The position numbers were made by a program, and so were the translations under genes. Positions 1-64,000 of a DNA stretch of 64,000 nt are shown piece by piece; the first letter of the stretch is position 1; every line of letters starts with the position of its first letter. This stretch comes from Terriglobia bacterium (GTDB lineage: Bacteria; Acidobacteriota; Terriglobia; Terriglobales; Acidobacteriaceae): contig JAIQGK010000005.1 in the NCBI GenBank assembly GCA_020072645.1, forward strand, positions 186,001-250,000. The letters are read 5' to 3'. The notes under the pieces are model-generated. The model was not told where the DNA came from and searched no databases. It saw only the letters and a list, made by a program, of their open reading frames with translations.

Positions 1-73
1 TTTCGCGGATCGATTCGTCCCGTTTTTCGATCCATTTCTGCCGCTCTTCCATCAGGTCGAGCAGCATCTGCAT
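1..73 (-). CDS. N-terminal fragment of an unidentified protein (cut by window edge)
   Basis: On the minus strand an open frame starts with ATG at 73 and runs off the left edge, giving MQMLLDLMEERQKWIEKRD followed by a few more residues. The composition is helical and charged, like the start of a coiled-coil or small cytoplasmic protein. A GTG at 88 in the same frame is an alternative start; neither has a clear Shine-Dalgarno sequence. Too little is visible to assign a function. Confidence 0.4.
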   Translation of the reverse strand, partial: MQMLLDLMEERQKWIEKRDESIRE

Positions 74-371
74 GTAATTGATAGTCACAAGGTTACTGTA
101 AGACAAATGTCTAACACATTGCAAACGGAAACTACTATCGAAATACCAAGGCGCGGAGCATTTTGCTCTTCTCCCCCCGACTGTCTCGCTGCCGCGATAC
201 CCGCGCTTCACATAGCACTGTCAATACTGCCAGCCCTGTGAATACTGGCAGCTCCTTTATCTCCGCCAGAGAAGTACTTTAAAGCTTGGATTTCACCATG
301 AGAGTGAAATGGGCTGAAATCCCATCGCGCGGAGTGGGACTTGCAGCCCGGGATTCCAAAAGGGGGCCTCT
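74..371. other. Intergenic region, no gene seen
   Basis: About 300 bases between two divergent genes. The only structure seen is a 7-bp inverted repeat, CTGCCAG (227-233) and CTGGCAG (245-251), with an 11-base loop. It has no T-tract and no assigned role. The tract AGGGGG just before 372 is the likely ribosome binding site of the next gene. Confidence 0.4.
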
Positions 372-1250
372 GTGAAAGCTCGCATATTCTTTTTCATCTC
401 TATCATTTTCTTGCTTGGGCTTGCGGCCGTCTCACAAACAACCACTACTCCATCTCCAAGCTTTGCTATTACCAGCTTCGCCATGCAGGGGCCAGACCTG
501 CACCTTGCTGACAATGCCGCGTTGCCCGGCGGCAAGGAGTTTGCGCAGCCACTGGACATAACGCAAGAAAGCTCATCGCGCAGGGACCAGCCGTTCGTTC
601 TTAGCCGGGATGCGAACGGGGAGCCGTGCATACCGCAGCAATCTTCCTGGTTCTCCATCAGGCTAAAGATCACCACAGCGCCGGCGGGACGGAAAAATTG
701 CCCACTTGATGCCGGTGGCAAGTTCCGGTTGTTTGCCAAGGTTGCTGCCAGTCCTTATACATTGGCCACAGCCGGAGCGCTCGCAGGCTGGTCGCAATGG
801 CAGAACCACGATCCTGAATGGGGCCAGGGAGCCGATGCCTATGGCCAGCGTTTTGCCGCGTCCTACGCTGACAATGTGGCCAAAGCCTTCTTTAACAAAT
901 TCGCCTATCCGGTAATCTTCCGGCAGGACCCGCGCTATTTCCGTAAAGGTCAAAACGCCACCACCGGCCAGCGTCTCGGCCACGCCGTCGGCAATACGTT
1001 CGTGGGCAACACCGATTCAGGCCACCACATGCCGAATTTGTCGCTGTGGGCTGGGACCGCCAGCACCGTGGCCCTGGAGAACCTCTATCATCCCGGAAAC
1101 GACCGGGGATTCAACCCCGCTGCCAAACGGTTTGGCGAGAGCATCGGTGTATCCATGGGATTCGACGTGCTGAGGGAATTCTGGCCGGACATCTCGCGCA
1201 AGCTGCACCTGCAAAAGAACCCGGCTCCGGTCGGGATAAGCGAGAAATAG
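372..1250 (+). CDS. Hypothetical exported protein
   Basis: A 292-residue protein starting at GTG, chosen because AGGGGG lies just upstream and a typical signal peptide follows immediately (MKAR, then a hydrophobic run ending near AAVSQ at about residue 21). The mature part has a low-complexity Ser/Thr/Pro stretch and then a region from about residue 115 rich in Trp, Tyr and Gly (for example SQWQNHDPEWGQG and FRQDPRYFRKG). The style resembles uncharacterised envelope proteins common in Acidobacteria. No catalytic motif is recognised. It stands alone, with a long gap downstream. Confidence 0.7.
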   Translation: MKARIFFFISIIFLLGLAAVSQTTTTPSPSFAITSFAMQGPDLHLADNAALPGGKEFAQPLDITQESSSRRDQPFVLSRDANGEPCIPQQSSWFSIRLKITTAPAGRKNCPLDAGGKFRLFAKVAASPYTLATAGALAGWSQWQNHDPEWGQGADAYGQRFAASYADNVAKAFFNKFAYPVIFRQDPRYFRKGQNATTGQRLGHAVGNTFVGNTDSGHHMPNLSLWAGTASTVALENLYHPGNDRGFNPAAKRFGESIGVSMGFDVLREFWPDISRKLHLQKNPAPVGISEK

Positions 1251-1846
1251 TAAGCCACGCGAGGGGATTGGGGTTTCTGATCACGCGCGATGACCAGGCC
1301 CCCAATCTCCTTTGTGTTCCTTCGTGCCCTTTATGGTAAAGCTCTGGGTTTCTCGATTTCGGCGATAACCCACCCTCTCTCTTTATTCCCAACCTCTCCT
1401 CTGTGTAGATCAGTGGTCAGAGTTTCCTGTTTTCCAATGCCGGCGATGACCGGGATCCTCCCAGAAAGCCCGGTCTTGGCTTTCAGGGGTGGGATGACGT
1501 GCGATGTCGGCGACCCCAGGCGCATCCCCCGGAAACATGTGATTTTCCGACCACTCCCTCTCCCACTGTCACCCTGAGCGAAGCGCCTTAGTAATTCATC
1601 CTGCGCATTGATCTTGAGCGCGAAGTCGAAGTTGAGCCGCATTGCGGGCGTCTGAGCCCGCAGGCGAAATCCCGAGCGTAGCCGAGGGAGCTCCGAAGGG
1701 CCCCGAGATTGTGTCCTCTGCTACGGCGACTCAGGGAGTTCTACCGACAATGCGTCCGTTCTGGCGCTTCAAGATCAAAGCTTCTTCGTGCAGCCCCGCC
1801 GCGCGGACGCCCTAGCGGGCCTCCGTATCGCGTGGGTTCGGTTGGC
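1251..1846. other. Intergenic region, no convincing gene
   Basis: About 600 bases lie between the exported protein gene and the convergent minus-strand pair. Short open frames here have no ribosome binding site or recognisable protein character. A segment near 1650-1710 with alternating 'gcccgcaggcgaaatcccgag'-like words resembles the GC-rich intergenic filler of acidobacterial genomes. No tRNA-like fold or terminator was identified. Confidence 0.4.
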
Positions 1847-2575
1847 CTACGGACTCTTAAGCTGTTTACATAAAACTTCAGCATAGCGCCTCAAATCGCG
1901 CTGCAAAGTGTGGGGAGACCCTGGGTGGTAATGGATATGCTTTAGGCCTCCGATATCGAACGGAATTTTCGCGGTGTCCTGAGTGAGAAGTAGGACTTTC
2001 TTTCCGAGGGCGTGCGCATATCCAATTTCATAAAATACATTTGGATTGCTCCCAGTCGTATCTGCAACAAGAAATGCCGCTTTTGATATTTGCAAGAAAA
2101 TGACTTCGATGATGCTTCCAACCGTTGCAATGTCCTTCGCATGCTCAGCAGCACATCCGAGATCTTGAAGACAAGGCCGTATAACACTCTCAAACGTCGC
2201 CAAGAATTCCTCTTTAAATGGCAACAACACAAAAACGTAGGGTGGGGTTAGCTCCTCCTGTTGAGGGAGTAAATGCTTTGCCACCAGATAACGGAGGCGA
2301 TCTAGCTCGGGCCCCACATTCTGGTAAAAGCTCCGGGTGCCTTCAATGCGATGCAGCAAGTCGCGCACATACTCCAGCGGCTGCGATGTGCTTGCCAAGC
2401 TCTTCAGTGCATGAAAAACCCGGAATTCATCCGGGCGCTGTGTATTTGAAAGGCGTAAGTCGTAGCCGCGGAGCACAGCTGTACGTTGCTCATATGAGAG
2501 TCCATACGCGATAATCTTCGCAAGCGCAGAAAGCATGTCTTCCAGTGCGCTAGCTTCTATGTTGGATTGCGTCAT
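1847..2575 (-). CDS. Nucleoside 2-deoxyribosyltransferase-like domain protein, candidate effector
   Basis: A 242-residue protein. The C-terminal half (about residues 105-235) carries the signature of the nucleoside 2-deoxyribosyltransferase-like fold: a first strand YVFVLLPFKEEF, then FLVADTTGSNPNVFYEIG followed by YAHALGKKVLLLTQ. The Glu of FYEIGYAH matches the catalytic Glu of the family, which cleaves N-glycosidic bonds of nucleosides or nucleotides. The N-terminal ~100 residues are predominantly helical and unrecognised; they could be an adaptor domain. The start ATG overlaps the stop of the upstream 687-residue gene (ATGA-type overlap, 2572-2575), so the two are probably translated together. 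Proteins of this fold occur in bacterial defence loci. That role is an inference here; an ordinary nucleotide-salvage role is less likely given the partner. Confidence 0.7.
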   Translation of the reverse strand: MTQSNIEASALEDMLSALAKIIAYGLSYEQRTAVLRGYDLRLSNTQRPDEFRVFHALKSLASTSQPLEYVRDLLHRIEGTRSFYQNVGPELDRLRYLVAKHLLPQQEELTPPYVFVLLPFKEEFLATFESVIRPCLQDLGCAAEHAKDIATVGSIIEVIFLQISKAAFLVADTTGSNPNVFYEIGYAHALGKKVLLLTQDTAKIPFDIGGLKHIHYHPGSPHTLQRDLRRYAEVLCKQLKSP

Positions 2576-4635
2576 AAATTCAGTTCCAGATTAGAGATAA
2601 CAGCAAGCTTCGCAGGCAGAGTCGCTTTTCCCAGTAAATAACCCAGCTCTTCTGCCTTTTGATCTGCTTTTGTTAGCCATTCTTTATATTCTCTAAAATG
2701 CGAAAGAATTTCATCAGCATGATTGACATATTCCTCCAATTCACCTTCATATTCATCGAGGCTGCTAGATATCGCCGTTTTAGAAGAAAGGATGCGCCGA
2801 AGTTTGTCCGGGTCTTGGACGAGTACCCAGTTCAAGGATGGTAAAGAGACATCGATGAATAGGTCTAACCGCGAAAGAGCATCCGCCAAAACTGATTTGC
2901 GGTCTGCGTCCGCAGCAACACAGCCAAACTTTGAAAATTCTTTCAAAATCTGTACTACGATGGCACGGCTGTCTACCATTTTGATTGAGTTGGATTCGAT
3001 CTCAATTGTTATCGAATGTAGGAAACCTCGCTGCTCATAATCGACAGTGATGTCCGCACTATAAGAATGGCCACTTTCCGGCTCTATAAGGCGTTTAATT
3101 GTTTGTTCCGAATTGTCCATGCCTGGAGCCCCACAATAAAGATTGAAATCCCATGTGCGAATTCGTCTACTGCCATTTGTTTCAGATCGTTTAAGGCTGC
3201 GTTTCTGTTGAAGTTTGAACAAACTGTCCCTGGGAACGGTCCAATTGAGAGGTATCACTAGGCGATAATAGCGACTCTTAAGCCTGATGTACCATTCGAT
3301 CAAAACCCACGTGATAGCCACAAAAATAAGCGCTACCCCTGACCGCAAAGGGGCACTCAAGTGCATAACGTCGGCAATTGTGATGCCGGTATTGATGGAG
3401 AGCAGGATGCTGAGAATCTTTAACGCATTGGCCCGGTTCTTCGCGGCTCTATCCAACTCAAGTGAGGCTTCCCCTGTATCCAGCTTGCGAATCGATAACT
3501 GGATATCCTCCGCGCTTAAGGTACCCTGCAGAACTTGCGATGCTTCATTGGAAAGGACTTTGAGTTCTTCTTCATCTTCTTCATACAACTTCTCCAGCCG
3601 GTCCAAGTCTTCTGCCAACCGAGATACTAGTTCAATCGGCATGAAACCGGGATTGTCTTGCAGAGAGAGCATTCTTGTAGTAGTGAATGAATTAATGATG
3701 CTTTTATTTGAAGCTAATTCCATGGCCTGTTCACACTGCTTGGACTTGCGCGTGTCTTTAAGATGATTAATCACCTTTTGAACCACAGGAAGTTTAACGT
3801 TTGCATACGTCAGATACTTTTTCATCTCTGTCAGAAATGAAAAGTGTTCCTCAGTGTTGCGTTGGAGAGTAATCGCAAGCTGTCGGCGCAATGGCACTAC
3901 ATGATCGCGCGTATTTTTCAAAATCGCTATGGCTCGTGCGCCACAATCAACGAGATTGAGAATGCCGCTGAGTTTGTAAAATACTCCATCAAAACGCTGG
4001 TTCTCTTCCTCGCTATACTCGCTGGCAAAAAAAAGAATAGCGTTGTGGCTTTCGCTGATGGCAACAGCGTCATCAAGTGTTGGATCAATCCTGAGCCGCA
4101 GCTCGGGTGCGCTGAATCCCGCTTCCATATCTGCGCGGTGATCTTTTGTCAGACGTATGATCACCACATTGTGCTTGGTCAGAAAATTCCTAGCCGGCGC
4201 ATCAATGGAGGGTTTGAAGCCAGGCGTGTAGTAAAACTGGGAAAATGATATAACGCCTTCATGCAAAACTGCCAATTTGTTCCGAATAGCCGCAGGCGCA
4301 ATGTCAAAAATGAATTCTGCTAGGAATTCGCGGAGCTCTGGAATGATCAACGATAGCGATGAAGACAAAGAAAGTTCATGAATTGGTGGTATTTCAGTGA
4401 CGTGCTGGCAGAATCCTTCGCCATCGATCTTTCCATGAAACCGTACCGTGCAAATCGGCTTGCCATCTCGTTTGATTGTATGCTCGGCTTTGTATTGTAC
4501 AAAGCCAGCCCCAGGCTCGATGTCCGAAATTGGGCTACTGGTCTCTAGTTCATGCAAATGGCGGAGGGCGTCCGGCAGCATGTTGTCTGCCAGAGGCAGC
4601 CAATGATAGATAGATATTTTTATATTCTTGCTCAC
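2572..4635 (-). CDS. Large membrane-anchored protein of unknown function, partner of the deoxyribosyltransferase-like protein
   Basis: A 687-residue protein with no family that I recognise. Residues ~1-340 look like a mixed alpha/beta cytoplasmic region containing VVIIRLTKDHRADME and AILFFASEYSEEENQ. Residues ~340-400 are acidic and coiled-coil-like (EDLDRLEKLYEEDEEELKVL). Two hydrophobic segments follow at about 405-460 (ILSILLSINTGITIADVM and SGVALIFVAITWVLIEW), then a second soluble region ending in another helical tail. This suggests a membrane-anchored sensor or scaffold. Its stop overlaps the start of the next gene. The codons and base composition look more AT-rich than the housekeeping genes nearby, consistent with transfer. 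Confidence 0.65.
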   Translation of the reverse strand: MSKNIKISIYHWLPLADNMLPDALRHLHELETSSPISDIEPGAGFVQYKAEHTIKRDGKPICTVRFHGKIDGEGFCQHVTEIPPIHELSLSSSLSLIIPELREFLAEFIFDIAPAAIRNKLAVLHEGVISFSQFYYTPGFKPSIDAPARNFLTKHNVVIIRLTKDHRADMEAGFSAPELRLRIDPTLDDAVAISESHNAILFFASEYSEEENQRFDGVFYKLSGILNLVDCGARAIAILKNTRDHVVPLRRQLAITLQRNTEEHFSFLTEMKKYLTYANVKLPVVQKVINHLKDTRKSKQCEQAMELASNKSIINSFTTTRMLSLQDNPGFMPIELVSRLAEDLDRLEKLYEEDEEELKVLSNEASQVLQGTLSAEDIQLSIRKLDTGEASLELDRAAKNRANALKILSILLSINTGITIADVMHLSAPLRSGVALIFVAITWVLIEWYIRLKSRYYRLVIPLNWTVPRDSLFKLQQKRSLKRSETNGSRRIRTWDFNLYCGAPGMDNSEQTIKRLIEPESGHSYSADITVDYEQRGFLHSITIEIESNSIKMVDSRAIVVQILKEFSKFGCVAADADRKSVLADALSRLDLFIDVSLPSLNWVLVQDPDKLRRILSSKTAISSSLDEYEGELEEYVNHADEILSHFREYKEWLTKADQKAEELGYLLGKATLPAKLAVISNLELNL

Positions 4636-4902
4636 AAGAACTTTGGTTATTAAAGGGGGTGAATCAGGCTATATTAGTACCTCCAATGCTTAAATAAAAG
4701 GCCAATTTCGTTTGTGGTGAGTTTGATCCAGCGCCTAGGCCTCGGCGGGCGTTATGCGGGTTTTGCCGTTCGAGAGCGTTCTAGAGGTCCAGATTTATAT
4801 TGCTACCCAAGGGCTTAAACTGACGGCGGCGAATGGCAAAAGGAACTCGCCGAGTCAGAGCAAAACACTCTTACTGTGCAAGCCAAAGGGCGAACTTCCC
4901 CC

Positions 4903-6339
4903 TCACTTCCTCCCCGCCCTCTTCTGTGCAATCACGAGCCCCCTTGGCGTGGGCAGGAACACCACCGAAATCAAACCTTCATCTTCCATCCGCTTGGCGG
5001 CTTCGCGCACGGTCTTGAGATGCGAACTGGCATCGTGCATCAGGATCAGCCCGTTGGGATTGATCTGCGGCAGAAAGTGCCGGACCTCAGGCTCGCGCAG
5101 TTCAGGCAGTGAGTCGCAAAAAAGCACGTCGATCGTCCCGGCCACGCGCGTCTCTAAACTTGATTCGCAGCGGTAGTCGATAAACTTCTTGAGTCCTGAG
5201 GCCTCAATCTTTTCTTTGGCCTTGGCAAAGACTTCTTTATCCGGCTCGCAGGTAATGATCTTGCCAGAGCCGTTCTGCTTGAGCCCTTCAGCCATATAGA
5301 TGGTGCTCACGGCAAGAAACGTCCCGGTCTCCACCACCAGGTTGGGCTTTACGGTGGTCATCAGGCATTTCAGAAAGTCCAGGACTTCAACTTCGGCGGT
5401 CATGGTGTCAAACATCCTCCAGCGCTCAGGGTTCGGGCATTCAGGCGTGGCGCGATGGTATTCCGGTTTGGTTTCCTGGTTGCCATGCTGGACCACGTGG
5501 TCCAGAACTTTGTGTACGGGATCTACTTTGCGAAATCGACGCCTCGCAACGATCAGCAGAATAATTCCGGCAACGATGGTCAGCAGCGCGGCCAGTTGCG
5601 CGTTGCTCATGCCCCAGAGAATGCGGGGATTGATGCGGATGAACTCAACCAGAAAGCGCTCAATGCCAAACAGGATGAGAAATTCGCCGACGATCACGCC
5701 GGGCGCAAGCGGATGCTGGATGGCCCGCGCCCCGCGCCGCCATATATACCAATAGATGAGCACGCAGGCGATGAATTCATAGATCGGCGTGGGATGGACT
5801 GCGCAGTTTTGCGGCCAGCCGTAAAGCGCGCATGCGCCGCTGGGGCCAGTGGTGGGAACCAATCCATCCGGAAACGCCATGCCCCAGGGAAGACGCGTCG
5901 GCATACCGTAGTCGCCGTCGCCGGAGATAAGGCACCCGATGCGGCCCACGGCATAACCCACGGCTGCCGCCGAGCTGGAAATATCCAGCATGGTAAGCAT
6001 GTTCACGCCATTGCGCCGGGCGATGATCAGCAGCGCGGCAATACCTGCGACGAAGCCCCCAAACCAGGCAAAGCCGCCGCGGAACCAGCTCAGCAGCGCG
6101 CCAAAACTTTTGAATGTGTCGGCGTTCAGGCGGTCGGCAGGTGTATCCACGATGTGCCAGATCTTTGCGCCCAGAATTCCCGCGAACGCCACCACCGCGA
6201 CGATGGTGTAAGGATCAAGCTGGATTTTGCGCCGCTTGATCTCGCCTTCAAGAGCGTAATAAGCGGCGGCAAACGCCACAACCATCAGCAGGCCAAAGGT
6301 CGGAATTTCCAGCGGCCCAATGTGTATATAAGGAAGCAG
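4903..6339 (-). CDS. lgt: Lgt (prolipoprotein diacylglyceryl transferase) fused to a class I SAM-dependent methyltransferase
   Basis: Residues ~1-285 form Lgt, the inner-membrane enzyme that moves diacylglycerol from phosphatidylglycerol to the lipobox cysteine of prelipoproteins. Visible features are LPYIHIGPLEIPTFGLLMV, the multiple membrane segments, GRIGCLISGDGDYGMPT in place of the usual Lgt signature, and ERFLVEFIRINPR. After a hydrophobic last helix (LLTIVAGIILLIVARRRF) comes a soluble domain of ~190 residues with a SAM-binding motif (VVETGTFLAVSTIYMAEG), ITCEPD and IDVLFCDSLPEL, as in O-methyltransferase-like enzymes. I chose the CTG at 6339 as start: AAGGGA lies six bases upstream, the protein then begins MLPYIHIGP like other Lgt proteins, and the open frame further upstream overlaps the end of the neighbouring gene. 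The methyltransferase substrate is unknown. Confidence 0.85.
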   Translation of the reverse strand: MLPYIHIGPLEIPTFGLLMVVAFAAAYYALEGEIKRRKIQLDPYTIVAVVAFAGILGAKIWHIVDTPADRLNADTFKSFGALLSWFRGGFAWFGGFVAGIAALLIIARRNGVNMLTMLDISSSAAAVGYAVGRIGCLISGDGDYGMPTRLPWGMAFPDGLVPTTGPSGACALYGWPQNCAVHPTPIYEFIACVLIYWYIWRRGARAIQHPLAPGVIVGEFLILFGIERFLVEFIRINPRILWGMSNAQLAALLTIVAGIILLIVARRRFRKVDPVHKVLDHVVQHGNQETKPEYHRATPECPNPERWRMFDTMTAEVEVLDFLKCLMTTVKPNLVVETGTFLAVSTIYMAEGLKQNGSGKIITCEPDKEVFAKAKEKIEASGLKKFIDYRCESSLETRVAGTIDVLFCDSLPELREPEVRHFLPQINPNGLILMHDASSHLKTVREAAKRMEDEGLISVVFLPTPRGLVIAQKRAGRK

Positions 6340-6418
6340 TTGAAGTCCCTTCGAAGGGTGAAAGTATGAAGAGCCAGTATAAATGGAGGCTGTGGGTCTT
6401 GAGCGGAGGGCCGCAGAA

Positions 6419-7051
6419 CTATCTCGGCGTCGGCCTTGGCACCGCGCCGCGCACCGCAGCCGTCGCGCGGACGACCAGCCGCGCAGGCACAATCAGCAGC
6501 CGCGGCAGCGAGCCATCTTTTTCGCGGAAGCGCCGCCGGAGGTCGGCCATGGATTTTATGCTGAGGCGTTCCGCAAGCAGCGCGTGTGCAGGAATGTCTT
6601 TGAACTCAAACAGCGTTGCCGGACGAAACGTCTGGTGCTTGGCCATCAGCAGGTCGCGTTCACTGCGCAGGTCTGGCCGCAGCGTGGGATCAAGAATAAA
6701 ACACCAGAAAATGTCCCAGTCGCGCGGCTTGCCGTCAACGGTGTATTTGTTGATGACCAGGTTGTGATCGTATTCCGCTTTTCCCGTCCAACGATATTGC
6801 ACGCCCGGCGCAACAAAATAAAGGTTCAGGCGTTTATCGACAGGCTTGTCTTCCGCCACGCGCTCGCCCAGGTTCCACGGGCCAACGCTGGCCAGCCGAT
6901 GTTTGCCCGCCGCTTCAGGTGTGAAAATAAGGTCATCGCCATCGTGATAAACGGAAAACGGCTTCACCACTTCACGCATGGAAGCGCCGGCAACAAAAGC
7001 GGCGGCGGAAATCGCGATGATGGAGACCACACGTAAGTGGCGGCCCGGCAT
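6419..7051 (-). CDS. Hypothetical membrane-anchored or exported protein
   Basis: About 210 residues. The N-terminus MPGRHLRVVSIIAISAAAFVAGA looks like a signal anchor, followed by a soluble domain rich in aromatic residues (GVQYRWTGKAEYDHNLVI, DWDIFWCFILDP). The start at 7051 places the signal segment correctly; an in-frame TTG at 7087 is the alternative. It lies upstream of lgt on the same strand and diverges from the MFS gene. I do not recognise the family; the pattern is that of a lineage-specific acidobacterial protein. Confidence 0.6.
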   Translation of the reverse strand: MPGRHLRVVSIIAISAAAFVAGASMREVVKPFSVYHDGDDLIFTPEAAGKHRLASVGPWNLGERVAEDKPVDKRLNLYFVAPGVQYRWTGKAEYDHNLVINKYTVDGKPRDWDIFWCFILDPTLRPDLRSERDLLMAKHQTFRPATLFEFKDIPAHALLAERLSIKSMADLRRRFREKDGSLPRLLIVPARLVVRATAAVRGAVPRPTPR

Positions 7052-7126
7052 TGCCAAAATTATTGCAGGCCGCAGGCGGCAGGGCAAGGCGTTTACGCGC
7101 TTTGCGGGATGCTAAAGTGAGTAGAC

Positions 7127-8428
7127 GTGCGTAACATTCTCCAGCATCGCGGAATGCGGCTGATTTTTGCCGCGAATTTGATCTCCATGGTCGGCAGCGG
7201 CATGAACTCCGCGGGCGTGACCTGGTTTGTGCTGCAAAAAACACACTCGGAAATGGCGCTGGGAACTCTGCTCATGCTGCAAACTATCCCGGCGCTCATG
7301 ATGCTGCCATTCACCGGCGTGGTGATTGACCGTGAAGATCGCCGTCGTCTGCTGATGGTTCTGGACGCCGCTCGCGGCCTTGTAATTCTGTGCGTGGCAA
7401 TCATGGCGTATCGCGGCGTGGCCACGCTTTGGGAAGTCTATTTAATGTCCGTGATTGTGGCGGCGGGCTTCTGGATGTTCTGGCCCACCATCACCGCGCT
7501 TGTTCAGGAGCTCACGCCGGACTCGCACTTTGTGCACTCCAACAGTTTTTTGCTGGCGGGCGTTCAAGGCGGATGGCTGGTCGCCGGCGCGGTCGTTGGA
7601 TTCGTTTACAACAAGATTGGTCTGCACGGCGTGCTGTTTATCGACTTCGCCAGTTACGTGCTGTCATTCACCTGCTATCTGTTTGTGCGCAAGGGTAAGC
7701 ACACGGTCGCCATGGCTGAAGAAACCATAGTGCATGACAGCGCCGTGGCAAAGTTTGTTCATGAATTGAAAGAAGGCATCGCTTATATCAAGTTGCGTCC
7801 ACGATTGTTACTGCTGGGCATTGCCTGGGCGTTGTTCATCGGCGGAATGCTGACGCAGGGCGTGATCACCGCGCCTTTTAGCGATCGCATCCTAAAATCG
7901 GGCGCAGTCGGCTATGGCTGGCTCAACGCCGGCTGGGCCATTGGCGCGTTCATGAGCGCGATTTACACTCCCGCGCTCATACGCGGCACCGGACATCGCC
8001 GTGCCGTGGGAATTTCCATGGCGCTGCTGGGGCTTTGCTTGATCTCATTGCCGTTCCTCGGGTCGCACATCCAGGGTGCGCTCGTTGTTTCTGCTTCACT
8101 CACAGTGGGCGTTGCATTGGTTGTGTGCGCGGCGGTTTATTGCCTTATGGGGTGTTGTCGCGCGCTGGGCGGCGTAGCCATTACCAGCACCATGATGGAA
8201 CTGGTCCCAAAACATTTCATGGGACGCGTGCAGAATACTTTTTACTTTCTGGGAACGCTGATGCAACTTGTATTCTCATTTACCGTGGGCACTGTGGCGC
8301 ACACTCGCGGGTTGGCGCAAGGGTTCGCGATTGTCGGCGGAATCTATCTGCTGGCATGTCTCACGGGATCGTGGCCGGTAAGGGATGTTGTTACGGAACC
8401 AGGCGGACAGTTGGAACAAGGCACGTGA
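7127..8428 (+). CDS. Major facilitator superfamily transporter
   Basis: A 433-residue protein with about twelve hydrophobic segments. It begins MRLIFAANLISMVGSGMNS and has the MFS loop 2-3 signature region VVIDREDRRRLLMVLD between segments 2 and 3. This places it with the drug/macrolide-type exporters (MFS_3-like). Substrate cannot be read from the sequence. The GTG at 7127 is taken as start; ATG at 7154 is the alternative and would still leave the first membrane segment. It is transcribed divergently from the 6419-7051 gene with only ~75 bases between their starts. Confidence 0.85.
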   Translation: MRNILQHRGMRLIFAANLISMVGSGMNSAGVTWFVLQKTHSEMALGTLLMLQTIPALMMLPFTGVVIDREDRRRLLMVLDAARGLVILCVAIMAYRGVATLWEVYLMSVIVAAGFWMFWPTITALVQELTPDSHFVHSNSFLLAGVQGGWLVAGAVVGFVYNKIGLHGVLFIDFASYVLSFTCYLFVRKGKHTVAMAEETIVHDSAVAKFVHELKEGIAYIKLRPRLLLLGIAWALFIGGMLTQGVITAPFSDRILKSGAVGYGWLNAGWAIGAFMSAIYTPALIRGTGHRRAVGISMALLGLCLISLPFLGSHIQGALVVSASLTVGVALVVCAAVYCLMGCCRALGGVAITSTMMELVPKHFMGRVQNTFYFLGTLMQLVFSFTVGTVAHTRGLAQGFAIVGGIYLLACLTGSWPVRDVVTEPGGQLEQGT

Positions 8429-8531
8429 TCGCACGCTGGAAGCCAAAAAGATCCAGGGCGTATCTAAAGAACAACCTATTGCCGCGAAGCGGCGTTGGCG
8501 TAGAATCGGCTTCAATGGAGTAGTAAGTCTT

Positions 8532-8801
8532 ATGGATAGCAATCCCGTTACGCACAATGAAGCGAAAGGCCAGTTTGAGATCGCGCTGGGAAATGAGAGA
8601 GCCCTGCTGCAATACCGCCGCACAGACCACAGCATCACGCTGATCCATACAGAGGTTCCGCAAGCTTCACGGGGACGCGGGCTGGGAAATCAACTGATTC
8701 GCGCTGCGCTGGACTACGCCCACTTCAATCAGCTCAAGGTCGTTCCAGTGTGCCCATTCGTGAAAGCGTATTTAAAAAAGCATCCTGAAGCAGCAAACTA
8801 A
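8532..8801 (+). CDS. Small GNAT-type N-acetyltransferase (YjdJ-like)
   Basis: An 89-residue protein. It carries TLIHTEVPQASRGRGLGNQ followed by LIRAALDYA, i.e. the acetyl-CoA binding R/Q-x-x-G-x-G/A loop (here RGRGLG), and ends VVPVCPFVKAYLKKHPE, which is characteristic of the short YjdJ-like GCN5-related family. The ATG at 8532 is used because the protein then begins just before the first strand; the frame extends upstream to 8385 but that part overlaps the MFS gene. The acceptor substrate is not known. Confidence 0.8.
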   Translation: MDSNPVTHNEAKGQFEIALGNERALLQYRRTDHSITLIHTEVPQASRGRGLGNQLIRAALDYAHFNQLKVVPVCPFVKAYLKKHPEAAN

Positions 8802-8848
8802 GTCGATCCCAGCACGTCCGTGTAAAAAAAATATGTTTCTTCCGCACG

Positions 8849-8875
8849 AAAGCAGCGCCCGTAAGCGCTGCTTTT
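8849..8875. terminator. Bidirectional hairpin terminator
   Basis: A perfect 10-bp stem, AAAGCAGCGC and GCGCTGCTTT, with loop CCGTAA, followed by a T on the plus strand and by A-run/T-run symmetry. It sits between the convergent acetyltransferase and universal stress protein genes, where a terminator for both is expected. Confidence 0.75.
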
Positions 8876-8952
8876 CTGTTAGTCCTGACATCGTGCTCCA
8901 GGGAACCGTCGTGCCAGGATCTCTGGCTAGTTCTGCTTCGTCGTACGACAAC

Positions 8953-9843
8953 TTAATCGTTCAAAACGTCACGCACTGTGAGCACCGGGCAAGGCGCTCC
9001 GGCAACCAGGTTATAGGTAACGCTCGAGTGGAATCCGCCGTTGAATTTCTTTCCCGAAGGCAGCCCCAGAACGATCATGTCAGGCCGTTCCGTCTCCGCA
9101 TAGCCCAGCAGTTCTTTTACCGTATCGCCAATTTCAACCACCATTTCAGGCTTGCACCACTTCTTTGCTTCAGCCGGCACCAGTTTTTCCAGCTTCTTAT
9201 AGGAATCCGCAACCAATTCTGTGCGGTCGCGCTGGAACGCGTCGTTCAGTGAAACCACGTGCATAACGGTCACTAGTGCGCGGCTTTCCTGCGCAATGGA
9301 GAGCGCATATTGCGTCGCGAATTCCGCGTGCGCGCCCAGGTCCGTGGGGAAAAGAATGTTCTCCGCCTTGAAATCATGCGTAGGCCGTACAGTAACGTGC
9401 GGGCCTACAGTAAGCACCGGGCAGGTGGCATTGCGGAAGATGGCTTCAGCAACGGAGCCCATCAAAAGATGCTTCAGTCCCTGGCGACCGTGCGTGCCCA
9501 TCACGATAAGATCAATCCCGTGCTCGGCAATCCATTTGGGGACTGCCTCTGCTACTGGTCCGCGCGCGAAGAGCGGCGTGCCGTTGAAATTGTTTTCCTT
9601 GGCCAGCGCGCTCAGGCGGCGACGGCTGTTTTCTTCCACTTCATCCACAATGTTCGGCGCGGCTGTTTCGGTAAGGATGATTGGATCACAGGCATGCGCG
9701 GGATAGACCTGCGCCCCAAAATGATTTGCAAATCCCAGCGCATACGCCATGGCGCCCTGTGAGGATTCAGTGAAATCGGTGAGAAATAAAATATTCTTGA
9801 ATGAAATTTTGTTGACGACTGGCAGAGCATGCATAGTTGACAT
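8953..9843 (-). CDS. Tandem universal stress protein (UspA family)
   Basis: A 296-residue protein made of two Usp domains. Domain 1 (about 12-150) starts FKNILFLTDFTESSQGA and has the nucleotide-binding signature VMGTHGRQGLKHLLMGSVAE (G-x2-G-x9-G-S), so it probably binds ATP. Domain 2 (about 160-296) starts ENILFPTDLGAHAEFA but its glycine motif is degenerate (GLPSGKKFNGGFHSS), suggesting that only one half binds nucleotide. A second protein of the same build lies upstream on the same strand. The Crp-type site at 10206-10221 and the TATAAA at 10173-10178 upstream of the preceding small frame suggest Crp/Fnr control. Confidence 0.9.
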   Translation of the reverse strand: MSTMHALPVVNKISFKNILFLTDFTESSQGAMAYALGFANHFGAQVYPAHACDPIILTETAAPNIVDEVEENSRRRLSALAKENNFNGTPLFARGPVAEAVPKWIAEHGIDLIVMGTHGRQGLKHLLMGSVAEAIFRNATCPVLTVGPHVTVRPTHDFKAENILFPTDLGAHAEFATQYALSIAQESRALVTVMHVVSLNDAFQRDRTELVADSYKKLEKLVPAEAKKWCKPEMVVEIGDTVKELLGYAETERPDMIVLGLPSGKKFNGGFHSSVTYNLVAGAPCPVLTVRDVLND

Positions 9844-9894
9844 AAAAAAACTCCTTTTTAAAGTTGCAGTGTTTGCTGGTCCGGAGCACTGGGC

Positions 9895-10140
9895 TCATTC
9901 GCTTTCGCGACCGTCAGGTTCCCCTTGAGTGTTCTCCTGCTGCACGCCGGCAACCCTGTTGCCATGCGCATCGACCGGAATGAAGTTACCGGCAGGATCG
10001 CCTGCGGGATCCCGGAACCCCGCAGGTGCAGCGAAATGTGGCATTCGCCGCGGAAGGGCCTTCCGGCCTCTTCCGTAGCGAAGAAAGCCAGCGCGCTTTC
10101 CAACGTCTGTAGAAGCAGGCCGTTTCGCGCTGGTTTCCAT
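9895..10140 (-). CDS. Possible small hypothetical protein between the two Usp genes
   Basis: An 81-residue frame with a hydrophilic C-terminus (GNFIPVDAHGNRVAGVQQEN). It begins ~26 bases downstream of a possible TATAAA -10 element and so could be first in an operon with the 8953-9843 Usp gene. A second open frame covers the same DNA from 10148 (starting MTEWKPARNG), and I cannot decide between them by eye. No domain is recognised. Confidence 0.3.
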   Translation of the reverse strand: METSAKRPASTDVGKRAGFLRYGRGRKALPRRMPHFAAPAGFRDPAGDPAGNFIPVDAHGNRVAGVQQENTQGEPDGRESE

Positions 10141-10205
10141 TCCGTCATTCCGCCTCTCATCTCAAATCTTCCTTTATAGTTTGCAATCGTGGGCCACATC
10201 GCGGC

Positions 10206-10221
10206 TGTGATGCAGATCACC
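10206..10221. promoter_or_regulatory. Crp/Fnr-type operator upstream of Usp gene
   Basis: TGTGATGCAGATCACC fits TGTGA-N6-TCACA with one mismatch. On the minus strand a TATAAA (10173-10178) lies downstream, putting the site centre about 47 bases before the predicted transcript start, close to but not at the class II position. Confidence 0.55.
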
Positions 10222-10240
10222 CTAGCCGGATTGCGCAGCT

Positions 10241-11125
10241 TTAGCGCGCCCACGCCTCAGGCACGGAAAGCACGGGGCAAGGCGCCGCGCAAATGACTTT
10301 ATGCGTCACGCCAGGGCTGCCTCTCAGACTGAAGTTTTCACTGTGCCCGCGGCCCATCACGATCAAGTCAGCCTGCTCATTCTGTGCGTGGTTTACGATC
10401 CGTTCAGCCGTAGGGCCTGCATCCACGGCGAACTCCGGCTTGCACCAGCTGCGCGCTTGTATTGGCAGCAATCGTTCCGCCTCATTCAGGACGAAACTCA
10501 AAACCCGCAAACGATCTGGATAATCGCGTGATTCCTCAGGGAGCACATGAAGAAGCATCAGGCGGGCGCATTTTTCCCGGGCCAGTGAAAGAGCGAATCC
10601 CAGAACATGCTGTGATTGCTCGCCCAGATCTGTGGCAAACACGATCTTTTCCAGGTTCAGGCTAAAGAGGCGCGGTACTTCAACGTTCGGGCCTACCGTG
10701 AGCACAGGGCAAGGCGCATTGTGCAGGACCATTTCAGAGGTCGAGCCGAGCAGAAGCCGCTGCACGCCGCGACGGCCATGCGTGCCGGCCACCACAAGGT
10801 CAATCCCAAGCTGTGAAATCCAGTGTGCTATGGCAGCCTCAAAATCGCAGCGGCTAAGCAGTGGCTGGAAATTAATGCCGTTATATTGGGCAAGGCGAGA
10901 GAGCTGCCGGCGTTTTTGCTCTTCTAATTCTTGTACGGCGGCTTCGCCTGCAACGGCCGTTTCAGTCAACACGGTATCCAATACATGCGCGGGATAAAGG
11001 CGCGCCTTGAAATGCCGCGCGAAGGCTAGAGAGTAGGCCAGGGCTCCCGTGGAGGCCTGACCAAAATCGGTAAGAAAGAGGATGTTCTTAAAGGAAATGG
11101 CAGTGCCCGGTCGTACAAGTGGCAT
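10241..11125 (-). CDS. Tandem universal stress protein (UspA family), second copy
   Basis: A 294-residue two-domain Usp protein, clearly a paralogue of 8953-9843 (both begin with FKNILFLTDF). Domain 1 has the ATP-binding type motif AGTHGRRGVQRLLLGSTSE. Domain 2 carries LIVMGRGHSENFSLRGS, a degenerate version. The start at ATG 11125 is supported by AGAGG upstream and by alignment with the paralogue; the open frame continues to 11452 but that part has no Usp similarity and covers the operator region. It is divergent from the Crp/Fnr gene at 11441, and the two share a 315-base control region with three dyads. Confidence 0.9.
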   Translation of the reverse strand: MPLVRPGTAISFKNILFLTDFGQASTGALAYSLAFARHFKARLYPAHVLDTVLTETAVAGEAAVQELEEQKRRQLSRLAQYNGINFQPLLSRCDFEAAIAHWISQLGIDLVVAGTHGRRGVQRLLLGSTSEMVLHNAPCPVLTVGPNVEVPRLFSLNLEKIVFATDLGEQSQHVLGFALSLAREKCARLMLLHVLPEESRDYPDRLRVLSFVLNEAERLLPIQARSWCKPEFAVDAGPTAERIVNHAQNEQADLIVMGRGHSENFSLRGSPGVTHKVICAAPCPVLSVPEAWAR

Positions 11126-11215
11126 AAAAACCTCTGAAGAAATTTGGAATGAGATCCCGGGACCCAAATGATGGTTTACAACTTTCCAGTTTGCTTTAAG
11201 GCGAAGGACGAAAAC

Positions 11216-11231
11216 TGTGACCGCGGTCACT
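11216..11231. promoter_or_regulatory. Crp/Fnr-type operator (dyad 1 of divergent control region)
   Basis: TGTGACCGCGGTCACT contains a perfect 14-bp palindrome, GTGACCGCGGTCAC, matching TGTGA-N6-TCACA with one terminal mismatch. It lies in the region between the second Usp gene and the Crp/Fnr gene. Confidence 0.6.
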
Positions 11232-11254
11232 AAATCACACGCTGTCTGTGATTT
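11232..11254. promoter_or_regulatory. Inverted repeat AAATCACA-N7-TGTGATTT (dyad 2)
   Basis: Perfect 8-bp arms, AAATCACA (11232-11239) and TGTGATTT (11247-11254), separated by seven bases. The arms contain Crp half sites but in the opposite arrangement (TCACA first, TGTGA second). It directly abuts dyad 1, so the two could bind protein side by side. Confidence 0.5.
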
Positions 11255-11362
11255 GCGTGCCCTCATTTTGGTGTCCCTGCTCAGGAGAGCTGAATGCCTG
11301 TGCTTTGGCTTTGACCGGGAGCTTTTCAGTACCCCCGGGCAGAATCGGGAGCACATCTGGAA

Positions 11363-11378
11363 TGTGACGACCGTCACA
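11363..11378. promoter_or_regulatory. Perfect Crp-type operator upstream of crp/fnr gene (dyad 3)
   Basis: TGTGACGACCGTCACA is an exact TGTGA-N6-TCACA site. A -10-like TTTAAT occupies 11399-11404, so the site centre (11370.5) is about 40.5 bases before the predicted transcript start. That is the class II activator position, and it suggests autoregulation of the Crp/Fnr gene at 11441. Confidence 0.65.
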
Positions 11379-11440
11379 TATCTGCGTGATGTCCTCCGTT
11401 TAATCTCAAAGTTGTTCATTTTCTCCGTCAGGAGTTGGGG

Positions 11441-12163
11441 ATGGCATATCACTTCCAGATCATTGAAGACTGTTTAAAATGTGCGTTTCGCGAGCAGAAC
11501 CTTTTTTGTGATCTTTCGCGGGAAGCGCTGGTTCGCCTGCAACAAATCAAAGCGACCTCCGTTTATCCCAAGGGGGCATTGTTGTGTCTGGAAGGCCAGT
11601 CGCCCAGAGGAATTTTTGTTCTGTGCACCGGGCGCGCCAAACTCTCCACTACTTCCAGTGAAGGAAAGAGCATGATTCTTCGCGTGGCTGAACCGGGTGA
11701 AGTCCTTGGTCTTACGGCGGCAGTTGCAAATTCTCCCTATGAAGCCACTGTGGAAACACTGGAGCCCAGCCAGGCCAACTTTATTGCCCAGGCGGATTTC
11801 GTGCGCTTTCTGCAAGAGTTTCCGGATGTTGGCATGAAGGTGGCCAGGCAGCTCACTCACAACTGCAAATGCGCCTATGACGAAATTCGTTCCCTGGGAC
11901 TTTCGAATTCAGTTCCTGAAAAACTCGCCAAGCTGATTCTGCGCTGGGCGGAGCATCCTCTGGAGTTGTCTACAAAAAAACCCAATGAAATCGCGTTGCG
12001 GGTAACACTCACGCAGGAAGAGATTGCCCAATTCATCGGCACCTCACGAGAGACGGTTTCGCGGGTGCTCACCAGTTTTCGCAAAAAGGGCTTTATCAGG
12101 GTGAAGGGCGCTACATGGACGATCACCAATCGACGCGCTCTGGAAAATCTGGTAACCACCTGA
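11441..12163 (+). CDS. Crp/Fnr family transcriptional regulator
   Basis: A 240-residue regulator: an N-terminal cyclic-nucleotide-binding-type beta barrel (about 20-130, with PKGALLCLEGQSPRGIFVLC and GEVLGLTAAV), a dimerisation helix, and a C-terminal winged helix (about 170-235) with the recognition segment IGTSRETVSRVLTSFRKKG. R-E-x-x-x-R in that helix matches the residues by which E. coli Crp reads TGTGA. The N-terminus has cysteines at 11, 14 and 23 (DCLKCAFREQNLFC), recalling but not equal to the Fnr iron-sulfur spacing; a CKC occurs near residue 145. Whether it senses oxygen, nitric oxide or a nucleotide is undecided. ATG 11441 is preceded by CAGGAG. A perfect operator lies upstream. 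Confidence 0.85.
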   Translation: MAYHFQIIEDCLKCAFREQNLFCDLSREALVRLQQIKATSVYPKGALLCLEGQSPRGIFVLCTGRAKLSTTSSEGKSMILRVAEPGEVLGLTAAVANSPYEATVETLEPSQANFIAQADFVRFLQEFPDVGMKVARQLTHNCKCAYDEIRSLGLSNSVPEKLAKLILRWAEHPLELSTKKPNEIALRVTLTQEEIAQFIGTSRETVSRVLTSFRKKGFIRVKGATWTITNRRALENLVTT

Positions 12164-12177
12164 TCATCACAAGCTGA

Positions 12178-12193
12178 GGTGACTGTCATCACA
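12178..12193. promoter_or_regulatory. Crp-type operator upstream of cyclic-nucleotide-binding protein
   Basis: GGTGACTGTCATCACA fits TGTGA-N6-TCACA with one mismatch. A TATAAG at 12215-12220 would place the transcript start at about 12227, putting the site centre (12185.5) at -41.5. The predicted start coincides with the ATG of the gene. Confidence 0.55.
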
Positions 12194-12226
12194 GTGCCTC
12201 ATATCAAATGGGTCTATAAGCAATCT

Positions 12227-12706
12227 ATGAACAGCACACCACAAAGCGCCGCCGCCAATGAGCTGTATGAAATGCTTTCGCAGGAAGTGCGGGCGGAATT
12301 GGTCAAAGCCGAACAGTCGATGACCGTACCGAAAGGCACAACGCTTATTCAGCAGGGTGTGCCGCCGGAAAATCTAGTCATCATCAACTCGGGCAAGGTC
12401 GCAGTCAGCCTGAATTGCATGCGCGGGGCCGCCTCGGTGGATTACTCGGAACCTGGGAAGGTGTTTGGAATGCGCGCCCTGGTTTCTGGCGAGCTGCCGG
12501 AAATCAACGTTACCTGTGTCGAAACCTGTTCCATCACGGTTGTTCCCCGCGATGCTTTTCTGTCCTTACTGCAAGACAAGCCGGAGATTTATTTCGGTGT
12601 TGCCAAGGTCCTCAGCAGTGATTTGAAAATTGCGGACCGGATTTTGCGTAGCAATTCTCGCCGTTTCTTTTGCGGCCCTCGCTCTCGTACCGTAAAGCCG
12701 GATTAA
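12227..12706 (+). CDS. Cyclic nucleotide-binding domain protein without DNA-binding domain
   Basis: A ~159-residue protein with the beta-barrel sensor domain of the Crp/Fnr family (PKGTTLIQQGVPPENLVI, INSGKVAVSL, GKVFGMRALVSGELPEI) but no winged helix after it; it ends with a short basic tail. It may modulate its neighbour or act as a stand-alone sensor. The ATG at 12227 is preferred over the in-frame GTG at 12179 because the latter lies inside the operator at 12178-12193. No good Shine-Dalgarno sequence precedes 12227, and the predicted -10 element suggests a leaderless transcript. Confidence 0.7.
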   Translation: MNSTPQSAAANELYEMLSQEVRAELVKAEQSMTVPKGTTLIQQGVPPENLVIINSGKVAVSLNCMRGAASVDYSEPGKVFGMRALVSGELPEINVTCVETCSITVVPRDAFLSLLQDKPEIYFGVAKVLSSDLKIADRILRSNSRRFFCGPRSRTVKPD

Positions 12707-12886
12707 GGTCGCCGGTGGATCGAGAAGCCACAAGTCCCCACGCCATATTTTCTTTCTCTTTGAACACTCATGAAAGCAGTCTCTGGATTCCAACTCGCCT
12801 GCGGCCCTGGGCAGCAACTCTGGAAATTACAAAATCTGAGTCCCGTTTTGGCACTCCCGCGGTGATTCGTAAAGTTTCTTTACACG

Positions 12887-12929
12887 TGTGATCCATATCA
12901 CAGAGCTAACATAGGACTTTGCTTATAGT
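12887..12929 (+). promoter_or_regulatory. Class II Crp/Fnr-type promoter of the cytochrome operon
   Basis: TGTGATCCATATCACA (12887-12902) is an exact TGTGA-N6-TCACA operator. A -10-like TATAGT lies at 12924-12929, predicting a transcript start near 12936 and placing the operator centre (12894.5) at -41.5, the classical class II activation position. The first gene of the electron-transfer operon begins ~37 bases further on. Confidence 0.65.
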
Positions 12930-12972
12930 CGGTTGTTTCATTGCGAAAAATGGAGAAAAGCGAGGGTCGCTC

Positions 12973-13947
12973 ATGTCAGGAAAAGGACTCAGGCTGTTTA
13001 TTCTATTGGTCTTTCTTGTAGGACTGGTTGGTCTCACCAACGCCAGCCCGAAGAAAGACAAAGGAACTGATACCGATAAGCAGGGCAGCCAGACAAAGGC
13101 TAAAGACTTAGCCGAGAGCCATAAGGGCGTCGATCCCTCGCAATATGTGGGGGCTGAAACCTGCAAGACCTGCCACGAGCAGCAGGCCAAAGGTTATGAT
13201 CAGGGCCCGCATTGGAAGACCGAGCTGAACAAGCATAAAGGCGTGGAGTTCCAGGGTTGCGAGGCCTGCCACGGTCCCGGCAAGGAGCACGCTGAATCGG
13301 CCGATCCCGCCAAGATCATCCGTTTTGCTTCGCTCTCGCGTGAAGAGTCTTCCAAGCGTTGCCTTACCTGCCATGAGTTTGGTGAAGAGCACGCGAACTT
13401 CCTGCGTTCGCAGCACCTGAAAAATAACGTGGGTTGCGTGGATTGCCACTCCGTTCACTCTCCCAAGGTGAATCGCCAGCTTTTGAAAATGGCGCAGCCG
13501 AATCTTTGCTACAGCTGCCACCTTGAAGTTAAGCCGGATTTCTCTAAGCCATTCCACCATCGCGTGAATGAAGGCCTGATTGCCTGCAGCGACTGCCACA
13601 ACCAGCATGGCGGCTTTATGAAGCACCAGTTGCGTTCCACCGCCGCGCAAGACCAGGTCTGCTTCAACTGCCATACGGATAAGGCTGGTCCCTTTGCCTG
13701 GGAACATGCCCCCATCAAGACTGAAGGCTGCGTCGCCTGCCATACCCCCCACGGTTCGTCGAATCCGCGGCTGTTAAAGCGCAGCAATGTAAACCTGCTC
13801 TGCCTGGAGTGCCACACGCTCACGGTGGATGCGCCGGCTCCTGCGGCTCCATCGTTCCATAACCAGGCCCAGAAATATCAGGCCTGCACGATGTGTCACA
13901 CGGCCATTCACGGCTCCAACTCAGACAGGGTGTTCTTCAAACCGTAA
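12973..13947 (+). CDS. Decaheme c-type cytochrome, DmsE/MtrA type
   Basis: A 324-residue exported protein: signal peptide LRLFILLVFLVGLVGLTNA, then ten CxxCH heme-binding motifs (CKTCH, CEACH, CLTCH, CVDCH, CYSCH, CSDCH, CFNCH, CVACH, CLECH, CTMCH). Ten hemes and this length match the MtrA/DmsE/PioA group, which form a heme wire through an outer-membrane porin. The next gene encodes such a porin. ATG 12973 is supported by GAGGG six bases upstream and by the signal peptide. It is the first gene of the operon behind a Crp-type promoter. Confidence 0.92.
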   Translation: MSGKGLRLFILLVFLVGLVGLTNASPKKDKGTDTDKQGSQTKAKDLAESHKGVDPSQYVGAETCKTCHEQQAKGYDQGPHWKTELNKHKGVEFQGCEACHGPGKEHAESADPAKIIRFASLSREESSKRCLTCHEFGEEHANFLRSQHLKNNVGCVDCHSVHSPKVNRQLLKMAQPNLCYSCHLEVKPDFSKPFHHRVNEGLIACSDCHNQHGGFMKHQLRSTAAQDQVCFNCHTDKAGPFAWEHAPIKTEGCVACHTPHGSSNPRLLKRSNVNLLCLECHTLTVDAPAPAAPSFHNQAQKYQACTMCHTAIHGSNSDRVFFKP

Positions 13948-13964
13948 AACATAAAGGTGATGAG

Positions 13965-16514
13965 ATGAATAGAAAATTGCATATTCCGGGTATGTGGCCA
14001 TCGCGCCTTCTGTTGGTCGGAATGGGACTGTTTGGCCTTACACTTTTCGCGCAGACGCCAAGTGATCAGCCGGCGGCGACGCCGGCAATGCAGGCGGACA
14101 AAGACAAGAAGCCTGCGGCAACGGCAACGGCCAAGAAAGAAGATGAGGAGCATCGCCAGCCTGATCTTGGCGTGGCCGTGGATTCCGCCCGCAAATCCGA
14201 TGTGCTGGCCACCTCAGTCACAACAGAGCACAATGAGGGTGAAAACGCCGGTCCGTGGGTCATCAAACAGTCTGCGGAATTTGGCGGACGCCTGACTGAC
14301 TTTACCGGCAATCAGGGTACATGGGACACTTTCGTGAATCTGGGCACCGGTCCCCGGCTGCTGGAATATACCCTTGACCTGCATTCACCTGATCACAAGG
14401 GATTTCTCTTCGACGATCTTCTATTCAGCAACTTCGGCTATGGCGGCGATCCTAACAACCTGAGCCGGGTGCGCGCGCAGAAGGGAAAAACCTACAGTTT
14501 CAACGCAAGCTTCAGGCGCGATCAGAATATCTTCGATTATGACCTGTTCGCCAATCCGCTGAATCCGACTGCTCCGGGCAGCTCAGTCCCAATTGTCCCA
14601 ATCGTGAACTCGCCGCATGAATTTCTCGTAACTCGCAGGATGAGCGATGCCAATCTCACGCTCTTCCCGGTCGGCAACATCAGGGTAAAACTGGGCTGGT
14701 CAAGAGTGGTGAATGAAGGCAACACTTTCAGCAGCGACCATCAGGGCACAGAAGCATTGCTATTTTCACCGACCTTGAATACTACCGATAATTATAATTT
14801 TGGAGTTTCTCTCCGCTTTATACCCAGGACCAGCATTAATTACGATCAGTTCTATACTTATTTTAAAGGCGACACGACCGCCAACCTGGCCGACCCAAGC
14901 CTGCAAAATCTGTTTGGCATTCCTAGTTTCACGCTGGCAGGCGGCATCCCAGTTAACTTAGGCATCCCTTACAACACAGGCGCGGGGCAACCATGCACCC
15001 CGACCGTGCTCGGCACCGGTTTTGCCAATCCAGCCTGCAACGGATACTTCAGCTACAGCCGTTTTGGACGCCTGCGCAATTCATTCCCTACCGAACAGTT
15101 CAGCTTCCAAAGTGAGTACTTCCACCATGTGGACCTCTCCGGAAGGTTGAACTATTCAGACGCCGAGGCCGATGATCCTTCAACGGCGGAATTATTTAAT
15201 GGCCTTACCAGCCGCAATCGCGTGCGGGCTTTTTCTCTAACCGGCGGCGCCCTGGCAAAGCGTATTTCTCTGGCAGCAGATTTGGGTGCGACCATCCACG
15301 TAACCGACAAGTTCCGTATCGTGGACTCATTCCGGTATGACGGGTTCAGTATTCCGGGCAACTGGAGCCTGGTCACTTCTAACCTTATCGGCGCCACGCT
15401 TTTATCCAATCCTAATGTGTTCACGCCGGCCACCTGCCCACCGCCGTTTACCGCGGCAACGTGTCCGCAGCACAATTCCAGCTCCGCGGCTGACTTGATT
15501 GTGGACAGCCGCAATGATTTTCTGGGCCAGAAGCGGACATCCAATACCTTCCTTCTGGAATATGACTTCACCAAGCGCATTACCGCGCATGTTGGCTACC
15601 GCTTTGAGCGCAGGGAAATCACGCAAAGAGTGGACAACGTTCAGATCCAGACTTTCTATCCTGGACCCACAGCGGCCCTGGCCAACCGTGGCGCTTGCGC
15701 TCCGGCCATTGCCCATCCGCTGAATCCTGATGGCACATGCACCGTGGCTGTTCCCGCCGCGGACGTGGGAGAAGACTTCACCCAGATCAATGGAAGCACC
15801 GGGCTTGTCGGTTTTGCCGCCCGCACAGAGAAGTTCCGCTTGAGCAGTGATGTAGAGTTCTTCTCGGGAGACAATGTGTTCTTCCGTATCACGCCACGCC
15901 ACTCGCAGGACTACCGCGTCCGCGCCGGTTACAAGGCGGCGGACTGGATCAATCTGGGAGCGGCGATTCGCATCCTTGAAGCGCGCAATACCAGCGCCGA
16001 TATCGGCTTGCTTCAGCACAACCGCAGCTATGGGTTCAGCGCCGCGCTTGCCAAACCTGAAGCCATGTGGGGTGTGGACCTTTCCTATGACTACAACGAC
16101 ATTTTCTCGCAGACGAACATCTGCTTTGTCGCCACGCCGAACCTGAATCCTCCGGGCACAATCAGTTGCGGAACGCCATTTCTTTCCGGCTTGTCGGTCT
16201 ATACCAACACCTCGAATTATGGCTCTGCGTCACTGATCATGCGGCCCACCAAGCGCATCACCGCCGGAGCGGGCTATGCCGTTACCACAACAAACGGCAA
16301 TACCCTGATCCTGAACCCGATCGCGCCTACGGGGCCTTTGGCTTATAACTACCATCTGCCCACGGCCTCCATAGCATTCGTGGTTTCAGAGAAGGTGACG
16401 TTCAAGTCGGGATGGAACTATTACGACTATAATGAGAAGTCCAACCCGGGCCCAACGTTCCCACGGGATTTCCGCGGAAACATGTTCTCGCTGTCACTGC
16501 GTTATACCATGTAA
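13965..16514 (+). CDS. MtrB/PioB-type outer-membrane beta-barrel porin
   Basis: An 849-residue protein with a signal peptide (LLLVGMGLFGLTLFAQ), a charged linker, and then a long series of alternating amphipathic strands typical of a large beta barrel, ending in SLSLRYTM with aromatic residues near the C-terminus. Its position directly after the decaheme cytochrome (17 bases) is the classical mtrA-mtrB / pioA-pioB arrangement, in which the barrel sheathes the decaheme cytochrome across the outer membrane. The N-terminal CxxC seen in some MtrB proteins is not evident. The start at 13965 follows AAAGGTGATGAG. Assignment rests on length, barrel character and neighbour rather than on one diagnostic motif. 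Confidence 0.8.
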   Translation: MNRKLHIPGMWPSRLLLVGMGLFGLTLFAQTPSDQPAATPAMQADKDKKPAATATAKKEDEEHRQPDLGVAVDSARKSDVLATSVTTEHNEGENAGPWVIKQSAEFGGRLTDFTGNQGTWDTFVNLGTGPRLLEYTLDLHSPDHKGFLFDDLLFSNFGYGGDPNNLSRVRAQKGKTYSFNASFRRDQNIFDYDLFANPLNPTAPGSSVPIVPIVNSPHEFLVTRRMSDANLTLFPVGNIRVKLGWSRVVNEGNTFSSDHQGTEALLFSPTLNTTDNYNFGVSLRFIPRTSINYDQFYTYFKGDTTANLADPSLQNLFGIPSFTLAGGIPVNLGIPYNTGAGQPCTPTVLGTGFANPACNGYFSYSRFGRLRNSFPTEQFSFQSEYFHHVDLSGRLNYSDAEADDPSTAELFNGLTSRNRVRAFSLTGGALAKRISLAADLGATIHVTDKFRIVDSFRYDGFSIPGNWSLVTSNLIGATLLSNPNVFTPATCPPPFTAATCPQHNSSSAADLIVDSRNDFLGQKRTSNTFLLEYDFTKRITAHVGYRFERREITQRVDNVQIQTFYPGPTAALANRGACAPAIAHPLNPDGTCTVAVPAADVGEDFTQINGSTGLVGFAARTEKFRLSSDVEFFSGDNVFFRITPRHSQDYRVRAGYKAADWINLGAAIRILEARNTSADIGLLQHNRSYGFSAALAKPEAMWGVDLSYDYNDIFSQTNICFVATPNLNPPGTISCGTPFLSGLSVYTNTSNYGSASLIMRPTKRITAGAGYAVTTTNGNTLILNPIAPTGPLAYNYHLPTASIAFVVSEKVTFKSGWNYYDYNEKSNPGPTFPRDFRGNMFSLSLRYTM

Positions 16515-16544
16515 TAGCAAGCCACGCTTTGGAGGGAAGAGAGA

Positions 16545-16886
16545 ATGAAATTAAAACTCAGCGCCATCGCCATCATTATGCTCGGTCTGCTCCTGGGCTC
16601 CGTACGTCAGTCCGCTGCCCAAGATGCTACTCAGACCCTATACAAGATGAAATGCCAAATCTGCCACGGGCCTGACGCCACGGGCAGCGTCGCCGGCAAG
16701 AAACTTGCAGTCAAGGATTTCACAAGCCCTGAGGTCCAGAAACAAACGGATGCCGAGCTTCTGGAAGTCGCCAAAAAAGGCAAAAACAAGATGCCGGCCT
16801 ATGGCGGCAAACTCACGGACAATCAGCTCACGGAACTGATCAAGTACATGCGTGATCTGGCGAAGGCAGGGCCCAAGGGCAAGTAG
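16545..16886 (+). CDS. Small periplasmic cytochrome c (class I)
   Basis: A 113-residue exported monoheme cytochrome: signal peptide ending near RQSAAQ, heme motif CQICHG and the axial Met in KNKMPAYGGKLTDNQ, followed by the C-terminal helix LTELIKYMRDL. It is paralogous to the protein at 19905-20213. It likely shuttles electrons between the Rieske/cytochrome b module and the multiheme cytochromes. GGAGGG precedes the ATG. Confidence 0.9.
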   Translation: MKLKLSAIAIIMLGLLLGSVRQSAAQDATQTLYKMKCQICHGPDATGSVAGKKLAVKDFTSPEVQKQTDAELLEVAKKGKNKMPAYGGKLTDNQLTELIKYMRDLAKAGPKGK

Positions 16887-16975
16887 CGTCCGCTGGTCGA
16901 AGGAAAGCAACGATTTTTTGTGAACATCTTTGTAGAAGTTGGGCCCGCATTTCAAGTTCATTCCAGTGAGGCCGC

Positions 16976-17458
16976 ATGGTTCCCTCTGATCCCGGCATTC
17001 CCCAATCTCCGCATGGTCCAGCGCCTGTACGGCGTAGGCGGTTCATAGAAGCGCTTCTGGGCAGTGGTTTTTTCCTGAGCGCGGCAGCCTTTTTTTATCC
17101 CGTGCTGCGGTTTCTTGTTCCTCCCAAGGAATCTGACATGGGCAGCGGTTCCGTAATTGCCGCAAAGATAGGCGATCTGAAGCCGAACAGCGGCAAGATA
17201 TTTCGCTTCGGCAGCCGCCCGGGATTGCTGGTACGTACCACCAGTGGCGAGTACAAGGCAATGTCAGCCACATGTACGCACCTGGCGTGTACGGTGCAAT
17301 ATCGTGACGATACCCGCGAAGTCTGGTGCGCCTGCCACAACGGTAAATATGACGTGAATGGGCGCAACGTTTCCGGACCGCCGCCGCGTCCGCTTGAGGC
17401 CTTTGAAGTGCAAGTCCGGGGCGACGAGATATTTGTCCGGCGCCGCCAGGAATCCTGA
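16976..17458 (+). CDS. Rieske iron-sulfur protein
   Basis: A 160-residue protein with one N-terminal membrane anchor ([20 protein letters not shown]) and the 2Fe-2S Rieske signature [10 protein letters not shown] ... [12 protein letters not shown]. It would be the high-potential iron-sulfur subunit of a quinol-oxidising bc-type complex with the following gene, whose ATG begins one base after this stop. Confidence 0.92.
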
Positions 17459-17459
17459 C

Positions 17460-18536
17460 ATGGGTCTCTTCCGCAAACTGCACGACTGGCTTGACGATCG
17501 CTTTGGCTGGAACGAACTGCTTGCTCCCTTGCGCAAGAAAACCGTTCCTGTCCATCGCTTGTCGCATTGGTATTTTCTCGGCGGCATTACGCTCTTTCTT
17601 TTTGTCATTCAGGTGCTCACTGGGATCCTGCTGCTGCTCTATTACCGGCCTGGGGCCAATGAAGCGTTTGAGAGCGTTCAGCACATCATGACGCAGGTAA
17701 AATTCGGCTGGCTGATCCGTTCCATCCATTCCTGGTCCGCCAACCTGATGGTGTTCACCGCGTTTGCGCACATGTTCAGCGTGGCGTTTCTCAAAGCCTA
17801 CCGCAAACCACGCGAACTCACCTGGATCAGCGGCATGATTCTGCTGTTCCTGGTGCTGGGTTTCGGATTCAGCGGCTATCTGCTGCCATGGAACACGCTG
17901 GCGTTCTTCGCTACCAAAGTAGGAACGGAAATCACCGGGCAAGTGCCGATCATCGGACGCCCGCTGATGATCTTTCTTCGCGGCGGAGAAGAAGTCACCG
18001 GGGCCACGCTCACGCGATTTTTCGGATTTCACGTTGCCGTGCTGCCCGGGTTGGCGACGATGTTGATCGGCCTGCACATTCTTCTGGTGCAGCGATTCGG
18101 CATCAGCGTGCCTCCCAAGCTGGAAGCGGAATGGCTGGCCAAACCTGCCGCATTGCGTGAGATGAAGTTTTTTCCGAACTTTGCATTGCGCGAATTGATG
18201 GCGTGGTATGTGGCGCTGGGAGTGCTCGGCGCTCTGGCGGCAATCTTTCCCTGGGACCTGGGCGTCAAGGCGGACCCATTTGTTTCCGCTCCCGCGGGCA
18301 TCAAGCCCGAGTGGTATTTCCTGTTCATGTTCCAAACGCTCAAGGTGATTCCCTCAAAAGTATTTTTCATGGATGGCGAAGTCCTGGGGGTGCTGGCATT
18401 TGGAGTGGCGGGAGCGGTTTGGCTGCTGCTGCCTTTTATTGACACTGCCCGCGCCCGTAGATGGGTCAATGCTTTGGCAGTTGTAGCTCTGGCGTACATC
18501 ATAGGAATGACCATTTATGGCCACTTTGCAAAGTAA
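17460..18536 (+). CDS. Cytochrome b of a bc-type complex (fused b6/subunit IV form)
   Basis: A 358-residue integral membrane protein. It shows the paired heme-ligand helices ([16 protein letters not shown] and [20 protein letters not shown]), GYLLPWN, and the quinol-site motif PEWY in [12 protein letters not shown]. It would accept electrons from quinol and pass them to the Rieske protein. ATG 17460 directly follows the Rieske stop. A conventional cytochrome c1 is absent; a nonaheme cytochrome takes that place in the operon. Confidence 0.92.
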
Positions 18537-19806
18537 ATCCGCGGCTTCACACACCTCTCGATGGTTTCTGGCCATGGCCGCGGGCTTACTGCTGGCCGGC
18601 TCCGCGCACGGGCAGACAAAAAACTCATGTCTGGAGTGCCACTCCGTCTTGACGGACAACCTGGGCGTGACCGAAGAAAAATTCAGCCAGGATATCCACG
18701 GGCAAAAAGGACTCACCTGCGCCAGTTGCCACGGCGGCGACCCCAACAGTGACGATCCTGAAGTTGCCATGGGCAAGAAGGCCGGCTTCAAGGGCAAGGT
18801 CACTCGGGCACAGATTCCGCAATTGTGCGGAAGCTGCCATTCCGATCCCGCAGTCATGCGCAAGTACAATCCAGGCCTTCGCACGGACCAGCTCAGCCAG
18901 TATCACACCAGTGTTCACGGAAAACGGCTGGCCACCGGTGACACGAAAGTCGCGGTCTGCGTGGACTGCCATTCCGTGCACGATATCCGGCCACCGAACG
19001 ATCCGCGGTCCACCGTGTATCCGCTGAACGTCCCTGCTACGTGCTCTCGCTGTCACTCTGACGCAGAGCGCATGAAGGAATATAAAATTCCGACCAACCA
19101 GTTCGCGGAATATAAAAAAAGCGTCCACCATGAAGCACTGACGGTTCGCGGAGACTTAAGCGCGCCCACGTGCGTCACATGCCACGGAAATCATGGCGCC
19201 ACGCCTCCGGGAGCGTCGTCAGTGGCGGCGGTTTGTTCCACGTGCCACGTGTTCCAGGCGCAACTATTCGACTCAAGCCCGCACAAGGCGGCATTCGCTT
19301 CTGCCGGATTGCCTGGCTGCGTCACCTGCCATAGCAATCACGGCATTCAGCATCCTACTGATGCGCTGATTGGCACCGACGACAAGTCAGTCTGCGGACA
19401 GTGCCATACTGAAGGCGATCCCGGTTTTGTTGCCGCAAACAGCATCAGGGACCATCTGGCCCAGCTCGCGGCAGCCATCGACAGGTCCGATCAAATTCTA
19501 AGTAAGGCGGAACGCTCCGGCATGGAGGTCAGCGCGGCAAAGCTCGATCTGGTACAAACCCGCGATACGCTCACTAAGGCGCGAGTCACGATCCATAGCG
19601 TCAACGTCGCGCGCGTGCAGCAGGATATTCAACCGGGGCTGGTGGCTGCCGAAAAAAATTATGAAGCGGGCAAAGAGGCCTTGAAGGAACGAAATTATCG
19701 CCGCTATGGCCTGGGGCTTTCATTGATTGCCATTGCGATTGTGATCACCGGGCTCAAGATGTATCTGAAGCAGATTGAGAGCGGCCAGGATTCTCAGACC
19801 ACCTGA
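18517..19806 (+). CDS. Nonaheme c-type cytochrome with C-terminal membrane anchor
   Basis: A 429-residue exported protein with nine CxxCH motifs (CLECH, CASCH, CGSCH, CVDCH, CSRCH, CVTCH, CSTCH, CVTCH, CGQCH), an alpha-helical region after the hemes and a C-terminal hydrophobic segment ([19 protein letters not shown]). The start at 18517 overlaps the end of the cytochrome b gene by 20 bases, implying translational coupling and a joint complex. It is probably the periplasmic electron acceptor of the Rieske/cytochrome b pair. Confidence 0.88.
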
Positions 19807-19904
19807 CATTGCGGTGGAGATTCTAATATTCTGGTAAAGTTCAGTGCGACTGCTTTAGCAATTCCGGGTTAGTACTTAGTGAGATATTCAATATGGAGGG
19901 AAGT

Positions 19905-20213
19905 ATGAAAGCAATGATCTGCACCATGGCGTTGGGCATGCTGCTGGCAGCGGCCATTCCAGCCGCCGCCGACGATGCCGCTGCGCTCTACAAATCAAAG
20001 TGCCAGGTTTGCCATGGCGCTGACGGCAAGGGGACAGCCGCCGGCCAAAAGATGGGCGCCAAAGACTTCCAGTCGCCCGAAGTGGCCAAGCAATCTGATG
20101 CCGAACTGGTCAAGACTACCAAGGAAGGCAAAGGCAAGATGCCGAAATATGACGGTAAGCTTACGGATGATCAGATCAAAGGCTTGATCAAATATATTCG
20201 CAGCCTGAAGTAG
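19905..20213 (+). CDS. Small periplasmic cytochrome c (class I), second copy
   Basis: A 102-residue monoheme cytochrome with signal peptide, CQVCHG and the axial Met in KGKMPKYDGKLTDDQ. It closely resembles the 16545-16886 protein. The ATG at 19905 is preceded by GGAGGGAAGT, a strong ribosome binding site; the ATG at 19893 overlaps that site and was rejected. It is the last gene before a strong terminator. Confidence 0.9.
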   Translation: MKAMICTMALGMLLAAAIPAAADDAAALYKSKCQVCHGADGKGTAAGQKMGAKDFQSPEVAKQSDAELVKTTKEGKGKMPKYDGKLTDDQIKGLIKYIRSLK

Positions 20214-20231
20214 CGGAAAGTTTTTGTGCGC

Positions 20232-20264
20232 AGCCTGGGGCATTGAAATGCTCCGGGCTTTTTT
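20232..20264 (+). terminator. Rho-independent terminator of the cytochrome operon
   Basis: A 12-bp stem, AGCCTGGGGCAT with ATGCTCCGGGCT (two G-T pairs), loop TGAA, followed by six T. It closes the operon that begins at 12973. Confidence 0.88.
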
Positions 20265-20295
20265 GCGCTCAACTGTAGAAAAAAGGCGGTGCAGG

Positions 20296-20694
20296 TTATT
20301 TGTGCAGGAGCACTCGAATCAGTTTGCGCAACGCAATTGGCCCTTGCCCTTTGGATAAATAGGAATCGATGACAGGGACTGCTTCATCGGGCCGCTCCAG
20401 GCTGCTATATAGGATCACCGGTATGTCTGGCGATACTCGCTTGATCTCCTGCGCCAGGGCAATGCCGCTCATGCCGGGCATCACATTATCGAGCACAACT
20501 GCGTCAACGAGATGCGTACGGAGCAAATGGAGCGCGGCTGCGGCGCTGCCTGCGGTGAATACCTGGTAGCCATCTGCTTCCAGCACGGTCTGGCAAATCA
20601 GCAGTATTTCGTTCGAATCATCCACACACAAGATGCTTCGAAGCCCAGGTCCCGTGTTGGTTCCAGATGTCGTAGATATGGCGCACACGTTCAT
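20296..20694 (-). CDS. Single-domain response regulator (REC)
   Basis: A 132-residue protein consisting of a receiver domain: acidic pair in ILCVDDSNE, phospho-acceptor Asp in AVVLDNVMPGMSG, Ser in VILYSSLE and the conserved Lys in YLSKGQGP. There is no output domain. Its start is four bases after the stop of the Crp/Fnr gene on the same strand, so the two form an operon. Confidence 0.85.
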   Translation of the reverse strand: MNVCAISTTSGTNTGPGLRSILCVDDSNEILLICQTVLEADGYQVFTAGSAAAALHLLRTHLVDAVVLDNVMPGMSGIALAQEIKRVSPDIPVILYSSLERPDEAVPVIDSYLSKGQGPIALRKLIRVLLHK

Positions 20695-20698
20695 GTCC

Positions 20699-21415
20699 TT
20701 AGACCGCGAGTAGTTCGAGTGCCTGAGGTTGAAGGATCGTTACTGAGGCCCCTTTGATGCGGATCAATTTGTCCTGTTGGAACTGGTGCAGCACGCGGCT
20801 GACTGTTTCGCGAGATGTGTTGGTCATGCTGGCAATTTCTTCCTGTGTCAGGGCCACGATAAAGCGGCGATCATTGCTGGCTGTCGCGCGCGGCGCGTCA
20901 AGCCATTCGAGAAGAAGTGAGGCAAGTCTTCCGGCGACCGTGTTCGGCAGTGCGAGCCGGCAAACATTGTTCAGGGCCACGCGGTATTCCCGCAACAGGC
21001 AGCTGGTGGCCTCAGCGGAAGCTTCAGGGAACTGCTGCAGGAGCTGGAGAAAGTCGCTGACGCGGATGGCTTTTACCCGGCACAACTCCACGGCTTCTGC
21101 CGTTGTCTCATGGGCCGATCCGCTCATGGCGGCGCTGATGCCCAGAATCTCACCAGGCCCGGCAACGCGCAGAATGGCGGTGCGTCCTTCGCGGGAACTT
21201 ACCGAGAGCTTGACCCGGCCAGAGAGTATCACGAAGACACAGCGAGGCGTTTCACCTTCTACAAAAAGAGTTTCACCGCGTGAGCGGCTCACTTCCGGTG
21301 CGATGGCCTCAAAACGCGCCAGGGCCTCATTTTTAAGGTGAGCAAACGGCAGATTGTTGTGAAACATCGATGGGGGCATGTTCGTGGAAACAGTATTCAT
21401 AGCCATGGTTGCCAT
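20699..21415 (-). CDS. Crp/Fnr family transcriptional regulator
   Basis: A ~238-residue regulator with the sensor barrel (SRGETLFVEGETPRCVFVIL, GEILGISAAMSG) and a winged helix with recognition segment MTNTSRETVSRVLHQFQQDK, the same R-E-x-x-x-R reading head as the 11441 protein. It lacks the N-terminal cysteine cluster of that paralogue. The ATG at 21415 is preceded by GGAGGAAAG; the open frame further upstream is non-conserved. It is likely to share the TGTGA-type operators of the region. Confidence 0.85.
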   Translation of the reverse strand: MATMAMNTVSTNMPPSMFHNNLPFAHLKNEALARFEAIAPEVSRSRGETLFVEGETPRCVFVILSGRVKLSVSSREGRTAILRVAGPGEILGISAAMSGSAHETTAEAVELCRVKAIRVSDFLQLLQQFPEASAEATSCLLREYRVALNNVCRLALPNTVAGRLASLLLEWLDAPRATASNDRRFIVALTQEEIASMTNTSRETVSRVLHQFQQDKLIRIKGASVTILQPQALELLAV

Positions 21416-21634
21416 TTCTTTCCTCCTACAGAATGCCGGGTTAGCGTCTTCACCGGCACACCCTTGGAAAAGCACTTCCGAAGCCATTCGACGCTACTGA
21501 AAAGACAGGACTTACGCGGGCTGCTAAAATCGCTGCTGAGTGGCAAAACGCAGAGCTGCGCCATTTAACGCAGCCCATTGCGTGCCCGATGGGCAAATCA
21601 TCTGGCCGCAGACGCAAGTTCCCGGAAAGAAAAC

Positions 21635-23020
21635 ATGGCAGAAGGTCGAAATCCGATCGAACTGGTCATCATTGATGACAACCTGCGCAGCCTGGAATAT
21701 ATCTCCACGGCCCTGGCGTCAGACAATGTGAAGATCCTTACCGCGTCTGATCCGGAAGAGGGGCTTGATCTGGTTTACACGCATCGTCCCCAGGTGGTAA
21801 TGACGGACCTGGTGATGCCGCACATGAGCGGCCTTGAAGTCCTGGAGCGGATTACCGAATTTGATCCTGCGATTGACGTGATTCTGATGACCGCGCACTA
21901 CACCACTGAGACCGCGGTGGAAGCCATCCGCAAGGGCGCGGCGGAGTACCTGAACAAACCTATTTCCCTGGCGACGTTGCGCGAACGCGTGGGCCGGATC
22001 ATTGATGCCGCATTGTTGCGGCAACAGGCAAGGCACGCTGAAGACAAGGTGCTGGAGACGGCGCAGTTTGAAGGGATTGTGGGACGCAGTCCGGAAATGT
22101 GGGAGATGTTTTCCCGCATCCGGCGCATTGCGCCGCACTACCGCGCGGCCTTGATCACGGGCCAGACCGGGACAGGAAAAGAACTGGTGGCGCAGGCATT
22201 GCACCGGCTCAGCCAGGTGAAAGGCCGGTTCGTGGTGCTGAATTGTTCCGCCGTGGTGGAAACGCTGTTTGAAAGCGAACTGTTTGGCCATGTTAAGGGC
22301 GCGTTTACCGGCGCCGACCGCGATAAGATGGGGCTGTTTGAACACGCCAACGGCGGTACGCTCTTCCTCGACGAAATTGGCGACATGCCGCTATCAACCC
22401 AGGCAAAGCTGCTGCGCGTGCTGCAAAATCAGGAAGTGTTGCGCGTGGGTTCACTAACGCCGCAAAAAGTCGACGTGCGAGTGGTGGCGGCCACCAACAA
22501 AGACCTGCGCCACCAGATTACGGAGCGCCAATTCCGTGAAGACCTGTTTTTCCGGCTTTCAATGGTGGAGATTCAAACACCGCCGCTGGCGCAGCGCATG
22601 GGCGACCTGCCGATTCTGGCCCGGCACTTTGTAAAAAAATTCGCCCAGCAATACAACAAGCAGATCAACGGTCTCACGCAACGGGCGCAAATTGTGCTGG
22701 GCCGTTATAACTGGCCAGGCAATGTCCGCGAGCTGGAAAACGTGATTGGGCATGGCGCAATGATGACCATGACGGACATGATTGACGTGGCCGATCTTCC
22801 TCCTCTCGCGCAGCATGCCATGGGCGCTGCTGCCGCTGTACCGTCCGCGCATTCTGGCGGCGTAGCCGAGTCTGCAAACGCCTCCCTTGAAGAGCATGAA
22901 AAAAAGCTGGTGATGGACGCGCTAAATCAGGCGGCAGGGAACCAGTCAAAAGCGGCACGGCAACTGCGCATTGGCCGCGACGCATTGCGTTACAAGATGA
23001 AAAAATTTGGTTTGCTGTGA
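21635..23020 (+). CDS. Sigma-54-dependent response regulator (NtrC family)
   Basis: A ~461-residue protein: receiver domain (about 8-125; LVIIDDN, MTDLVMPHMSGLE, NKPIS), AAA+ domain (about 145-385) with Walker A GQTGTGKE, the sigma-54 contact motif GAFTGA, Walker B GGTLFLDEIGD and the R-finger region, and a C-terminal Fis-type helix-turn-helix (NQSKAARQLRIGRDALRYKM). ATG 21635 follows GGAAAG. No cognate kinase is adjacent on the same strand; the hybrid of PAS kinase and REC at 23046-24648 converges on it. Confidence 0.92.
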   Translation: MAEGRNPIELVIIDDNLRSLEYISTALASDNVKILTASDPEEGLDLVYTHRPQVVMTDLVMPHMSGLEVLERITEFDPAIDVILMTAHYTTETAVEAIRKGAAEYLNKPISLATLRERVGRIIDAALLRQQARHAEDKVLETAQFEGIVGRSPEMWEMFSRIRRIAPHYRAALITGQTGTGKELVAQALHRLSQVKGRFVVLNCSAVVETLFESELFGHVKGAFTGADRDKMGLFEHANGGTLFLDEIGDMPLSTQAKLLRVLQNQEVLRVGSLTPQKVDVRVVAATNKDLRHQITERQFREDLFFRLSMVEIQTPPLAQRMGDLPILARHFVKKFAQQYNKQINGLTQRAQIVLGRYNWPGNVRELENVIGHGAMMTMTDMIDVADLPPLAQHAMGAAAAVPSAHSGGVAESANASLEEHEKKLVMDALNQAAGNQSKAARQLRIGRDALRYKMKKFGLL

Positions 23021-23045
23021 AGCAGTCGCGCTCGGTCTGAACCCG

Positions 23046-23417
23046 TTACTCCTTTGTCTGGAGCAAGCGCTGGACTTCTTCCCGCAGGTGGACGAGCGGC
23101 ACCGGCTTGGCCAGGTAGCCGGTGAATCCCGCAGCCAGCGCTCTTTCGCGATCACCCTGCATTGCGCTCGCCGTGAGCGCGATAATCGGCAGCGCGGCAT
23201 GGCGCGCATCCTTTCTTAGCTCGCTAAGAACCTCATATCCGGTGCGCCGAGGCATTTGCAGGTCCAGCAGGATGAGATCGGGTTGTTCCGCCAACGCTTT
23301 TTGCAGGGCTTCTTCACCGTCCGCCGCTTCCATTACTTCATAGCCCTGGCGTTCCAGGACGGTACGCAGGAGTTCACGGCTTGTCGCTTTGTCGTCGGCA
23401 ATCAGGATTTTCTTCAT
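23046..23417 (-). CDS. Single-domain response regulator (REC)
   Basis: A 123-residue receiver domain: KKILIADDKATSRELL, LILLDLQMPRRTGYEV (phospho-acceptor Asp), IALTASAMQGDRE and the Lys in GYLAKPVPL. It lies 19 bases after the kinase gene and is likely its partner. No output domain. Confidence 0.9.
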   Translation of the reverse strand: MKKILIADDKATSRELLRTVLERQGYEVMEAADGEEALQKALAEQPDLILLDLQMPRRTGYEVLSELRKDARHAALPIIALTASAMQGDRERALAAGFTGYLAKPVPLVHLREEVQRLLQTKE

Positions 23418-23436
23418 TAATAATTAAGAAACTATT

Positions 23437-24648
23437 TTACGCGGCCTGCTCCTGAATGAGCGGAAGCACCAGGCGAAAGCTGCTGCCTTTTCCCGGCTGG
23501 CTGGCCACACTGATGGCGCCGCCATGGACCTCCACCAGATGTTTGGTAATCGGCAGGCCCAGGCCCGTGCCTTCGCGGACACCTCCCGTGGTGTCGCCCA
23601 CCTGATAAAACTTTTCGAAGATGGAAGGCTGTTCTCTTTCTGGAATACCGATTCCCGTGTCACACACGGAAATGTGCAGAGCATCGCCCTGGCGCGCAGC
23701 TTCTATCCACACGCGGCCGGTCTCAGGCGTAAATTTCACCGCGTTGTTGAGCAGGTTATAAAGGATCTCCTTTAGCCGGACGCGGTCAGCATATAGCGAA
23801 TCATGAAAAGCGTTCTTGTTCTCAAGTTGAATGTTCTTGGTTGCGGCCTGATGGCGGATACCGGCCATCACCTCTTCAATACATGCATTAAAGTCAAATG
23901 ATTCGCGTTTTAATTCCAGGCGTCCGGATTCAATCTTGCTGATGTCCAGGACCTCATTGATCAGCTCCAGCAAGTGCCGCGCGTCCTGCAGGATGTGGCC
24001 GACGAAGCGCTGCTGCTTTTCCGTAAGCGGGCCTTCCAGTTGCTCTCCCAGCAGCTCAGAGAAGCCGATAATCGTATGCAGAGGCGTGCGCAGTTCATGG
24101 CTCATGCTGGCCAGAAATTCGGTCTTCAGGCTGTTCGCGCGCTCCACTTCCTGGTTGCGCGCTTCCAGTTGCTCATTCTTCATCGTCAGTTCGGACGTAT
24201 ACTGCTCGCGCAAAATGCGAATACGGTTCTCAACGGCCTTTCTTTCTGAGATGTCGCGCACGGAAGCAATCACGTGCAGCGATCCTTCAATCCAATTCGG
24301 GCTGAGGCTGATCTCCACGGGAAACAGTGAGCCGTCTTTTCTCTGCCCCTGCAATTCCAGGCCGGTGCCCATGGGCCGCGTGTTAGGGTGCGCCGCATAC
24401 GATGAGCGATGTTTCGCGTGCCCGCTGCGCATGGCCGCGGGAACCAGGTTTTCCACGTTCAGGCCCAGAAATTCCGCACGAGTATAGCCAAACATCCGCT
24501 CGGCAGCCTCATTGAGAATGGTAATCCGTCCTTGCTCGTCCACTTCCAGAATAGCGTCCGGCACGGCGTGCAGGAGCTTGCGATAGCGGCTCTCAAGGCT
24601 GCTCTCCTGCCGTGCTGCACCCGAGGCATTGGGGTCTTGGTATGTCAT
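23437..24648 (-). CDS. PAS-domain sensor histidine kinase
   Basis: A 403-residue soluble kinase. A PAS domain (about 20-140; [20 protein letters not shown]) is followed by a coiled coil, the HisKA dimerisation helix with the phosphorylated His in [14 protein letters not shown], and the ATPase domain with N box ([11 protein letters not shown]), DTGIGIP and GTGLGLPI. No membrane segment is visible, so it senses a cytoplasmic cue. The REC gene follows in the same operon. Confidence 0.92.
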
Positions 24649-25430
24649 ATCGCGTCAGACTCATCCGTATTTTGGTTCGGCAATTCTACTACCTGGAATA
24701 TGTCGTGTGCAGAACATAAGCACAACCTGAGAACAAGTTTAATAACAAGTGAGCATTTCGTCCCAGATCAAGAACTGTAAAGCGTGGCACGAATCGCGCA
24801 GTTTGATTTTTGACGCATGCTTTTGTTCGCGCCTGCGCTACGCTGCGGCGCATTGACCGTGGGGTGCTTGCGCTCGGGCAGTTCATGCCAACGTCCGCGA
24901 GTTCCGGTTGAATCGATTGTGTTTTCGCAGGATAAAGAATGGTCGGCCCTACCGGACGATTTTAGAACTTGCGATTTAACGGCGCTTTAGCGCATCAACA
25001 GAATTCCCCGCTGTTTCTCCCGGCCCCTGGCCTTGCTGTGGCGTTGCGCCACTCCGCCCCGCCGCGTCTCTTGCTTTGTCCCGCCCTGTGATCTCATCCG
25101 TCATCGTTGCGCCGTGTACCACCGAATCATCAAATCGGGGCAAAAATTTCGCCAAAGGGGGCACTCAGGCCGTCCCCCTCTGGACTCCCCCCGGCCCCCC
25201 GGCTTTCCTTCTCCCGTCCACCTTCCCTTTTTGCTCGCCTGTATCCCGCTCTTACTGTCCCACTAAGCGAGTAAAGTGCTAGAAAAGAAACACTTAATTT
25301 CAGCCCGCACGGAAGGAAAATTTGCCAGCGTTGATTCTGTTGGGTTTAGCTGATCCTGGGTGATTGGCTAGGTCACAATTACGTCACAAAAATTCCTTGG
25401 ACGATTTGCCGATACCAGTCCGTAAATCCT
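24649..25430. other. Intergenic region, no gene seen
   Basis: About 780 bases between the kinase gene and the first toxin-like gene, marking the left side of the accessory region. It contains a C-rich/pyrimidine-rich stretch (about 25180-25265). A 62-residue minus frame (24976-25164) is of low complexity and unconvincing. No copy of the tRNA-Pro end repeat was found here. Confidence 0.35.
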
Positions 25431-25955
25431 TCACGGCGTGGAAAGCGTTTGCGAGATTTCGTTGGCCAACTCGCCGGGGCTCAGTATGCGGATTCCAAAG
25501 CTTGTCTGGATTCTTTTCGCCGGACCACTACCTGCAAGCTGGCGATCGGAAGTCACGAATACGTCCACCTTTGCACGTATTGCGTCCAACAGCGCTCCTC
25601 GATCCCGAATATCATTTCCAGACTTGGCGAGTTGCCCCAGTTCCTTCTGCATCCGCTCATTGTCGTGCGCGTCTGCCCAGGTCCCGGCCAAGTCTTTGAT
25701 CATGGCCACTTGTTCGCAAATTGATCCAACCGGCCAGTGAGGCAAAATTTCGAAGGTTTGAGCAAGCTGGTATGCTCCGTCGGGTTTCGCAGACAGTTCG
25801 GATAGCGTATGACGACTCACCATGACTGTGAGCTTGCCTGAAGAACATGCACTAAGTATGATCTGCACGGCGACACTAGCATGCGCGTTTGAATTTATTG
25901 CGTCGATGAAGCAATTAGCATCCAGTACAGTTTTCGTCATCTGATTCAGCGCCAT
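25431..25955 (-). CDS. PIN-domain protein (putative ribonuclease)
   Basis: A 174-residue protein beginning near TVLDANCFIDAI (first PIN acidic residue), then SRHTLSEL (conserved Glu), RDRGALLDAI and VDVFVTSDRQL, i.e. the four acidic positions of a PIN nuclease in order. PIN proteins usually cut RNA and act as toxins. No antitoxin gene is visible next to it, so it may be an orphan. An internal ATG at 25940 is an alternative start. Confidence 0.75.
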   Translation of the reverse strand: MALNQMTKTVLDANCFIDAINSNAHASVAVQIILSACSSGKLTVMVSRHTLSELSAKPDGAYQLAQTFEILPHWPVGSICEQVAMIKDLAGTWADAHDNERMQKELGQLAKSGNDIRDRGALLDAIRAKVDVFVTSDRQLAGSGPAKRIQTSFGIRILSPGELANEISQTLSTP

Positions 25956-26016
25956 AAATCACCATGTAACTGTTTGCGTTTTAGCGAGATAATTGCTGGT
26001 GCTCAGGAGGTCTGAA

Positions 26017-26643
26017 ATGTCGAGCCTCGCCAGAATAATCCTATTGGGGATAATCGCGTCCACGATTCCGTCCGCAGATGCACAGCAAGCACCTCAGCCC
26101 TGCAAGGCATATTTTGCCATGTTTCAGTTTGATTCAAAACTTGGGCTGCTGCCGGTAGTGGCATTTACGAAGGACCAGTCCAAATGGTTTGAGAAACGCG
26201 GGCGAAAACAATATCCGGAGTTCTGCCTCGACGCGGAAAAGGCTACTTATGTGATGGTCACGGTGAGATGGGATGAGCAGATCAATCAATCGGTTAACAG
26301 AACTCATACCGCATACACGACTGGTCCAACTACAGCAGTGGTTGGGACGACCGCTGCCGGGCCAGGGAAACCAGCACAGCCGATCTGGGGTACACAGTTG
26401 ACCACATTCATCACGACTTGGCAGGAAAGAGAGATCGAGTCCACGCAGGAGCCTCACGCGGTAGTCTTGACATTTAGGCCCAAGGATGGAAAGTCCCTTA
26501 TCGACGCTGGAGAATTAGAGTCACAGCCAATTTGCAATAACTTAAAGGGCGTTGGCAAAGATGCGGCCAAGGATGCTTTTGACTACACGCTAGAATGTCT
26601 CAGAAGGTTCCGCCAGGCACACCCGGATAATGAGAAACCCTAA
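26017..26643 (+). CDS. Hypothetical exported protein
   Basis: A ~208-residue protein with a signal peptide (ARIILLGIIASTIPSADA) and a soluble domain that includes TYVMVTVRWDEQINQSVNR and ends in a Cys-containing helix (AAKDAFDYTLECLRRF). ATG 26017 has AGGAGG upstream. Its stop overlaps the stop of the convergent VapC-like gene by four bases. No family recognised. Confidence 0.65.
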   Translation: MSSLARIILLGIIASTIPSADAQQAPQPCKAYFAMFQFDSKLGLLPVVAFTKDQSKWFEKRGRKQYPEFCLDAEKATYVMVTVRWDEQINQSVNRTHTAYTTGPTTAVVGTTAAGPGKPAQPIWGTQLTTFITTWQEREIESTQEPHAVVLTFRPKDGKSLIDAGELESQPICNNLKGVGKDAAKDAFDYTLECLRRFRQAHPDNEKP

Positions 26644-27071
26644 ATCTGCCAGGGGTTCAGAATCGGCACGCCTACGCTAGTGAAATCCGTGCTATTCCGC
26701 GTTACAACCGTCAATTTGTGTTCCAGTGCCGTCGCGGATAGAAGACCATCGATGATGGCCAGTGGCCTTCCACTTCGTTGGGCTGCCGCGGCAAGCAATC
26801 CCCAGCGATTGGCAATCGCCTCATCAATAACTAAAAGCCGGTTCTCAAACCATTCGTGCAAATCTTTTTCCAGCCATGTTTCCAGGTGAGTACGCCGTTT
26901 GCCCGGCACGAGTTGTTCAATTCCTCTTCTGATCTCGCCGAATGTGAGGACGCTGGCATAGAGGGAATCAGGATCGGCGGTTTCCAGCCATTGCTTAACC
27001 CGCTGATCGGGTTTGTTGTCTGGGCGGGCAAATTCTGAGATCACATTGGTATCGAGCAAAAACCCGCTCAT
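26640..27071 (-). CDS. VapC/FitB-type PIN toxin
   Basis: A 143-residue PIN-domain endoribonuclease: FLLDTNVISEFARP, TFGEIRRGIE, AIIDGLLSATALEH and VVTRNSTDF give the conserved acidic residues in order, as in FitB/VapC toxins. Its ATG overlaps the stop of the upstream antitoxin-like gene (27068-27071), the usual toxin-antitoxin layout. Confidence 0.88.
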   Translation of the reverse strand: MSGFLLDTNVISEFARPDNKPDQRVKQWLETADPDSLYASVLTFGEIRRGIEQLVPGKRRTHLETWLEKDLHEWFENRLLVIDEAIANRWGLLAAAAQRSGRPLAIIDGLLSATALEHKLTVVTRNSTDFTSVGVPILNPWQI

Positions 27072-27316
27072 AGCTCGATGTCGCGGCCCTGGTCTTTATC
27101 TCTTTCCAAGTCCAATCCAGAACCGGCGAGAGGGGATTCCATCAGGAATTGCGCAAAATTCTTGCGGGCCTTCGTCGGTTCAGATTTTAGGGAAGAGTTT
27201 TTCTCGCGCAATGCAGCCAAAGCATGGTCCAGGACCTCATCGGCGTTACGAAAATGGCCGTTCCGGATTTCCTCTCGGATAATCCGTTCCTGTTCTGGCT
27301 TGAGTTCGATGGTCAT
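27068..27316 (-). CDS. Type II antitoxin (ParD/VapB-like, ribbon-helix-helix)
   Basis: An 82-residue protein beginning MTIELKPEQERIIREEIRNG and continuing GHFRNADEVLDHALAALRE, the ParD/RHH pattern: an N-terminal DNA-binding strand, helices, then a flexible tail that would bind the toxin. The ATG at 27316 is chosen over the upstream TTG. It probably represses its own operon. Confidence 0.8.
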   Translation of the reverse strand: MTIELKPEQERIIREEIRNGHFRNADEVLDHALAALREKNSSLKSEPTKARKNFAQFLMESPLAGSGLDLERDKDQGRDIEL

Positions 27317-27388
27317 GGGCAAACCTTGCTTCCTAGTGCTGGAAATATGATACAGGAACCCTTCAAAACTCTCCCCTCAATTTTTTTC

Positions 27389-27543
27389 TTTCATTTTTCC
27401 CATAGCTGGAAGCAAACAGGAGCGCATAAGGGAGGTTGGTCAAGGCCGCGCGTTTTGTGCGCGGCTGCGGCAGTGGTCGGAGCGAAGCGAAGAGCCTTGA
27501 CGAACCTCACACGCTCCGTACAATCATGCCGGGAAAAATGAAA
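27389..27543. repeat. MITE-like repeat, copy 1 (13-bp perfect terminal inverted repeats)
   Basis: A 155-bp element bounded by TTTCATTTTTCCC (27389-27401) and its exact reverse complement GGGAAAAATGAAA (27531-27543). Its interior closely resembles, in inverted orientation, the element at 39738-39888. It contains no gene. No clear target-site duplication was seen. Confidence 0.65.
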
Positions 27544-27553
27544 CCAGAAGTCT

Positions 27554-28369
27554 TTAGGTGTCCTCTTGCTTTTGAGATGAAAAACGTACAAGGTTGCCTT
27601 CGGCATCTTGCAGTGTCAGTATGGGGCCGTCTTCGTCCACGTGAAGAAGGCAAGAGCTGCCTCGGCTTGAGACCATCAGGCTTGAGCTATCATCCTGCGC
27701 TCCAATTGTCAGTTGTGGGCCGGCTTTCAGAGTGTCATGAAATACTAACCCTGCACCGTCCTTGTCTAAACTCAGGTTGGTCAGATATTGCGCGTCGGCA
27801 TCAGTCAGCGACAAGCTGGCTTCGTTCTCTGTAGCCTGTAGTTCGGCGCTATATCCGCCAGGGCAATTAACAGTGAGACGCGGCTTCTTATGATTGGCAT
27901 CAAGGCTTATTCCCATCTCTCCACCAGGAGAAGCCCCGAGCCGTAGACCAGAGCCATCATCGGATACAGAGAGGACTGCGGCAGAGTTCAACTGAGTACC
28001 TCCGAAAATGCTAAGGCTTGGCTCTTTTTCATCACCGGAAAGGATTACTTGTGGTAAGCCAGCAGCAGTCCAAAACGCCAAGTTAGGAGTTGCGCCCTCG
28101 GCACTCAACCAGATGCGTCCCTTGCCTGTGCTATCTTCCAACACAAGCGTGCTTGCTCTCAGCGTCTTGCGCGGTCCGAGAAACTGTCGGCGCAAATGCG
28201 CCACAGCTAATCCAGAACCGAGCGCAATGATGATAGGTGCTGGCCGCTCGATTGGACGCTCCAGCGCGTTTATTGTCCAACTTGGCTGCACAAGAAACAT
28301 GACCACCAAGATAACCATTAGCCATGCAAGTGATTCCAAGAGGAACGATCTCAAGATTCTTGTATCCAT
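27554..28369 (-). CDS. Hypothetical membrane-anchored protein with repetitive beta region
   Basis: A 271-residue protein. Two N-terminal hydrophobic segments (SLAWLMVILVVMFLVQP and PAPIIIALGSGLAVAH) are followed by ~200 residues of repeating short strand-turn units (LVLEDSTGKGRIWLSAEG, AVLSVSDDGSGLRLGASPGG, NLSLDKDGAGLVFHD, ILTLQDAEGNLVRF). This resembles a beta-solenoid or stacked beta-hairpin domain. Function unknown; it lies inside the accessory region. Confidence 0.6.
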   Translation of the reverse strand: MDTRILRSFLLESLAWLMVILVVMFLVQPSWTINALERPIERPAPIIIALGSGLAVAHLRRQFLGPRKTLRASTLVLEDSTGKGRIWLSAEGATPNLAFWTAAGLPQVILSGDEKEPSLSIFGGTQLNSAAVLSVSDDGSGLRLGASPGGEMGISLDANHKKPRLTVNCPGGYSAELQATENEASLSLTDADAQYLTNLSLDKDGAGLVFHDTLKAGPQLTIGAQDDSSSLMVSSRGSSCLLHVDEDGPILTLQDAEGNLVRFSSQKQEDT

Positions 28370-28440
28370 GACGTTACCTCAAAAAGAAGGGGCCGACCGT
28401 CTGTGAAAATAATTCAAACATTTTTCTTGTTCTTGATTCG

Positions 28441-28707
28441 TCAAACTGAAATTCGTTTCCAGCCGCTCGCGGTTAATCCATGAAAGTCATTATCCACAAT
28501 CCGAAGATCACCGCGCTGACTTAGATTCGAAATGTGGCTTCTGACTTGGTTGTGATAAGCAGGTCTCTGGCCCGCCTGTAATCTCATGTGACTTGGCTTT
28601 AATTCTTTGAACCTTCCAACCGTGCGATAGATATCTTGATCGGATGCGCAGCCTTTGGGGAATTCAGCATAACAACGAAGGATCGCTTCTTCCCATGTTC
28701 GTTTCAT
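28441..28707 (-). CDS. Small hypothetical protein, possible winged helix
   Basis: An 88-residue protein starting MKRTWEEAILRCYAEFPKG. Sequence such as DQDIYRTVGRFKELKPSHMR and QVRSHISNLSQRGDLRIVD suggests a winged-helix DNA-binding fold. The ATG at 28707 is used because the open frame upstream has no protein character. Function unknown. Confidence 0.5.
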   Translation of the reverse strand: MKRTWEEAILRCYAEFPKGCASDQDIYRTVGRFKELKPSHMRLQAGQRPAYHNQVRSHISNLSQRGDLRIVDNDFHGLTASGWKRISV

Positions 28708-29136
28708 GCAGCTCCTGACGTGTACGGCTGGTGTCAGAAATAGTATAGCTAAGTCTCTTGATTGACCCTCGTGATCAATTGAAGAGTACCGGGCTTGTGA
28801 AGACGCGTAGTCTGCTGGCGGGCAGGGGGCGCTCCTTGCCGCGACACTGCCTGAAGCTCCAATGCCGTGACATGCGCGACAATGTATCCGATTTATCCTT
28901 AACGTCTTGCGCTCCCTGGCACCGCAACGGCTGGTATGCGGAGCAGGTGAGTTACCGCACAGCGCGTGCACGCCGTTGACTCACCCTGGCCGCACCCTCA
29001 GAAGTTAATCAAGAACGTGCTGTCAAATTCCCAGCCCTGGAAGGAATTCGTTACCCCACATTTGCGCCGAGAAGGAGCGGCTCTGAAGCGCCGAATTGCG
29101 CCGCCCTTGCGGGCGTCGGGAGAAGGACTGTCGCGG
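28708..29136. other. Intergenic region to the 3' end of the group II intron
   Basis: About 430 bases with only short unconvincing frames. Its right end is the probable downstream exon junction of the intron. No regulatory signal was recognised. Confidence 0.3.
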
Positions 29137-29160
29137 TAGGGATACGGATTGCTCCGTACC

Positions 29161-29202
29161 CCCCGCACAGATCCGTGCAGGCGGATTTCCCGCACACGGC
29201 TC
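29161..29202 (-). ncRNA. Group II intron domain V (catalytic core)
   Basis: On the minus strand the segment begins GAGCCGTGTGCGGGAAAT and folds back with the segment ending CACGGATCTGTGCGGGG, the hallmark short hairpin of group II domain V. It lies directly after the stop region of the reverse transcriptase, as expected. Confidence 0.7.
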
Positions 29203-29207
29203 TTGCC

Positions 29208-30683
29208 TCAGGTAGTGACGCGCACACGGCGCGAAGGATAGGGATGGCAGATGTGGGCCGGAGGCAACCAGCGGGCGATCAGCCATTTCATTCGCTCCCA
29301 GTGAACGCGTCCGCTCTGGCTTCGTCTTTGAAGAACACGATGCCAGTACGCGGCCACGGTAAAGCGAAAGTTGGCCAGTGCATATCGGTTACACGGAACT
29401 CCGTAGTAGCGAATATGCCCGCCCACGACTGATCTCAGCCATTTGCCTACCTCTGGAACGGGGTCGTGCATGCGCCGCCGCAGTTCGATTCTCACTTCCC
29501 GCAGCTTGGCCTGCATCCGTTTACGAATCGTTTGCCGAATCACCGCAAACCGTCCTCTCTTGGTCTTCCCGCAGATGTGCGTGAAGCCGAGAAAGTTGAA
29601 GGTTTCCGGTTTCCCCAGACCGCGTTTCTTCCGGCTTTCCGCCGCGTGACGGCCAAACTCCAGAAGACGCGTCTTTTCCGGATGCAGTTCCAGAGAGAAC
29701 TTTTGCATTCGCTCTTTCAAGTCCTTCCAAAACGCTTCAGCATCGGCTTTGTACTGGAATCCAACCAAAGCATCATCGGCAAATCTCACGACGATGACAT
29801 CGCCCTGAGCTTGCTTCTTCCGCCAGGCTTGAACCCAGAGATCAAAGACGTAATGGAGATAGACGTTGGCCAGCAAAGGCGAAATACTACCGCCCTGCGG
29901 TGAGCCTTGCTCCACCACGATTCGTTTCCCCTCTTCCAGCACGCCCGCTCTCAGCCATTTCTGGATGAGGCGCAGGACGCGCCGATCCGCAATCCGGTGC
30001 TGGAGGAACTGGAGCAGCCATTCGTGTGACAAGGTATCGAAAAAGCTGCGTACGTCCAGGTCCAGCACGAAGTTCACACGCTTCTCGTAGAGTCCCAGGA
30101 ACAGGGCATCCAACGCTTTATGCTGGTTGCGTCCTGGCCGGAACCCGTAGGAGAAGCCGAGGAAGTCGGTTTCGTAGATGGCGTTCAACACTTCCACCGT
30201 CGCCCGTTGGACAATCTTGTCTTCGAGCGCCGTGACGCCGAGCGGACGCATCCGCCCATCCGCCTTGGGAATGTAGGCCCTCCGCACCGGCTTGGCCCGG
30301 TACGCTCCGCACTTCAGTCTATGGGAGAGGTTCTGGAGATTTTCCTCAAGGGCCTCGCCGTAGTGCTGCCACGTTTCCCCGTCCACGCCTGGAGCCGCCT
30401 GCCGCTTGATCTGCCGGTACGCAGTCCGTAGGGTGTCGAGGTTGTAGATGTGGTGCAGCAGAGCGGTGAACTTCTCTTGCTTCCTCTGTTCCGCTATGCG
30501 TCGTACCCGTTCCAGCGCACTGAGCGCGTCTGTCCGGCTCTGAGTCCGGGATGCGTTTTGCTGGCCCAGGTTTCCTTTGGCCAGACCCCTTCCCTCCATC
30601 TCCTCCGCCGCCAACGGTCTGGCTTTGTTCGGAGACTTCTTCGGTACTATCGGTCTGTCCGACTTCCCGTGTTCGTTCATCAT
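29208..30683 (-). CDS. ltrA: Group II intron reverse transcriptase/maturase
   Basis: A 491-residue intron-encoded protein. RT motifs are visible in order: RRAYIPKADGRMRPLGV, SYGFRPGRNQHKALDAL, DLDVRSFFDTLSHEWL, QGSPQGGSISPLLANVYLHY and the catalytic VRFADDALVGF (FADD in place of the usual YADD). The maturase (X) region follows with FNFLGFTHICGKTKRGRF and RKRMQAKLREVR. No endonuclease domain is seen after it. All catalytic Asp residues are intact, so the protein may be active. It binds its intron RNA for splicing and reverse-splices it into DNA. Confidence 0.93.
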   Translation of the reverse strand: MMNEHGKSDRPIVPKKSPNKARPLAAEEMEGRGLAKGNLGQQNASRTQSRTDALSALERVRRIAEQRKQEKFTALLHHIYNLDTLRTAYRQIKRQAAPGVDGETWQHYGEALEENLQNLSHRLKCGAYRAKPVRRAYIPKADGRMRPLGVTALEDKIVQRATVEVLNAIYETDFLGFSYGFRPGRNQHKALDALFLGLYEKRVNFVLDLDVRSFFDTLSHEWLLQFLQHRIADRRVLRLIQKWLRAGVLEEGKRIVVEQGSPQGGSISPLLANVYLHYVFDLWVQAWRKKQAQGDVIVVRFADDALVGFQYKADAEAFWKDLKERMQKFSLELHPEKTRLLEFGRHAAESRKKRGLGKPETFNFLGFTHICGKTKRGRFAVIRQTIRKRMQAKLREVRIELRRRMHDPVPEVGKWLRSVVGGHIRYYGVPCNRYALANFRFTVAAYWHRVLQRRSQSGRVHWERMKWLIARWLPPAHICHPYPSRRVRVTT

Positions 30684-31141
30684 CGGCTCCTGTCCTTGGA
30701 CTTCCCGATACGTCCCGTGAGCGGTGAAGCTCGCGGGAGAACGCGGGATCTCCCAACTTCCGTGCTGGATATGTCCCTACGTGCCACGGTCACAGACCGC
30801 GCAGGATTCCCGGCAAGCTCGCGCTGGCGCTCATCGGGATGTTGCCTTCCGCACCGTGTCAGGGCGTCGGCATCCTGAAGTTTGGGTATTTCGCGGCTCC
30901 TACTTCCTTGGCCCGTAGTTTTCTCCTGTCAACGCTTCGGTCGCCCCCTTGCGGGTAAGCCCGCATGACTCGGAGCCGGTGTGGCTCGCTACGCCTTCAC
31001 CGTGCGACTCTTTCATTCGCTATATCCAGCCAGCTATCGATGCTCCCGGTTTAACGACCTTCACAACCTCAAGAGCGGGGTTATGCAGGCACGCTGCCTT
31101 CGGCATCGGGTTGGCGCTGCGGCACGTCACCCCTGGAGGGT

Positions 31142-31163
31142 ATACGGCGGTATACCGCCGTAT
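31142..31163. repeat. 22-bp perfect palindrome
   Basis: Arms ATACGGCGG and CCGCCGTAT meet at a central TATA; all 22 bases are self-complementary. It lies between the group II intron and the start of the gene at 31246. It could be an operator of that gene, a terminator stem lacking a T-tract, or part of the intron's target. Confidence 0.6.
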
Positions 31164-31245
31164 TGGGGTTCGTGCTTGCCAGGTACATCTTCCATTGATT
31201 TATTACTAAGGTAATTCGACACTCCAGCAGCACGGGAACACACTT

Positions 31246-32247
31246 ATGCGCGAAAGGTGTTTCCGTGCAATGCAAGATCCGGCGCGCAAGTATCTATTTA
31301 TCCGTTTGGCATTAGTTTTGGCCTTTGCTGCAACCGCCGCCGGCCAATCCCGAATGAGCGGTGCATATGTCGGACATGGAACCGGCTTTGCAGAGATGCT
31401 GCAACTGACCCAAACCAGCAATGGGCAGATCAGCGGCGTTTTTACTTCGGTAGAACTGAAAGAAGAAGGCGAGATCAAAGCACAGCAAACGACGGTGAGC
31501 GGGTCAGTTGATGCCGGACAGGTAACCCTCAAATTTGGTTCATTCATTTTTACCAATACGGTTGCCGGGACGTTCAATGGCAATTCAATCCGCCTTCAAA
31601 TCACCGATTCCAAAGGGAACGTCACATCACCTGTATTGGTGCGCGGCACAGCCGACGAATTCAAACGCTATACAGACAGCTTAAAAGCCCAGGGCAAAGG
31701 CATCAAACTCAGCGTGGAGCTTCTGAGCCGCGCCCGTCAATTCCGGGAAACCGTTGAGCAAACAGAAAAATGGATTGCGGACGCGGAATTGCATGAGCGC
31801 AGGATTCCGCGAATCAAAGATTCTTATGAGCAGATCGAACGCCAGATGCAGGCCTTGATTGCCCGAGAAAGGCAGACGGTCGATTCTGTGACGAGAACGC
31901 AAGTCTCACTGGATGTGGGCCAGGGCGATTTAGCGGGCGGGCAGGCCGATCTTCAAGTGGAACAGGTTTGGGATTTGTCGATACTGAGCAACGGCCAAAG
32001 CCTCTATCAAACCTTTGCAAACTGGAATGAGAGGTGTGGCCTTTCTGAGCAGTTCATGCGGAGCGGTGCGACCATGCAAGCCGTCCAAAGTTGGGAGACA
32101 GCATGTAAGAGTGCTCTGGCGGAGAAGCAAAGGTTTATTCCGATTTTCAAACATATCAGCAGTCAGAGAGCCGAAGTCAAGGCCATCCAGGAGGCAGCGC
32201 AATCGCGCCGTAAAGCGCTTGTCGAGGAGGCACAGCGGCTTGAATAG
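31246..32247 (+). CDS. Hypothetical exported coiled-coil protein
   Basis: A 333-residue protein: signal peptide (LFIRLALVLAFAATAAGQ), an N-terminal ~100-residue beta region with repeated G-x-F/I strands (GQISGVFTSVELKEEGEI, GTFNGNSIRLQITDSKGN), and a long alpha-helical coiled coil (QFRETVEQTEKWIADAELH onward, DSYEQIERQMQALIARERQ). ATG 31270 is an alternative start. Probably an envelope protein; family not recognised. Confidence 0.65.
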   Translation: MRERCFRAMQDPARKYLFIRLALVLAFAATAAGQSRMSGAYVGHGTGFAEMLQLTQTSNGQISGVFTSVELKEEGEIKAQQTTVSGSVDAGQVTLKFGSFIFTNTVAGTFNGNSIRLQITDSKGNVTSPVLVRGTADEFKRYTDSLKAQGKGIKLSVELLSRARQFRETVEQTEKWIADAELHERRIPRIKDSYEQIERQMQALIARERQTVDSVTRTQVSLDVGQGDLAGGQADLQVEQVWDLSILSNGQSLYQTFANWNERCGLSEQFMRSGATMQAVQSWETACKSALAEKQRFIPIFKHISSQRAEVKAIQEAAQSRRKALVEEAQRLE

Positions 32248-32289
32248 ACACATGGTCTAGCCGAGACACAGCCGATTTATTTTTTTAAT

Positions 32290-32375
32290 AGCGTGTTGCA
32301 TGGCGACAATCATCTGGGCCCCATGCCCAAACCCCTCATCTTTCTCCGCGACCAATGCTCGTCCGCGATCTGGCC
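32290..32375. repeat. ~85-bp direct repeat, copy 1
   Basis: Begins AGCGTGTTGCATGGCGACAA and ends CGCGATCTGGCC. It matches 33800-33884 at roughly 85% identity in the same orientation, 1.5 kb away. It includes the last codons of the gene at 32310-32993. Confidence 0.65.
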
Positions 32376-32993
32376 ACTAACGAATCCGGCTTGTGTTTGG
32401 GCAGCTTTGATTCGGGCCCAACGCCCTGGGTCCTCGATTGCTTTAAGAGAATTTGCATTGTAAAAATTGCAGTATCCTTCATGCCCTTTAAACTTGAGAC
32501 TCCATCGTTCAATGTTTACGATTCCTAAATCCTCTAGCTCAAGGAGCGCACGCTCCGCAACACTATCTGAAATCAAAAGTGCGCGTCCAATATCCTTCTT
32601 GGACACACCTACATCCGTGGGACCATCATTCACGTTCTCTTTGTCTAGCAAGCCACGACTGCACAGAAAAGCAAAGACCATTCTTCCAGTGGCCGAAACC
32701 GGGTTATCCTCTTCGAAAACCCAGGCTGGCACGTAGTGAAATGGCGGCTGTTTAACTGCGACGTGATCGGCAACGTCCCAGTCCCACTCGCACTGCCAAG
32801 GCCATGCGTGCTTTACGCGGACAAGCTTGTCACCGGAATTAACAGGAATAGGGCGAGCATCGTCCAAAATTAACATTTTGTCGCACAATTCCTGCAAACG
32901 GCGTTCTCGCTCCTTGCTTGTCTCCTTGACTGTTTTGATCTTATGCAACGGTAGCGGTTTCCCCCAATGTCCTTCTTGAATCATCTTTCCCAT
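32310..32993 (-). CDS. Hypothetical protein with winged-helix-like segment
   Basis: A 227-residue hydrophilic protein. The segment TDVGVSKKDIGRALLISD followed by SVAERALLELEDLGIVNIER resembles a winged helix-turn-helix of the kind found in plasmid or phage replication and regulatory proteins. The N-terminal part is Trp-rich (VKHAWPWQCEWDWDVADHV). The start of this gene overlaps the end of the small gene upstream by ~50 bases. Function unknown. Confidence 0.55.
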   Translation of the reverse strand: MGKMIQEGHWGKPLPLHKIKTVKETSKERERRLQELCDKMLILDDARPIPVNSGDKLVRVKHAWPWQCEWDWDVADHVAVKQPPFHYVPAWVFEEDNPVSATGRMVFAFLCSRGLLDKENVNDGPTDVGVSKKDIGRALLISDSVAERALLELEDLGIVNIERWSLKFKGHEGYCNFYNANSLKAIEDPGRWARIKAAQTQAGFVSGQIADEHWSRRKMRGLGMGPR

Positions 32994-33141
32994 CTGCTTC
33001 CGAAAGCCAGGGGTTTAGGCGAACCTCTTCCCCATCTTGTGTCAAAGCTGTCTTGCCGTCCCAAGCTTCGGGTTTAGGATTTGGCTGCCAACCATCTTTG
33101 ATGATTATTCTGCGACAATTTGGTCTCTCTTTTGTGTTCAC
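32941..33141 (-). CDS. Small hypothetical protein
   Basis: A 66-residue frame starting at GTG 33141, which has AGGAG 11 bases upstream. It contains RRIIIKDGWQPNPKPEAWDG and LTQDGEEVRLNPWLSEADG. No domain is recognised. The long overlap with the next gene makes it less certain; a frameshift joining the two is possible. Confidence 0.4.
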   Translation of the reverse strand: MNTKERPNCRRIIIKDGWQPNPKPEAWDGKTALTQDGEEVRLNPWLSEADGKDDSRRTLGETATVA

Positions 33142-33192
33142 AAATTGCTGATCTCCTCTTTGATTGCAAATGGACAATGCCGATTGTCGTCA

Positions 33193-33713
33193 TTATGGCC
33201 AGAGCGCCTTTTTAGCAGCTTCGTTGACAATGTTGATTAGGATTGATCGTAGACCTTCGGCTATTTCCCGTCCTGCTTTTGGCAGGAATTTCTTAAACCG
33301 AACTACTGCCACCTGAGTGGTTGGAGTATCGCGTACCAGATCATCCAAGCTCTTGTTGAGAACCTCTTTTCTTCGGTAGTAAGTGTCTCTACCTCAGCAA
33401 GCATTTCTCTGGCAGCAGTGATCCCTTTCTCGGTCCACGGATACGGGTTACCACACTTATGGCAAAAACTCGGCGGAGGTGCCTCATGGACACTTGGCAA
33501 TACCCCACGCAAATGGCCGCGAATGCGTTCATTACAATTTGCGCACGTCTTCACTGTCTTCGCGCCACATTTGGAGCAATGATCCTCTTGGTAGTGGGGA
33601 AAAGAGTCGGCACTGCTGGTGATAATGTGACCGTTCTCGCAAATCTGTGCCGTTTCATATCCTTCTTGCTCTGTCCGTTGTCCTTCAGATTCGTAGAACC
33701 TTCGTATGCTCAT
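33193..33713 (-). pseudogene. DUF2321-like zinc-ribbon protein, broken by a one-base frameshift
   Basis: The first ~115 residues (MSIRRFYESEGQRTEQEGYE, CENGHIITSSADSF, CSKCGAKTVKTCANCNERI, FCHKCGNPYPWTEKGI) resemble DUF2321 proteins, with several CxxC zinc-binding pairs. At the T-run 33367-33370 (AAAA on the coding strand) the frame breaks. In the next frame the family's expected C-terminus continues without interruption (VLNKSLDDLVRDTP, VAVVRFKKFLPKAGREIAEG, NEAAKKALWP) to a stop at 33193. One missing A explains it. Either a real mutation or a homopolymer sequencing error. Confidence 0.75.
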
Positions 33714-33799
33714 GCGTGCAGCTTAACACAGGTTCGTATTGGACGGTTTCAGTCCTGACAACTCAGAAAAAGCAAAATCATTCGGGTCATTTTTTCAGC

Positions 33800-33884
33800 A
33801 GCGTGTTACATGGCGACAATCTTCTGGGTCCCGTACCCAAACGCCTCATCCTTCTCGTGGCCACCGCTCATCCGCGATCTGGCC
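33800..33884. repeat. ~85-bp direct repeat, copy 2
   Basis: Begins AGCGTGTTACATGGCGACAA and ends CGCGATCTGGCC. It is the partner of 32290-32375. On the minus strand it still encodes GQIADERW, compared with GQIADEHW in the intact gene, so it may be the relic of a second copy of that gene's 3' end. Confidence 0.65.
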
Positions 33885-34019
33885 CAGTAATAAGTCCAGT
33901 TCGCTCAAAACCTAGATACTCCCAGGATCGAGATGCAGAGCTTCTGTTGATCCATATCAGTTCAGGTCTGGAAGCTGCATTCTGTCCCGCGCTGCCTCTT
34001 GTGACATTAGTGGCCATTT

Positions 34020-34046
34020 GTGCGCAAACGTGCGCAGGAGTGCGCA
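34020..34046. repeat. Three 10-bp-spaced GTGCGCA iterons
   Basis: GTGCGCAAAC, GTGCGCAGGA and GTGCGCATTT follow each other exactly, placing three GTGCGCA sites one helical turn apart. They lie upstream of the mobilization genes and are probable binding sites of an accessory transfer protein. Confidence 0.65.
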
Positions 34047-34082
34047 TTTCTCCGAGCCGTCGAGTCAAGCAGACATTCTGAA

Positions 34083-34210
34083 ACGTCTATACCGGGGTAT
34101 GGCGTGCGTGACGTGGATTAGTCCGGATTGTCTGTCTTCATCTATCTTTGGTTCTCTTTGTCAATTTGCTCCGAAGACCGAATCGGCCATACCTCGGAAT
34201 ACGTCTATAG
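34083..34210. other. Probable origin of transfer (oriT) of the mobilizable element
   Basis: The region holds a direct repeat ACGTCTATA (34083-34091 and 34201-34209) and an inverted repeat CCGGGGTATGG (34092-34102) with CCATACCTCGG (34187-34197). The second copy reads ACGTCT/ATAGCC, which resembles the nic sequence of plasmid R388 (GTCT/ATAGCC, recalled from the literature) cut by TrwC, the relaxase type encoded downstream. The likely nick is between 34206 and 34207. The genes that follow are in R388 order. Confidence 0.55.
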
Positions 34211-34382
34211 CCGCAGGTGACGCACAGCGCCCCGGCCATGGTGATGACAAGACTTTCAATATTGTCCATACAGTCAATATTTTTCACTTTCTTTTACGAA
34301 GTTTCCATTTTTTGACCGAGCGCCGAATCAGACGGATACTCAGCCGCGTCAATACCAGAAGCCGAGATGCGCGAACGGCAAT

Positions 34383-34742
34383 ATGAAACGAGATGCGGAA
34401 AGCTTTGTAAAGGCCATCACAACCAAAGTGACGGCCACAGAATTCAAGCAGCTTGAACAGTTGTGGAGTGCAAGTGGGATGAGCCGCAGTGAGTGGTGCC
34501 GGAAGGCGCTGCTAGACCGGGCCAATTTAATAAATTCAAACGGCAATTCTTATACGCTAAATGAAACCGCTCTCCTGCTAGCCGAAGTCCTGGCTTTACG
34601 CACCATTACTGTCAACCTGCTGCATTCTTTGGGTTCCGGCGAGACGATTTCCCGCGAAAAACTGACAAATTTGACCGAGTTGGCAGACCGTGAGAAGTTG
34701 CGCCGAGCAATAGACCGTTTGCACCAGTTGAACAAGAAATGA
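34383..34742 (+). CDS. Small relaxosome accessory protein (TrwA/MobC-like)
   Basis: A 119-residue basic protein: an N-terminal strand and helices (TTKVTATEFKQLEQLWSASG, MSRSEWCRKALLDRA) typical of ribbon-helix-helix proteins with the MobC-like SRSEW-C-R-A pattern, then a helical C-terminus. It lies between the oriT-like region and the coupling-protein gene, the position of trwA in R388. It would bind oriT, help the relaxase and repress its own promoter. Confidence 0.65.
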   Translation: MKRDAESFVKAITTKVTATEFKQLEQLWSASGMSRSEWCRKALLDRANLINSNGNSYTLNETALLLAEVLALRTITVNLLHSLGSGETISREKLTNLTELADREKLRRAIDRLHQLNKK

Positions 34743-34784
34743 ACTGGCGCAGCCGGAAAGGAGAAAGAAAGCAGGGGTTGTTGT

Positions 34785-36722
34785 ATGCCAAGAAACAAGG
34801 GTTTATCAGGGGCATGGCATCGCGCCACGCCCAGGGGTTTTATTCTCGCATCCATCCTGGGGCTGATTGCACTGCTAGGCGCAGGTTATTACAAAGTCCA
34901 GCAATCGACTCCGTTACAAAGCTATTGGTTTCGCACTTATCTTTGGGCCACACTCGCGCCCGCAATTGGTGTTGAGCACAGCAACTATCGTCTTTTAGCC
35001 GAAGTCCGTGGAACCCAAACATTCGTGCCCAGAGAACAGGATGTTCTACCGGGCAGAACCCGAGCGGACAACGGGCGTGTGATTCCGCTTGTCATCACCG
35101 AGCAGGCATATCAACGTGGGTATCAGCTTACGCTTTTGCCCTCTGGAAAATATGACAACCGCCAACTTGAAGGCCAGCTGCGGCACTATGTCTATGCCGA
35201 TGAATCACTGAAGCAGATGGCAGCAGTGCCGCTATGGTGGGGCTTGGGTGTGTTCGCTGGCGTGTTTCTGCTTTCGATCCCATCAGACCTGAGACATGCG
35301 CGGGAACGACGCGAGGGTATCCGGTTGGAGGGCCCGGAACTGGTGACCGTTGCCGCCTTTAATCGCAGGCTCCACGCCAGCGGAATAGGCATCGTCAACA
35401 CCGTGCGGAGGACGTTTGGGGAATGGGTGTTGCGCCGTAATGCGCGTATGCTACGCATCCCCTATCAGGCAGAGAGCTCCCATCTTCTGCTCATGGGCGA
35501 CAGCGGCACCGGAAAATCCGTCATCATGCGCCAGTTCGCGCAGCAGATCGAGGAGCGTAATGATTCGGCCATCATCTATGACCCGGCGCTCGAATACGTG
35601 ACGGAGTTTTACGACCAATCACGCGGCGACATCATCTTGAATCCACTGGACGCCAGAATGCCGTACTGGTCGCCTGCCGATGAAATCCAGCACGAAGCCG
35701 AGGCGCTGACCGTAGCCGCCTCATTATTCCCTGATAGTCACCGGGAAAATCCCTTCTTTGTCGAAGGCCCGCGCAAGGTGTTTGCTTACTTGCTCACGCT
35801 CAAGCCATCGCCTGATGAATTGGTGTGGTGGCTCTCGCACGAACAGGAGCTAGACCGGAGACTGAAAGGCACGGAGCTTGCCGCGATGATTTATCAGGGC
35901 GCATCGGCACAACGCGCCGGGGTACTGGCTTCGCTCAACATGGTAGCCGACAGCTTGAAGATGCTGCCGAGGAAGCAGGAGGTATCCCGCATCTGGACCG
36001 CCGCCGAATGGTCGAAGCAGCGCCAAGGCTGGATCTTCGTCACCAGTACGCCAGAGGTACGCAAGCGCCTGCTACCGCTGACAAGCCTCTGGCTTGATCT
36101 GCTGGTATTGCGCTTGATGAATCAAGGCAGGCCAGGACCACGCTCGGTCTGGTTCCTTCTGGACGAGCTGGCAAGCCTGCAACGGCTCCCGCAGTTGCAC
36201 ACGGCAGTCACGGAGAACCGGAAATCGAATAACCCTGTGGTGCTGGGCTTTCAGGGCCGCAGCCAGCTAGAAGCGCGTTACGGACTGGACTCTGAAGCCA
36301 TGCTCTCGCAACCTGCAACCAAAGTGTTTCTCCGCACCAGCGAACCGAAGTCGGCCAAATGGATTATGGAAGCCATCGGAGACGTGGAGCTTGAGCGTGT
36401 GCAGGAAACCCGCACCGATGGCCGCGAACGTGATTCGCGCAGCTTCCAGCGGCAAACCTTCAAAAAGCCGTTGGTGATGGACTCCGTAATCATGGGACTA
36501 GACGCGCTGCACGGCTATATCAAGCACGGCAATCTTGTGGTGGAATTCCGTACCCGGCCTACAACCCAAGGAGAGCGGACAAACGGCTTTATTCCCCGCA
36601 AAGACACGCCGCCCGATCTGCCGCCTCCGCCAGACCGAAACCGCTTTGGCCCCAGCCATAACGGTGCTCCGGCGCAGGAGCAGAAGCCAGAGGAGACACA
36701 ATCAATCTTTGAAAACGACTAA
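34785..36722 (+). CDS. Type IV coupling protein (TrwB/TraD family)
   Basis: A 645-residue ATPase. Two N-terminal membrane segments (FILASILGLIALLGAGYY and PLWWGLGVFAGVFLLSIP) anchor it, followed by Walker A MGDSGTGKSV, ALEYVTEFYDQSRGD, Walker B SVWFLLDELASLQRLPQL and the sensor region VVLGFQGRSQLEARYG. It couples the DNA-relaxase complex to a type IV secretion channel. AGGGG precedes the ATG. No channel genes are in the window, so it would need one supplied in trans. Confidence 0.9.
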   Translation: MPRNKGLSGAWHRATPRGFILASILGLIALLGAGYYKVQQSTPLQSYWFRTYLWATLAPAIGVEHSNYRLLAEVRGTQTFVPREQDVLPGRTRADNGRVIPLVITEQAYQRGYQLTLLPSGKYDNRQLEGQLRHYVYADESLKQMAAVPLWWGLGVFAGVFLLSIPSDLRHARERREGIRLEGPELVTVAAFNRRLHASGIGIVNTVRRTFGEWVLRRNARMLRIPYQAESSHLLLMGDSGTGKSVIMRQFAQQIEERNDSAIIYDPALEYVTEFYDQSRGDIILNPLDARMPYWSPADEIQHEAEALTVAASLFPDSHRENPFFVEGPRKVFAYLLTLKPSPDELVWWLSHEQELDRRLKGTELAAMIYQGASAQRAGVLASLNMVADSLKMLPRKQEVSRIWTAAEWSKQRQGWIFVTSTPEVRKRLLPLTSLWLDLLVLRLMNQGRPGPRSVWFLLDELASLQRLPQLHTAVTENRKSNNPVVLGFQGRSQLEARYGLDSEAMLSQPATKVFLRTSEPKSAKWIMEAIGDVELERVQETRTDGRERDSRSFQRQTFKKPLVMDSVIMGLDALHGYIKHGNLVVEFRTRPTTQGERTNGFIPRKDTPPDLPPPPDRNRFGPSHNGAPAQEQKPEETQSIFEND

Positions 36723-36728
36723 CCGGGT

Positions 36729-39530
36729 ATGCTGACCATCTCCAAACCGCTCTCTTCCGGCCAAGCCGCAAGCTATCACCGGGAAGAGTTTGCCAATGCG
36801 AAGGACAACTACTACACCGAGGGCGACCGTGTGCGTGGCCAGTGGCAAGGCAAGCTGGCCGAGCAATGGGGCCTCAATGGTGATGTAGACGCCGAGCAGT
36901 TCAAACGCTTGGCCGATGGTCAGCACCCTTTAACCGGAGAGCAGCTTGTCCAGTTCCGCGCCCCGTATGAGTACACCAAGGAAAACGGCGAGAAGGTGAA
37001 AACGATGGAGCACCGCGCCGGGTGGGATGCCACATTCGCAGCGCCCAAAAGCGTCAGCGTTACAGCTTTGGTTGGAGGTGATGAGCGCGTCCGGGAGGCG
37101 CACCGGGAAGCTGTGAATGTGGCCCTTGATGAAATGGAAAAATACGTTCAGGCGCGAATCGGAGGAAACAACCCGCCAGAGACTACGGGCAAATGGGTTG
37201 CCGCCAAGTTTGAGCATGATTCCAGCCGTCCTGTCGATGGCTACGCCGCGCCGCAGCTGCACACGCATACGGTTTTCTTCAACCTAACCGAGCGGGAGAA
37301 CGGCGAGACGCGCGCCTTGCAGCCCCGCGAGTTGTACCGCTCTCAGCAATATGGAACGGCCATCTATCGCGCCGAATTGTCGCTGCGCTTGAAGCAGCTA
37401 GGCTACGAAGTTGAACTGAGCGCCAAGGGAGCGCCGGAAATCAAAGGCTACAGCCAGGAATATCTCACCGCGTCCAGCCCGCGCCGGCAGCAAATCCAAG
37501 AACATTTGGAGCAGGCCGGATTCGCCGGCGCGGGAGCCGCCGAGATCGCGCAGCACCGCACCCGCGACCCGAAGCTCAATATCCCACATGAGGAAATGCA
37601 GCGCCGCCATCAGGATATGGCCGCGCAGTATGGCGACCAGCCGCAGCGCGTCATCGAAGAAGCCAAGGACCGGAACCAGCACGGCGAACGGGCAAGCGAA
37701 GAGCAGAAACAAAAGGCCATCCAAGAAGCTCTTCGGTATGCGCGGGAAAGAAACCTTGAGCGGGATGCCGTAGCCGACGAACGCGCCATCATGCGTGATG
37801 CCTTGCGCCGTGGATTGGGCGAAGCAACGCTCTCTGAGATGCGCCAGGAATTCAGCCGCCAAGTTGAGCAGCGCGGCTTTATCGAGACGGCCAACCAGCC
37901 GGGAGCGGCAGCGCGGAGATTCACGACCGAAGAAATGCAAGAGCTTGAACGCCAGAACATCCGCGCCATGCGCGAGGGACAAAATCAGCATCCCGCGCTG
38001 ACTAGCTTTGAGACGCGCCGCCAGATTGAACAGGAATACTCGCATTTGTCGAACAGTCAGCGGACAGCAGTTGAGGAGATCCTGTCCAGCCGTGACCGCA
38101 TCACCGCGCTTGAAGGCGTAGCAGGCGCGGGAAAGACCACATCGCTCACCGCCATTCGTCATGGCGCGGAGCGCGACGGCTACAAGGTGGAAGGCTTTGC
38201 CCCGACATCCCGCGCCGCGCAGAAGCTTGAGGAAGCAGGGATTGAATCTCACACCTTGCAACATCATCTGACACGCGGCCAGCCGCAGGAAGCCGAGCAA
38301 AGGCGTCTTTACGTGGTCGATGAATCGAGCCTTGCCGGAACCCGTCAGGTGAATGAGTTTTTGAGTCGCTTGGGCCAGAAAGACCGCGTTCTGCTGGTGG
38401 GCGATGTGCGCCAGCATGAAGCCGTAGAAGCCGGACGGCCGTACAGCCAGTTACAGGAAGCCGGGATGCGGACGGCGCAGTTAGATGAAATCATCAGGCA
38501 GAAAGACCCGGCGTTAAAAGATGCCGTAGAACGGCTTTCCCGCGGCGAAGTCCGCGAGGCCGTCAGTAGCTTGGAACAGCAGGGCAGAATTCACCAGATC
38601 GAGGACCGCCAAGAGCGGCTTCAGCAGATCGCCAGCAACTACGCACGGCAACCGGAAAATACGTTGGTCATCTCGCCCGATAACCAATCCCGGCGCGACC
38701 TGAATTTGCTGATTCACCGCCAGATGCAGCAGCGCGGCCAAGCGAGCGAACAGGCGCATACCTTCACCGTATTGGAACCACGGCAGGAATTAACGGGTGC
38801 AGACCGCGCTTGGGCCGCGCAGTACGCGCAAGATGACGTGCTCAGGTATTCCCGAGGCAGCAAGGCCGTAGGCATCCAGTCCGGCGAATATGCCACTGTA
38901 ACGGCGATAGACCACGAGCAAAACCGCTTGACTGTAGAACGCCAGGACGGACAAGAACTTACCTATAACCCGCGTGACCTGATGGGTGTCTCCGTCTATC
39001 GTCAGGCCGAACGCGATTTCTCTGAAGGCGACCGCGTACAGTTCACCGCGCCGTCGAAAGAATTGCACGTTGCCAACCGGGAGCTAGGCACCATTGAACA
39101 TGTGGACGAAAGCGGCAAGATCGGCATTCACACCGATTCTGGGCGGCATCTTGAATTTAATGTCCAAAACCATCCACATCTCGATTACGGCTACGCCCTC
39201 ACCAGCCATAGCAGCCAGGGCCAGACCGCCGACCGCGTTTTGGTTCACGTGGATACCGAACTTGGAGAACAGCTTGTTAATGAGCGCATGGCTTATGTCT
39301 CTATTTCACGCGCCCGCTATGATGCCCACATCTACACCAACGACCAAACGGAGCTGGCCCACGACCTCAGCCGCGAGGCCACGCACTCAACCGCCACAGA
39401 CGCCGGGGAAGAGATAAGCCCGGAGCAAAGCACTGGAATCGCCGAACAGCAGTCGGGCGAAGCAATGGCAAGCGAAGCAGGCAACGCACCGTCCATGTCC
39501 GAGGGCCAGGGTATTTCTATCGGAGAGTAG
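36729..39530 (+). CDS. MobF relaxase-helicase (TrwC/TraI/TraA family)
   Basis: A 933-residue protein close in length to R388 TrwC. The N-terminal relaxase domain (1-300) has AASYHREEF with Tyr16, a second Tyr pair at 28-29 (KDNYYTEG), GWDATFAAPKSVSV and the metal-binding PQLHTHTVFFN. The C-terminal half is an SF1 RecD-like helicase: Walker A GVAGAGKTTSL at about 457, VVDESSLAGTRQ, and DYGYALTSHSSQGQT followed by MAYVSISRARYDAHIY. It would nick oriT, attach to the strand and unwind it. Adjacent to TrwC's Tyr17-Tyr18 pair, this protein has Tyr-His. The ATG is six bases after the coupling-protein stop. Confidence 0.92.
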   Translation: MLTISKPLSSGQAASYHREEFANAKDNYYTEGDRVRGQWQGKLAEQWGLNGDVDAEQFKRLADGQHPLTGEQLVQFRAPYEYTKENGEKVKTMEHRAGWDATFAAPKSVSVTALVGGDERVREAHREAVNVALDEMEKYVQARIGGNNPPETTGKWVAAKFEHDSSRPVDGYAAPQLHTHTVFFNLTERENGETRALQPRELYRSQQYGTAIYRAELSLRLKQLGYEVELSAKGAPEIKGYSQEYLTASSPRRQQIQEHLEQAGFAGAGAAEIAQHRTRDPKLNIPHEEMQRRHQDMAAQYGDQPQRVIEEAKDRNQHGERASEEQKQKAIQEALRYARERNLERDAVADERAIMRDALRRGLGEATLSEMRQEFSRQVEQRGFIETANQPGAAARRFTTEEMQELERQNIRAMREGQNQHPALTSFETRRQIEQEYSHLSNSQRTAVEEILSSRDRITALEGVAGAGKTTSLTAIRHGAERDGYKVEGFAPTSRAAQKLEEAGIESHTLQHHLTRGQPQEAEQRRLYVVDESSLAGTRQVNEFLSRLGQKDRVLLVGDVRQHEAVEAGRPYSQLQEAGMRTAQLDEIIRQKDPALKDAVERLSRGEVREAVSSLEQQGRIHQIEDRQERLQQIASNYARQPENTLVISPDNQSRRDLNLLIHRQMQQRGQASEQAHTFTVLEPRQELTGADRAWAAQYAQDDVLRYSRGSKAVGIQSGEYATVTAIDHEQNRLTVERQDGQELTYNPRDLMGVSVYRQAERDFSEGDRVQFTAPSKELHVANRELGTIEHVDESGKIGIHTDSGRHLEFNVQNHPHLDYGYALTSHSSQGQTADRVLVHVDTELGEQLVNERMAYVSISRARYDAHIYTNDQTELAHDLSREATHSTATDAGEEISPEQSTGIAEQQSGEAMASEAGNAPSMSEGQGISIGE

Positions 39531-39542
39531 CAGGCAGCAGTT

Positions 39543-39713
39543 ATGGCCACCCGGCCCCAATTCGATGATTCCGAGCACGTCCCCCCAAGGGTTGACTCTC
39601 ACCCTGACAATTTGCCTGTGCCCGATGGCCCTTTCAGCAAAGAGGAGCTAGACGCCATCTGCGAATTTCTCTTGCTGCTCGATGAATGGGACAGAAAGAG
39701 GAAAATCGCATGA
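39543..39713 (+). CDS. Small acidic protein downstream of the relaxase
   Basis: A 56-residue frame starting MATRPQFDDSEHVPPRVDSH and ending ELDAICEFLLLLDEWDRKRK. It is acidic and begins 12 bases after the relaxase stop with AGGCAG upstream, so it is probably part of the mobilization operon. No known family. Confidence 0.5.
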   Translation: MATRPQFDDSEHVPPRVDSHPDNLPVPDGPFSKEELDAICEFLLLLDEWDRKRKIA

Positions 39714-39737
39714 CTTCCAAGCGGAAGAAATCTCACC

Positions 39738-39888
39738 TTCATTTTTCCCCCGCAGATGCTACGGAGCGCGGGAGCTTAGTAAAGGCTCTCCGCTGCGCTT
39801 CGACCGCTAGCGCGGCGCCAGAAACCAGCGGCCTTGACAAAGCTCCCTTCCGCGCTCCTGTCTTCGCCCTGCTTATGGGAAAAATGAA
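39738..39888. repeat. MITE-like repeat, copy 2 (inverted relative to copy 1)
   Basis: A 151-bp element bounded by TTCATTTTTCCC (39738-39749) and GGGAAAAATGAA (39877-39888). Read in reverse complement, its interior matches the 27389-27543 element (CATAAGCAGGGCGAAGACAG versus CATAGCTGGAAGCAAACAGG, then AGGAGCGC, AAGGGAG, TCAAGGCCGC). No gene inside. Confidence 0.65.
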
Positions 39889-39938
39889 GAAAAAAAATTT
39901 TGTGCGCAGCAGTGTATTTTTTGTATAACGGAGAACTT

Positions 39939-41472
39939 ATGAAAAAGGGTGTCATCTACGCCAGAGTTTCCAGCCGTGAGCAGGAACGCGAAGGCTTTTC
40001 CATCCCGGCACAGATCAAACTCAACAAAGATTGCAGTCTCAAGCGCGAAATCAAGATTGTCCGTGAGTTTGTGGACGTGGAAACGGCCAAGTGTACAGGC
40101 CGGAAGCAGTTTGATGAGATGGTGCGCTTTTTCCAAAAGCACCCGGATTGCCGTATTGTCATTGTCGAGAAGACCGACCGCCTGTATCGCAATTTCCGTG
40201 ATTACGTGACTCTCGAAGATTTAGGCGTGGAAATCCATCTCGCCAAAGAAGGTCAGGTACTTAATAAAGATTCCAAGTCTCAGGCCAAATTGATGCACGG
40301 TTTTCAGGTTCTCATGGCCCGTAACTACATTGAGAACTTGCGCGAGGAAGTCAGAAAGGGCATGAAAGAGAAGGCCGCTCAAGGCGTCTACCCAGGCCGC
40401 GCCCCTTTGGGTTATCGCAACAACCAGCTTCAGCGCAATATTGAAATCCATCCCGAAAACGCCGAAGTAGTAAAACGCATCTTTGAGCTATACGCGAACG
40501 GCAATTGCGCGTTGGCCGAGTTGCGCCAGATCATACACACGGAAACCGGAAAGGCCATCGCTAAGAGCCACATCCATGACGGCATTCTCCGCAATCCGTT
40601 TTTATCTTGGTTTCTTCACTTGGGACGGTGAACAGCACAAGGGCACCCATCCCGCCATCATTAGCCCCGCATTGTTCCAGCGCGTTCAGGACGTTTTAGA
40701 CGGCCACAACAAGCCCAAGTACCAGAAGCATGACTTCGCCTTTGGTGGACTGCTTACCTGCGCTTATGACGATTGCATGGTGACCGCTGAATTCAAGAAG
40801 CAGAAATACACCTATTACCGTTGCACCGGATACAAGGGCAAATGCGATCTGCCCCGCATGACTGAGGCCGAGCTAGGCAAGCGCTTAGGCGACGTGCTCA
40901 AGAACATCCATATTCCCGATGACGCATTGGCGCAGATTGAAAAGCGCATGAATGAAGGCCACACCAGCAGCGAGAGCGTGAAAAAACAACAGCGCCAGAA
41001 GCTAGAGCAGCGCCTTTCCGCAGTGCGCCAGCGCATTGACCAATCCTATATGGACAAACTAGACGGAAAAATCCCCGAGGACTTCTGGCAGCGCAAAAAT
41101 GCCGAGTGGCAGCAGGAAGAACAGCAGATTCTTTTCGCTATGCAGGGCTTGGAACAGTCGAGTCCTGATACTCTTTTTACTGCAAAAAGGACTTTAGAAC
41201 TCGCACATCAGGCTTATTTTCTATATCTTACGCAGAATCCGTCAGAACAGGGCAAATTACTCAAAAAGGTACTTTTGAACTGCCGTGTAGATGGCGCAAG
41301 TCTTTATCCTACATATAGAAAGCCCTTCGATATCATCTTTCAAAGAGCCAAAAATCAAGAATGGTCGGCACGGGCAGATTTGAACTGCGCAGGACCCTCG
41401 CAAGGCTTTTATTTGCGCGTCTCAGCTGCGCTTCGCCGCGATGGCCTTGGGGTGCTCGCGGTCGGCAGCTGA
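39939..41472 (+). pseudogene. Large serine recombinase, broken by a one-base frameshift
   Basis: The N-terminal resolvase domain starts KKGVIYARVSSREQEREGFS (catalytic Ser), with VEKTDRLYRNFRDYV. It is followed by the recombinase domain (GMKEKAAQGVYPGRAPLGYR). At the T-run 40599-40603 the frame breaks; removing one T joins ILRNPF to YLGFFTWDGEQHKGTHPAII and restores the zinc-ribbon (CAYDDCMVTAEF ... YRCTGYKGKC) and coiled coil to a stop at 41472. ATG 39939 has GGAG upstream. The last ~35 codons run through the first copy of the tRNA-Pro end repeat, so the true C-terminus was probably altered on integration. It is the only integrase-like gene seen here. Confidence 0.85.
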
Positions 41473-41685
41473 AAAAGCTGATTGCTGACGGCTGATTGGT
41501 GAAGGCTGGGGTTAATGGTCGGGACGGGCAGATTTGAACTGCGTGCGTCACTGCGTGACGGACCCCTCGCAAGGCTTTTATTTGCGCGTCTCCGCTGCGC
41601 TTCGCCGCGATGGCCTTGGAGTGCTCGCGGTCGGCAGCTGAAAAAGCTGATTGCTGACGGCTGATTGGTGAAGGCTGGGGTTAAT
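41362..41685. repeat. Two extra copies of the tRNA-Pro 3' end in tandem ~130-bp units
   Basis: A 27-bp sequence equal to the last 27 bases of the tRNA (GCAGTTCAAATCTGCC ... CCA on the minus strand) occurs at 41362-41388 (one mismatch), 41516-41542 and, within the tRNA itself, 41685-41711. The DNA between copies is nearly identical in both units (CTCGCAAGGCTTTTATTTGC through GTGAAGGCTGGGGTTAATGG). These look like attachment sites left by repeated site-specific integration at the tRNA. Confidence 0.8.
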
Positions 41686-41761
41686 GGTCGGGACGGGCAG
41701 ATTTGAACTGCCGACCCCTCGCACCCCAAGCGAGTGCTCTACCAGGCTGAGCCACGTCCCG
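41685..41761 (-). tRNA. tRNA-Pro (GGG)
   Basis: The minus strand folds into a complete cloverleaf: acceptor CGGGACG/CGTCCCG, D stem GCTC/GAGC, anticodon arm CTCGC-TTGGGGT-GCGAG with anticodon GGG, five-base variable loop, T arm GGCAG-TTCAAAT-CTGCC, discriminator A and an encoded CCA end. It decodes CCC/CCU proline codons and serves as the integration site for the element to its left. Confidence 0.95.
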
Positions 41762-42013
41762 ACGACAAAGGAAAGTCCGCTGCGCAAGAAATGGGGTGAT
41801 TCACAGCGGAAAGTTCGCTTTGATTATAACATTGGCCGATTGAGCAGATGAACGGCGCCCAGCAAAGGCCCAACACGCTGAAGGAAAGTTGCGGGGTTGA
41901 TTTGATAAACAATCCAACCCCGAAAGGGTGCAGCCATTTGTATAGTGCAGCCCTGATCGGCGAAAAATATAGCTGCCAGATGAAATTCCGATGAGAGCCG
42001 GCCATCCGTGGCC

Positions 42014-42286
42014 TTATTTGGGTGGCGGAACAAACTCTTTGGGCAGTTGCGCTCCCGCGCCGAAGAAATACTGCTGCATCTGCTCGACGAGGAATTGCTG
42101 TGCTTCGGGCTTCCAGGGCTGCAGGCGATATTCATTGAGCAGCATCTTGGAGTGCTCGGCCCACATCTTCCAGGCTTCGGCGCTCACATTTTCATAAATT
42201 TTCTGTCCCAGTTCGGTATCGAAAGGGGGCTCATCCAGGCCGGGGAGTTCGCGTCCCAGCTTTGCGCATTTGACCATACGAGGCAT
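42014..42286 (-). CDS. yggX: Fe(2+)-trafficking protein YggX
   Basis: A 90-residue protein starting MPRMVKCAKLGRELPGLDEP (the conserved Cys near the N-terminus) and containing KIYENVSAEAWKMWAEHSKM, LLNEYRLQP and YFFGAGAQLP, all typical of YggX. The family protects iron-sulfur proteins from oxidation and is linked to iron handling. Length is standard. It stands alone next to the tRNA. Confidence 0.93.
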   Translation of the reverse strand: MPRMVKCAKLGRELPGLDEPPFDTELGQKIYENVSAEAWKMWAEHSKMLLNEYRLQPWKPEAQQFLVEQMQQYFFGAGAQLPKEFVPPPK

Positions 42287-42445
42287 GGGAACATTGTAAC
42301 AAGAGGAGGATGAGCGAGAAGGCGACGCGTGTGGGCCATCCCGGAGAGGCTTGGAAACAGCCGTGTGGCGAATCAGACAAGAATTATATTGCTTTTTGTT
42401 CGCCTACAATTGTAAACTCATTTCCTGCCTTTTTGAAAGGGGAAT

Positions 42446-43267
42446 ATGGGTCGATCATCTTCTACCAAGGCGGAATGGCTGGGCGCCTTGGAAACGGCGG
42501 CTAAGCTCGGAGTGGAGCAATCCAGCGCTGTGTGGGTGTGGATCATGCAGGAATTACGCCTGGGGCCGCAATACTTTCTGGCCATCCGCGAAGCCGTCCT
42601 GCAGGGACGATGGCGAACGGCGAAGAACCCGAAGACCTATATAAAGACCGTTGCCAAGCGCGAAGCGTTGAAGATGGGGCTGGTGAAGGAAGATAGCGGG
42701 AACCTGGTCCCGGTGGGCAGCAGCAGGAGTGATGGCGCAAAAATATCGGGCGAGGAAGCGTTGGAATACCTTGGCCACCACTACGATAGCCGCGATGCGG
42801 CCAAAGGCGAAGACGGGATCTGGCGGGCCGGAGCGGCAGGCGGGCGGGGTTGGGACGATCCCGTTGATGAACATGACAGTTATCGGGATTGGCTGGCTTC
42901 TGAAATGCCACGGGAACTTGCGATTGTGACGCCGCCCTCAGAGGAATGGAAAGCTACAGTCCGGGAAATGAATGACAGCTTTGAAGGCCTTGATTTGGAT
43001 GCGCGCCCTTCAGTAAGGCCCGACTGGAACAAGTGGGCAGCAGCGGCTGGCCTGGATGAATGGGAGATGAAGGTGCTCAGGTGTCGACTTGCCGGAATGA
43101 GCCGCGAGCAGGCCATGCGGCTACTGCCGGACGAAGAGTCGCGGAAGGCGCTGCAGGCGGCCTGGAAACGCTTTGACCGCAATGGGATGGACTGGTTAAG
43201 GGAGGCGGCAAAAATAAAGTTGAAAAAAAGTGTCCCGGAGGGTGGCGTTTTTGACACTAGTAAGTAA
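42446..43267 (+). CDS. Hypothetical protein with C-terminal sigma-factor-like helix-turn-helix
   Basis: A 273-residue protein. The N-terminal ~75 residues look like a helical DNA-associated domain (WVWIMQELRLGPQYFLAIRE, TAKNPKTYIKTVAKREALKM). The middle is Gly/Asp-rich. The C-terminus LDEWEMKVLRCRLAGMSREQ followed by AMRLLPDEESRKALQAAWKR resembles a sigma-70 region 4 or phage regulator HTH. AAAGGGG precedes the ATG. Probably regulatory; could derive from a phage. Confidence 0.55.
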   Translation: MGRSSSTKAEWLGALETAAKLGVEQSSAVWVWIMQELRLGPQYFLAIREAVLQGRWRTAKNPKTYIKTVAKREALKMGLVKEDSGNLVPVGSSRSDGAKISGEEALEYLGHHYDSRDAAKGEDGIWRAGAAGGRGWDDPVDEHDSYRDWLASEMPRELAIVTPPSEEWKATVREMNDSFEGLDLDARPSVRPDWNKWAAAAGLDEWEMKVLRCRLAGMSREQAMRLLPDEESRKALQAAWKRFDRNGMDWLREAAKIKLKKSVPEGGVFDTSK

Positions 43268-43309
43268 AGGGGAAAGTTCTCTTAGCGGCGTACCCTTGTG
43301 GGGTCCATA

Positions 43310-43408
43310 ATGCCCACAGTGGGAGAATACGAGAAAATGAAACCCAGCAAGAAAACCACAACGAAGTCTGCCACCAAACCACAAAACAGCCTTACCTACA
43401 GACCGTAA
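43310..43408 (+). CDS. Possible 32-residue basic micro-protein
   Basis: ATG 43310 opens a short frame encoding MPTVGEYEKMKPSKKTTTKS and ending SLTYRP, very rich in Lys and Thr; an internal ATG at 43337 would give 23 residues. It lies in the 460-base gap before the nuclease gene. There is no strong ribosome binding site and no comparison available, so it may be chance. I see nothing else coding in this gap. Confidence 0.25.
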   Translation: MPTVGEYEKMKPSKKTTTKSATKPQNSLTYRP

Positions 43409-43687
43409 AAGCTGACGTCAGGATGCAAGTTTAAGGGGCGTCGCGAACGGCGCTTGGAGTTAACCACATCGATCCCTGTAGAGATGGGGCCGCATATTGG
43501 TTCGTCGGCTGGGAAAGCGTGTCAACAAATAGTTATTGGCGCTCCGCTTCGCTGCGCGCTGGCCTGCGGCGCAAGGAGGTTTTTTGTTTTAGCCCGTTAC
43601 GGCACGAGTGAACTCGTGCCCTGACACTTGTGTCGCCTATGGACGCGATGCGGTTTTAGCCGAAAGAGTCAAGAATCGAAAATCAAG

Positions 43688-43713
43688 AGCCACCCGGAAG
43701 GGGTGGCTTTTTT
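43688..43713 (+). terminator. Hairpin with T-tract just upstream of the nuclease gene
   Basis: AGCCACCC, loop GGAA(G), GGGTGGCT, followed by TTTTT. It has the form of a rho-independent terminator but lies only 15 bases before the ATG of the 43728 gene, with its ribosome binding site GGAG right after. It could isolate the gene from upstream transcription or act as an attenuator. Confidence 0.65.
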
Positions 43714-43727
43714 ATTTGGAGAAAAAC

Positions 43728-44561
43728 ATGCCACAAGTAAAGAAGGAAGACATCATTGCAGCCATCAAGGAGTGCGCGCAAAATCTAGGCCGCGCTCCCA
43801 AGTACGCGGAACTGCTCAACCACTTTCCCGCGGCCAAGATGGGAGCGATCCGAAAATATCTGGGGACATACACGCTGGCGCTGCACGAGAGCGGCCTGGA
43901 TTGTTTAGGCGCGGGATTTGAAGTCCCGATGGACGAACTGTTCCGCGACTGGGCGGTGATCGTGCGCAAGATGAAGAAGCTCCCGACCATGACCGAGTAC
44001 GAGCACCAGAGCAAGTACAGCGTGCGTCCGCTGACGACGCGTTTCAAGAGGTGGGCGCAGATGCCGCGAGGTATGCATGAATATGCGCGGCAGCAGAAAC
44101 TGGATGTCGAGTATGCGGACGTAATAAACATGATTCGAGAGCATTACAAGGGCGAACCGGAGTCGGCATGGATGCTGGAGAGGCCGGTGGATTTAAAGGC
44201 CACGGGCGCGTATGAGCTGCCGGACCGTCCGGTGTTGGGGCCGCCGCTGACATCGATGCACATGTCTTGCGGGCCGACGAACGAACAGGGCGTGCTGTTT
44301 CTGTTTGCGCTGCTGGCGAAAGACCTGGGGTTTGTGGTGGAGCTGATAAGGACGGAGTTCCCGGATTGCCAGGCGTTGCGGCAGGTGGGCCTGGAGCGAT
44401 GGCAGAGAGTGTGGATTGAGTTTGAGTATGAGAGCCGGAATTTTCTGAAACATTTTCACGATGCGAGCAAAGCCGACATCATTGTGTGCTGGTCGCACAA
44501 TTGGCCGGAGTGTCCGCTGCCGGTGATTGAGCTGAAGGGGTTGGTGAAGAGGTTGGGGTAG
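43728..44561 (+). CDS. Putative nuclease with homing-endonuclease-associated repeats
   Basis: A 277-residue protein. Two N-terminal ~55-residue repeats (EDIIAAIKECAQNLGRAPKY with TYTLALHESGLD; ELFRDWAVIVRKMKKLPTMT with GMHEYARQQKLD) resemble the HNH-endonuclease-associated repeat, which binds DNA. The C-terminal part (about 190-277) has WIEFEYESRNFLKHFHDA, ADIIVCWSHNWPECP and LPVIELKGL, an E...D...E-x-K order that fits a PD-(D/E)XK-type nuclease fold. ATG 43728 follows TTGGAG. This domain pairing is common in Acidobacteria as far as I recall; its role (homing, defence or repair) is open. Confidence 0.6.
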   Translation: MPQVKKEDIIAAIKECAQNLGRAPKYAELLNHFPAAKMGAIRKYLGTYTLALHESGLDCLGAGFEVPMDELFRDWAVIVRKMKKLPTMTEYEHQSKYSVRPLTTRFKRWAQMPRGMHEYARQQKLDVEYADVINMIREHYKGEPESAWMLERPVDLKATGAYELPDRPVLGPPLTSMHMSCGPTNEQGVLFLFALLAKDLGFVVELIRTEFPDCQALRQVGLERWQRVWIEFEYESRNFLKHFHDASKADIIVCWSHNWPECPLPVIELKGLVKRLG

Positions 44562-44642
44562 GATCTTTTGCACCGCGGAGACGCGGAGGCGCGGAGAAGA
44601 ATGATGATTGCATATCTTAGGGATAGGTGTATGGTTCTGGGC

Positions 44643-45017
44643 ATGAAGAGCGTCGGCATGGCCGCCGTGGCCCTGCTTTGCCTTTTGGCAGGGTGTGGAG
44701 GCAGAACTTCCTCGTGGTCGCCGAACTCCGTCCGGCTGCCAATAACGTTGCGCGTAAGCCAGGGAGTGATGGATCAATCGCGCATTCATTATGTGAAGCC
44801 CGTGTATTCGGAAGCCCCGCAGAAGCTAGGCGATGTGACGTTGTTGTTTTGGGTCGACAAGAGCGGAGCCGTGGGAAATGTGAGAGCAATAGACGGAGAT
44901 CCAATGCTGGCACGGACTGCGGTGGAAGCGGTGAAGCAGTGGAAATATCACCCTTATCTCTTAAACGGCGAACCAGTCGATGTCGAGACAACGGCGGTTG
45001 TACGTTTTGGGAAGTGA
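44643..45017 (+). CDS. Lipoprotein with TonB-like C-terminal domain
   Basis: A ~124-residue protein with a lipoprotein signal (VALLCLLAGCGG, lipobox LAGC) and a C-terminal TonB-type fold: YVKPVYSEAPQKLGDVTLLF, WVDKSGAVGNVRAIDGDPML and AVEAVKQWKYHPYLLNGEPV. Such short TonB-C proteins are frequent in Acidobacteria. The start could be an upstream ATG (44601); 44643 places the signal peptide best. Confidence 0.75.
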   Translation: MKSVGMAAVALLCLLAGCGGRTSSWSPNSVRLPITLRVSQGVMDQSRIHYVKPVYSEAPQKLGDVTLLFWVDKSGAVGNVRAIDGDPMLARTAVEAVKQWKYHPYLLNGEPVDVETTAVVRFGK

Positions 45018-45238
45018 GCGTACGGGAAACATGTCTTCTGTCACCGTATTCCCATTGAATATCCATTCCTGTGCCGCCCCGGCTGGGGCTCTAATCATCC
45101 TCACACTTTCCCACCCTTGCGGCTTCGCATGCACTCGCCTTCAGAGTGGGCTAATCTCTCGACGCGGCTACGGCGCTGGGTACGATAGTCTAAGCATCCA
45201 TTTCGCCCTAAATACTTCGGGGAACCATCCCATGCGTG

Positions 45239-45302
45239 GGTACCCATTTCGCTCTCGCCCTTAGTCGCATTCGCTCCCGCGGGCGATCGCAAAATGGGTA
45301 CC
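45239..45302. repeat. Long imperfect hairpin with GGTACCCATTT arms in a 530-base gap
   Basis: Perfect 11-bp outer arms GGTACCCATTT (45239-45249) and AAATGGGTACC (45292-45302) enclose inner arms TCGCCC and GGGCGA. It lies in the 45018-45549 gap, which otherwise holds purine-rich repeats (GGGAACAAAGAAAG twice, near 45346 and 45396) and one copy of the palindromic repeat CACAGGCAGGAGTGCCTGTG. No gene is seen in the gap. Confidence 0.5.
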
Positions 45303-45479
45303 GAAGTAAAGAAGCCGTTCATTTGGGAAGAAAGAAACTGCCGAATGGGAACAAAGAAAGAAGCGGTTTGATTGGGCGAAAAAGAAGCGGTTGATTGGGA
45401 ACAAAGAAAGACGCCTGCGGTCCACGATGTTTTTGAGGGATGGCTTCTTGTGCCCAGTAAGCATCGTGCGATTATGCTG

Positions 45480-45501
45480 CACAGGCAGGAGTGCCTGTGC
45501 C
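45480..45501. repeat. Palindromic repeat, intergenic copy
   Basis: CACAGGCAGGAGTGCCTGTG plus CC. The same word recurs inside the adjacent RNase R gene at 46204, 47083 (partial) and 47961. A piece of the second palindromic module (GCCTGCGGTCCACGAT) lies just upstream at about 45414. Confidence 0.7.
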
Positions 45502-45549
45502 GCAAAATTCAACTACTGTCCCTACAGACTTCCGAGGGTGATCTGAACT

Positions 45550-48500
45550 TCATCCTCGTTTCTTGTGACGCTTTTCGCTGCGTTTTGGCTTGTCTTCCAA
45601 CACCGCAAACTGGACTTTCTTCTGCATGTGATCAATGCGGTCAACGATGACGCGAACTTTGTCGCCGATGGAGTAGGTTTTCTTGCTGCGGGCGCCGATG
45701 ATCTGCCGGGTGTTTTCGTGGTAGCCGTAGTTGTCATCGGTGAGCGAGTTCAGCGGTACCAGGCCTTCAATGAACAGCTCCGTCAGCTCCACGAAGAAGC
45801 CGAATTTGGTGACGCTGACGATCAGGCCGTCAAAGTCTTCTCCCACACGCTGCTCCATGAACTTGAGCTTCTTCCATTCCAGCAGTTCGCGCTCAGCTTC
45901 AGCGGCGGCGCGTTCAGATGTGCTGGAGCTTTCGGCAATTTCATGCAGTTCAGGCTCTGAGATAGGGCCGGCAAGCGGAATGGAGGAGAGGCGTCGGCGG
46001 GCCGAGGAGCCTTTTTCTGCGCGCTTGGACCAGGGAGAATGAGCCTCATGAGATTGCTGGGCGCGGAAGCGGAGGGGAATGCCGCTTTCTCCTGGGGAGT
46101 GACTGGCCGATTTTATCGGGTGATCGGGTGATCGGGTGATCTGGTGATCGGACTCGTGCCCACGAGCTTTTCTTCCCTTGTGTGTCTCGTGGGATTCACC
46201 ATGCACAGGCAAGAGTGCCTGTGCCACAGAACCCTTGAGACTTTCCTGCGCAGCCGAGGGCGGCTGCGATCCACGATCCTTATTTGATGTTGTTTCATTC
46301 TCATTCCGCAGCACCCATTTCAGAATGCGATGGATGATCAGATCAGGATAGCGGCGGATGGGTGAGGTAAAGTGCGTATAAGCATTTGCGGCCAGGGCGA
46401 AGTGACCTTCATTGACCTCTGAATAGCGAGCCTGCTTGAGCGAACGCAGCATCAGGAAAGAAAGCACGCGCTCTTCCGGCTTGCCGGAGATCTTCTGGAC
46501 CAGCTTCTGGTACATGCGCGGCGTTACGTGGACTTCTTCCGGCAGTTCAATGGTCGGGGCGCGGCGGCCGGATTCGCGGAAATGGCGTTTATCACCTTTG
46601 GTCTGCACGCGCTTGATGGGTAGCGCGCCCACGCCGAGCGAATAGCCAAAGCTGGCGGCAAGGGTTTCAAACTCATAAATGCGCTTTGCGTCCGGCTTTT
46701 CATGGATGCGGTACAGGCTGGGCACACCGCGCTGCTCCAGGTGCGAAGCCACAGTCTCATTGGCGGCGAGCATAAATTCTTCAATCAGGCGATGCGCCCA
46801 GTTGCGCTCTGAAGCCGCAACGCTCTTCATGAGGCCATGCTCGTCAAATTCGATGATCGGCTCAGGCAGGTCGAAATCAATAGAACCGCGCTTGACGCGC
46901 TTGCGGTTGAGGATCTGGGCAAGTTCGTACATGAGATCAACCTTTTCAGCCAACGAGGCGTAGTGGTCACGGATCGCTTTATTTGTTTCGGCTATCCGGT
47001 GATCTGGTGATCGGGTGATCTGGTGATCGGAGGTGGATTCACGTCCTTTGTTGCCCTCATGTGATTCGTGAGAGCGACCATGCACAGGCAAGAGTGCCTC
47101 CACCCCAGCGCGTGCAGAACCGGCGCGCTCTGGGGACCCCGGTGCCTGTGCCACAGAACCCTTGAGATTCTCGTGCGCAGGCGAGGGCGCCTGCGGTCCA
47201 CGATTTTTATAAGAATCCGTGCCTGGCGCCTGCGGTCCACGATCTTTTTTACCCGCTTCAATGATGGCGTTCACGTCGGTATAGGTCATGCGCTGGGCGG
47301 AGCGGATCACGCCTTCAGCCAGTTCGTAATATGCGATCTCTCCGTTGGGCTCGATTTCCATGATGCAGCTCAGCACCAGGCGTTCAAGATCAGGACGCAG
47401 GCTGCAAATATCAGTGGAAAGTTCCAGCGGCAGCATGGGCACGGCGCGGTCAGGGAAATAAACGGACGTTCCGCGCTTGCGCGCTTCTTCATCGATGGCT
47501 GAGCCATCGTCCACGTACTGGGCCACGTCGGCAATGTGGACCTGAAGCTCGTAATTGCCGTTGTCGAGGCGGGTGACCAGCACGGCATCGTCAAAGTCGC
47601 GGGCGGTTTCTCCGTCAATGGTGACGATAGGCAGATGGCGGAAATCACGGCGCGCGGCGATTTCCTTTTGGTGGACGACCGGGTTGATCTCCTGCGCTTC
47701 TTCCAGCACCTCCGCGGGGAAGATGTGCGGGATATGGTGCTTGCGGATAATCATTTCCACGTCAACGCCGAAATCGTCTTCATAGCCGAGGATTTCTTTG
47801 ACGCGCCCGCGCGGGCTCTGCGTGGCGGAAGGCCACTGCGTTATTTCTACTTCGACGACGACGTTATCCAGGTCGTCCCAGGTTTTGCGTTGGGCTTCTT
47901 CGCCTAACACTCGATGAGGACTATGGCGGGTGGGGTGTTTGGGAGTGGGAGCTTTATCGTGCACAGGCAGGAGTGCCTGTGCCACAGAAACCTTGAGATT
48001 CTCGTGCGCAGGCGAGGGCGCCTGCTGTCCACGATCATGATGAAAACCCACAGCCGAGGGCGGCTGTGCCACACGGGTATCGCGGTCGTCTTTGGATGGC
48101 CCGCCTTCCTCGTCTTCCGGCTTGGGGTACTCCATGCCGGGCGGGATGATGATTTCCATGGCCAGCTTTTCATCGATCGGCGTGACGAAGTTACGGCCGC
48201 TGCCGTAGTGAAAGATGCCGACGACGGTTTCCTGCTCGCGTTCCATTACGCGGACGATCCTGCCTTCAGCCTTGCCGTCATGGCGGAGACGGCCCATTTC
48301 CACCAGAACCTGGTCACCATGCATGGCGTTGCCGACTTCGGGCGGAGGAATAAAGATATCGCCCTGGAGCTTGCCCTGGGCACGTGCCGGGAGCGAGCCG
48401 GGTTCGGGGATGACGAAGCCGTAGCCATCGCGATGCATACGTAACCTGCCGACGACGAGGTCTTGGTTGCTGGCGGAGGTCGGCAGGCCCCAGCGCTCTT

Positions 48501-48666
48501 TGCCAATGGCGATGAGCTTGCGCCGGCGCGTGAGGTCGCGCAAGAGCTGCTGCAGGGTGCGGCGGTCCTTGCCCTTGAGGCCCAGGTCATGGATGAGCTG
48601 TTTGAAGCCGGCCATGTGCTTAGGCTGTTTGGAGACGTAATGGAGGATCTGTTGTTCAGTCAGCAT
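45550..48666 (-). CDS. rnr: Ribonuclease R enlarged by repeat-derived insertions
   Basis: A 1038-residue 3'-5' exoribonuclease; the family is usually 700-820. Order: N-terminal helix-turn-helix (1-65), cold-shock domains (70-190), RNB catalytic domain with IVTIDGETARDFDDAVLV (about 348-364) and HFTSPIRRYPDLIIHR (about 765-780), and C-terminal S1 domain (VGEDFDGLIVSVTKFGFFVE) with a basic tail. Three low-complexity inserts at about 190-262, 474-558 and 790-905 share peptides (DRGxQAPSPAHENLK, SVAQALLPVH, SDHQITRSPDH) and correspond to palindromic DNA repeats. Reading frame and catalytic Asp residues are intact, so the enzyme is probably active. It degrades structured RNA and takes part in RNA quality control. 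Confidence 0.92.
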   Translation of the reverse strand: MLTEQQILHYVSKQPKHMAGFKQLIHDLGLKGKDRRTLQQLLRDLTRRRKLIAIGKERWGLPTSASNQDLVVGRLRMHRDGYGFVIPEPGSLPARAQGKLQGDIFIPPPEVGNAMHGDQVLVEMGRLRHDGKAEGRIVRVMEREQETVVGIFHYGSGRNFVTPIDEKLAMEIIIPPGMEYPKPEDEEGGPSKDDRDTRVAQPPSAVGFHHDRGQQAPSPAHENLKVSVAQALLPVHDKAPTPKHPTRHSPHRVLGEEAQRKTWDDLDNVVVEVEITQWPSATQSPRGRVKEILGYEDDFGVDVEMIIRKHHIPHIFPAEVLEEAQEINPVVHQKEIAARRDFRHLPIVTIDGETARDFDDAVLVTRLDNGNYELQVHIADVAQYVDDGSAIDEEARKRGTSVYFPDRAVPMLPLELSTDICSLRPDLERLVLSCIMEIEPNGEIAYYELAEGVIRSAQRMTYTDVNAIIEAGKKDRGPQAPGTDSYKNRGPQAPSPAHENLKGSVAQAPGSPERAGSARAGVEALLPVHGRSHESHEGNKGRESTSDHQITRSPDHRIAETNKAIRDHYASLAEKVDLMYELAQILNRKRVKRGSIDFDLPEPIIEFDEHGLMKSVAASERNWAHRLIEEFMLAANETVASHLEQRGVPSLYRIHEKPDAKRIYEFETLAASFGYSLGVGALPIKRVQTKGDKRHFRESGRRAPTIELPEEVHVTPRMYQKLVQKISGKPEERVLSFLMLRSLKQARYSEVNEGHFALAANAYTHFTSPIRRYPDLIIHRILKWVLRNENETTSNKDRGSQPPSAAQESLKGSVAQALLPVHGESHETHKGRKARGHESDHQITRSPDHPIKSASHSPGESGIPLRFRAQQSHEAHSPWSKRAEKGSSARRRLSSIPLAGPISEPELHEIAESSSTSERAAAEAERELLEWKKLKFMEQRVGEDFDGLIVSVTKFGFFVELTELFIEGLVPLNSLTDDNYGYHENTRQIIGARSKKTYSIGDKVRVIVDRIDHMQKKVQFAVLEDKPKRSEKRHKKRG
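45954..46299 (-). repeat. In-frame palindromic repeat insertion 3 in rnr
   Basis: Encodes DRGSQPPSAAQESLKGSVAQ, ALLPVHGESHETHKGRK and SDHQITRSPDHPI, then an unrelated low-complexity tail before the S1 domain. The DNA holds CAGCCGAGGGCGGCTG (46248-46263), CACAGGCAAGAGTGCCTGTG (46204-46223) and tandem GGTGATC words (46117-46150). Confidence 0.8.
46993..47247 (-). repeat. In-frame palindromic repeat insertion 2 in rnr
   Basis: Encodes DRGPQAPGTDSYKNRGPQAP, SPAHENLKGSVAQAPG, EALLPVHGRSHESHEGNKG and SDHQITRSPDH. The DNA holds GCAGGCGAGGGCGCCTGC near 47178, two parts of the CACAGGCA...TGCCTGTG palindrome split by ~40 bases, and tandem GGTGATC words (46998-47031). The split palindrome suggests an insertion into the repeat itself. 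Confidence 0.8.
47880..48100 (-). repeat. In-frame palindromic repeat insertion 1 in rnr
   Basis: Encodes RVAQPPSAVGFHHDRGQQAP, SPAHENLKVSVAQALLPVH and a tail ending RVLGEEAQRK. The DNA holds CACAGGCAGGAGTGCCTGTG (47961-47980), GCAGGCGAGGGCGCCTGC (about 48007-48024) and CACAGCCGAGGGCGGCTGTG (about 48050-48069). It lies in the linker before the RNB domain. Confidence 0.8.
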
Positions 48667-49103
48667 TCAATTGATTAGGTGCAAGAATCGGTTAAAAGCA
48701 TGGCATTATCAATTTGGTTAATGGTAAATTGGTAACCGCAAATCGGGAAATCGGCTAGCGGGGAGCAGGTGCGAGGATGCGAAAATCACCGATTCCTCTT
48801 AATCCTATCCTAGCGCGAAAAGGATTTTCCTTCTAAGGGGCTTGCCCGATATAAGAAATGCCAACAACGGAGGAATATTTACACCAGTCAAGCAGTGTCC
48901 GGGGAGACGGATGCGTGAGGGCACTGCGTGAAGGCATGGCCAAACCAGAGTTTCTGGAGTTGGCGGAATAGCCGGGAGTTTGGTTATTAACGTGCCGTCG
49001 CCTTACTTGGTTGTCCCCCCAACGGCCAATATGTTTTATATAGCAGCGGGCGAAAAGTAGCTGGCTGCGCATTACCATCAGAATCGAAAGGATGTAGAAA
49101 ATA
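48667..49103. other. Intergenic region between rnr and bactofilin, no gene seen
   Basis: About 440 bases separating two divergent genes, so it should hold both promoters. AT-rich stretch near 48700-48745 (TTTGGTTAATGGTAAATTGG). No operator or RNA was recognised. Confidence 0.35.
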
Positions 49104-49646
49104 ATGTGGAAGCCTGCTGGCACGACCGCAACACCGACGAATCCGAACCAAAAACCCGCAGCGGAACCGGAGAAACCAGTTATGAGCAATACCCCCACCC
49201 TGCCTAGCGAGCCGACGCCGGTCGCCGCGCCTCGCAATGCCGTACTCAACAACACGGAGCAAGCCACCATCGGGAAATCGCTCGTCATCAAGGGCGAAGT
49301 GACCGGCTCTGAATCGCTATATATCGACGGCCGCGTGGAAGGCTCCGTCAACCTGCCCGGCAACCGAGTAACGGTCGGCCGCAACGGCCAGGTCCAGGCC
49401 AACATCAATGCCAAGGAAGTCGTGGTCCTGGGCAAGGTCAAGGGCAACGTCACTGCCAGCGACCGGGTCGACATCCGGAATGAAGGTTCACTTGGCGGCG
49501 ACGTAGTTTGCCAAAGAATTTCGATCGAAGACGGCGCATGGTTCAAGGGCTCGATTGATATTCGCAAGCCCGGCGCGAAGGAATTGGGCGGCAAAGAAGC
49601 CACCTCAATCACTGATTCGCCGCGCATGACAACGGCCACTGCATAA
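49104..49646 (+). CDS. Bactofilin (polymer-forming cytoskeletal protein)
   Basis: A 180-residue protein: a Pro-rich, disordered N-terminus (~50 residues) and then the bactofilin beta-helix, visible as repeating short strands (TIGKSLVIKGEVTGSESLYI, DGRVEGSVNLPGNRVTVG, KEVVVLGKVKGNVTASDRVD, NEGSLGGDVVCQRISIEDGA). Bactofilins polymerise without nucleotide into membrane-associated filaments for cell shape and envelope tasks. Standard length. Confidence 0.92.
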   Translation: MWKPAGTTATPTNPNQKPAAEPEKPVMSNTPTLPSEPTPVAAPRNAVLNNTEQATIGKSLVIKGEVTGSESLYIDGRVEGSVNLPGNRVTVGRNGQVQANINAKEVVVLGKVKGNVTASDRVDIRNEGSLGGDVVCQRISIEDGAWFKGSIDIRKPGAKELGGKEATSITDSPRMTTATA

Positions 49647-49734
49647 TTTTTCTTGGGAAGGCAGTCCCATTTGCCCTCTTTCAGGGTGCTTCCTCCGGGG
49701 AGCACCCGGGAACGGGTTCGGTGGAAAGAAGTCC

Positions 49735-49941
49735 ATGGTCAATAAAATTCTCCAGTTGCTCTCGATTCGCTGCTCGCACAAAAAGATATCCCAGCCCTTT
49801 GCCGCAGCCGCAGCGCCCAAACGCCGCGCCGTCAATTCAGACTGGGACGTCCCCACTCCCGCCGGCGAACACTACGTCGTCTGCTTGGACTGCGGACACA
49901 AGTTCCAATATGACTGGGCAAAGATGAGGGTGATCGAGTAG
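49735..49941 (+). CDS. Small conserved zinc-ribbon-like protein
   Basis: A 68-residue protein with basic N-terminus (MVNKILQLLSIRCSHKKISQ) and a C-terminal half YVVCLDCGHKFQYDWAKMRV containing a CxxCG pair. The composition and codon pattern are those of a real gene and similar short proteins are, from memory, widespread in Acidobacteria. The CxxC could bind metal or be a structural pair. Role unknown; a longer overlapping frame (49721) was rejected. Confidence 0.65.
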   Translation: MVNKILQLLSIRCSHKKISQPFAAAAAPKRRAVNSDWDVPTPAGEHYVVCLDCGHKFQYDWAKMRVIE

Positions 49942-50107
49942 GGCTTTTTTGAAATCCCGAGCTCGCGAGGGATCCCTACCTCCTTCGAAGTCTTAGAGGA
50001 TTGCCGAGGCATTAGATTCGTTGCTGCTCGTCCAGAGCAACTCTTACCGTCCCCGACTTAGTTCTTGCCCAAGCCGACAGATTTTCCGTGACTATAGCGA
50101 TCCCTCG

Positions 50108-51724
50108 CTATGCTCGGGATTTTGAGAACACTCTCCTCACCAGCCCGCCTGCCTGTTCGATTCCCATCAGCGCAGTGCAGCCCAGATACACCGCGCCGTA
50201 AGGAACGAGAATCAGCAAGCCTCCGATAATCGGCCTCTGTGGATGTAATCCCAGCTTTACTCCCCACGCCACTGCCGCGCCGATGATCGCAGCCAGCCAG
50301 AGCCTGGCAAAGTAGGAAGCAGGGAACTCGCTGCGTCCTATCTTCAAGTTCATCCCGCGACGCAACAGCGTGAACTCCACCCACGCGGCAAAGCCTGCGG
50401 ATGCAGTCAGCCCCGCCGCGCCCCAAAATGGATCAATGTGCAACAACAGCGGCAGCTGTTGCGAACACAAATACCCAAGCACTGTGGTCAGAACCACACG
50501 GATAACCGCAAAACGTACAGGCGTTCGCGTATCGCGCAAAGCATAATAAGCTGAAGAATACAGCCGTCCCACGGTCGAAGCCACCAGACCCACGCCGGAT
50601 CCCGCCAGGATCGTCCAAACCTTCACCGCGTCCCCGTGAGAAAACTTTCCTGTCTGGTAGATGGTTGCGGTGATTACGTCGCCCAACGCGATGAAGCCCA
50701 CGGCGGATGGCACCACAAAAAAACCTACCCGCTTGGTGCTGGCGGCGATCCTTTGCCGTAGGGTCGTCGCAATCTGTTCGTCTGTTCCCACCGCGCTGGA
50801 CATGGCTGGCAGTTCGGCCGCCGAAACCGACATGCCAAACAGGCTGACGGGCAGTAAATAAAGGGCCTGTGCGTTGGCCAACGCTGACACACCGCCTACA
50901 GGAAGCAAGCTGGCCAGCAACCCGTCAATATAAGCGCTCAATTGCAGCACGCCACGGCTGAAGAACACAGGAACAAAGTTTCTGATCACCACGCGCACGT
51001 TTTCCGTAAGCGAGCGGAAGAAGATTCGCAACTCTGGCGCGAGTCGCAGCACCATCGGAATCTGCACCAGAAATTGCAATCCACTCCCCACTACCGATCC
51101 CCAGGCCGTGTAAACGGCCAAGTGAGACATGTCAGCGCGTCGGCCCATCGCCAGCATTACCACGATAAAAGTGGCGTTCACGATAACCGGGGAAACATAC
51201 GAGAGAAAGAACTTGCCGTGACTGTTCAGGATTCCCAGGCACCATGCCGACATTACCAGCAGTCCGACGCCGGGAAACAAAATCTGCACCAGTTGAATAG
51301 TGAGCCGACGGGTTTCGCCTTTGAACCCAAAGGCGATCACATCAATAATGTAGGGTGTTGCCAGCACTCCCACCAGCACCAGCACAGAAGTGATGACGGC
51401 CAGCAGGGAAAAGACCGCACCCGCCACCCGTCCTGCCTCTTCGCGGTCTTTCTGGGCCAGCAGTTTGGCATAGACAGGGATAAACGATGCCGAAAGCACG
51501 CCTTCGCCAAAAAGATTTTGCAGCATGTTGGGGATGCGCAGCGCCGCCTTAAATGCGTCCGCAACATAAGTAATGCCGAAATAATGGGCAAAGATGCGAT
51601 CGCGCACCAGACCGGTAATGCGGCTGAGAAAGATTCCCGCCGCCACCAGAAAGGCGTGCCGTCCCACTCCGGCGTGGCCCCCCGGCCTGGTAGAAGTTGT
51701 CACGCGTGTGCTCGTCCCATCCAA
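50108..51724 (-). CDS. murJ: Lipid II flippase MurJ (MviN)
   Basis: A 538-residue membrane protein with about 14 hydrophobic segments. The N-terminus ASGIFLSRITGLVRDR-like motif (LVAAGIFLSRITGLVRDRIF), FGEGVLSASFIPVYAKLLAQ and the central SRGVLQLSAYIDGLLASLLP identify MurJ, which flips lipid II for peptidoglycan synthesis. Length is standard. It is convergent with the small gene at 49735. Confidence 0.93.
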   Translation of the reverse strand: MDGTSTRVTTSTRPGGHAGVGRHAFLVAAGIFLSRITGLVRDRIFAHYFGITYVADAFKAALRIPNMLQNLFGEGVLSASFIPVYAKLLAQKDREEAGRVAGAVFSLLAVITSVLVLVGVLATPYIIDVIAFGFKGETRRLTIQLVQILFPGVGLLVMSAWCLGILNSHGKFFLSYVSPVIVNATFIVVMLAMGRRADMSHLAVYTAWGSVVGSGLQFLVQIPMVLRLAPELRIFFRSLTENVRVVIRNFVPVFFSRGVLQLSAYIDGLLASLLPVGGVSALANAQALYLLPVSLFGMSVSAAELPAMSSAVGTDEQIATTLRQRIAASTKRVGFFVVPSAVGFIALGDVITATIYQTGKFSHGDAVKVWTILAGSGVGLVASTVGRLYSSAYYALRDTRTPVRFAVIRVVLTTVLGYLCSQQLPLLLHIDPFWGAAGLTASAGFAAWVEFTLLRRGMNLKIGRSEFPASYFARLWLAAIIGAAVAWGVKLGLHPQRPIIGGLLILVPYGAVYLGCTALMGIEQAGGLVRRVFSKSRA

Positions 51725-51838
51725 CCTTGTTTATAAATGAGAAGTCCATGTCCTGTGGGCTAAATTATTCACTCAGCCGCACTTGGAACCTCCACTATAC
51801 TGGGCAAATAAGGACCCCAAGTAGTGAAGGGACAACGC

Positions 51839-52486
51839 ATGCGTTTGAGCAGCACTTCCAGCTTTTTGGCGATGATGATTTTTCTGGGTTGCGCAGCCGG
51901 TTTCATGGCCGCGCAAGAAGCCACTCCAGAGGGTTCTTACCAGCAGACGTGCAGTGATATTTCCGTCAAGAAAGGGACGCTCTACGCCAACTGCCAGGAT
52001 ACGACAGGCAAATCCCATGACACCAAACTCTCGCATTATGAAAAGTGCTCTGACATTGCCAACAAAAATGGCAAGCTGGAATGCGCTGGCGGAGCCAAGG
52101 CCGCGGCGCCTTCACAGCCGGCCGGGTCTTATACAGAGAGCTGCAAAAATATCCAGATGAAAGACACCACGCTGCACGCCGTCTGCAAGAGCCTGGATGG
52201 CCGGGAGATGCCGACCTCGCTCAAGGAAGCTAATCGCTGCGCTGAGGGCGTTGCCAATATCAACGGCATTTTGAACTGTGAAGCCAGCGGCGTGCTGCCG
52301 CCCGGTTCCTACATCGCCACCTGTAGAGACGTCCGGCTGCAAGGGACCACGCTGTACGCCACCTGCAATGACGGCAAGGATCATTGGCTCAGCGCCAGCC
52401 TGCGCGATGTCCAGAAATGCGGCGGTGATATTGCTAACCAGAACGGAACCCTGCGCTGCACTGCGATCAATAGGGAAAAGCGTTAG
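51839..52486 (+). CDS. Exported protein with three CVNH (cyanovirin-N-like) repeats
   Basis: A 215-residue protein: a signal peptide (SSFLAMMIFLGCAAGFMAAQ) and three successive ~60-residue CVNH units, each starting G-S-Y-x-x-(S/T)-C (GSYQQTCSDI, GSYTESCKNI, GSYIATCRDV), with L-x-A-x-C in the middle and ending I-x-N-x-x-G-x-L-x-C. CVNH domains bind glycans; six cysteines per three units could form disulfides. ATG 51839 follows AAGGGA. It may bind cell-wall or environmental polysaccharide. Confidence 0.85.
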   Translation: MRLSSTSSFLAMMIFLGCAAGFMAAQEATPEGSYQQTCSDISVKKGTLYANCQDTTGKSHDTKLSHYEKCSDIANKNGKLECAGGAKAAAPSQPAGSYTESCKNIQMKDTTLHAVCKSLDGREMPTSLKEANRCAEGVANINGILNCEASGVLPPGSYIATCRDVRLQGTTLYATCNDGKDHWLSASLRDVQKCGGDIANQNGTLRCTAINREKR

Positions 52487-52741
52487 TTTTGAACGAGAGG
52501 AAGAGCCGCATTGCAGGCTACAGCCTCGCTCTTTCCACGGCCAACTGGATGTGAATGCGCCGTTCACTGGTGATGCTTGCATGCGCAATCAGTTCCAATT
52601 TGAAACCCAGTTTTTTAATTCACAGAAATTTCATTGTAGCTTTGCCTTAACTCAGGCGTGCGCCTGTATGTTGATGCAAGCCGTCATCGAGTTCAACTCG
52701 GTTTTTGACGGCCAAACCGTCTGTTGGAGGAAAGGCAAACG

Positions 52742-54163
52742 ATGAAGATGCAAAGATTCCGTAGGGTGGTCGCTTTGTTCGTGATTGTCCTGGGCAGTGC
52801 AAACCTCTTTGGCTGGTCCGCTGAAGGGCATGAAGCAGTAGCTGATATCGCTCAAAACTTGCTGACGCAGTCCGGGCAATTCGCTCCGGTCCAGGCCATT
52901 CTTGGCAATCTTACCCTGGCGCAGATTTCAGTCTGCCCGGATGAATTACGCGCATTCCAGTCTAGCGGCACAGCCATGGATGCTGCCTGCACACAGGTTT
53001 TCACCAACCCAGCGCCTCCCACAGGCACCAGTGGATGGCATTTCATTGATATCCCTGTTTCGCTGACGAGCCCGACGGACGCAGATGTAAACACGGCTTG
53101 TGGGTCTGCCTGCGTGCTTACCGAGATTGATCGCTGGGGTACGGTCCTGGCTGACACAACCCAGTCCAACGCGGAACGTTTGCAGGCCCTCTCTTTCGTG
53201 GTCCATTTCATCGGCGACGTTCATCAGCCTTTGCACTCCGCCACGCGCGGCTCAGATGCCGGTGGAAATGCGGAGAATGTGAAGATTGACGGCGGCACAA
53301 CCAGCCTCCACCACGCATGGGATTTCAACCTGGTGAATGATATCAATTCTGATCCGGTCGGGCTGGCCGCCAATTTGAGCCCGGAAATCGCGGCTGCACA
53401 GGCGGAAGCCCAGACTACCCCGGAAAACTGGTCGCTTCAGGCCTGGCAGTTTGCCAAAAATGTTGCTTATGCCGGAATTCCCACCAGCACCACAACCACT
53501 ACTACGCTTTCCGCCACCTACATCTCTAACGCGGAGCCCGTTGTGCGGCAGCAGATTGCGCGCGCTGGAGTTCGCCTGGCGCAATTTCTGGCCAGCAAGC
53601 TTCCAGTTGCCGGTGGTCCCACGCCAACTCCGACCCCAACCCCAAGTCCAACGCCCACACCAACTCCAACGGGTACTGAGCTTCTGGGCAATAAAGGATT
53701 CGAAGCCGGCGCAGCAAATCCATCGCCCTGGGTTTTAACTTCCACTCATTCGCCGATTCAGATTATCAACAGCTCAGCTTCCGAGCCTCCACACACCGGC
53801 ACTTTCGACGCATGGCTGGATGGCTGGGGCACCACCAATACAGACACGATACTGCAAACCGTGACCATCCCTTCCACTTCCATCTCGGCAACGCTGAGCT
53901 TCTGGCTGCATATCAATACCGCCGAGACAAGCAAAACAAGCGCCTTTGACACCTTGACCGTCCAGATCAGAGACACCAGCGGTACCGTGCTGCAGACGCT
54001 GGCTACTTTCTCCAACCTGAATGCGGCGACCGGATATCAGCAACACAGCTTTAACCTGAATGCTTATATCGGGAAGACCGTTCAAATATTCTTCAAAGGC
54101 ACGGAGGACTTTGAATTACAGACTTCCTTTGTGCTGGATGACGCTTCACTGCTGGTCCAGTGA
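52742..54163 (+). CDS. Secreted S1/P1-type nuclease with C-terminal beta-sandwich domain
   Basis: A 473-residue exported enzyme. After signal peptide cleavage the mature protein would start WSAEGHEAVADIAQ, the Trp and His that bind zinc in S1/P1 nucleases. Other zinc ligands are seen in WHFIDIP, VVHFIGDVHQPLHSA and SLHHAWDF. The family cuts single-stranded DNA/RNA and removes 3' phosphates. A PTPTPTPSPTPTPTP linker (about residue 300) joins a C-terminal ~150-residue domain (NKGFEAGAANPSPWVLTST, SFVLDDASLLVQ) that resembles a carbohydrate-binding or adhesion sandwich. Confidence 0.9.
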   Translation: MKMQRFRRVVALFVIVLGSANLFGWSAEGHEAVADIAQNLLTQSGQFAPVQAILGNLTLAQISVCPDELRAFQSSGTAMDAACTQVFTNPAPPTGTSGWHFIDIPVSLTSPTDADVNTACGSACVLTEIDRWGTVLADTTQSNAERLQALSFVVHFIGDVHQPLHSATRGSDAGGNAENVKIDGGTTSLHHAWDFNLVNDINSDPVGLAANLSPEIAAAQAEAQTTPENWSLQAWQFAKNVAYAGIPTSTTTTTTLSATYISNAEPVVRQQIARAGVRLAQFLASKLPVAGGPTPTPTPTPSPTPTPTPTGTELLGNKGFEAGAANPSPWVLTSTHSPIQIINSSASEPPHTGTFDAWLDGWGTTNTDTILQTVTIPSTSISATLSFWLHINTAETSKTSAFDTLTVQIRDTSGTVLQTLATFSNLNAATGYQQHSFNLNAYIGKTVQIFFKGTEDFELQTSFVLDDASLLVQ

Positions 54164-54178
54164 CCCCCTAAAACAAAA

Positions 54179-54204
54179 CTGTGGCGGACGTAAGTCCGCC
54201 ACAG
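54179..54204. terminator. Perfect hairpin after the nuclease gene
   Basis: CTGTGGCGGAC and GTCCGCCACAG form an 11-bp perfect stem with loop GTAA, beginning 16 bases after the stop codon. There is no T-tract, so it may be an mRNA-stabilising or dispersed palindromic repeat instead of a true terminator. Confidence 0.5.
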
Positions 54205-54292
54205 AGCTAATCCAATATGCGGAGGCTAGTTCAGAGGGTGAGATGAGATAGCTTGAATGTAGGCTCTTGGATCATCCAAAGCAGAAGATCCA

Positions 54293-54390
54293 TCAAACAA
54301 CTTCCGCCGCCCTGAGAGCGTCAATCTCTTCTTCCTTGTAGCCAATTTCTCTTAGCACTTCATCCGTATGCTCACCCAGCGCGCCGCTCA
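54293..54390 (-). pseudogene. Relic of the 3' end of a CaiB/BaiF CoA-transferase gene
   Basis: The minus strand encodes ALGEHTDEVLREIGYKEEEI followed by DALRAAEVV and a stop, matching the last 30 residues of the intact CoA-transferase at 56860-58050 (ALGEHTDEVLREIGYSDAEI, DGLRAMAAV). The match ends abruptly at about 54390. The rest of the gene is gone. Confidence 0.8.
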
Positions 54391-54495
54391 GTTCCACGAT
54401 CTACTATCCGGCAATGATCCTGTTAAAATTGATAGCCTGGTAAGGGAACAATTCCGTTTCCTACGCCGAACCTATTCATGGAGGGAAGGTCACCC

Positions 54496-55305
54496 ATGAA
54501 GCATGCTGCGGGTTATCTACTGTTCTTACTGGTATTGCTTAGCATCGGGCTGTCGGGATGCAGCGGCAGCAACGGCATGATGCCTACGCCCACGCCCACT
54601 CCTATCCCGTTTTTCTCCGGCCTTTTTGAGATCGATGCAGTTTCAAACACTGACTTCCCCGTTTTCCGGCTGCAGGGGAACCTCACGCAAAACGGCAACA
54701 GCATGTCCGGAATCATGCATCTTGCTATGCTTTCCTGCGTTTCGTTTAATACCGATATTCAGGTGACCGGAACGTTGAGCAATCCGGACGGTCTTCGGTT
54801 GGATCTTGCGATGGTTCTGCCCGGCGGTCAGAATTTGTCCTTCAGCATGAGCCATCCAAACGGGACACTCTTTCCTGGGATTTATTCCTTTACCGGCGGG
54901 ACGGACTGCGGCGTCCCTGACTCGGGCGGGGCCCTGCTAAACGGAATGGGTTTGACCGGCGCCTGGCGCGCGACCTTCACCTCCTCCGGAGGGACCACCT
55001 CGCACATGAGCCTGGCGCTCACACAAACCGGTCCTGATGCTCATGGATTTTTCTCCGCAACGGGCACGGCAACTATCAGTGGAGGCACATGTTTCAGCTC
55101 AGCCACGGTAGATCCAGCCTCGCTTCTCATCGGTACGGGAAGCCAGTTGATTCTTGATAATAGCCAGCCCGGAACCAGCGGCAAGACGATCCTGCAGGGT
55201 AAATTTAGCCCTCTCGCCTTTGGCGGCCTGTCCTTTGTCGGCACCTATACTTCAACCCAGGGCGCCTGCTCGGAGTCGGGAACCATCATTATGGATACCC
55301 CATAA
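54496..55305 (+). CDS. Lipoprotein of a tandem paralogous family
   Basis: A 269-residue lipoprotein: signal LLFLLVLLSIGLSGCSG with lipobox LSGC, a TPTPTPIP linker, and a beta-rich domain of two similar halves (SGLFEIDAVSNTDFPVFRLQ; LTQTGPDAHGFFSATGTATI, GGLSFVGTYTSTQGACSESG). GGAGGGAAGG precedes the ATG. Related copies lie at 55430 (broken) and 55918. Function unknown; likely outer-membrane or surface attached. Confidence 0.7.
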   Translation: MKHAAGYLLFLLVLLSIGLSGCSGSNGMMPTPTPTPIPFFSGLFEIDAVSNTDFPVFRLQGNLTQNGNSMSGIMHLAMLSCVSFNTDIQVTGTLSNPDGLRLDLAMVLPGGQNLSFSMSHPNGTLFPGIYSFTGGTDCGVPDSGGALLNGMGLTGAWRATFTSSGGTTSHMSLALTQTGPDAHGFFSATGTATISGGTCFSSATVDPASLLIGTGSQLILDNSQPGTSGKTILQGKFSPLAFGGLSFVGTYTSTQGACSESGTIIMDTP

Positions 55306-55429
55306 GCTTACCTCGACAGCGCGCCATGCTGTTTTCATCTGATGTATGCTCCCACTGCCTGTTCAATGGTAGCTTTGGAATATTTACAATAGTTGCGGTT
55401 CTGAAGGTTTCCTTGGAAGGAGCAAATCC

Positions 55430-55872
55430 ATGAAACTTATCTCTCGCTTCTACTTACTCCTGGCGTTATTACTGTATCTGTCGTTATCCGGTTGCGGCGG
55501 CGGAAGTATGCGCGAGCTTCCTCCTCCGCCATTTACCTCCGGCCTGTATACGCTGTTTGTTAGCTCGAATTCCATCTGCCTCAACCCGACTTAGACTGGC
55601 CCTGACGCGCATGGATTTTTTCCGCGACGGGTACTGGAACAGTTGCCCGGCACCTGCTTCGGCAGCGTCTCGGTAAATGCGACCACCGTGATCGCCGGCT
55701 TAGGAACGAACTTTGTCCTGAACAACAGCCAGTCCGGAACCACAGGCGAGCTGATGCTGCAAGGCGACATTATTCCGGGCGCTTTTTGGTAAGCGCAAGC
55801 TTGCAGGAAATCTATACCTCTGCACAGGGCGCGTGTTCGGAGACCGGCGTGGTCAGAATGCAGACGGGCTAG
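55430..55872 (+). pseudogene. Broken middle copy of the lipoprotein family
   Basis: A lipoprotein start is intact (MKLISRFYLLLALLLYLSLS then GCGGG, with GGAAGGAG upstream), but after ~50 codons it meets a stop at about 55590. The following DNA still encodes TGPDAHGFF and, after frame changes, GTCFGSV, NNSQSG and the family's C-terminal EIYTSAQGACSETG. About 400 bases of the middle are missing compared with its neighbours. Confidence 0.8.
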
Positions 55873-55917
55873 TTTAGAATTATTCCGCACGGCGTTTTCC
55901 TGGAAGGAGCCTACTCC

Positions 55918-56739
55918 ATGAACCGCAGTTTTCTAACCCTGTCACTCTTACTCTGTGCCGTCTTGTCCGGCTGCGGCGGCCATAATTCCATGCCGGTGCC
56001 AACGCCTACCCCTGTCATATCTCCGCCGCCCGGCGGTTTCACTACGATCAAAGCCATTTCCAACAGCAATCCAAGTCTCAATTTTCGACTCGATGGCAAC
56101 ATAAATGGGAACTTTCCCATTTCATCGGCTCTTTCCGGTGTTATGCATATCAATAATTCTCCATGTTTTTCTTTCAATACGGATATACCTTTGAGTGGCG
56201 TGGTGAAAGACAACACAGGAGATTCGGACCTGCTCTTGGCGTTGCCCAGCGGGCAGAAACTATCGTTTACCCTGGTTCGTGCCGGAGATTTTTTTGGCGG
56301 CACCTATTCTCTTACCGGCGCGGGTTGCGCCACGCCTGACCAGGGAACGATAACCACCGGGAGCTTTAACTTCCTGGGCATTTATGTTGGCTTCCTCAAC
56401 TCCAGCAGCGGAACTTCTTCCCGGCTCACACTGACCATCACGACCCAGACCGCTCCAGACGTGAACGGCTTTTTCTCGGCGACGGGCTCGGGAACACTGG
56501 TCGGCATTTCCGGTACAGCATCATGTTTCACCAATGCGACCATCGACCCATCTACCACCGTCCTGAGCGGCCCGAACAGCCAGATCGTGCTCCTGGATAG
56601 CGATCCGGGAAAGACTGGCAAGACCATCCTGACTGGAACTATGGACGGCGAGCCTTTTGGCGATATGGCATTCAATGGCACCTATACATCCACAGAAGGA
56701 ACTTGCTCCAATTCGGGTAGCATTAGCCTGTTGCGGTAG
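55918..56739 (+). CDS. Lipoprotein of a tandem paralogous family
   Basis: A 273-residue lipoprotein: signal FLTLSLLLCAVLSGCGG, Pro-rich linker (PVPTPTPVISPPPGG), then the same beta-rich domain as at 54496 (KAISNSNPSLNFRLDGN, NNSPCFSFNTDIPLSGVV, APDVNGFFSATGSGTLV, FNGTYTSTEGTCSNSG). GGAAGGAG precedes the ATG. Function unknown. Confidence 0.7.
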   Translation: MNRSFLTLSLLLCAVLSGCGGHNSMPVPTPTPVISPPPGGFTTIKAISNSNPSLNFRLDGNINGNFPISSALSGVMHINNSPCFSFNTDIPLSGVVKDNTGDSDLLLALPSGQKLSFTLVRAGDFFGGTYSLTGAGCATPDQGTITTGSFNFLGIYVGFLNSSSGTSSRLTLTITTQTAPDVNGFFSATGSGTLVGISGTASCFTNATIDPSTTVLSGPNSQIVLLDSDPGKTGKTILTGTMDGEPFGDMAFNGTYTSTEGTCSNSGSISLLR

Positions 56740-56859
56740 CAGGGGCTCGCAGTTGAATTAGCTCCACATCCGATTCTCATTTCGTGCAGGGAGGCTAACC
56801 ATCGACGTCTTACTATCTAGTGTCCTTTTTCGCCATTCGAGGGGTTTCCACAAACCTTT

Positions 56860-58050
56860 TTAAACTGCGGCCATCGCCCGAAGACCGTCGATCTCTGCAT
56901 CGCTGTATCCAATCTCTCGCAGCACTTCATCCGTATGTTCCCCCAGTGCCGCCGCTCGGCTGCGGATGCCGCCCGGCGTCGCCGACAGTCTGACAGCCGT
57001 GTCCGCCAGCGGCACCGGCTTTGCTGCGCCCGGGTGTTCGACGTAACGCAGCAACTCTCGTGCTTTCACCTGCGGATCATCCAGCACCTGCTGTAAATCC
57101 ATCACCGGTCCAGCGGGAACACGCGCCTTTTCCAACTCGGCGATGGCCTGCTCCGTGGTTCGTATTGCCAGCCAGGCGTTCATTGCGTCGGTAATGGTAT
57201 CGCGATTGTCAGCGCGAAGCTGGTCGCTGGCAAAACGCGGATCGCCGATGAAATCCTCGTGTCCTACCAGCCGAGCCCACCGGGCAAACATGTCATTGCC
57301 CACGGCAGAAACCACAATCCAGCCGTCTTTGGTCTGGTAGCAATCAGAAGGAGCTGCATAAAAACTTGTATTGCCCAACTGTCGCCGTTCAATACCGAGC
57401 ACCGATCGCTCCGCCAGCAAGCCCTGCACATAGGTGATGCCAGTCGCCAGCAGCGATCCGTCCACGATTTGCCCTTCGCCTGTCTGTGCGCGATGATACA
57501 GCGCCACCATCACGCCGAAAGCCGTGTGCAGAGCCGTGCCGTAATCTTCAAAAGGGACAATGTCGCGTACCGGTGTCCCCGCAAATCCCGTAAGACCCAT
57601 AGCGCCGGACATGGCCTGCGCCACCGTGTCAAAGCCCACTCGATTCGCATATGGCCCGTCGGGACCGAAAGTAGAAATACGGGCAAGAATAATGTCCGGC
57701 TTGGTCGCCTTTAGCGAATCGTAATCCAGCCGCATGCTCTTCAGTACGTTGTTCGGCAGATTCGCCACCACCACGTCCGCGCCTTTCACCAGACGGCGAA
57801 TCACCTCAGCCGACTCCGGCTTAGATGTATCGAGCGTAAGATTGCGCTTGTTGCGATTGAGCGAAAGAAATCCTCCGCCTTCGCCGCTTTTAGTGATCGC
57901 CGCAATATAGCGGTCTTCACTCCCTTGGCGACGATCGACGCGAATCACGTCCGCGCCCATATCCGCCAGCAGCATGGCGCAGTACGGGCCGGCTATAAAG
58001 CGCCCAAAATCAATGACGCGGATACCGGAGAGGGGCAGCTTACTTTGCAT
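56860..58050 (-). CDS. CaiB/BaiF family (type III) CoA-transferase
   Basis: A 396-residue enzyme starting LPLSGIRVIDFGRFIAGPYC, with GADVIRVDR, NRNKRNLTLDTSKPES, ADVVVANLPNN and GPYANRVGFDTVAQAMSG; the catalytic Asp of the family lies in the VPFEDYGTALHTAFG region. It moves CoA between acyl groups (formyl-, carnitinyl-, succinyl- or similar). The substrate cannot be told. A relic of a second copy's 3' end lies at 54293-54390. Confidence 0.88.
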   Translation of the reverse strand: MQSKLPLSGIRVIDFGRFIAGPYCAMLLADMGADVIRVDRRQGSEDRYIAAITKSGEGGGFLSLNRNKRNLTLDTSKPESAEVIRRLVKGADVVVANLPNNVLKSMRLDYDSLKATKPDIILARISTFGPDGPYANRVGFDTVAQAMSGAMGLTGFAGTPVRDIVPFEDYGTALHTAFGVMVALYHRAQTGEGQIVDGSLLATGITYVQGLLAERSVLGIERRQLGNTSFYAAPSDCYQTKDGWIVVSAVGNDMFARWARLVGHEDFIGDPRFASDQLRADNRDTITDAMNAWLAIRTTEQAIAELEKARVPAGPVMDLQQVLDDPQVKARELLRYVEHPGAAKPVPLADTAVRLSATPGGIRSRAAALGEHTDEVLREIGYSDAEIDGLRAMAAV

Positions 58051-58181
58051 CGCGGGATTTTAAATCAAATCTGAAGTTGCCGGCGCGCGTGAGGATACCT
58101 TGGGCTTGTTCATCGATTGCGCGGTTTTCGACCACCTGAGCCTCCTCCGTGTCTCCGTGGTGGAATTTTCATCACCCAAGA

Positions 58182-59816
58182 TTACTTTTTCGGTGAATCA
58201 TCCGCGCTCACCAGCAACTTCACCACCGCATCCATCGCCGCCAACACCTTGCTCGCGGGCTGATTGTGATCGTTGCAGAAAATTGAAAACACAAACCGCT
58301 TACCGGTCCGCGTCTGTCCATAACCGGAAAGCGCATTCACATGGCTCAGCGATCCTGTTTTGGCGTGGATCAGACCGGCGGCTAGCGTTTTTTGAAAACG
58401 CTCAGACAACGATCCATCTACGCCGCTCACAGGCAATGACTCTTCAAACGCCGGTCCCCAGGGCTGGCGCGCTGCATAGATCAGCAACTGCACGGTCGCT
58501 GCGGGCGTGACCAGATCGCGCCGCGAAAGTCCTGAGCCGTCGAGGAAGGTAAACTCCTCTTCCTTAAGTCCGGCTTGCAACAGAAATTGTTTTACCGCGG
58601 CAACGCCGCCTTCAAATGATCCGCCATATCCGCGCAGCTTGCCTGCCAGACGAAGCGCAAGCTCAGCGTGCAGGTTCTCACTCACTTTGTTGGTCACGCG
58701 GATGTCATCCAGAAGTGGCCCGGAAAAATGCTCGGCCAGAATCTTATTGGTAGACGCTGGATTGAGGTCAGGCTCTTGCGGCGGTGTAGCTTGAGCTGCA
58801 GGGGCAATAACGACCGGTGCTGCTGCTCCTGTTGCTGGCGTGTTTAATGGTCGCGGAATCTGCTGATCAAAGAACTGCGCGTCATCTCCATGCCGTGCCC
58901 GCGTCTTGCCGCGAATGGTAATCCCGCGCCGTTCCAGCATCGTGCGGAAAAGCTGTGCCACAAACTCCGCCGGGTCTTCAATGGACATCGGCACCTTCAT
59001 GCCGGCATCGCCCAGCGGCAGCGATCCCCAGAGCACAATTTTCTTCGATCCCAGATCGCGATGGATGCCAACCCGCTTCGGCACTCCCAGCGACGAAGTC
59101 ACCACGCGATTATCCAGTTCGTAATAACTGGTCTCCGGTTCGACTGTGACGACTGCTTTGTCTCCCGGATGCTCGGCCGGAAGCACGTTGACGAACACCA
59201 CGTTGTCATTAAACGTGAGCGCGGAAACCGGAGCGCCATCGATCCATTGCAGGTCGTCCCACGCCCAGCCTTCAGCGTAGCGCTCAAAGGCGTAAAACGT
59301 ATCGTCGCCGATGATGTCGCCATCCACGATCTTGAGGCCGTTGTGCGCTACCTGATCGGCCATCTCTTCCAATATCTGCGTATGTGGAGCGACTCGCTGC
59401 GTCTTGAGCGCATACGGTATCACGCGGCCGGAAATGTTAGGATCGCCCCGGCCAAAAATCACCAGGTCGCCCAGCAGCCTGCCATTGTCATCTACTTTTC
59501 CTTCCGCTTCCACCGTGGTACGGAAGTGATAATCCGGCCCGGCAATGGCCAGCGCGGCAGCCGTGGTAAAAAGCTTTGCGTTGGATGCTGGAAGAAATAA
59601 CTGGTCGGAGTTTTGCGAATAAAGCGCCTTGCCCGTTTCCAGATCAACCACATCGATGCCCCAGTGCGCGCGGCTGAGCGGAGGCTGACTGAGTACGCTG
59701 GCAATCTCTTGAGCCAAATCTTTTTTAGGCGCGGGCTTCTTTTCTCCGGCGGCGGAGAAGTGAAGCGACACAACCAGGACCAGCGCACACAGCGCTCTTG
59801 CTGAACGATGCAGCAT
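58182..59816 (-). CDS. dacB: D-alanyl-D-alanine carboxypeptidase/endopeptidase (PBP4, DacB-like)
   Basis: A 544-residue exported penicillin-binding protein of class C. Signal peptide ARALCALVLVVSLHFSAAG; catalytic SxxK in LPASNAKLFTTAAALAI, SxN-type motif in DGSGLSRRDLV and KTG in HAKTGSLSHVNALSGYG. It trims or cuts peptidoglycan cross-links in the periplasm. A Pro/Ala-rich insert (APAAQATPPQEPDL) interrupts the domain. ATG 59816 is chosen for the signal peptide; it is divergent from folP with ~30 bases between. Confidence 0.9.
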   Translation of the reverse strand: MLHRSARALCALVLVVSLHFSAAGEKKPAPKKDLAQEIASVLSQPPLSRAHWGIDVVDLETGKALYSQNSDQLFLPASNAKLFTTAAALAIAGPDYHFRTTVEAEGKVDDNGRLLGDLVIFGRGDPNISGRVIPYALKTQRVAPHTQILEEMADQVAHNGLKIVDGDIIGDDTFYAFERYAEGWAWDDLQWIDGAPVSALTFNDNVVFVNVLPAEHPGDKAVVTVEPETSYYELDNRVVTSSLGVPKRVGIHRDLGSKKIVLWGSLPLGDAGMKVPMSIEDPAEFVAQLFRTMLERRGITIRGKTRARHGDDAQFFDQQIPRPLNTPATGAAAPVVIAPAAQATPPQEPDLNPASTNKILAEHFSGPLLDDIRVTNKVSENLHAELALRLAGKLRGYGGSFEGGVAAVKQFLLQAGLKEEEFTFLDGSGLSRRDLVTPAATVQLLIYAARQPWGPAFEESLPVSGVDGSLSERFQKTLAAGLIHAKTGSLSHVNALSGYGQTRTGKRFVFSIFCNDHNQPASKVLAAMDAVVKLLVSADDSPKK

Positions 59817-59846
59817 GGGATTGCCGGAAATTATACAATCGCCGCC

Positions 59847-60731
59847 ATGCAGAGACCTGTCTTTCAATGGCGGCTGCGCACGCGCACCGTGGATATTGGC
59901 CCGCGAACGCTGGTAATGGGCATCTTGAACGTCACGCCGGATTCATTTTCCGATGGCGGCCGATTTCTGGCGCGCGACCACGCCGTGGCCCACGCGCTGA
60001 AAATGCTGGACGAAGGCGCTGACCTGCTGGACGTAGGCGGAGAGTCCACGCGGCCGGGAACGCCGGTGGCGGAAAGTGGGATTCCCGCGGCAGAAGAATT
60101 GCGCCGCATCCTGCCGGTGATTGAAGACGTGCTGCGTGAGCGCCCGAATGCCATTCTCTCCGTAGATACCTACAAAGCCGAAGTGGCTCGCGCCGCCGTA
60201 AATGCCGGATGCGAGATTGTGAATGACGTGAGCGCCATGCGCTGGGACGAGCAGATGGCGGCAGCCGCCGTCGATCTGAACTGTGGCGTCATCCTCATGC
60301 ACACGCGCGGACGTCCGCAGGAGTGGCGCAATCTCGAGCCTGCAGCCGATATCGTGGCCGAGGTGAAAACCGAACTGCGCGATTATGCGCAGGCCGCGCT
60401 GGACCACGGCATCGCCAAAGATCACATCATGCTCGACGTGGGCATTGGCTTTGGCAAGAAATTTGATCAGAACTATCCGCTGCTGGCCGGTCTGGACCAA
60501 TTGCAGGAACTCGGCTTTCCGCTGCTGGTTGGGACCTCACGTAAATCTTTCATCGGGCGCACGCTTGCCCACGATGGCAAAGACGCGCCGCCCGACCAGC
60601 GTCTCAATGGCTCACTCGCCGCTGCCACAGCTTCCATTCTGAACGGCGCACACATGGTACGAGTGCATGACGTGAAAGCTGCGGTGGAAGCGGCAAAGAT
60701 TGCCGATGAGATTTTGCGATTTAGTAAGTAG
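59847..60731 (+). CDS. folP: Dihydropteroate synthase
   Basis: A 294-residue enzyme with the two DHPS signatures MGILNVTPDSFSDGG and LLDVGGESTRPGTPV, plus DVSAMRWDEQM, DVGIGFGKKFDQNYPLLAGL, LVGTSRKSFIG and VRVHDVKAAVEA. It joins p-aminobenzoate to dihydropterin diphosphate in folate synthesis and is the target of sulfonamides. ATG 59847 gives the usual length. Confidence 0.95.
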   Translation: MQRPVFQWRLRTRTVDIGPRTLVMGILNVTPDSFSDGGRFLARDHAVAHALKMLDEGADLLDVGGESTRPGTPVAESGIPAAEELRRILPVIEDVLRERPNAILSVDTYKAEVARAAVNAGCEIVNDVSAMRWDEQMAAAAVDLNCGVILMHTRGRPQEWRNLEPAADIVAEVKTELRDYAQAALDHGIAKDHIMLDVGIGFGKKFDQNYPLLAGLDQLQELGFPLLVGTSRKSFIGRTLAHDGKDAPPDQRLNGSLAAATASILNGAHMVRVHDVKAAVEAAKIADEILRFSK

Positions 60732-60766
60732 AGCACCTGGAGCGTGCGTTGAACGATGCAGCACAG

Positions 60767-61243
60767 CTATGTGCGGCTTTGTCGCTCCAACTCTTTGCAC
60801 AGATAAATGATCTGCCCCGTGTGGTGGGAAATGTGTGCGACGCAGCGCAGGATGGCGGTGAAGCGGTCGCCGCAATCTTCAAACCCTTTGGCGGCGTATG
60901 TGGCCCCCCAATCTTGCTCAGACTGCTTCTGTAAAACCGCTGCAACGGTTGCTATCGCTGCATCAAATTCTGCCAGCAGCACGGCTTTCGGGGCGTGCGA
61001 TGTATCTGTAAATTCCAGCGGACGGTTACGCACGTATCCTGTGCCGCCCATCTCAGCGCCAATGTAATAACTGAGGTTGCCGGTCAGGTGCAGCAGCAGA
61101 TGGCCGATGCTGTTGCCGTAAAAATAAGGCCGCGTCCAGATTTGCTCGTCGGTCAGCGGCTCGACCAGCGCACGTATCTTCTGCACTGCTTCACGGTAAT
61201 TGCGCTCAAAGTCGCGGACAAGGGTGGTATTGAGATCGCTCAC
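60767..61243 (-). CDS. DinB/YfiT family protein
   Basis: A 158-residue four-helix protein with metal-ligand histidines typical of DinB-like proteins: SIGHLLLHLTGNLSYYIG and CVAHISHHTGQIIYL. The family includes thiol-dependent transferases; the reaction here is unknown. Convergent with folP. Confidence 0.85.
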   Translation of the reverse strand: MSDLNTTLVRDFERNYREAVQKIRALVEPLTDEQIWTRPYFYGNSIGHLLLHLTGNLSYYIGAEMGGTGYVRNRPLEFTDTSHAPKAVLLAEFDAAIATVAAVLQKQSEQDWGATYAAKGFEDCGDRFTAILRCVAHISHHTGQIIYLCKELERQSRT

Positions 61244-61296
61244 GGAGGCGATTCTAACAAAAGTTCTGCGCTCGCTGTTTAGGATAGAATTTTCTA

Positions 61297-64000
61297 TTGT
61301 CCACTAATCTTTTGGCGACTAGCCCCCAACCCGCACAGAAGGGCCGTGTCTTTCTCATGGACACGATGTCCTTCATCTTCCGCGCTTATCATGCCATGGC
61401 GCGGCAACGGCCCATGTCCACAAAAAAAGGCGTGCCGACGGCTGCGACCTTCGTTTTTGTAAACATGCTGCGCAAGCTGCGTGCGGACTTCAATCCTGAA
61501 TACCTGGCAGCGGTGTTCGATGTCGCCGGACCTACGTTCCGTGACGAGCAGGCCAAAGCCGTCACCTCGGTCCGCAAGTTCGATATCAAGACGCAGACGT
61601 TCAAGGATGTCGAATACCTGGGTTACAAAGCCCAGCGCAAAGAAATGCCGCACGATCTCGTGCAGCAGGTGCCTTATATCCGGCGCGCGCTGGAGGCCTA
61701 TCGCATTCCCATTCTCGAGTCGCAGGGCTTTGAGGCGGACGATGTGATTGGCACTCTCGGCCGCAAAGCTGCTGCGCAAGGCCATCAGGTTTTTGTCGTC
61801 TCAAGTGACAAGGACATGCTGCAACTGGTGAATGACAAAGTCTGCGTGCTGAATCCACCAAAAGATAATTTGATCTGCGATGCGAATAAGGTTGAAGAGA
61901 TTCTTGGCGTTCGTCCCGAGCAGGTGATTGATGTGATGGCCCTTCGCGGCGACTCCATCGATAATATTCCCGGCGCGCCGGGCATTGGCGATAAAGGATC
62001 GGTCGAAATCATTAAGCGCTTTGGCACCCTTGAGAATGCGCTCGATCACGCCGGGGAGGTGGAGCGCAAAACCTATCGCGAATCGCTGCTGAACAATAAA
62101 GACACAATTCTGTGGAGCAAGCAGCTCGTCACCATTGACCAAAACGTGGATATCGCTCTGGATCTCGACAAGATGATTGCCGGCGAGCCGGACATGGACG
62201 CATTGCGCTCGCTCTTCAGCGAGCTTGAGTTCACCACGCTGCTGAAAGAACTTGTGCCGGTGATGGAGGTGCGAGAAACCGAATATCGCGAGCTGAAATC
62301 CCTGAGTGAACTGAAAGCGCTGGCCAAATCAAAAGCACCGCTGGCAATCGCGTTTGAATTTACAGCCGCTCCAAAATCCAAGGTCGAAGAAGAAGAGCCT
62401 GAAGAAGGCGAGCAGAAATCCGGAGACCTGCTTTTCGACGGTCCTCCATCGCCGGAAAGCAATGCTCTTGCGCCGCTCAAGCTGGCGCTCTCCGCCGAGC
62501 CCGGCAAGGCGTTTAGCATCGTGTTGGGCGATGACGAAATTTCCGCCGAATTAAAAAAGCTGCTCAGCGATCCCAAAATCCCCAAGGCTGTTCACGATTA
62601 CAAATCCGCGCTGCGTCAACTGGAGGCGCATGGCGTAGAACTTGCGGGCGTTCGCGACGAGCCCATGCTGTATTCCTACATCATCAATCCCACGTACACA
62701 AACCACTCGCTGGCGGAAATTGCCGTGCGCAGCTTCAACCTCAAATTGTCCCTGGCCGTGCCGGAAGCGGCGGACGTTACTGGTCGCATTTCTCCAGTGC
62801 TGCGCAAAGAAGTTGAAGCCGCCGGACAGATGCGGCTCTATGAAGAGATCGACCTGCCGCTGGTTCCGGTGCTGGTACGCATGGAGCAGGCGGGCGTAAA
62901 GATCGATCGCAAGATGCTGGGCACCTTATCCGTCGATCTGGAAAAACAGTGCGCCGCAAAAGCAAGTGAGATACATGAGAAAGCCCGCGTCACGTTCAAC
63001 ATCAATTCTCCCAAGCAGCTTGGTGACGTGCTTTTCAACCAACTCAATCTTCCCAAGCCGATCAAATATGGTAAGGGCAAGACCATTTCCACCGCCGTTG
63101 ACGTGCTGGAAGAACTTTCAGAAACGCATGAAGTGCCACGCCTGGTGCTGGATTATCGCCAGCTCTCCAAGCTCAAGAGCACATATGTTGACGCGCTGCC
63201 GGCGTTGATCGATCCGAAGAGCGGGCGGGTGCACACCACGTTCAACCAGACCGGCACTACCACGGGACGGCTATCATCGACCAACCCGAACCTGCAAAAC
63301 ATTCCCATCCGCACGGAACTGGGCCGCGAGATCCGCGCTGCGTTTATCGCCGAGCCGGGCTACTCCCTGCTTTCTGCTGATTATTCGCAGATTGAACTGC
63401 GGCTGCTGGCACATTTTTCTGAAGATCCGCTGCTGGTGGAGGCGTTCCGCAACGGCGATGACATTCATCGCCTCACTGCCTCGCAGGTGTTTGGCGTGCC
63501 GCCCATGCTGATTGATGCAGAACATCGCCGCCGCGCCAAGGCCGTGAACTTCGGGATCGTCTATGGACTCTCCGCCTTCGGCCTGTCGCAGCAGCTCGGC
63601 ATTGACCAGCGTGAAGCCAAGAGGTTTATCGACGCATACTTTGAGAAATATGCCGGCGTGCGCCGCTACATTGATCGCACGCTGGAAGAGACACGCAAAG
63701 AGCAAAGCGTGAAAACACTATTTGGGCGCACGCGTCCCATCCCGGACATCAACAGCAAGAACGCCAACATGCGCGGCTTTGCCGAGCGCACCGCCGTGAA
63801 TACTCCGCTGCAAGGCACCGCCGCCGACCTGATCAAGCTGGCCATGATCCAGATTGATGAAGAGCTGCGCTCACGCAAGCTGAAGTCACGCATGCTGCTG
63901 CAGGTGCATGATGATTTGTTGTTCGAGGTGCCGGAAAATGAAATCGAGCTGATGCGCGGTCTGGTGCGCGAGAAAATGGAAAACGTGCACAAGCTGAGCG
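61297..64000 (+). CDS. polA: DNA polymerase I (C-terminus cut by window edge)
   Basis: About 901 residues are present of an expected ~930. The 5'-nuclease domain (GRVFLMDTMSFIFRAYHAM, ESQGFEADDVIGTL, SSDKDMLQLV, PGAPGIGDKGSVEII) is followed by a 3'-5' exonuclease-like domain whose DxE motif is replaced (LAIAFEF), so proofreading is probably lost, and by the polymerase domain with motif A LLSADYSQIELRLLAH, motif B RRRAKAVNFGIVYGLS and motif C LLQVHDDLLFEV. The start is set at TTG 61297 because ATG 61357 would cut into the first beta strand; AGGATAG lies upstream. A second TTG at 61312 is possible. Confidence 0.93.
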   Translation, partial: MSTNLLATSPQPAQKGRVFLMDTMSFIFRAYHAMARQRPMSTKKGVPTAATFVFVNMLRKLRADFNPEYLAAVFDVAGPTFRDEQAKAVTSVRKFDIKTQTFKDVEYLGYKAQRKEMPHDLVQQVPYIRRALEAYRIPILESQGFEADDVIGTLGRKAAAQGHQVFVVSSDKDMLQLVNDKVCVLNPPKDNLICDANKVEEILGVRPEQVIDVMALRGDSIDNIPGAPGIGDKGSVEIIKRFGTLENALDHAGEVERKTYRESLLNNKDTILWSKQLVTIDQNVDIALDLDKMIAGEPDMDALRSLFSELEFTTLLKELVPVMEVRETEYRELKSLSELKALAKSKAPLAIAFEFTAAPKSKVEEEEPEEGEQKSGDLLFDGPPSPESNALAPLKLALSAEPGKAFSIVLGDDEISAELKKLLSDPKIPKAVHDYKSALRQLEAHGVELAGVRDEPMLYSYIINPTYTNHSLAEIAVRSFNLKLSLAVPEAADVTGRISPVLRKEVEAAGQMRLYEEIDLPLVPVLVRMEQAGVKIDRKMLGTLSVDLEKQCAAKASEIHEKARVTFNINSPKQLGDVLFNQLNLPKPIKYGKGKTISTAVDVLEELSETHEVPRLVLDYRQLSKLKSTYVDALPALIDPKSGRVHTTFNQTGTTTGRLSSTNPNLQNIPIRTELGREIRAAFIAEPGYSLLSADYSQIELRLLAHFSEDPLLVEAFRNGDDIHRLTASQVFGVPPMLIDAEHRRRAKAVNFGIVYGLSAFGLSQQLGIDQREAKRFIDAYFEKYAGVRRYIDRTLEETRKEQSVKTLFGRTRPIPDINSKNANMRGFAERTAVNTPLQGTAADLIKLAMIQIDEELRSRKLKSRMLLQVHDDLLFEVPENEIELMRGLVREKMENVHKLS

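Follow-up and report, generated by a model that had tools for sequence, protein, structure and literature searches.

In-frame REP palindromes in the RNase R gene of an acidobacterium and in other conserved genes of its genus

The gene for RNase R (rnr) of a Terriglobia bacterium contains three inserts built of short palindromes that continue the reading frame of the gene. The window in which we found it is a 64,000-nucleotide stretch of DNA (G000:C5:186001-250000, where G000 is the bacterium's own genome of 6.4 Mb). The palindromes are REP elements with a GTGG guide, a stem of 7–8 bp and a loop of 4 nt. Probably, they were spread by RAYT transposases, and selection then kept those copies that lie in frame, at linker positions and with mild peptides. 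In-frame REPs have been known since 2013 (PMC3733652). The RNase R host, the genus-wide turnover at shared sites, the frame preference and the nesting of palindromes in loops were not found in the literature that we searched.

RNase R and its three inserts

The rnr reading frame keeps all domains of the enzyme: Pfam detected RNB (4.6e-109), CSD2, OB_RNB and S1. The RNases R of B. subtilis and E. coli were the top fold matches in the PDB (8cdu and 5xgu). The sequence TIDGETARDFDDAV, which we take to be the aspartate-rich active-site motif of RNase R, has 12 of its 14 residues invariant in 26 RNase R sequences. The protein therefore combines the OB/CSD, RNB and S1 domains with the active-site motif, as defines an RNase R. 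Among the best 80 of 577 hits, the top-scoring named relatives of rnr come from Acidobacteriaceae, Acidobacteriales and Terriglobia MAGs.

The alignment to 8cdu is interrupted at query residues 177/271, 469/562 and 791/907, corresponding to chain residues 169/180, 378/382 and 581/593. The positions of these breaks place the three inserts between conserved blocks. An additional break (query 677/714) contains no insert palindrome. The AlphaFold model of RNase R, built with 26 sequences, has a mean pLDDT of 76 and a pTM of 0.74. Its pLDDT falls below 50 at residues 186-254, 484-546 and 795-895, that is, in the insert regions, where low confidence is equally expected for any segment without relatives, and also at residues 683-686 and 1031-1038. 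From the low-confidence segments and the fold matches, we predict an intact enzyme from which the inserts protrude as unfolded loops.

A first-pass annotation had described modules common to three rnr regions, in one frame and orientation, and sequence comparison bears this out. On the rnr strand, we named the modules R1 (GTGG-CACAGGCACTCYTGCCTGTG), R4 (GTGG-CACAGCCGCCCTCGGCTGTG), R2 (GTGGANC-GCAGSCGCCCTCGSCTGC) and R3. Upon folding, R1 gives an 8-bp stem and R2 a 7-bp stem, both with a 4-nt loop. The order of the modules is R4, R2, R1 in insert 1; in insert 2, R2 is followed by an R1 that R3 splits and by a GGTGATC array; and insert 3 has R2, R1 and the array (Table 1). For the core palindrome pattern, with up to one mismatch allowed, we counted 6 matches in the window, whereas 100 shuffles gave 0.15 on average.

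The same annotation had placed every module in every insert, and this stands only in part. The exact first palindrome, CACAGGCAGGAGTGCCTGTG, occurs in insert 1 and in the further copy downstream of rnr, which had been correctly noted (45480–45499); insert 3 has CACAGGCAAGAGTGCCTGTG. The exact second palindrome, GCAGGCGAGGGCGCCTGC, is present in inserts 1 and 2, but insert 3 has GCAGCCGAGGGCGGCTGC. Inserts 1 and 3 encode VAQALLPV, whereas insert 2 reads VAQA-PGSPERAGSARAGVEA-LLPV because the palindrome there is split by another one. The GGTGATC words and the peptide DHQITRSPDH are found in inserts 2 and 3 but not in insert 1. A third, tagged hairpin of insert 1 had been missed (CACAGCCGAGGGCGGCTGTG, 48049–48072).

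The R1-spacer-R2 stretch recurs closely (88–97% over 63–69 nt) only within rnr; two places outside the gene align over the R1/R2 palindrome pair at 75–79%. Since the close recurrence is confined to rnr, the three inserts are probably, judging by the sequence, partly copies of one R1-spacer-R2 composite.

Table 1. Features of the rnr region, in window coordinates
Feature	Position	Strand	Basis
Extragenic R1, about 50 nt beyond the rnr stop, tag GCGG instead of GTGG	45480..45503 (G000:C5:231480-231503)	-	Genome scan
rnr, RNase R of 1038 aa with three REP-bearing inserts	45550..48666	-	Pfam domains; B. subtilis RNase R (8cdu) matched in sequence and fold
Insert 3 (RNB-S1 linker): GGTGATC array, R1, R2; limits approximate	46118..46285	-	Linker variable in relatives
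R1 with GTGG, insert 3, peptide VAQALLPV	46204..46227	-	Tagged-copy scan
R2 with GTGG, insert 3, peptide RGSQPPSAA	46250..46274	-	Tagged-copy scan
Insert 2 (within RNB domain); limits approximate	46985..47255	-	+270 nt versus G004; 29 aligned relatives without insert here
GGTGATC array, insert 2	46998..47028	+	Array scan
R1 with GTGG, insert 2, split by nested R3 palindrome	47083..47154	-	Sequence comparison
R3 palindrome at R1 loop, insert 2; 48 nt separate the R1 halves	47097..47142	-	Three more dispersed genomic copies
R2 with GTGG, insert 2, peptide RGPQAPSPA	47177..47201	-	Tagged-copy scan
Insert 1 (linker ahead of CSD2 core): R1, R2, R4; limits approximate	47955..48080	-	Shared modules; relatives' alignment
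R1 with GTGG, insert 1, peptide VAQALLPV	47962..47985	-	Tagged-copy scan
R2 with GTGG, insert 1, peptide RGQQAPSPA	48008..48032	-	Tagged-copy scan
R4 with GTGG, insert 1, peptide VAQPPSAV	48049..48072	-	Identical to REP beside RAYT-type gene on C6

An rnr match was found in 60 of the 61 genomes searched (own included), and the 29 relatives with a retrieved locus were aligned. Site 2 carries no insert in any of the 29, and sites 1 and 3 vary in length among them; one locus, L029, is a partial ORF with no data at site 1. The rnr gene of G004 is 90% and 78% identical to that of G000 over two segments and 84% overall. It is free of insert 2 and has R2-type peptides of its own at sites 1 and 3. At the DNA level, insert 2 adds 270 nt (90 codons) relative to G004. 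The net gain from inserts 1 and 3 is smaller than the size of about 75–115 residues once proposed for each insert, because their linkers vary in length among the relatives. REPs were recognized by pattern in two of the eight rnr genes of the genus that we read (G000 and G004). For the rnr inserts, neither an exact target duplication nor a clean empty site was established, and the clear insert-free counterpart concerns only insert 2 (G004). G006, the nearest relative by its fragment, could not serve as a source of empty sites because its rnr contig ends at residue 134 and the remainder was not found.

Dispersal of the REPs and their linkage to RAYT-type genes

With up to three mismatches, R1 has 51 genomic matches and its reversed control none; the R2 core has 66 matches against 13 in the control. 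With the tag included and up to one mismatch, we found 42 matches to GTGG-R2 and 56 to GTGG-R1/R4 in the bacterium's own genome, with no matches in either control. These 98 tagged copies are dispersed and mostly extragenic, as expected for high-copy REPs. According to the REP rule, a GT[AG]G tetranucleotide lies 0–2 nt 5' of the hairpin (PMC6006769). In R1 and R4, GTGG abuts the stem directly, which is within the rule, and in R2 a 3-nt gap (ANC) goes slightly beyond it. The distribution is patchy: of 200 genomes searched in the class, G000 among them, 29 have an exact R1/R4-type match, and these belong to 14 of the 82 genera.

The genome contains eight Y1_Tnp genes in seven regions, two of them together on C5. 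GTGG hairpins flank these genes in three regions (R1 on C11 and C16, R4-type on C6), while the shuffled means are 0.02–0.16 per region. No GTGG hairpin was found beside the Y1_Tnp genes on C4 (scanned over ~250 nt on one side) and C13 (two genes) or beside the C5 pair. Since the scan of the seven regions turned up no R2 next to the RAYT genes, the transposase of R2 can only be inferred. The best NCBIfam match of the C11 and C16 proteins is NF047646 (REP_Tyr_transpos), whose cut-off of 80 bits they narrowly miss with 77.5 and 76.5. Read by eye, both proteins contain the HVH/HIH, WQ and Y-x-x-ANP motifs.

Seven inverted pairs of R1, ~25–27 nt apart, have the arrangement of REPINs (for example, C1:116104/116149, C2:271320/271365 and C14:15567/15612). 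The REPs of rnr are in direct orientation and do not form a REPIN; successive REPs in a shared orientation also occur at other loci. The loci G000:C11:17535-18128 and G000:C16:118091-118679 are REPtron-like, each with a RAYT-type gene and an inverted R1 pair on one side. A single R1 at the 3' end of these genes is read into the protein.

REPs in other conserved genes

We examined 94 of the 98 tagged copies. Thirteen lie in frame in six conserved genes: six in rnr, two each in the genes for a UbiD-type decarboxylase and FtsQ, and one each in those for UvrC, GluQ-RS and a helicase that we presume to be Lhr-type. For 77 copies, no frame has codon scores that exceed −0.05 on both sides, and three others pass this mark without family support. 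The remaining copy lies in a doubtful ORF (L050), named class I methyltransferase-like by resemblance, without an NCBIfam match, and kept separate. There, an inverted REP pair in an open frame (G000:C1:116104-116172) gives cysteine-bearing peptides. A 374-aa ORF at C1:428434 and other ORFs with low codon scores were judged spurious and excluded. Thus, the repeats are not restricted to rnr. Copies genome-wide and in five other conserved genes, together with the breaks in the RNase R alignment, support the view of the first-pass annotation that dispersed, mobile-type palindromes were inserted in frame where a conserved nuclease has linkers or loops.

The UbiD-type enzyme (best match: menaquinone biosynthesis decarboxylase) and UvrC score above their NCBIfam cut-offs, and GluQ-RS reaches 249.3 against a cut-off of 250. 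The helicase (model name: ATP-dependent helicase) and FtsQ are best-match names, since their scores are below the cut-offs. The left-side codon score of FtsQ is about zero (−0.03 and −0.02).

Among the genomes of the genus, the UbiD site holds differing kinds of REPs in G000, G006, G004, G003, G005 and G007, an R3-split REP in G001 and none by pattern in G002. At the helicase site, there are REPs in G000, G006, G004, G001 and G007, split REPs in G002 and none by pattern in G005 and G003. The inserts of G000 and G006 at this site are similar to each other and, by sequence, may have been inherited together. UvrC has REPs in G000, G002 and G007 and none by pattern in G006, G004, G003, G005 and G001. 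In GluQ-RS, they are present in G000 and G006 and absent in G004 and G001, and in FtsQ only G000 has them among six genomes. Thus, insertion sites are reused, and their contents mostly differ. The linker of the Lhr-type helicase in G007 (L285), ~150 residues long, contains seven REP units in the same orientation and frame type, one of them split by R3.

Reading-frame preference

In R1, R2 and R4, all six frames are open, so the choice of frame is not forced by stop codons. At 42 gene loci, which are not all independent and do not include the methyltransferase-like ORF, the main frame of R2 (GPQAPSPA) is used in 21 of 26 cases and that of R1/R4 (VAQALLPV) in 12 of 16. When coding was scored automatically, disregarding the insert, both sides came out above zero in 20 of 153 matches from three genomes; these rows share one frame in 14 of 14 cases for R2 and in 4 of 6 for R1. 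Counted per gene, the main frame is found in five of six genes for R2 (chance of 0.004 for any single frame) and in three of five for R1/R4 (about 0.2, calculated by hand).

Other frames are used in FtsQ and in parts of UvrC, the helicase and GluQ-RS. Mostly, this is another frame free of cysteine (in FtsQ and in parts of the helicase and of GluQ-RS); in UvrC, it is one with cysteine (TGEGACGP). Which base flanks the element decides whether the main frame of R2 itself begins with cysteine, as it does in the helicase (CGPQ). Relative to GTGG, the codon phase is 0 in R1 and 1 in R2. Counted in this way by gene, the bias is clear for R2 only. We interpret it as probable selection on the peptide, with weak support for R1 alone.

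Palindromes nested in REP loops

The R3-type hairpin has the ends CCGGGGTCCCC and GGGGTGGAGG and a variable core. In ten cases (G000, G001, G002 and G007), found by scanning loci mostly chosen for holding REPs, it separates the left arm of the stem from the loop in R1, R2 or R4; in two of the ten (L018 and L104), its ends are degenerate. Of the original 12 rows, L254 and the R2 row of L285 were left out, since each shows two REPs side by side and no nesting. The length of nested R3 is divisible by three in all five cases in genes (48, 48, 42, 42 and 42 nt) and in none of the five in loci without a supported two-sided coding frame (46, 44, 41, 43 and 40 nt; Fisher 0.008). This divisibility is expected for intact genes, and the point of interest is the repeated location. 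Other copies of R3 lie outside REPs, one of them in a GGTGATC array. Tentatively, R3 might be a hyper-parasitic mobile hairpin that targets REP loops, and R3 and the REPs together might be a selfish system in layers, producing disordered loops in proteins at sites that can be used again.

Origin of the inserts

The RAYT transposases (TnpA-REP, HUH/Y1) of this acidobacterial genus would have spread the REPs, which would land widely and survive mostly outside supported genes. A few would have entered coding sequences at surface linkers or loops. Purifying selection would retain the insertions that keep the frame, mostly in the mildest of the six frames (Pro/Ala/Gln-rich, cysteine-poor and without Arg runs). 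The R1-spacer-R2 composite was probably copied to further rnr sites, and a second palindrome would have entered the loop of one rnr R1, likewise without breaking the frame. The resulting enzyme would have an ordinary RNase R core and three disordered loops.

The frame bias might instead arise from the insertion mechanism, through a target motif in a fixed codon phase, or from gene-to-gene copying. The R1-spacer-R2 stretch is common to the rnr inserts, so copying probably multiplies one frame; successions of REPs in the same orientation at other loci and the non-significant per-gene test for R1/R4 point the same way. Nevertheless, R1 and R2 reach a mild frame from different codon phases, and the same frame is chosen across different genes and genomes with different spacers. 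We therefore consider this origin of the bias unlikely and prefer selection on the peptide. It is less likely still that the inserts were co-opted, and that the disordered Pro/Ala/Gln loops of RNase R, UvrC, the Lhr-type helicase and the UbiD-type enzyme function, for example, in partner binding or regulation. REP peptides do recur at the same few sites in several species, and Di Nocera 2013 (PMC3733652) also stresses DNA repair genes. However, sequence, length and REP type vary between sister species, other species lack the inserts, and a permissive site is sufficient to account for the recurrence.

A silent gene, a spliced-out element or an assembly artefact is very improbable. The rnr frame is open across 1038 codons, codon use is of the coding type on both sides of each insert, all RNase R domains are retained, and other genomes and genes show the same pattern. 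The open frame, the codon use and conservation suggest that the inserts are translated.

The first-pass annotation had compared the inserts with Rickettsia palindromic elements (RPEs), which are about 150 bp long and form ten families (PMC10969869). The parallel holds for the way of working: like RPEs (Ogata 2000, 2002, as cited in PMC10969869 and PMC3733652), which are palindromes in frame in many unrelated genes, some of the REPs here lie in frame in unrelated genes, and at the DNA level the rnr inserts create protein segments in frame. It does not hold for membership. As described in PMC3733652, the RPE sequences of R. conorii end in CGTC; RPE-4 and RPE-6 are those found within genes, RPE-1, which is longer, is treated apart, and repeats of the CGTC type show no association with transposase genes. 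The rnr elements have a GTGG tag, linkage to RAYT-type genes and a short unit with an 8-bp stem. On the end tag we reject the RPE family, and we give such an origin almost no credence.

Comparison with known REPs

In-frame GTAG and CGTC REPs were described in ORFs of several species, many of them in repair genes, with the argument that they fall in linkers (Di Nocera et al. 2013, PMC3733652). Like those of the GTAG type, our elements are RAYT-linked palindromes that lie in frame, are grouped and occur in repair genes, for example, those for excinuclease subunits. Most GTAG-20 elements of O. terrae read GTGG (PMC3733652). What sets our case apart from the account in that paper is RNase R with six tagged REPs and a split one, sites shared genus-wide, a frame preference and loop-nested palindromes. 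Its main text has no mention of RNase R or ribonuclease, and its sole mention of Acidobacteria concerns TIR-flanked transposases. The prior literature compared also included PMC3174227; no report of REPs in RNase R was found in the literature searched, supplements excepted.

Inverted REP doublets, RAYT association and dispersal are shared with REPINs and RAYTs (PMC3116915). As given there, 14 of 1,067 occurrences of the most abundant 16-mer overlap genes, whereas 13 of our 94 copies fall within six conserved genes. In-frame REP insertions were also described in a variable peripheral region of subclass 2.4 tnpA-REP genes (PMC6006769). In contrast to these transposase hosts, ours are mainly other conserved genes, although the C11 and C16 RAYT-type genes read into R1.

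Thus, a known but rare phenomenon, protein-coding palindromic mobile DNA with a RAYT link, is extended to another lineage. As a natural experiment, it can show which protein sites and frames tolerate a new peptide. Since sister species hold different elements at the same gene sites, insertion, turnover and possible co-option can be traced. For annotation, the VAQALLPV and GPQAPSPA peptides should be regarded as element-derived and not as domains.

Other repeats

From the 51 genomic matches listed for GGTGATC arrays, a part was sampled: 18 arrays in 15 regions outside rnr (L310–L329), none of which has a supported two-sided coding context. The assignment of the array to the REP element is thus unsupported, and the arrays in rnr look like a separate repeat that is a passenger beside the REPs. 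At L110 (G000:C3:588876), a GGTGATC array is interrupted by an R3 palindrome.

A dispersed repeat of ~147 nt with an R2-type hairpin has 12 copies at 11 loci (L053, L105, L092 with two copies, L074, L058, L089, L060, L049, L103, L098 and L080), 89–97% identical to the L053 copy (2431-2577). These loci were selected for the R2-type hairpin, so copies without it would escape. The repeat has no Rfam match up to E = 1. Finally, an inverted repeat with 22-nt arms, 86% complementary, lies 3' of rnr at 45239-45302 of the window.
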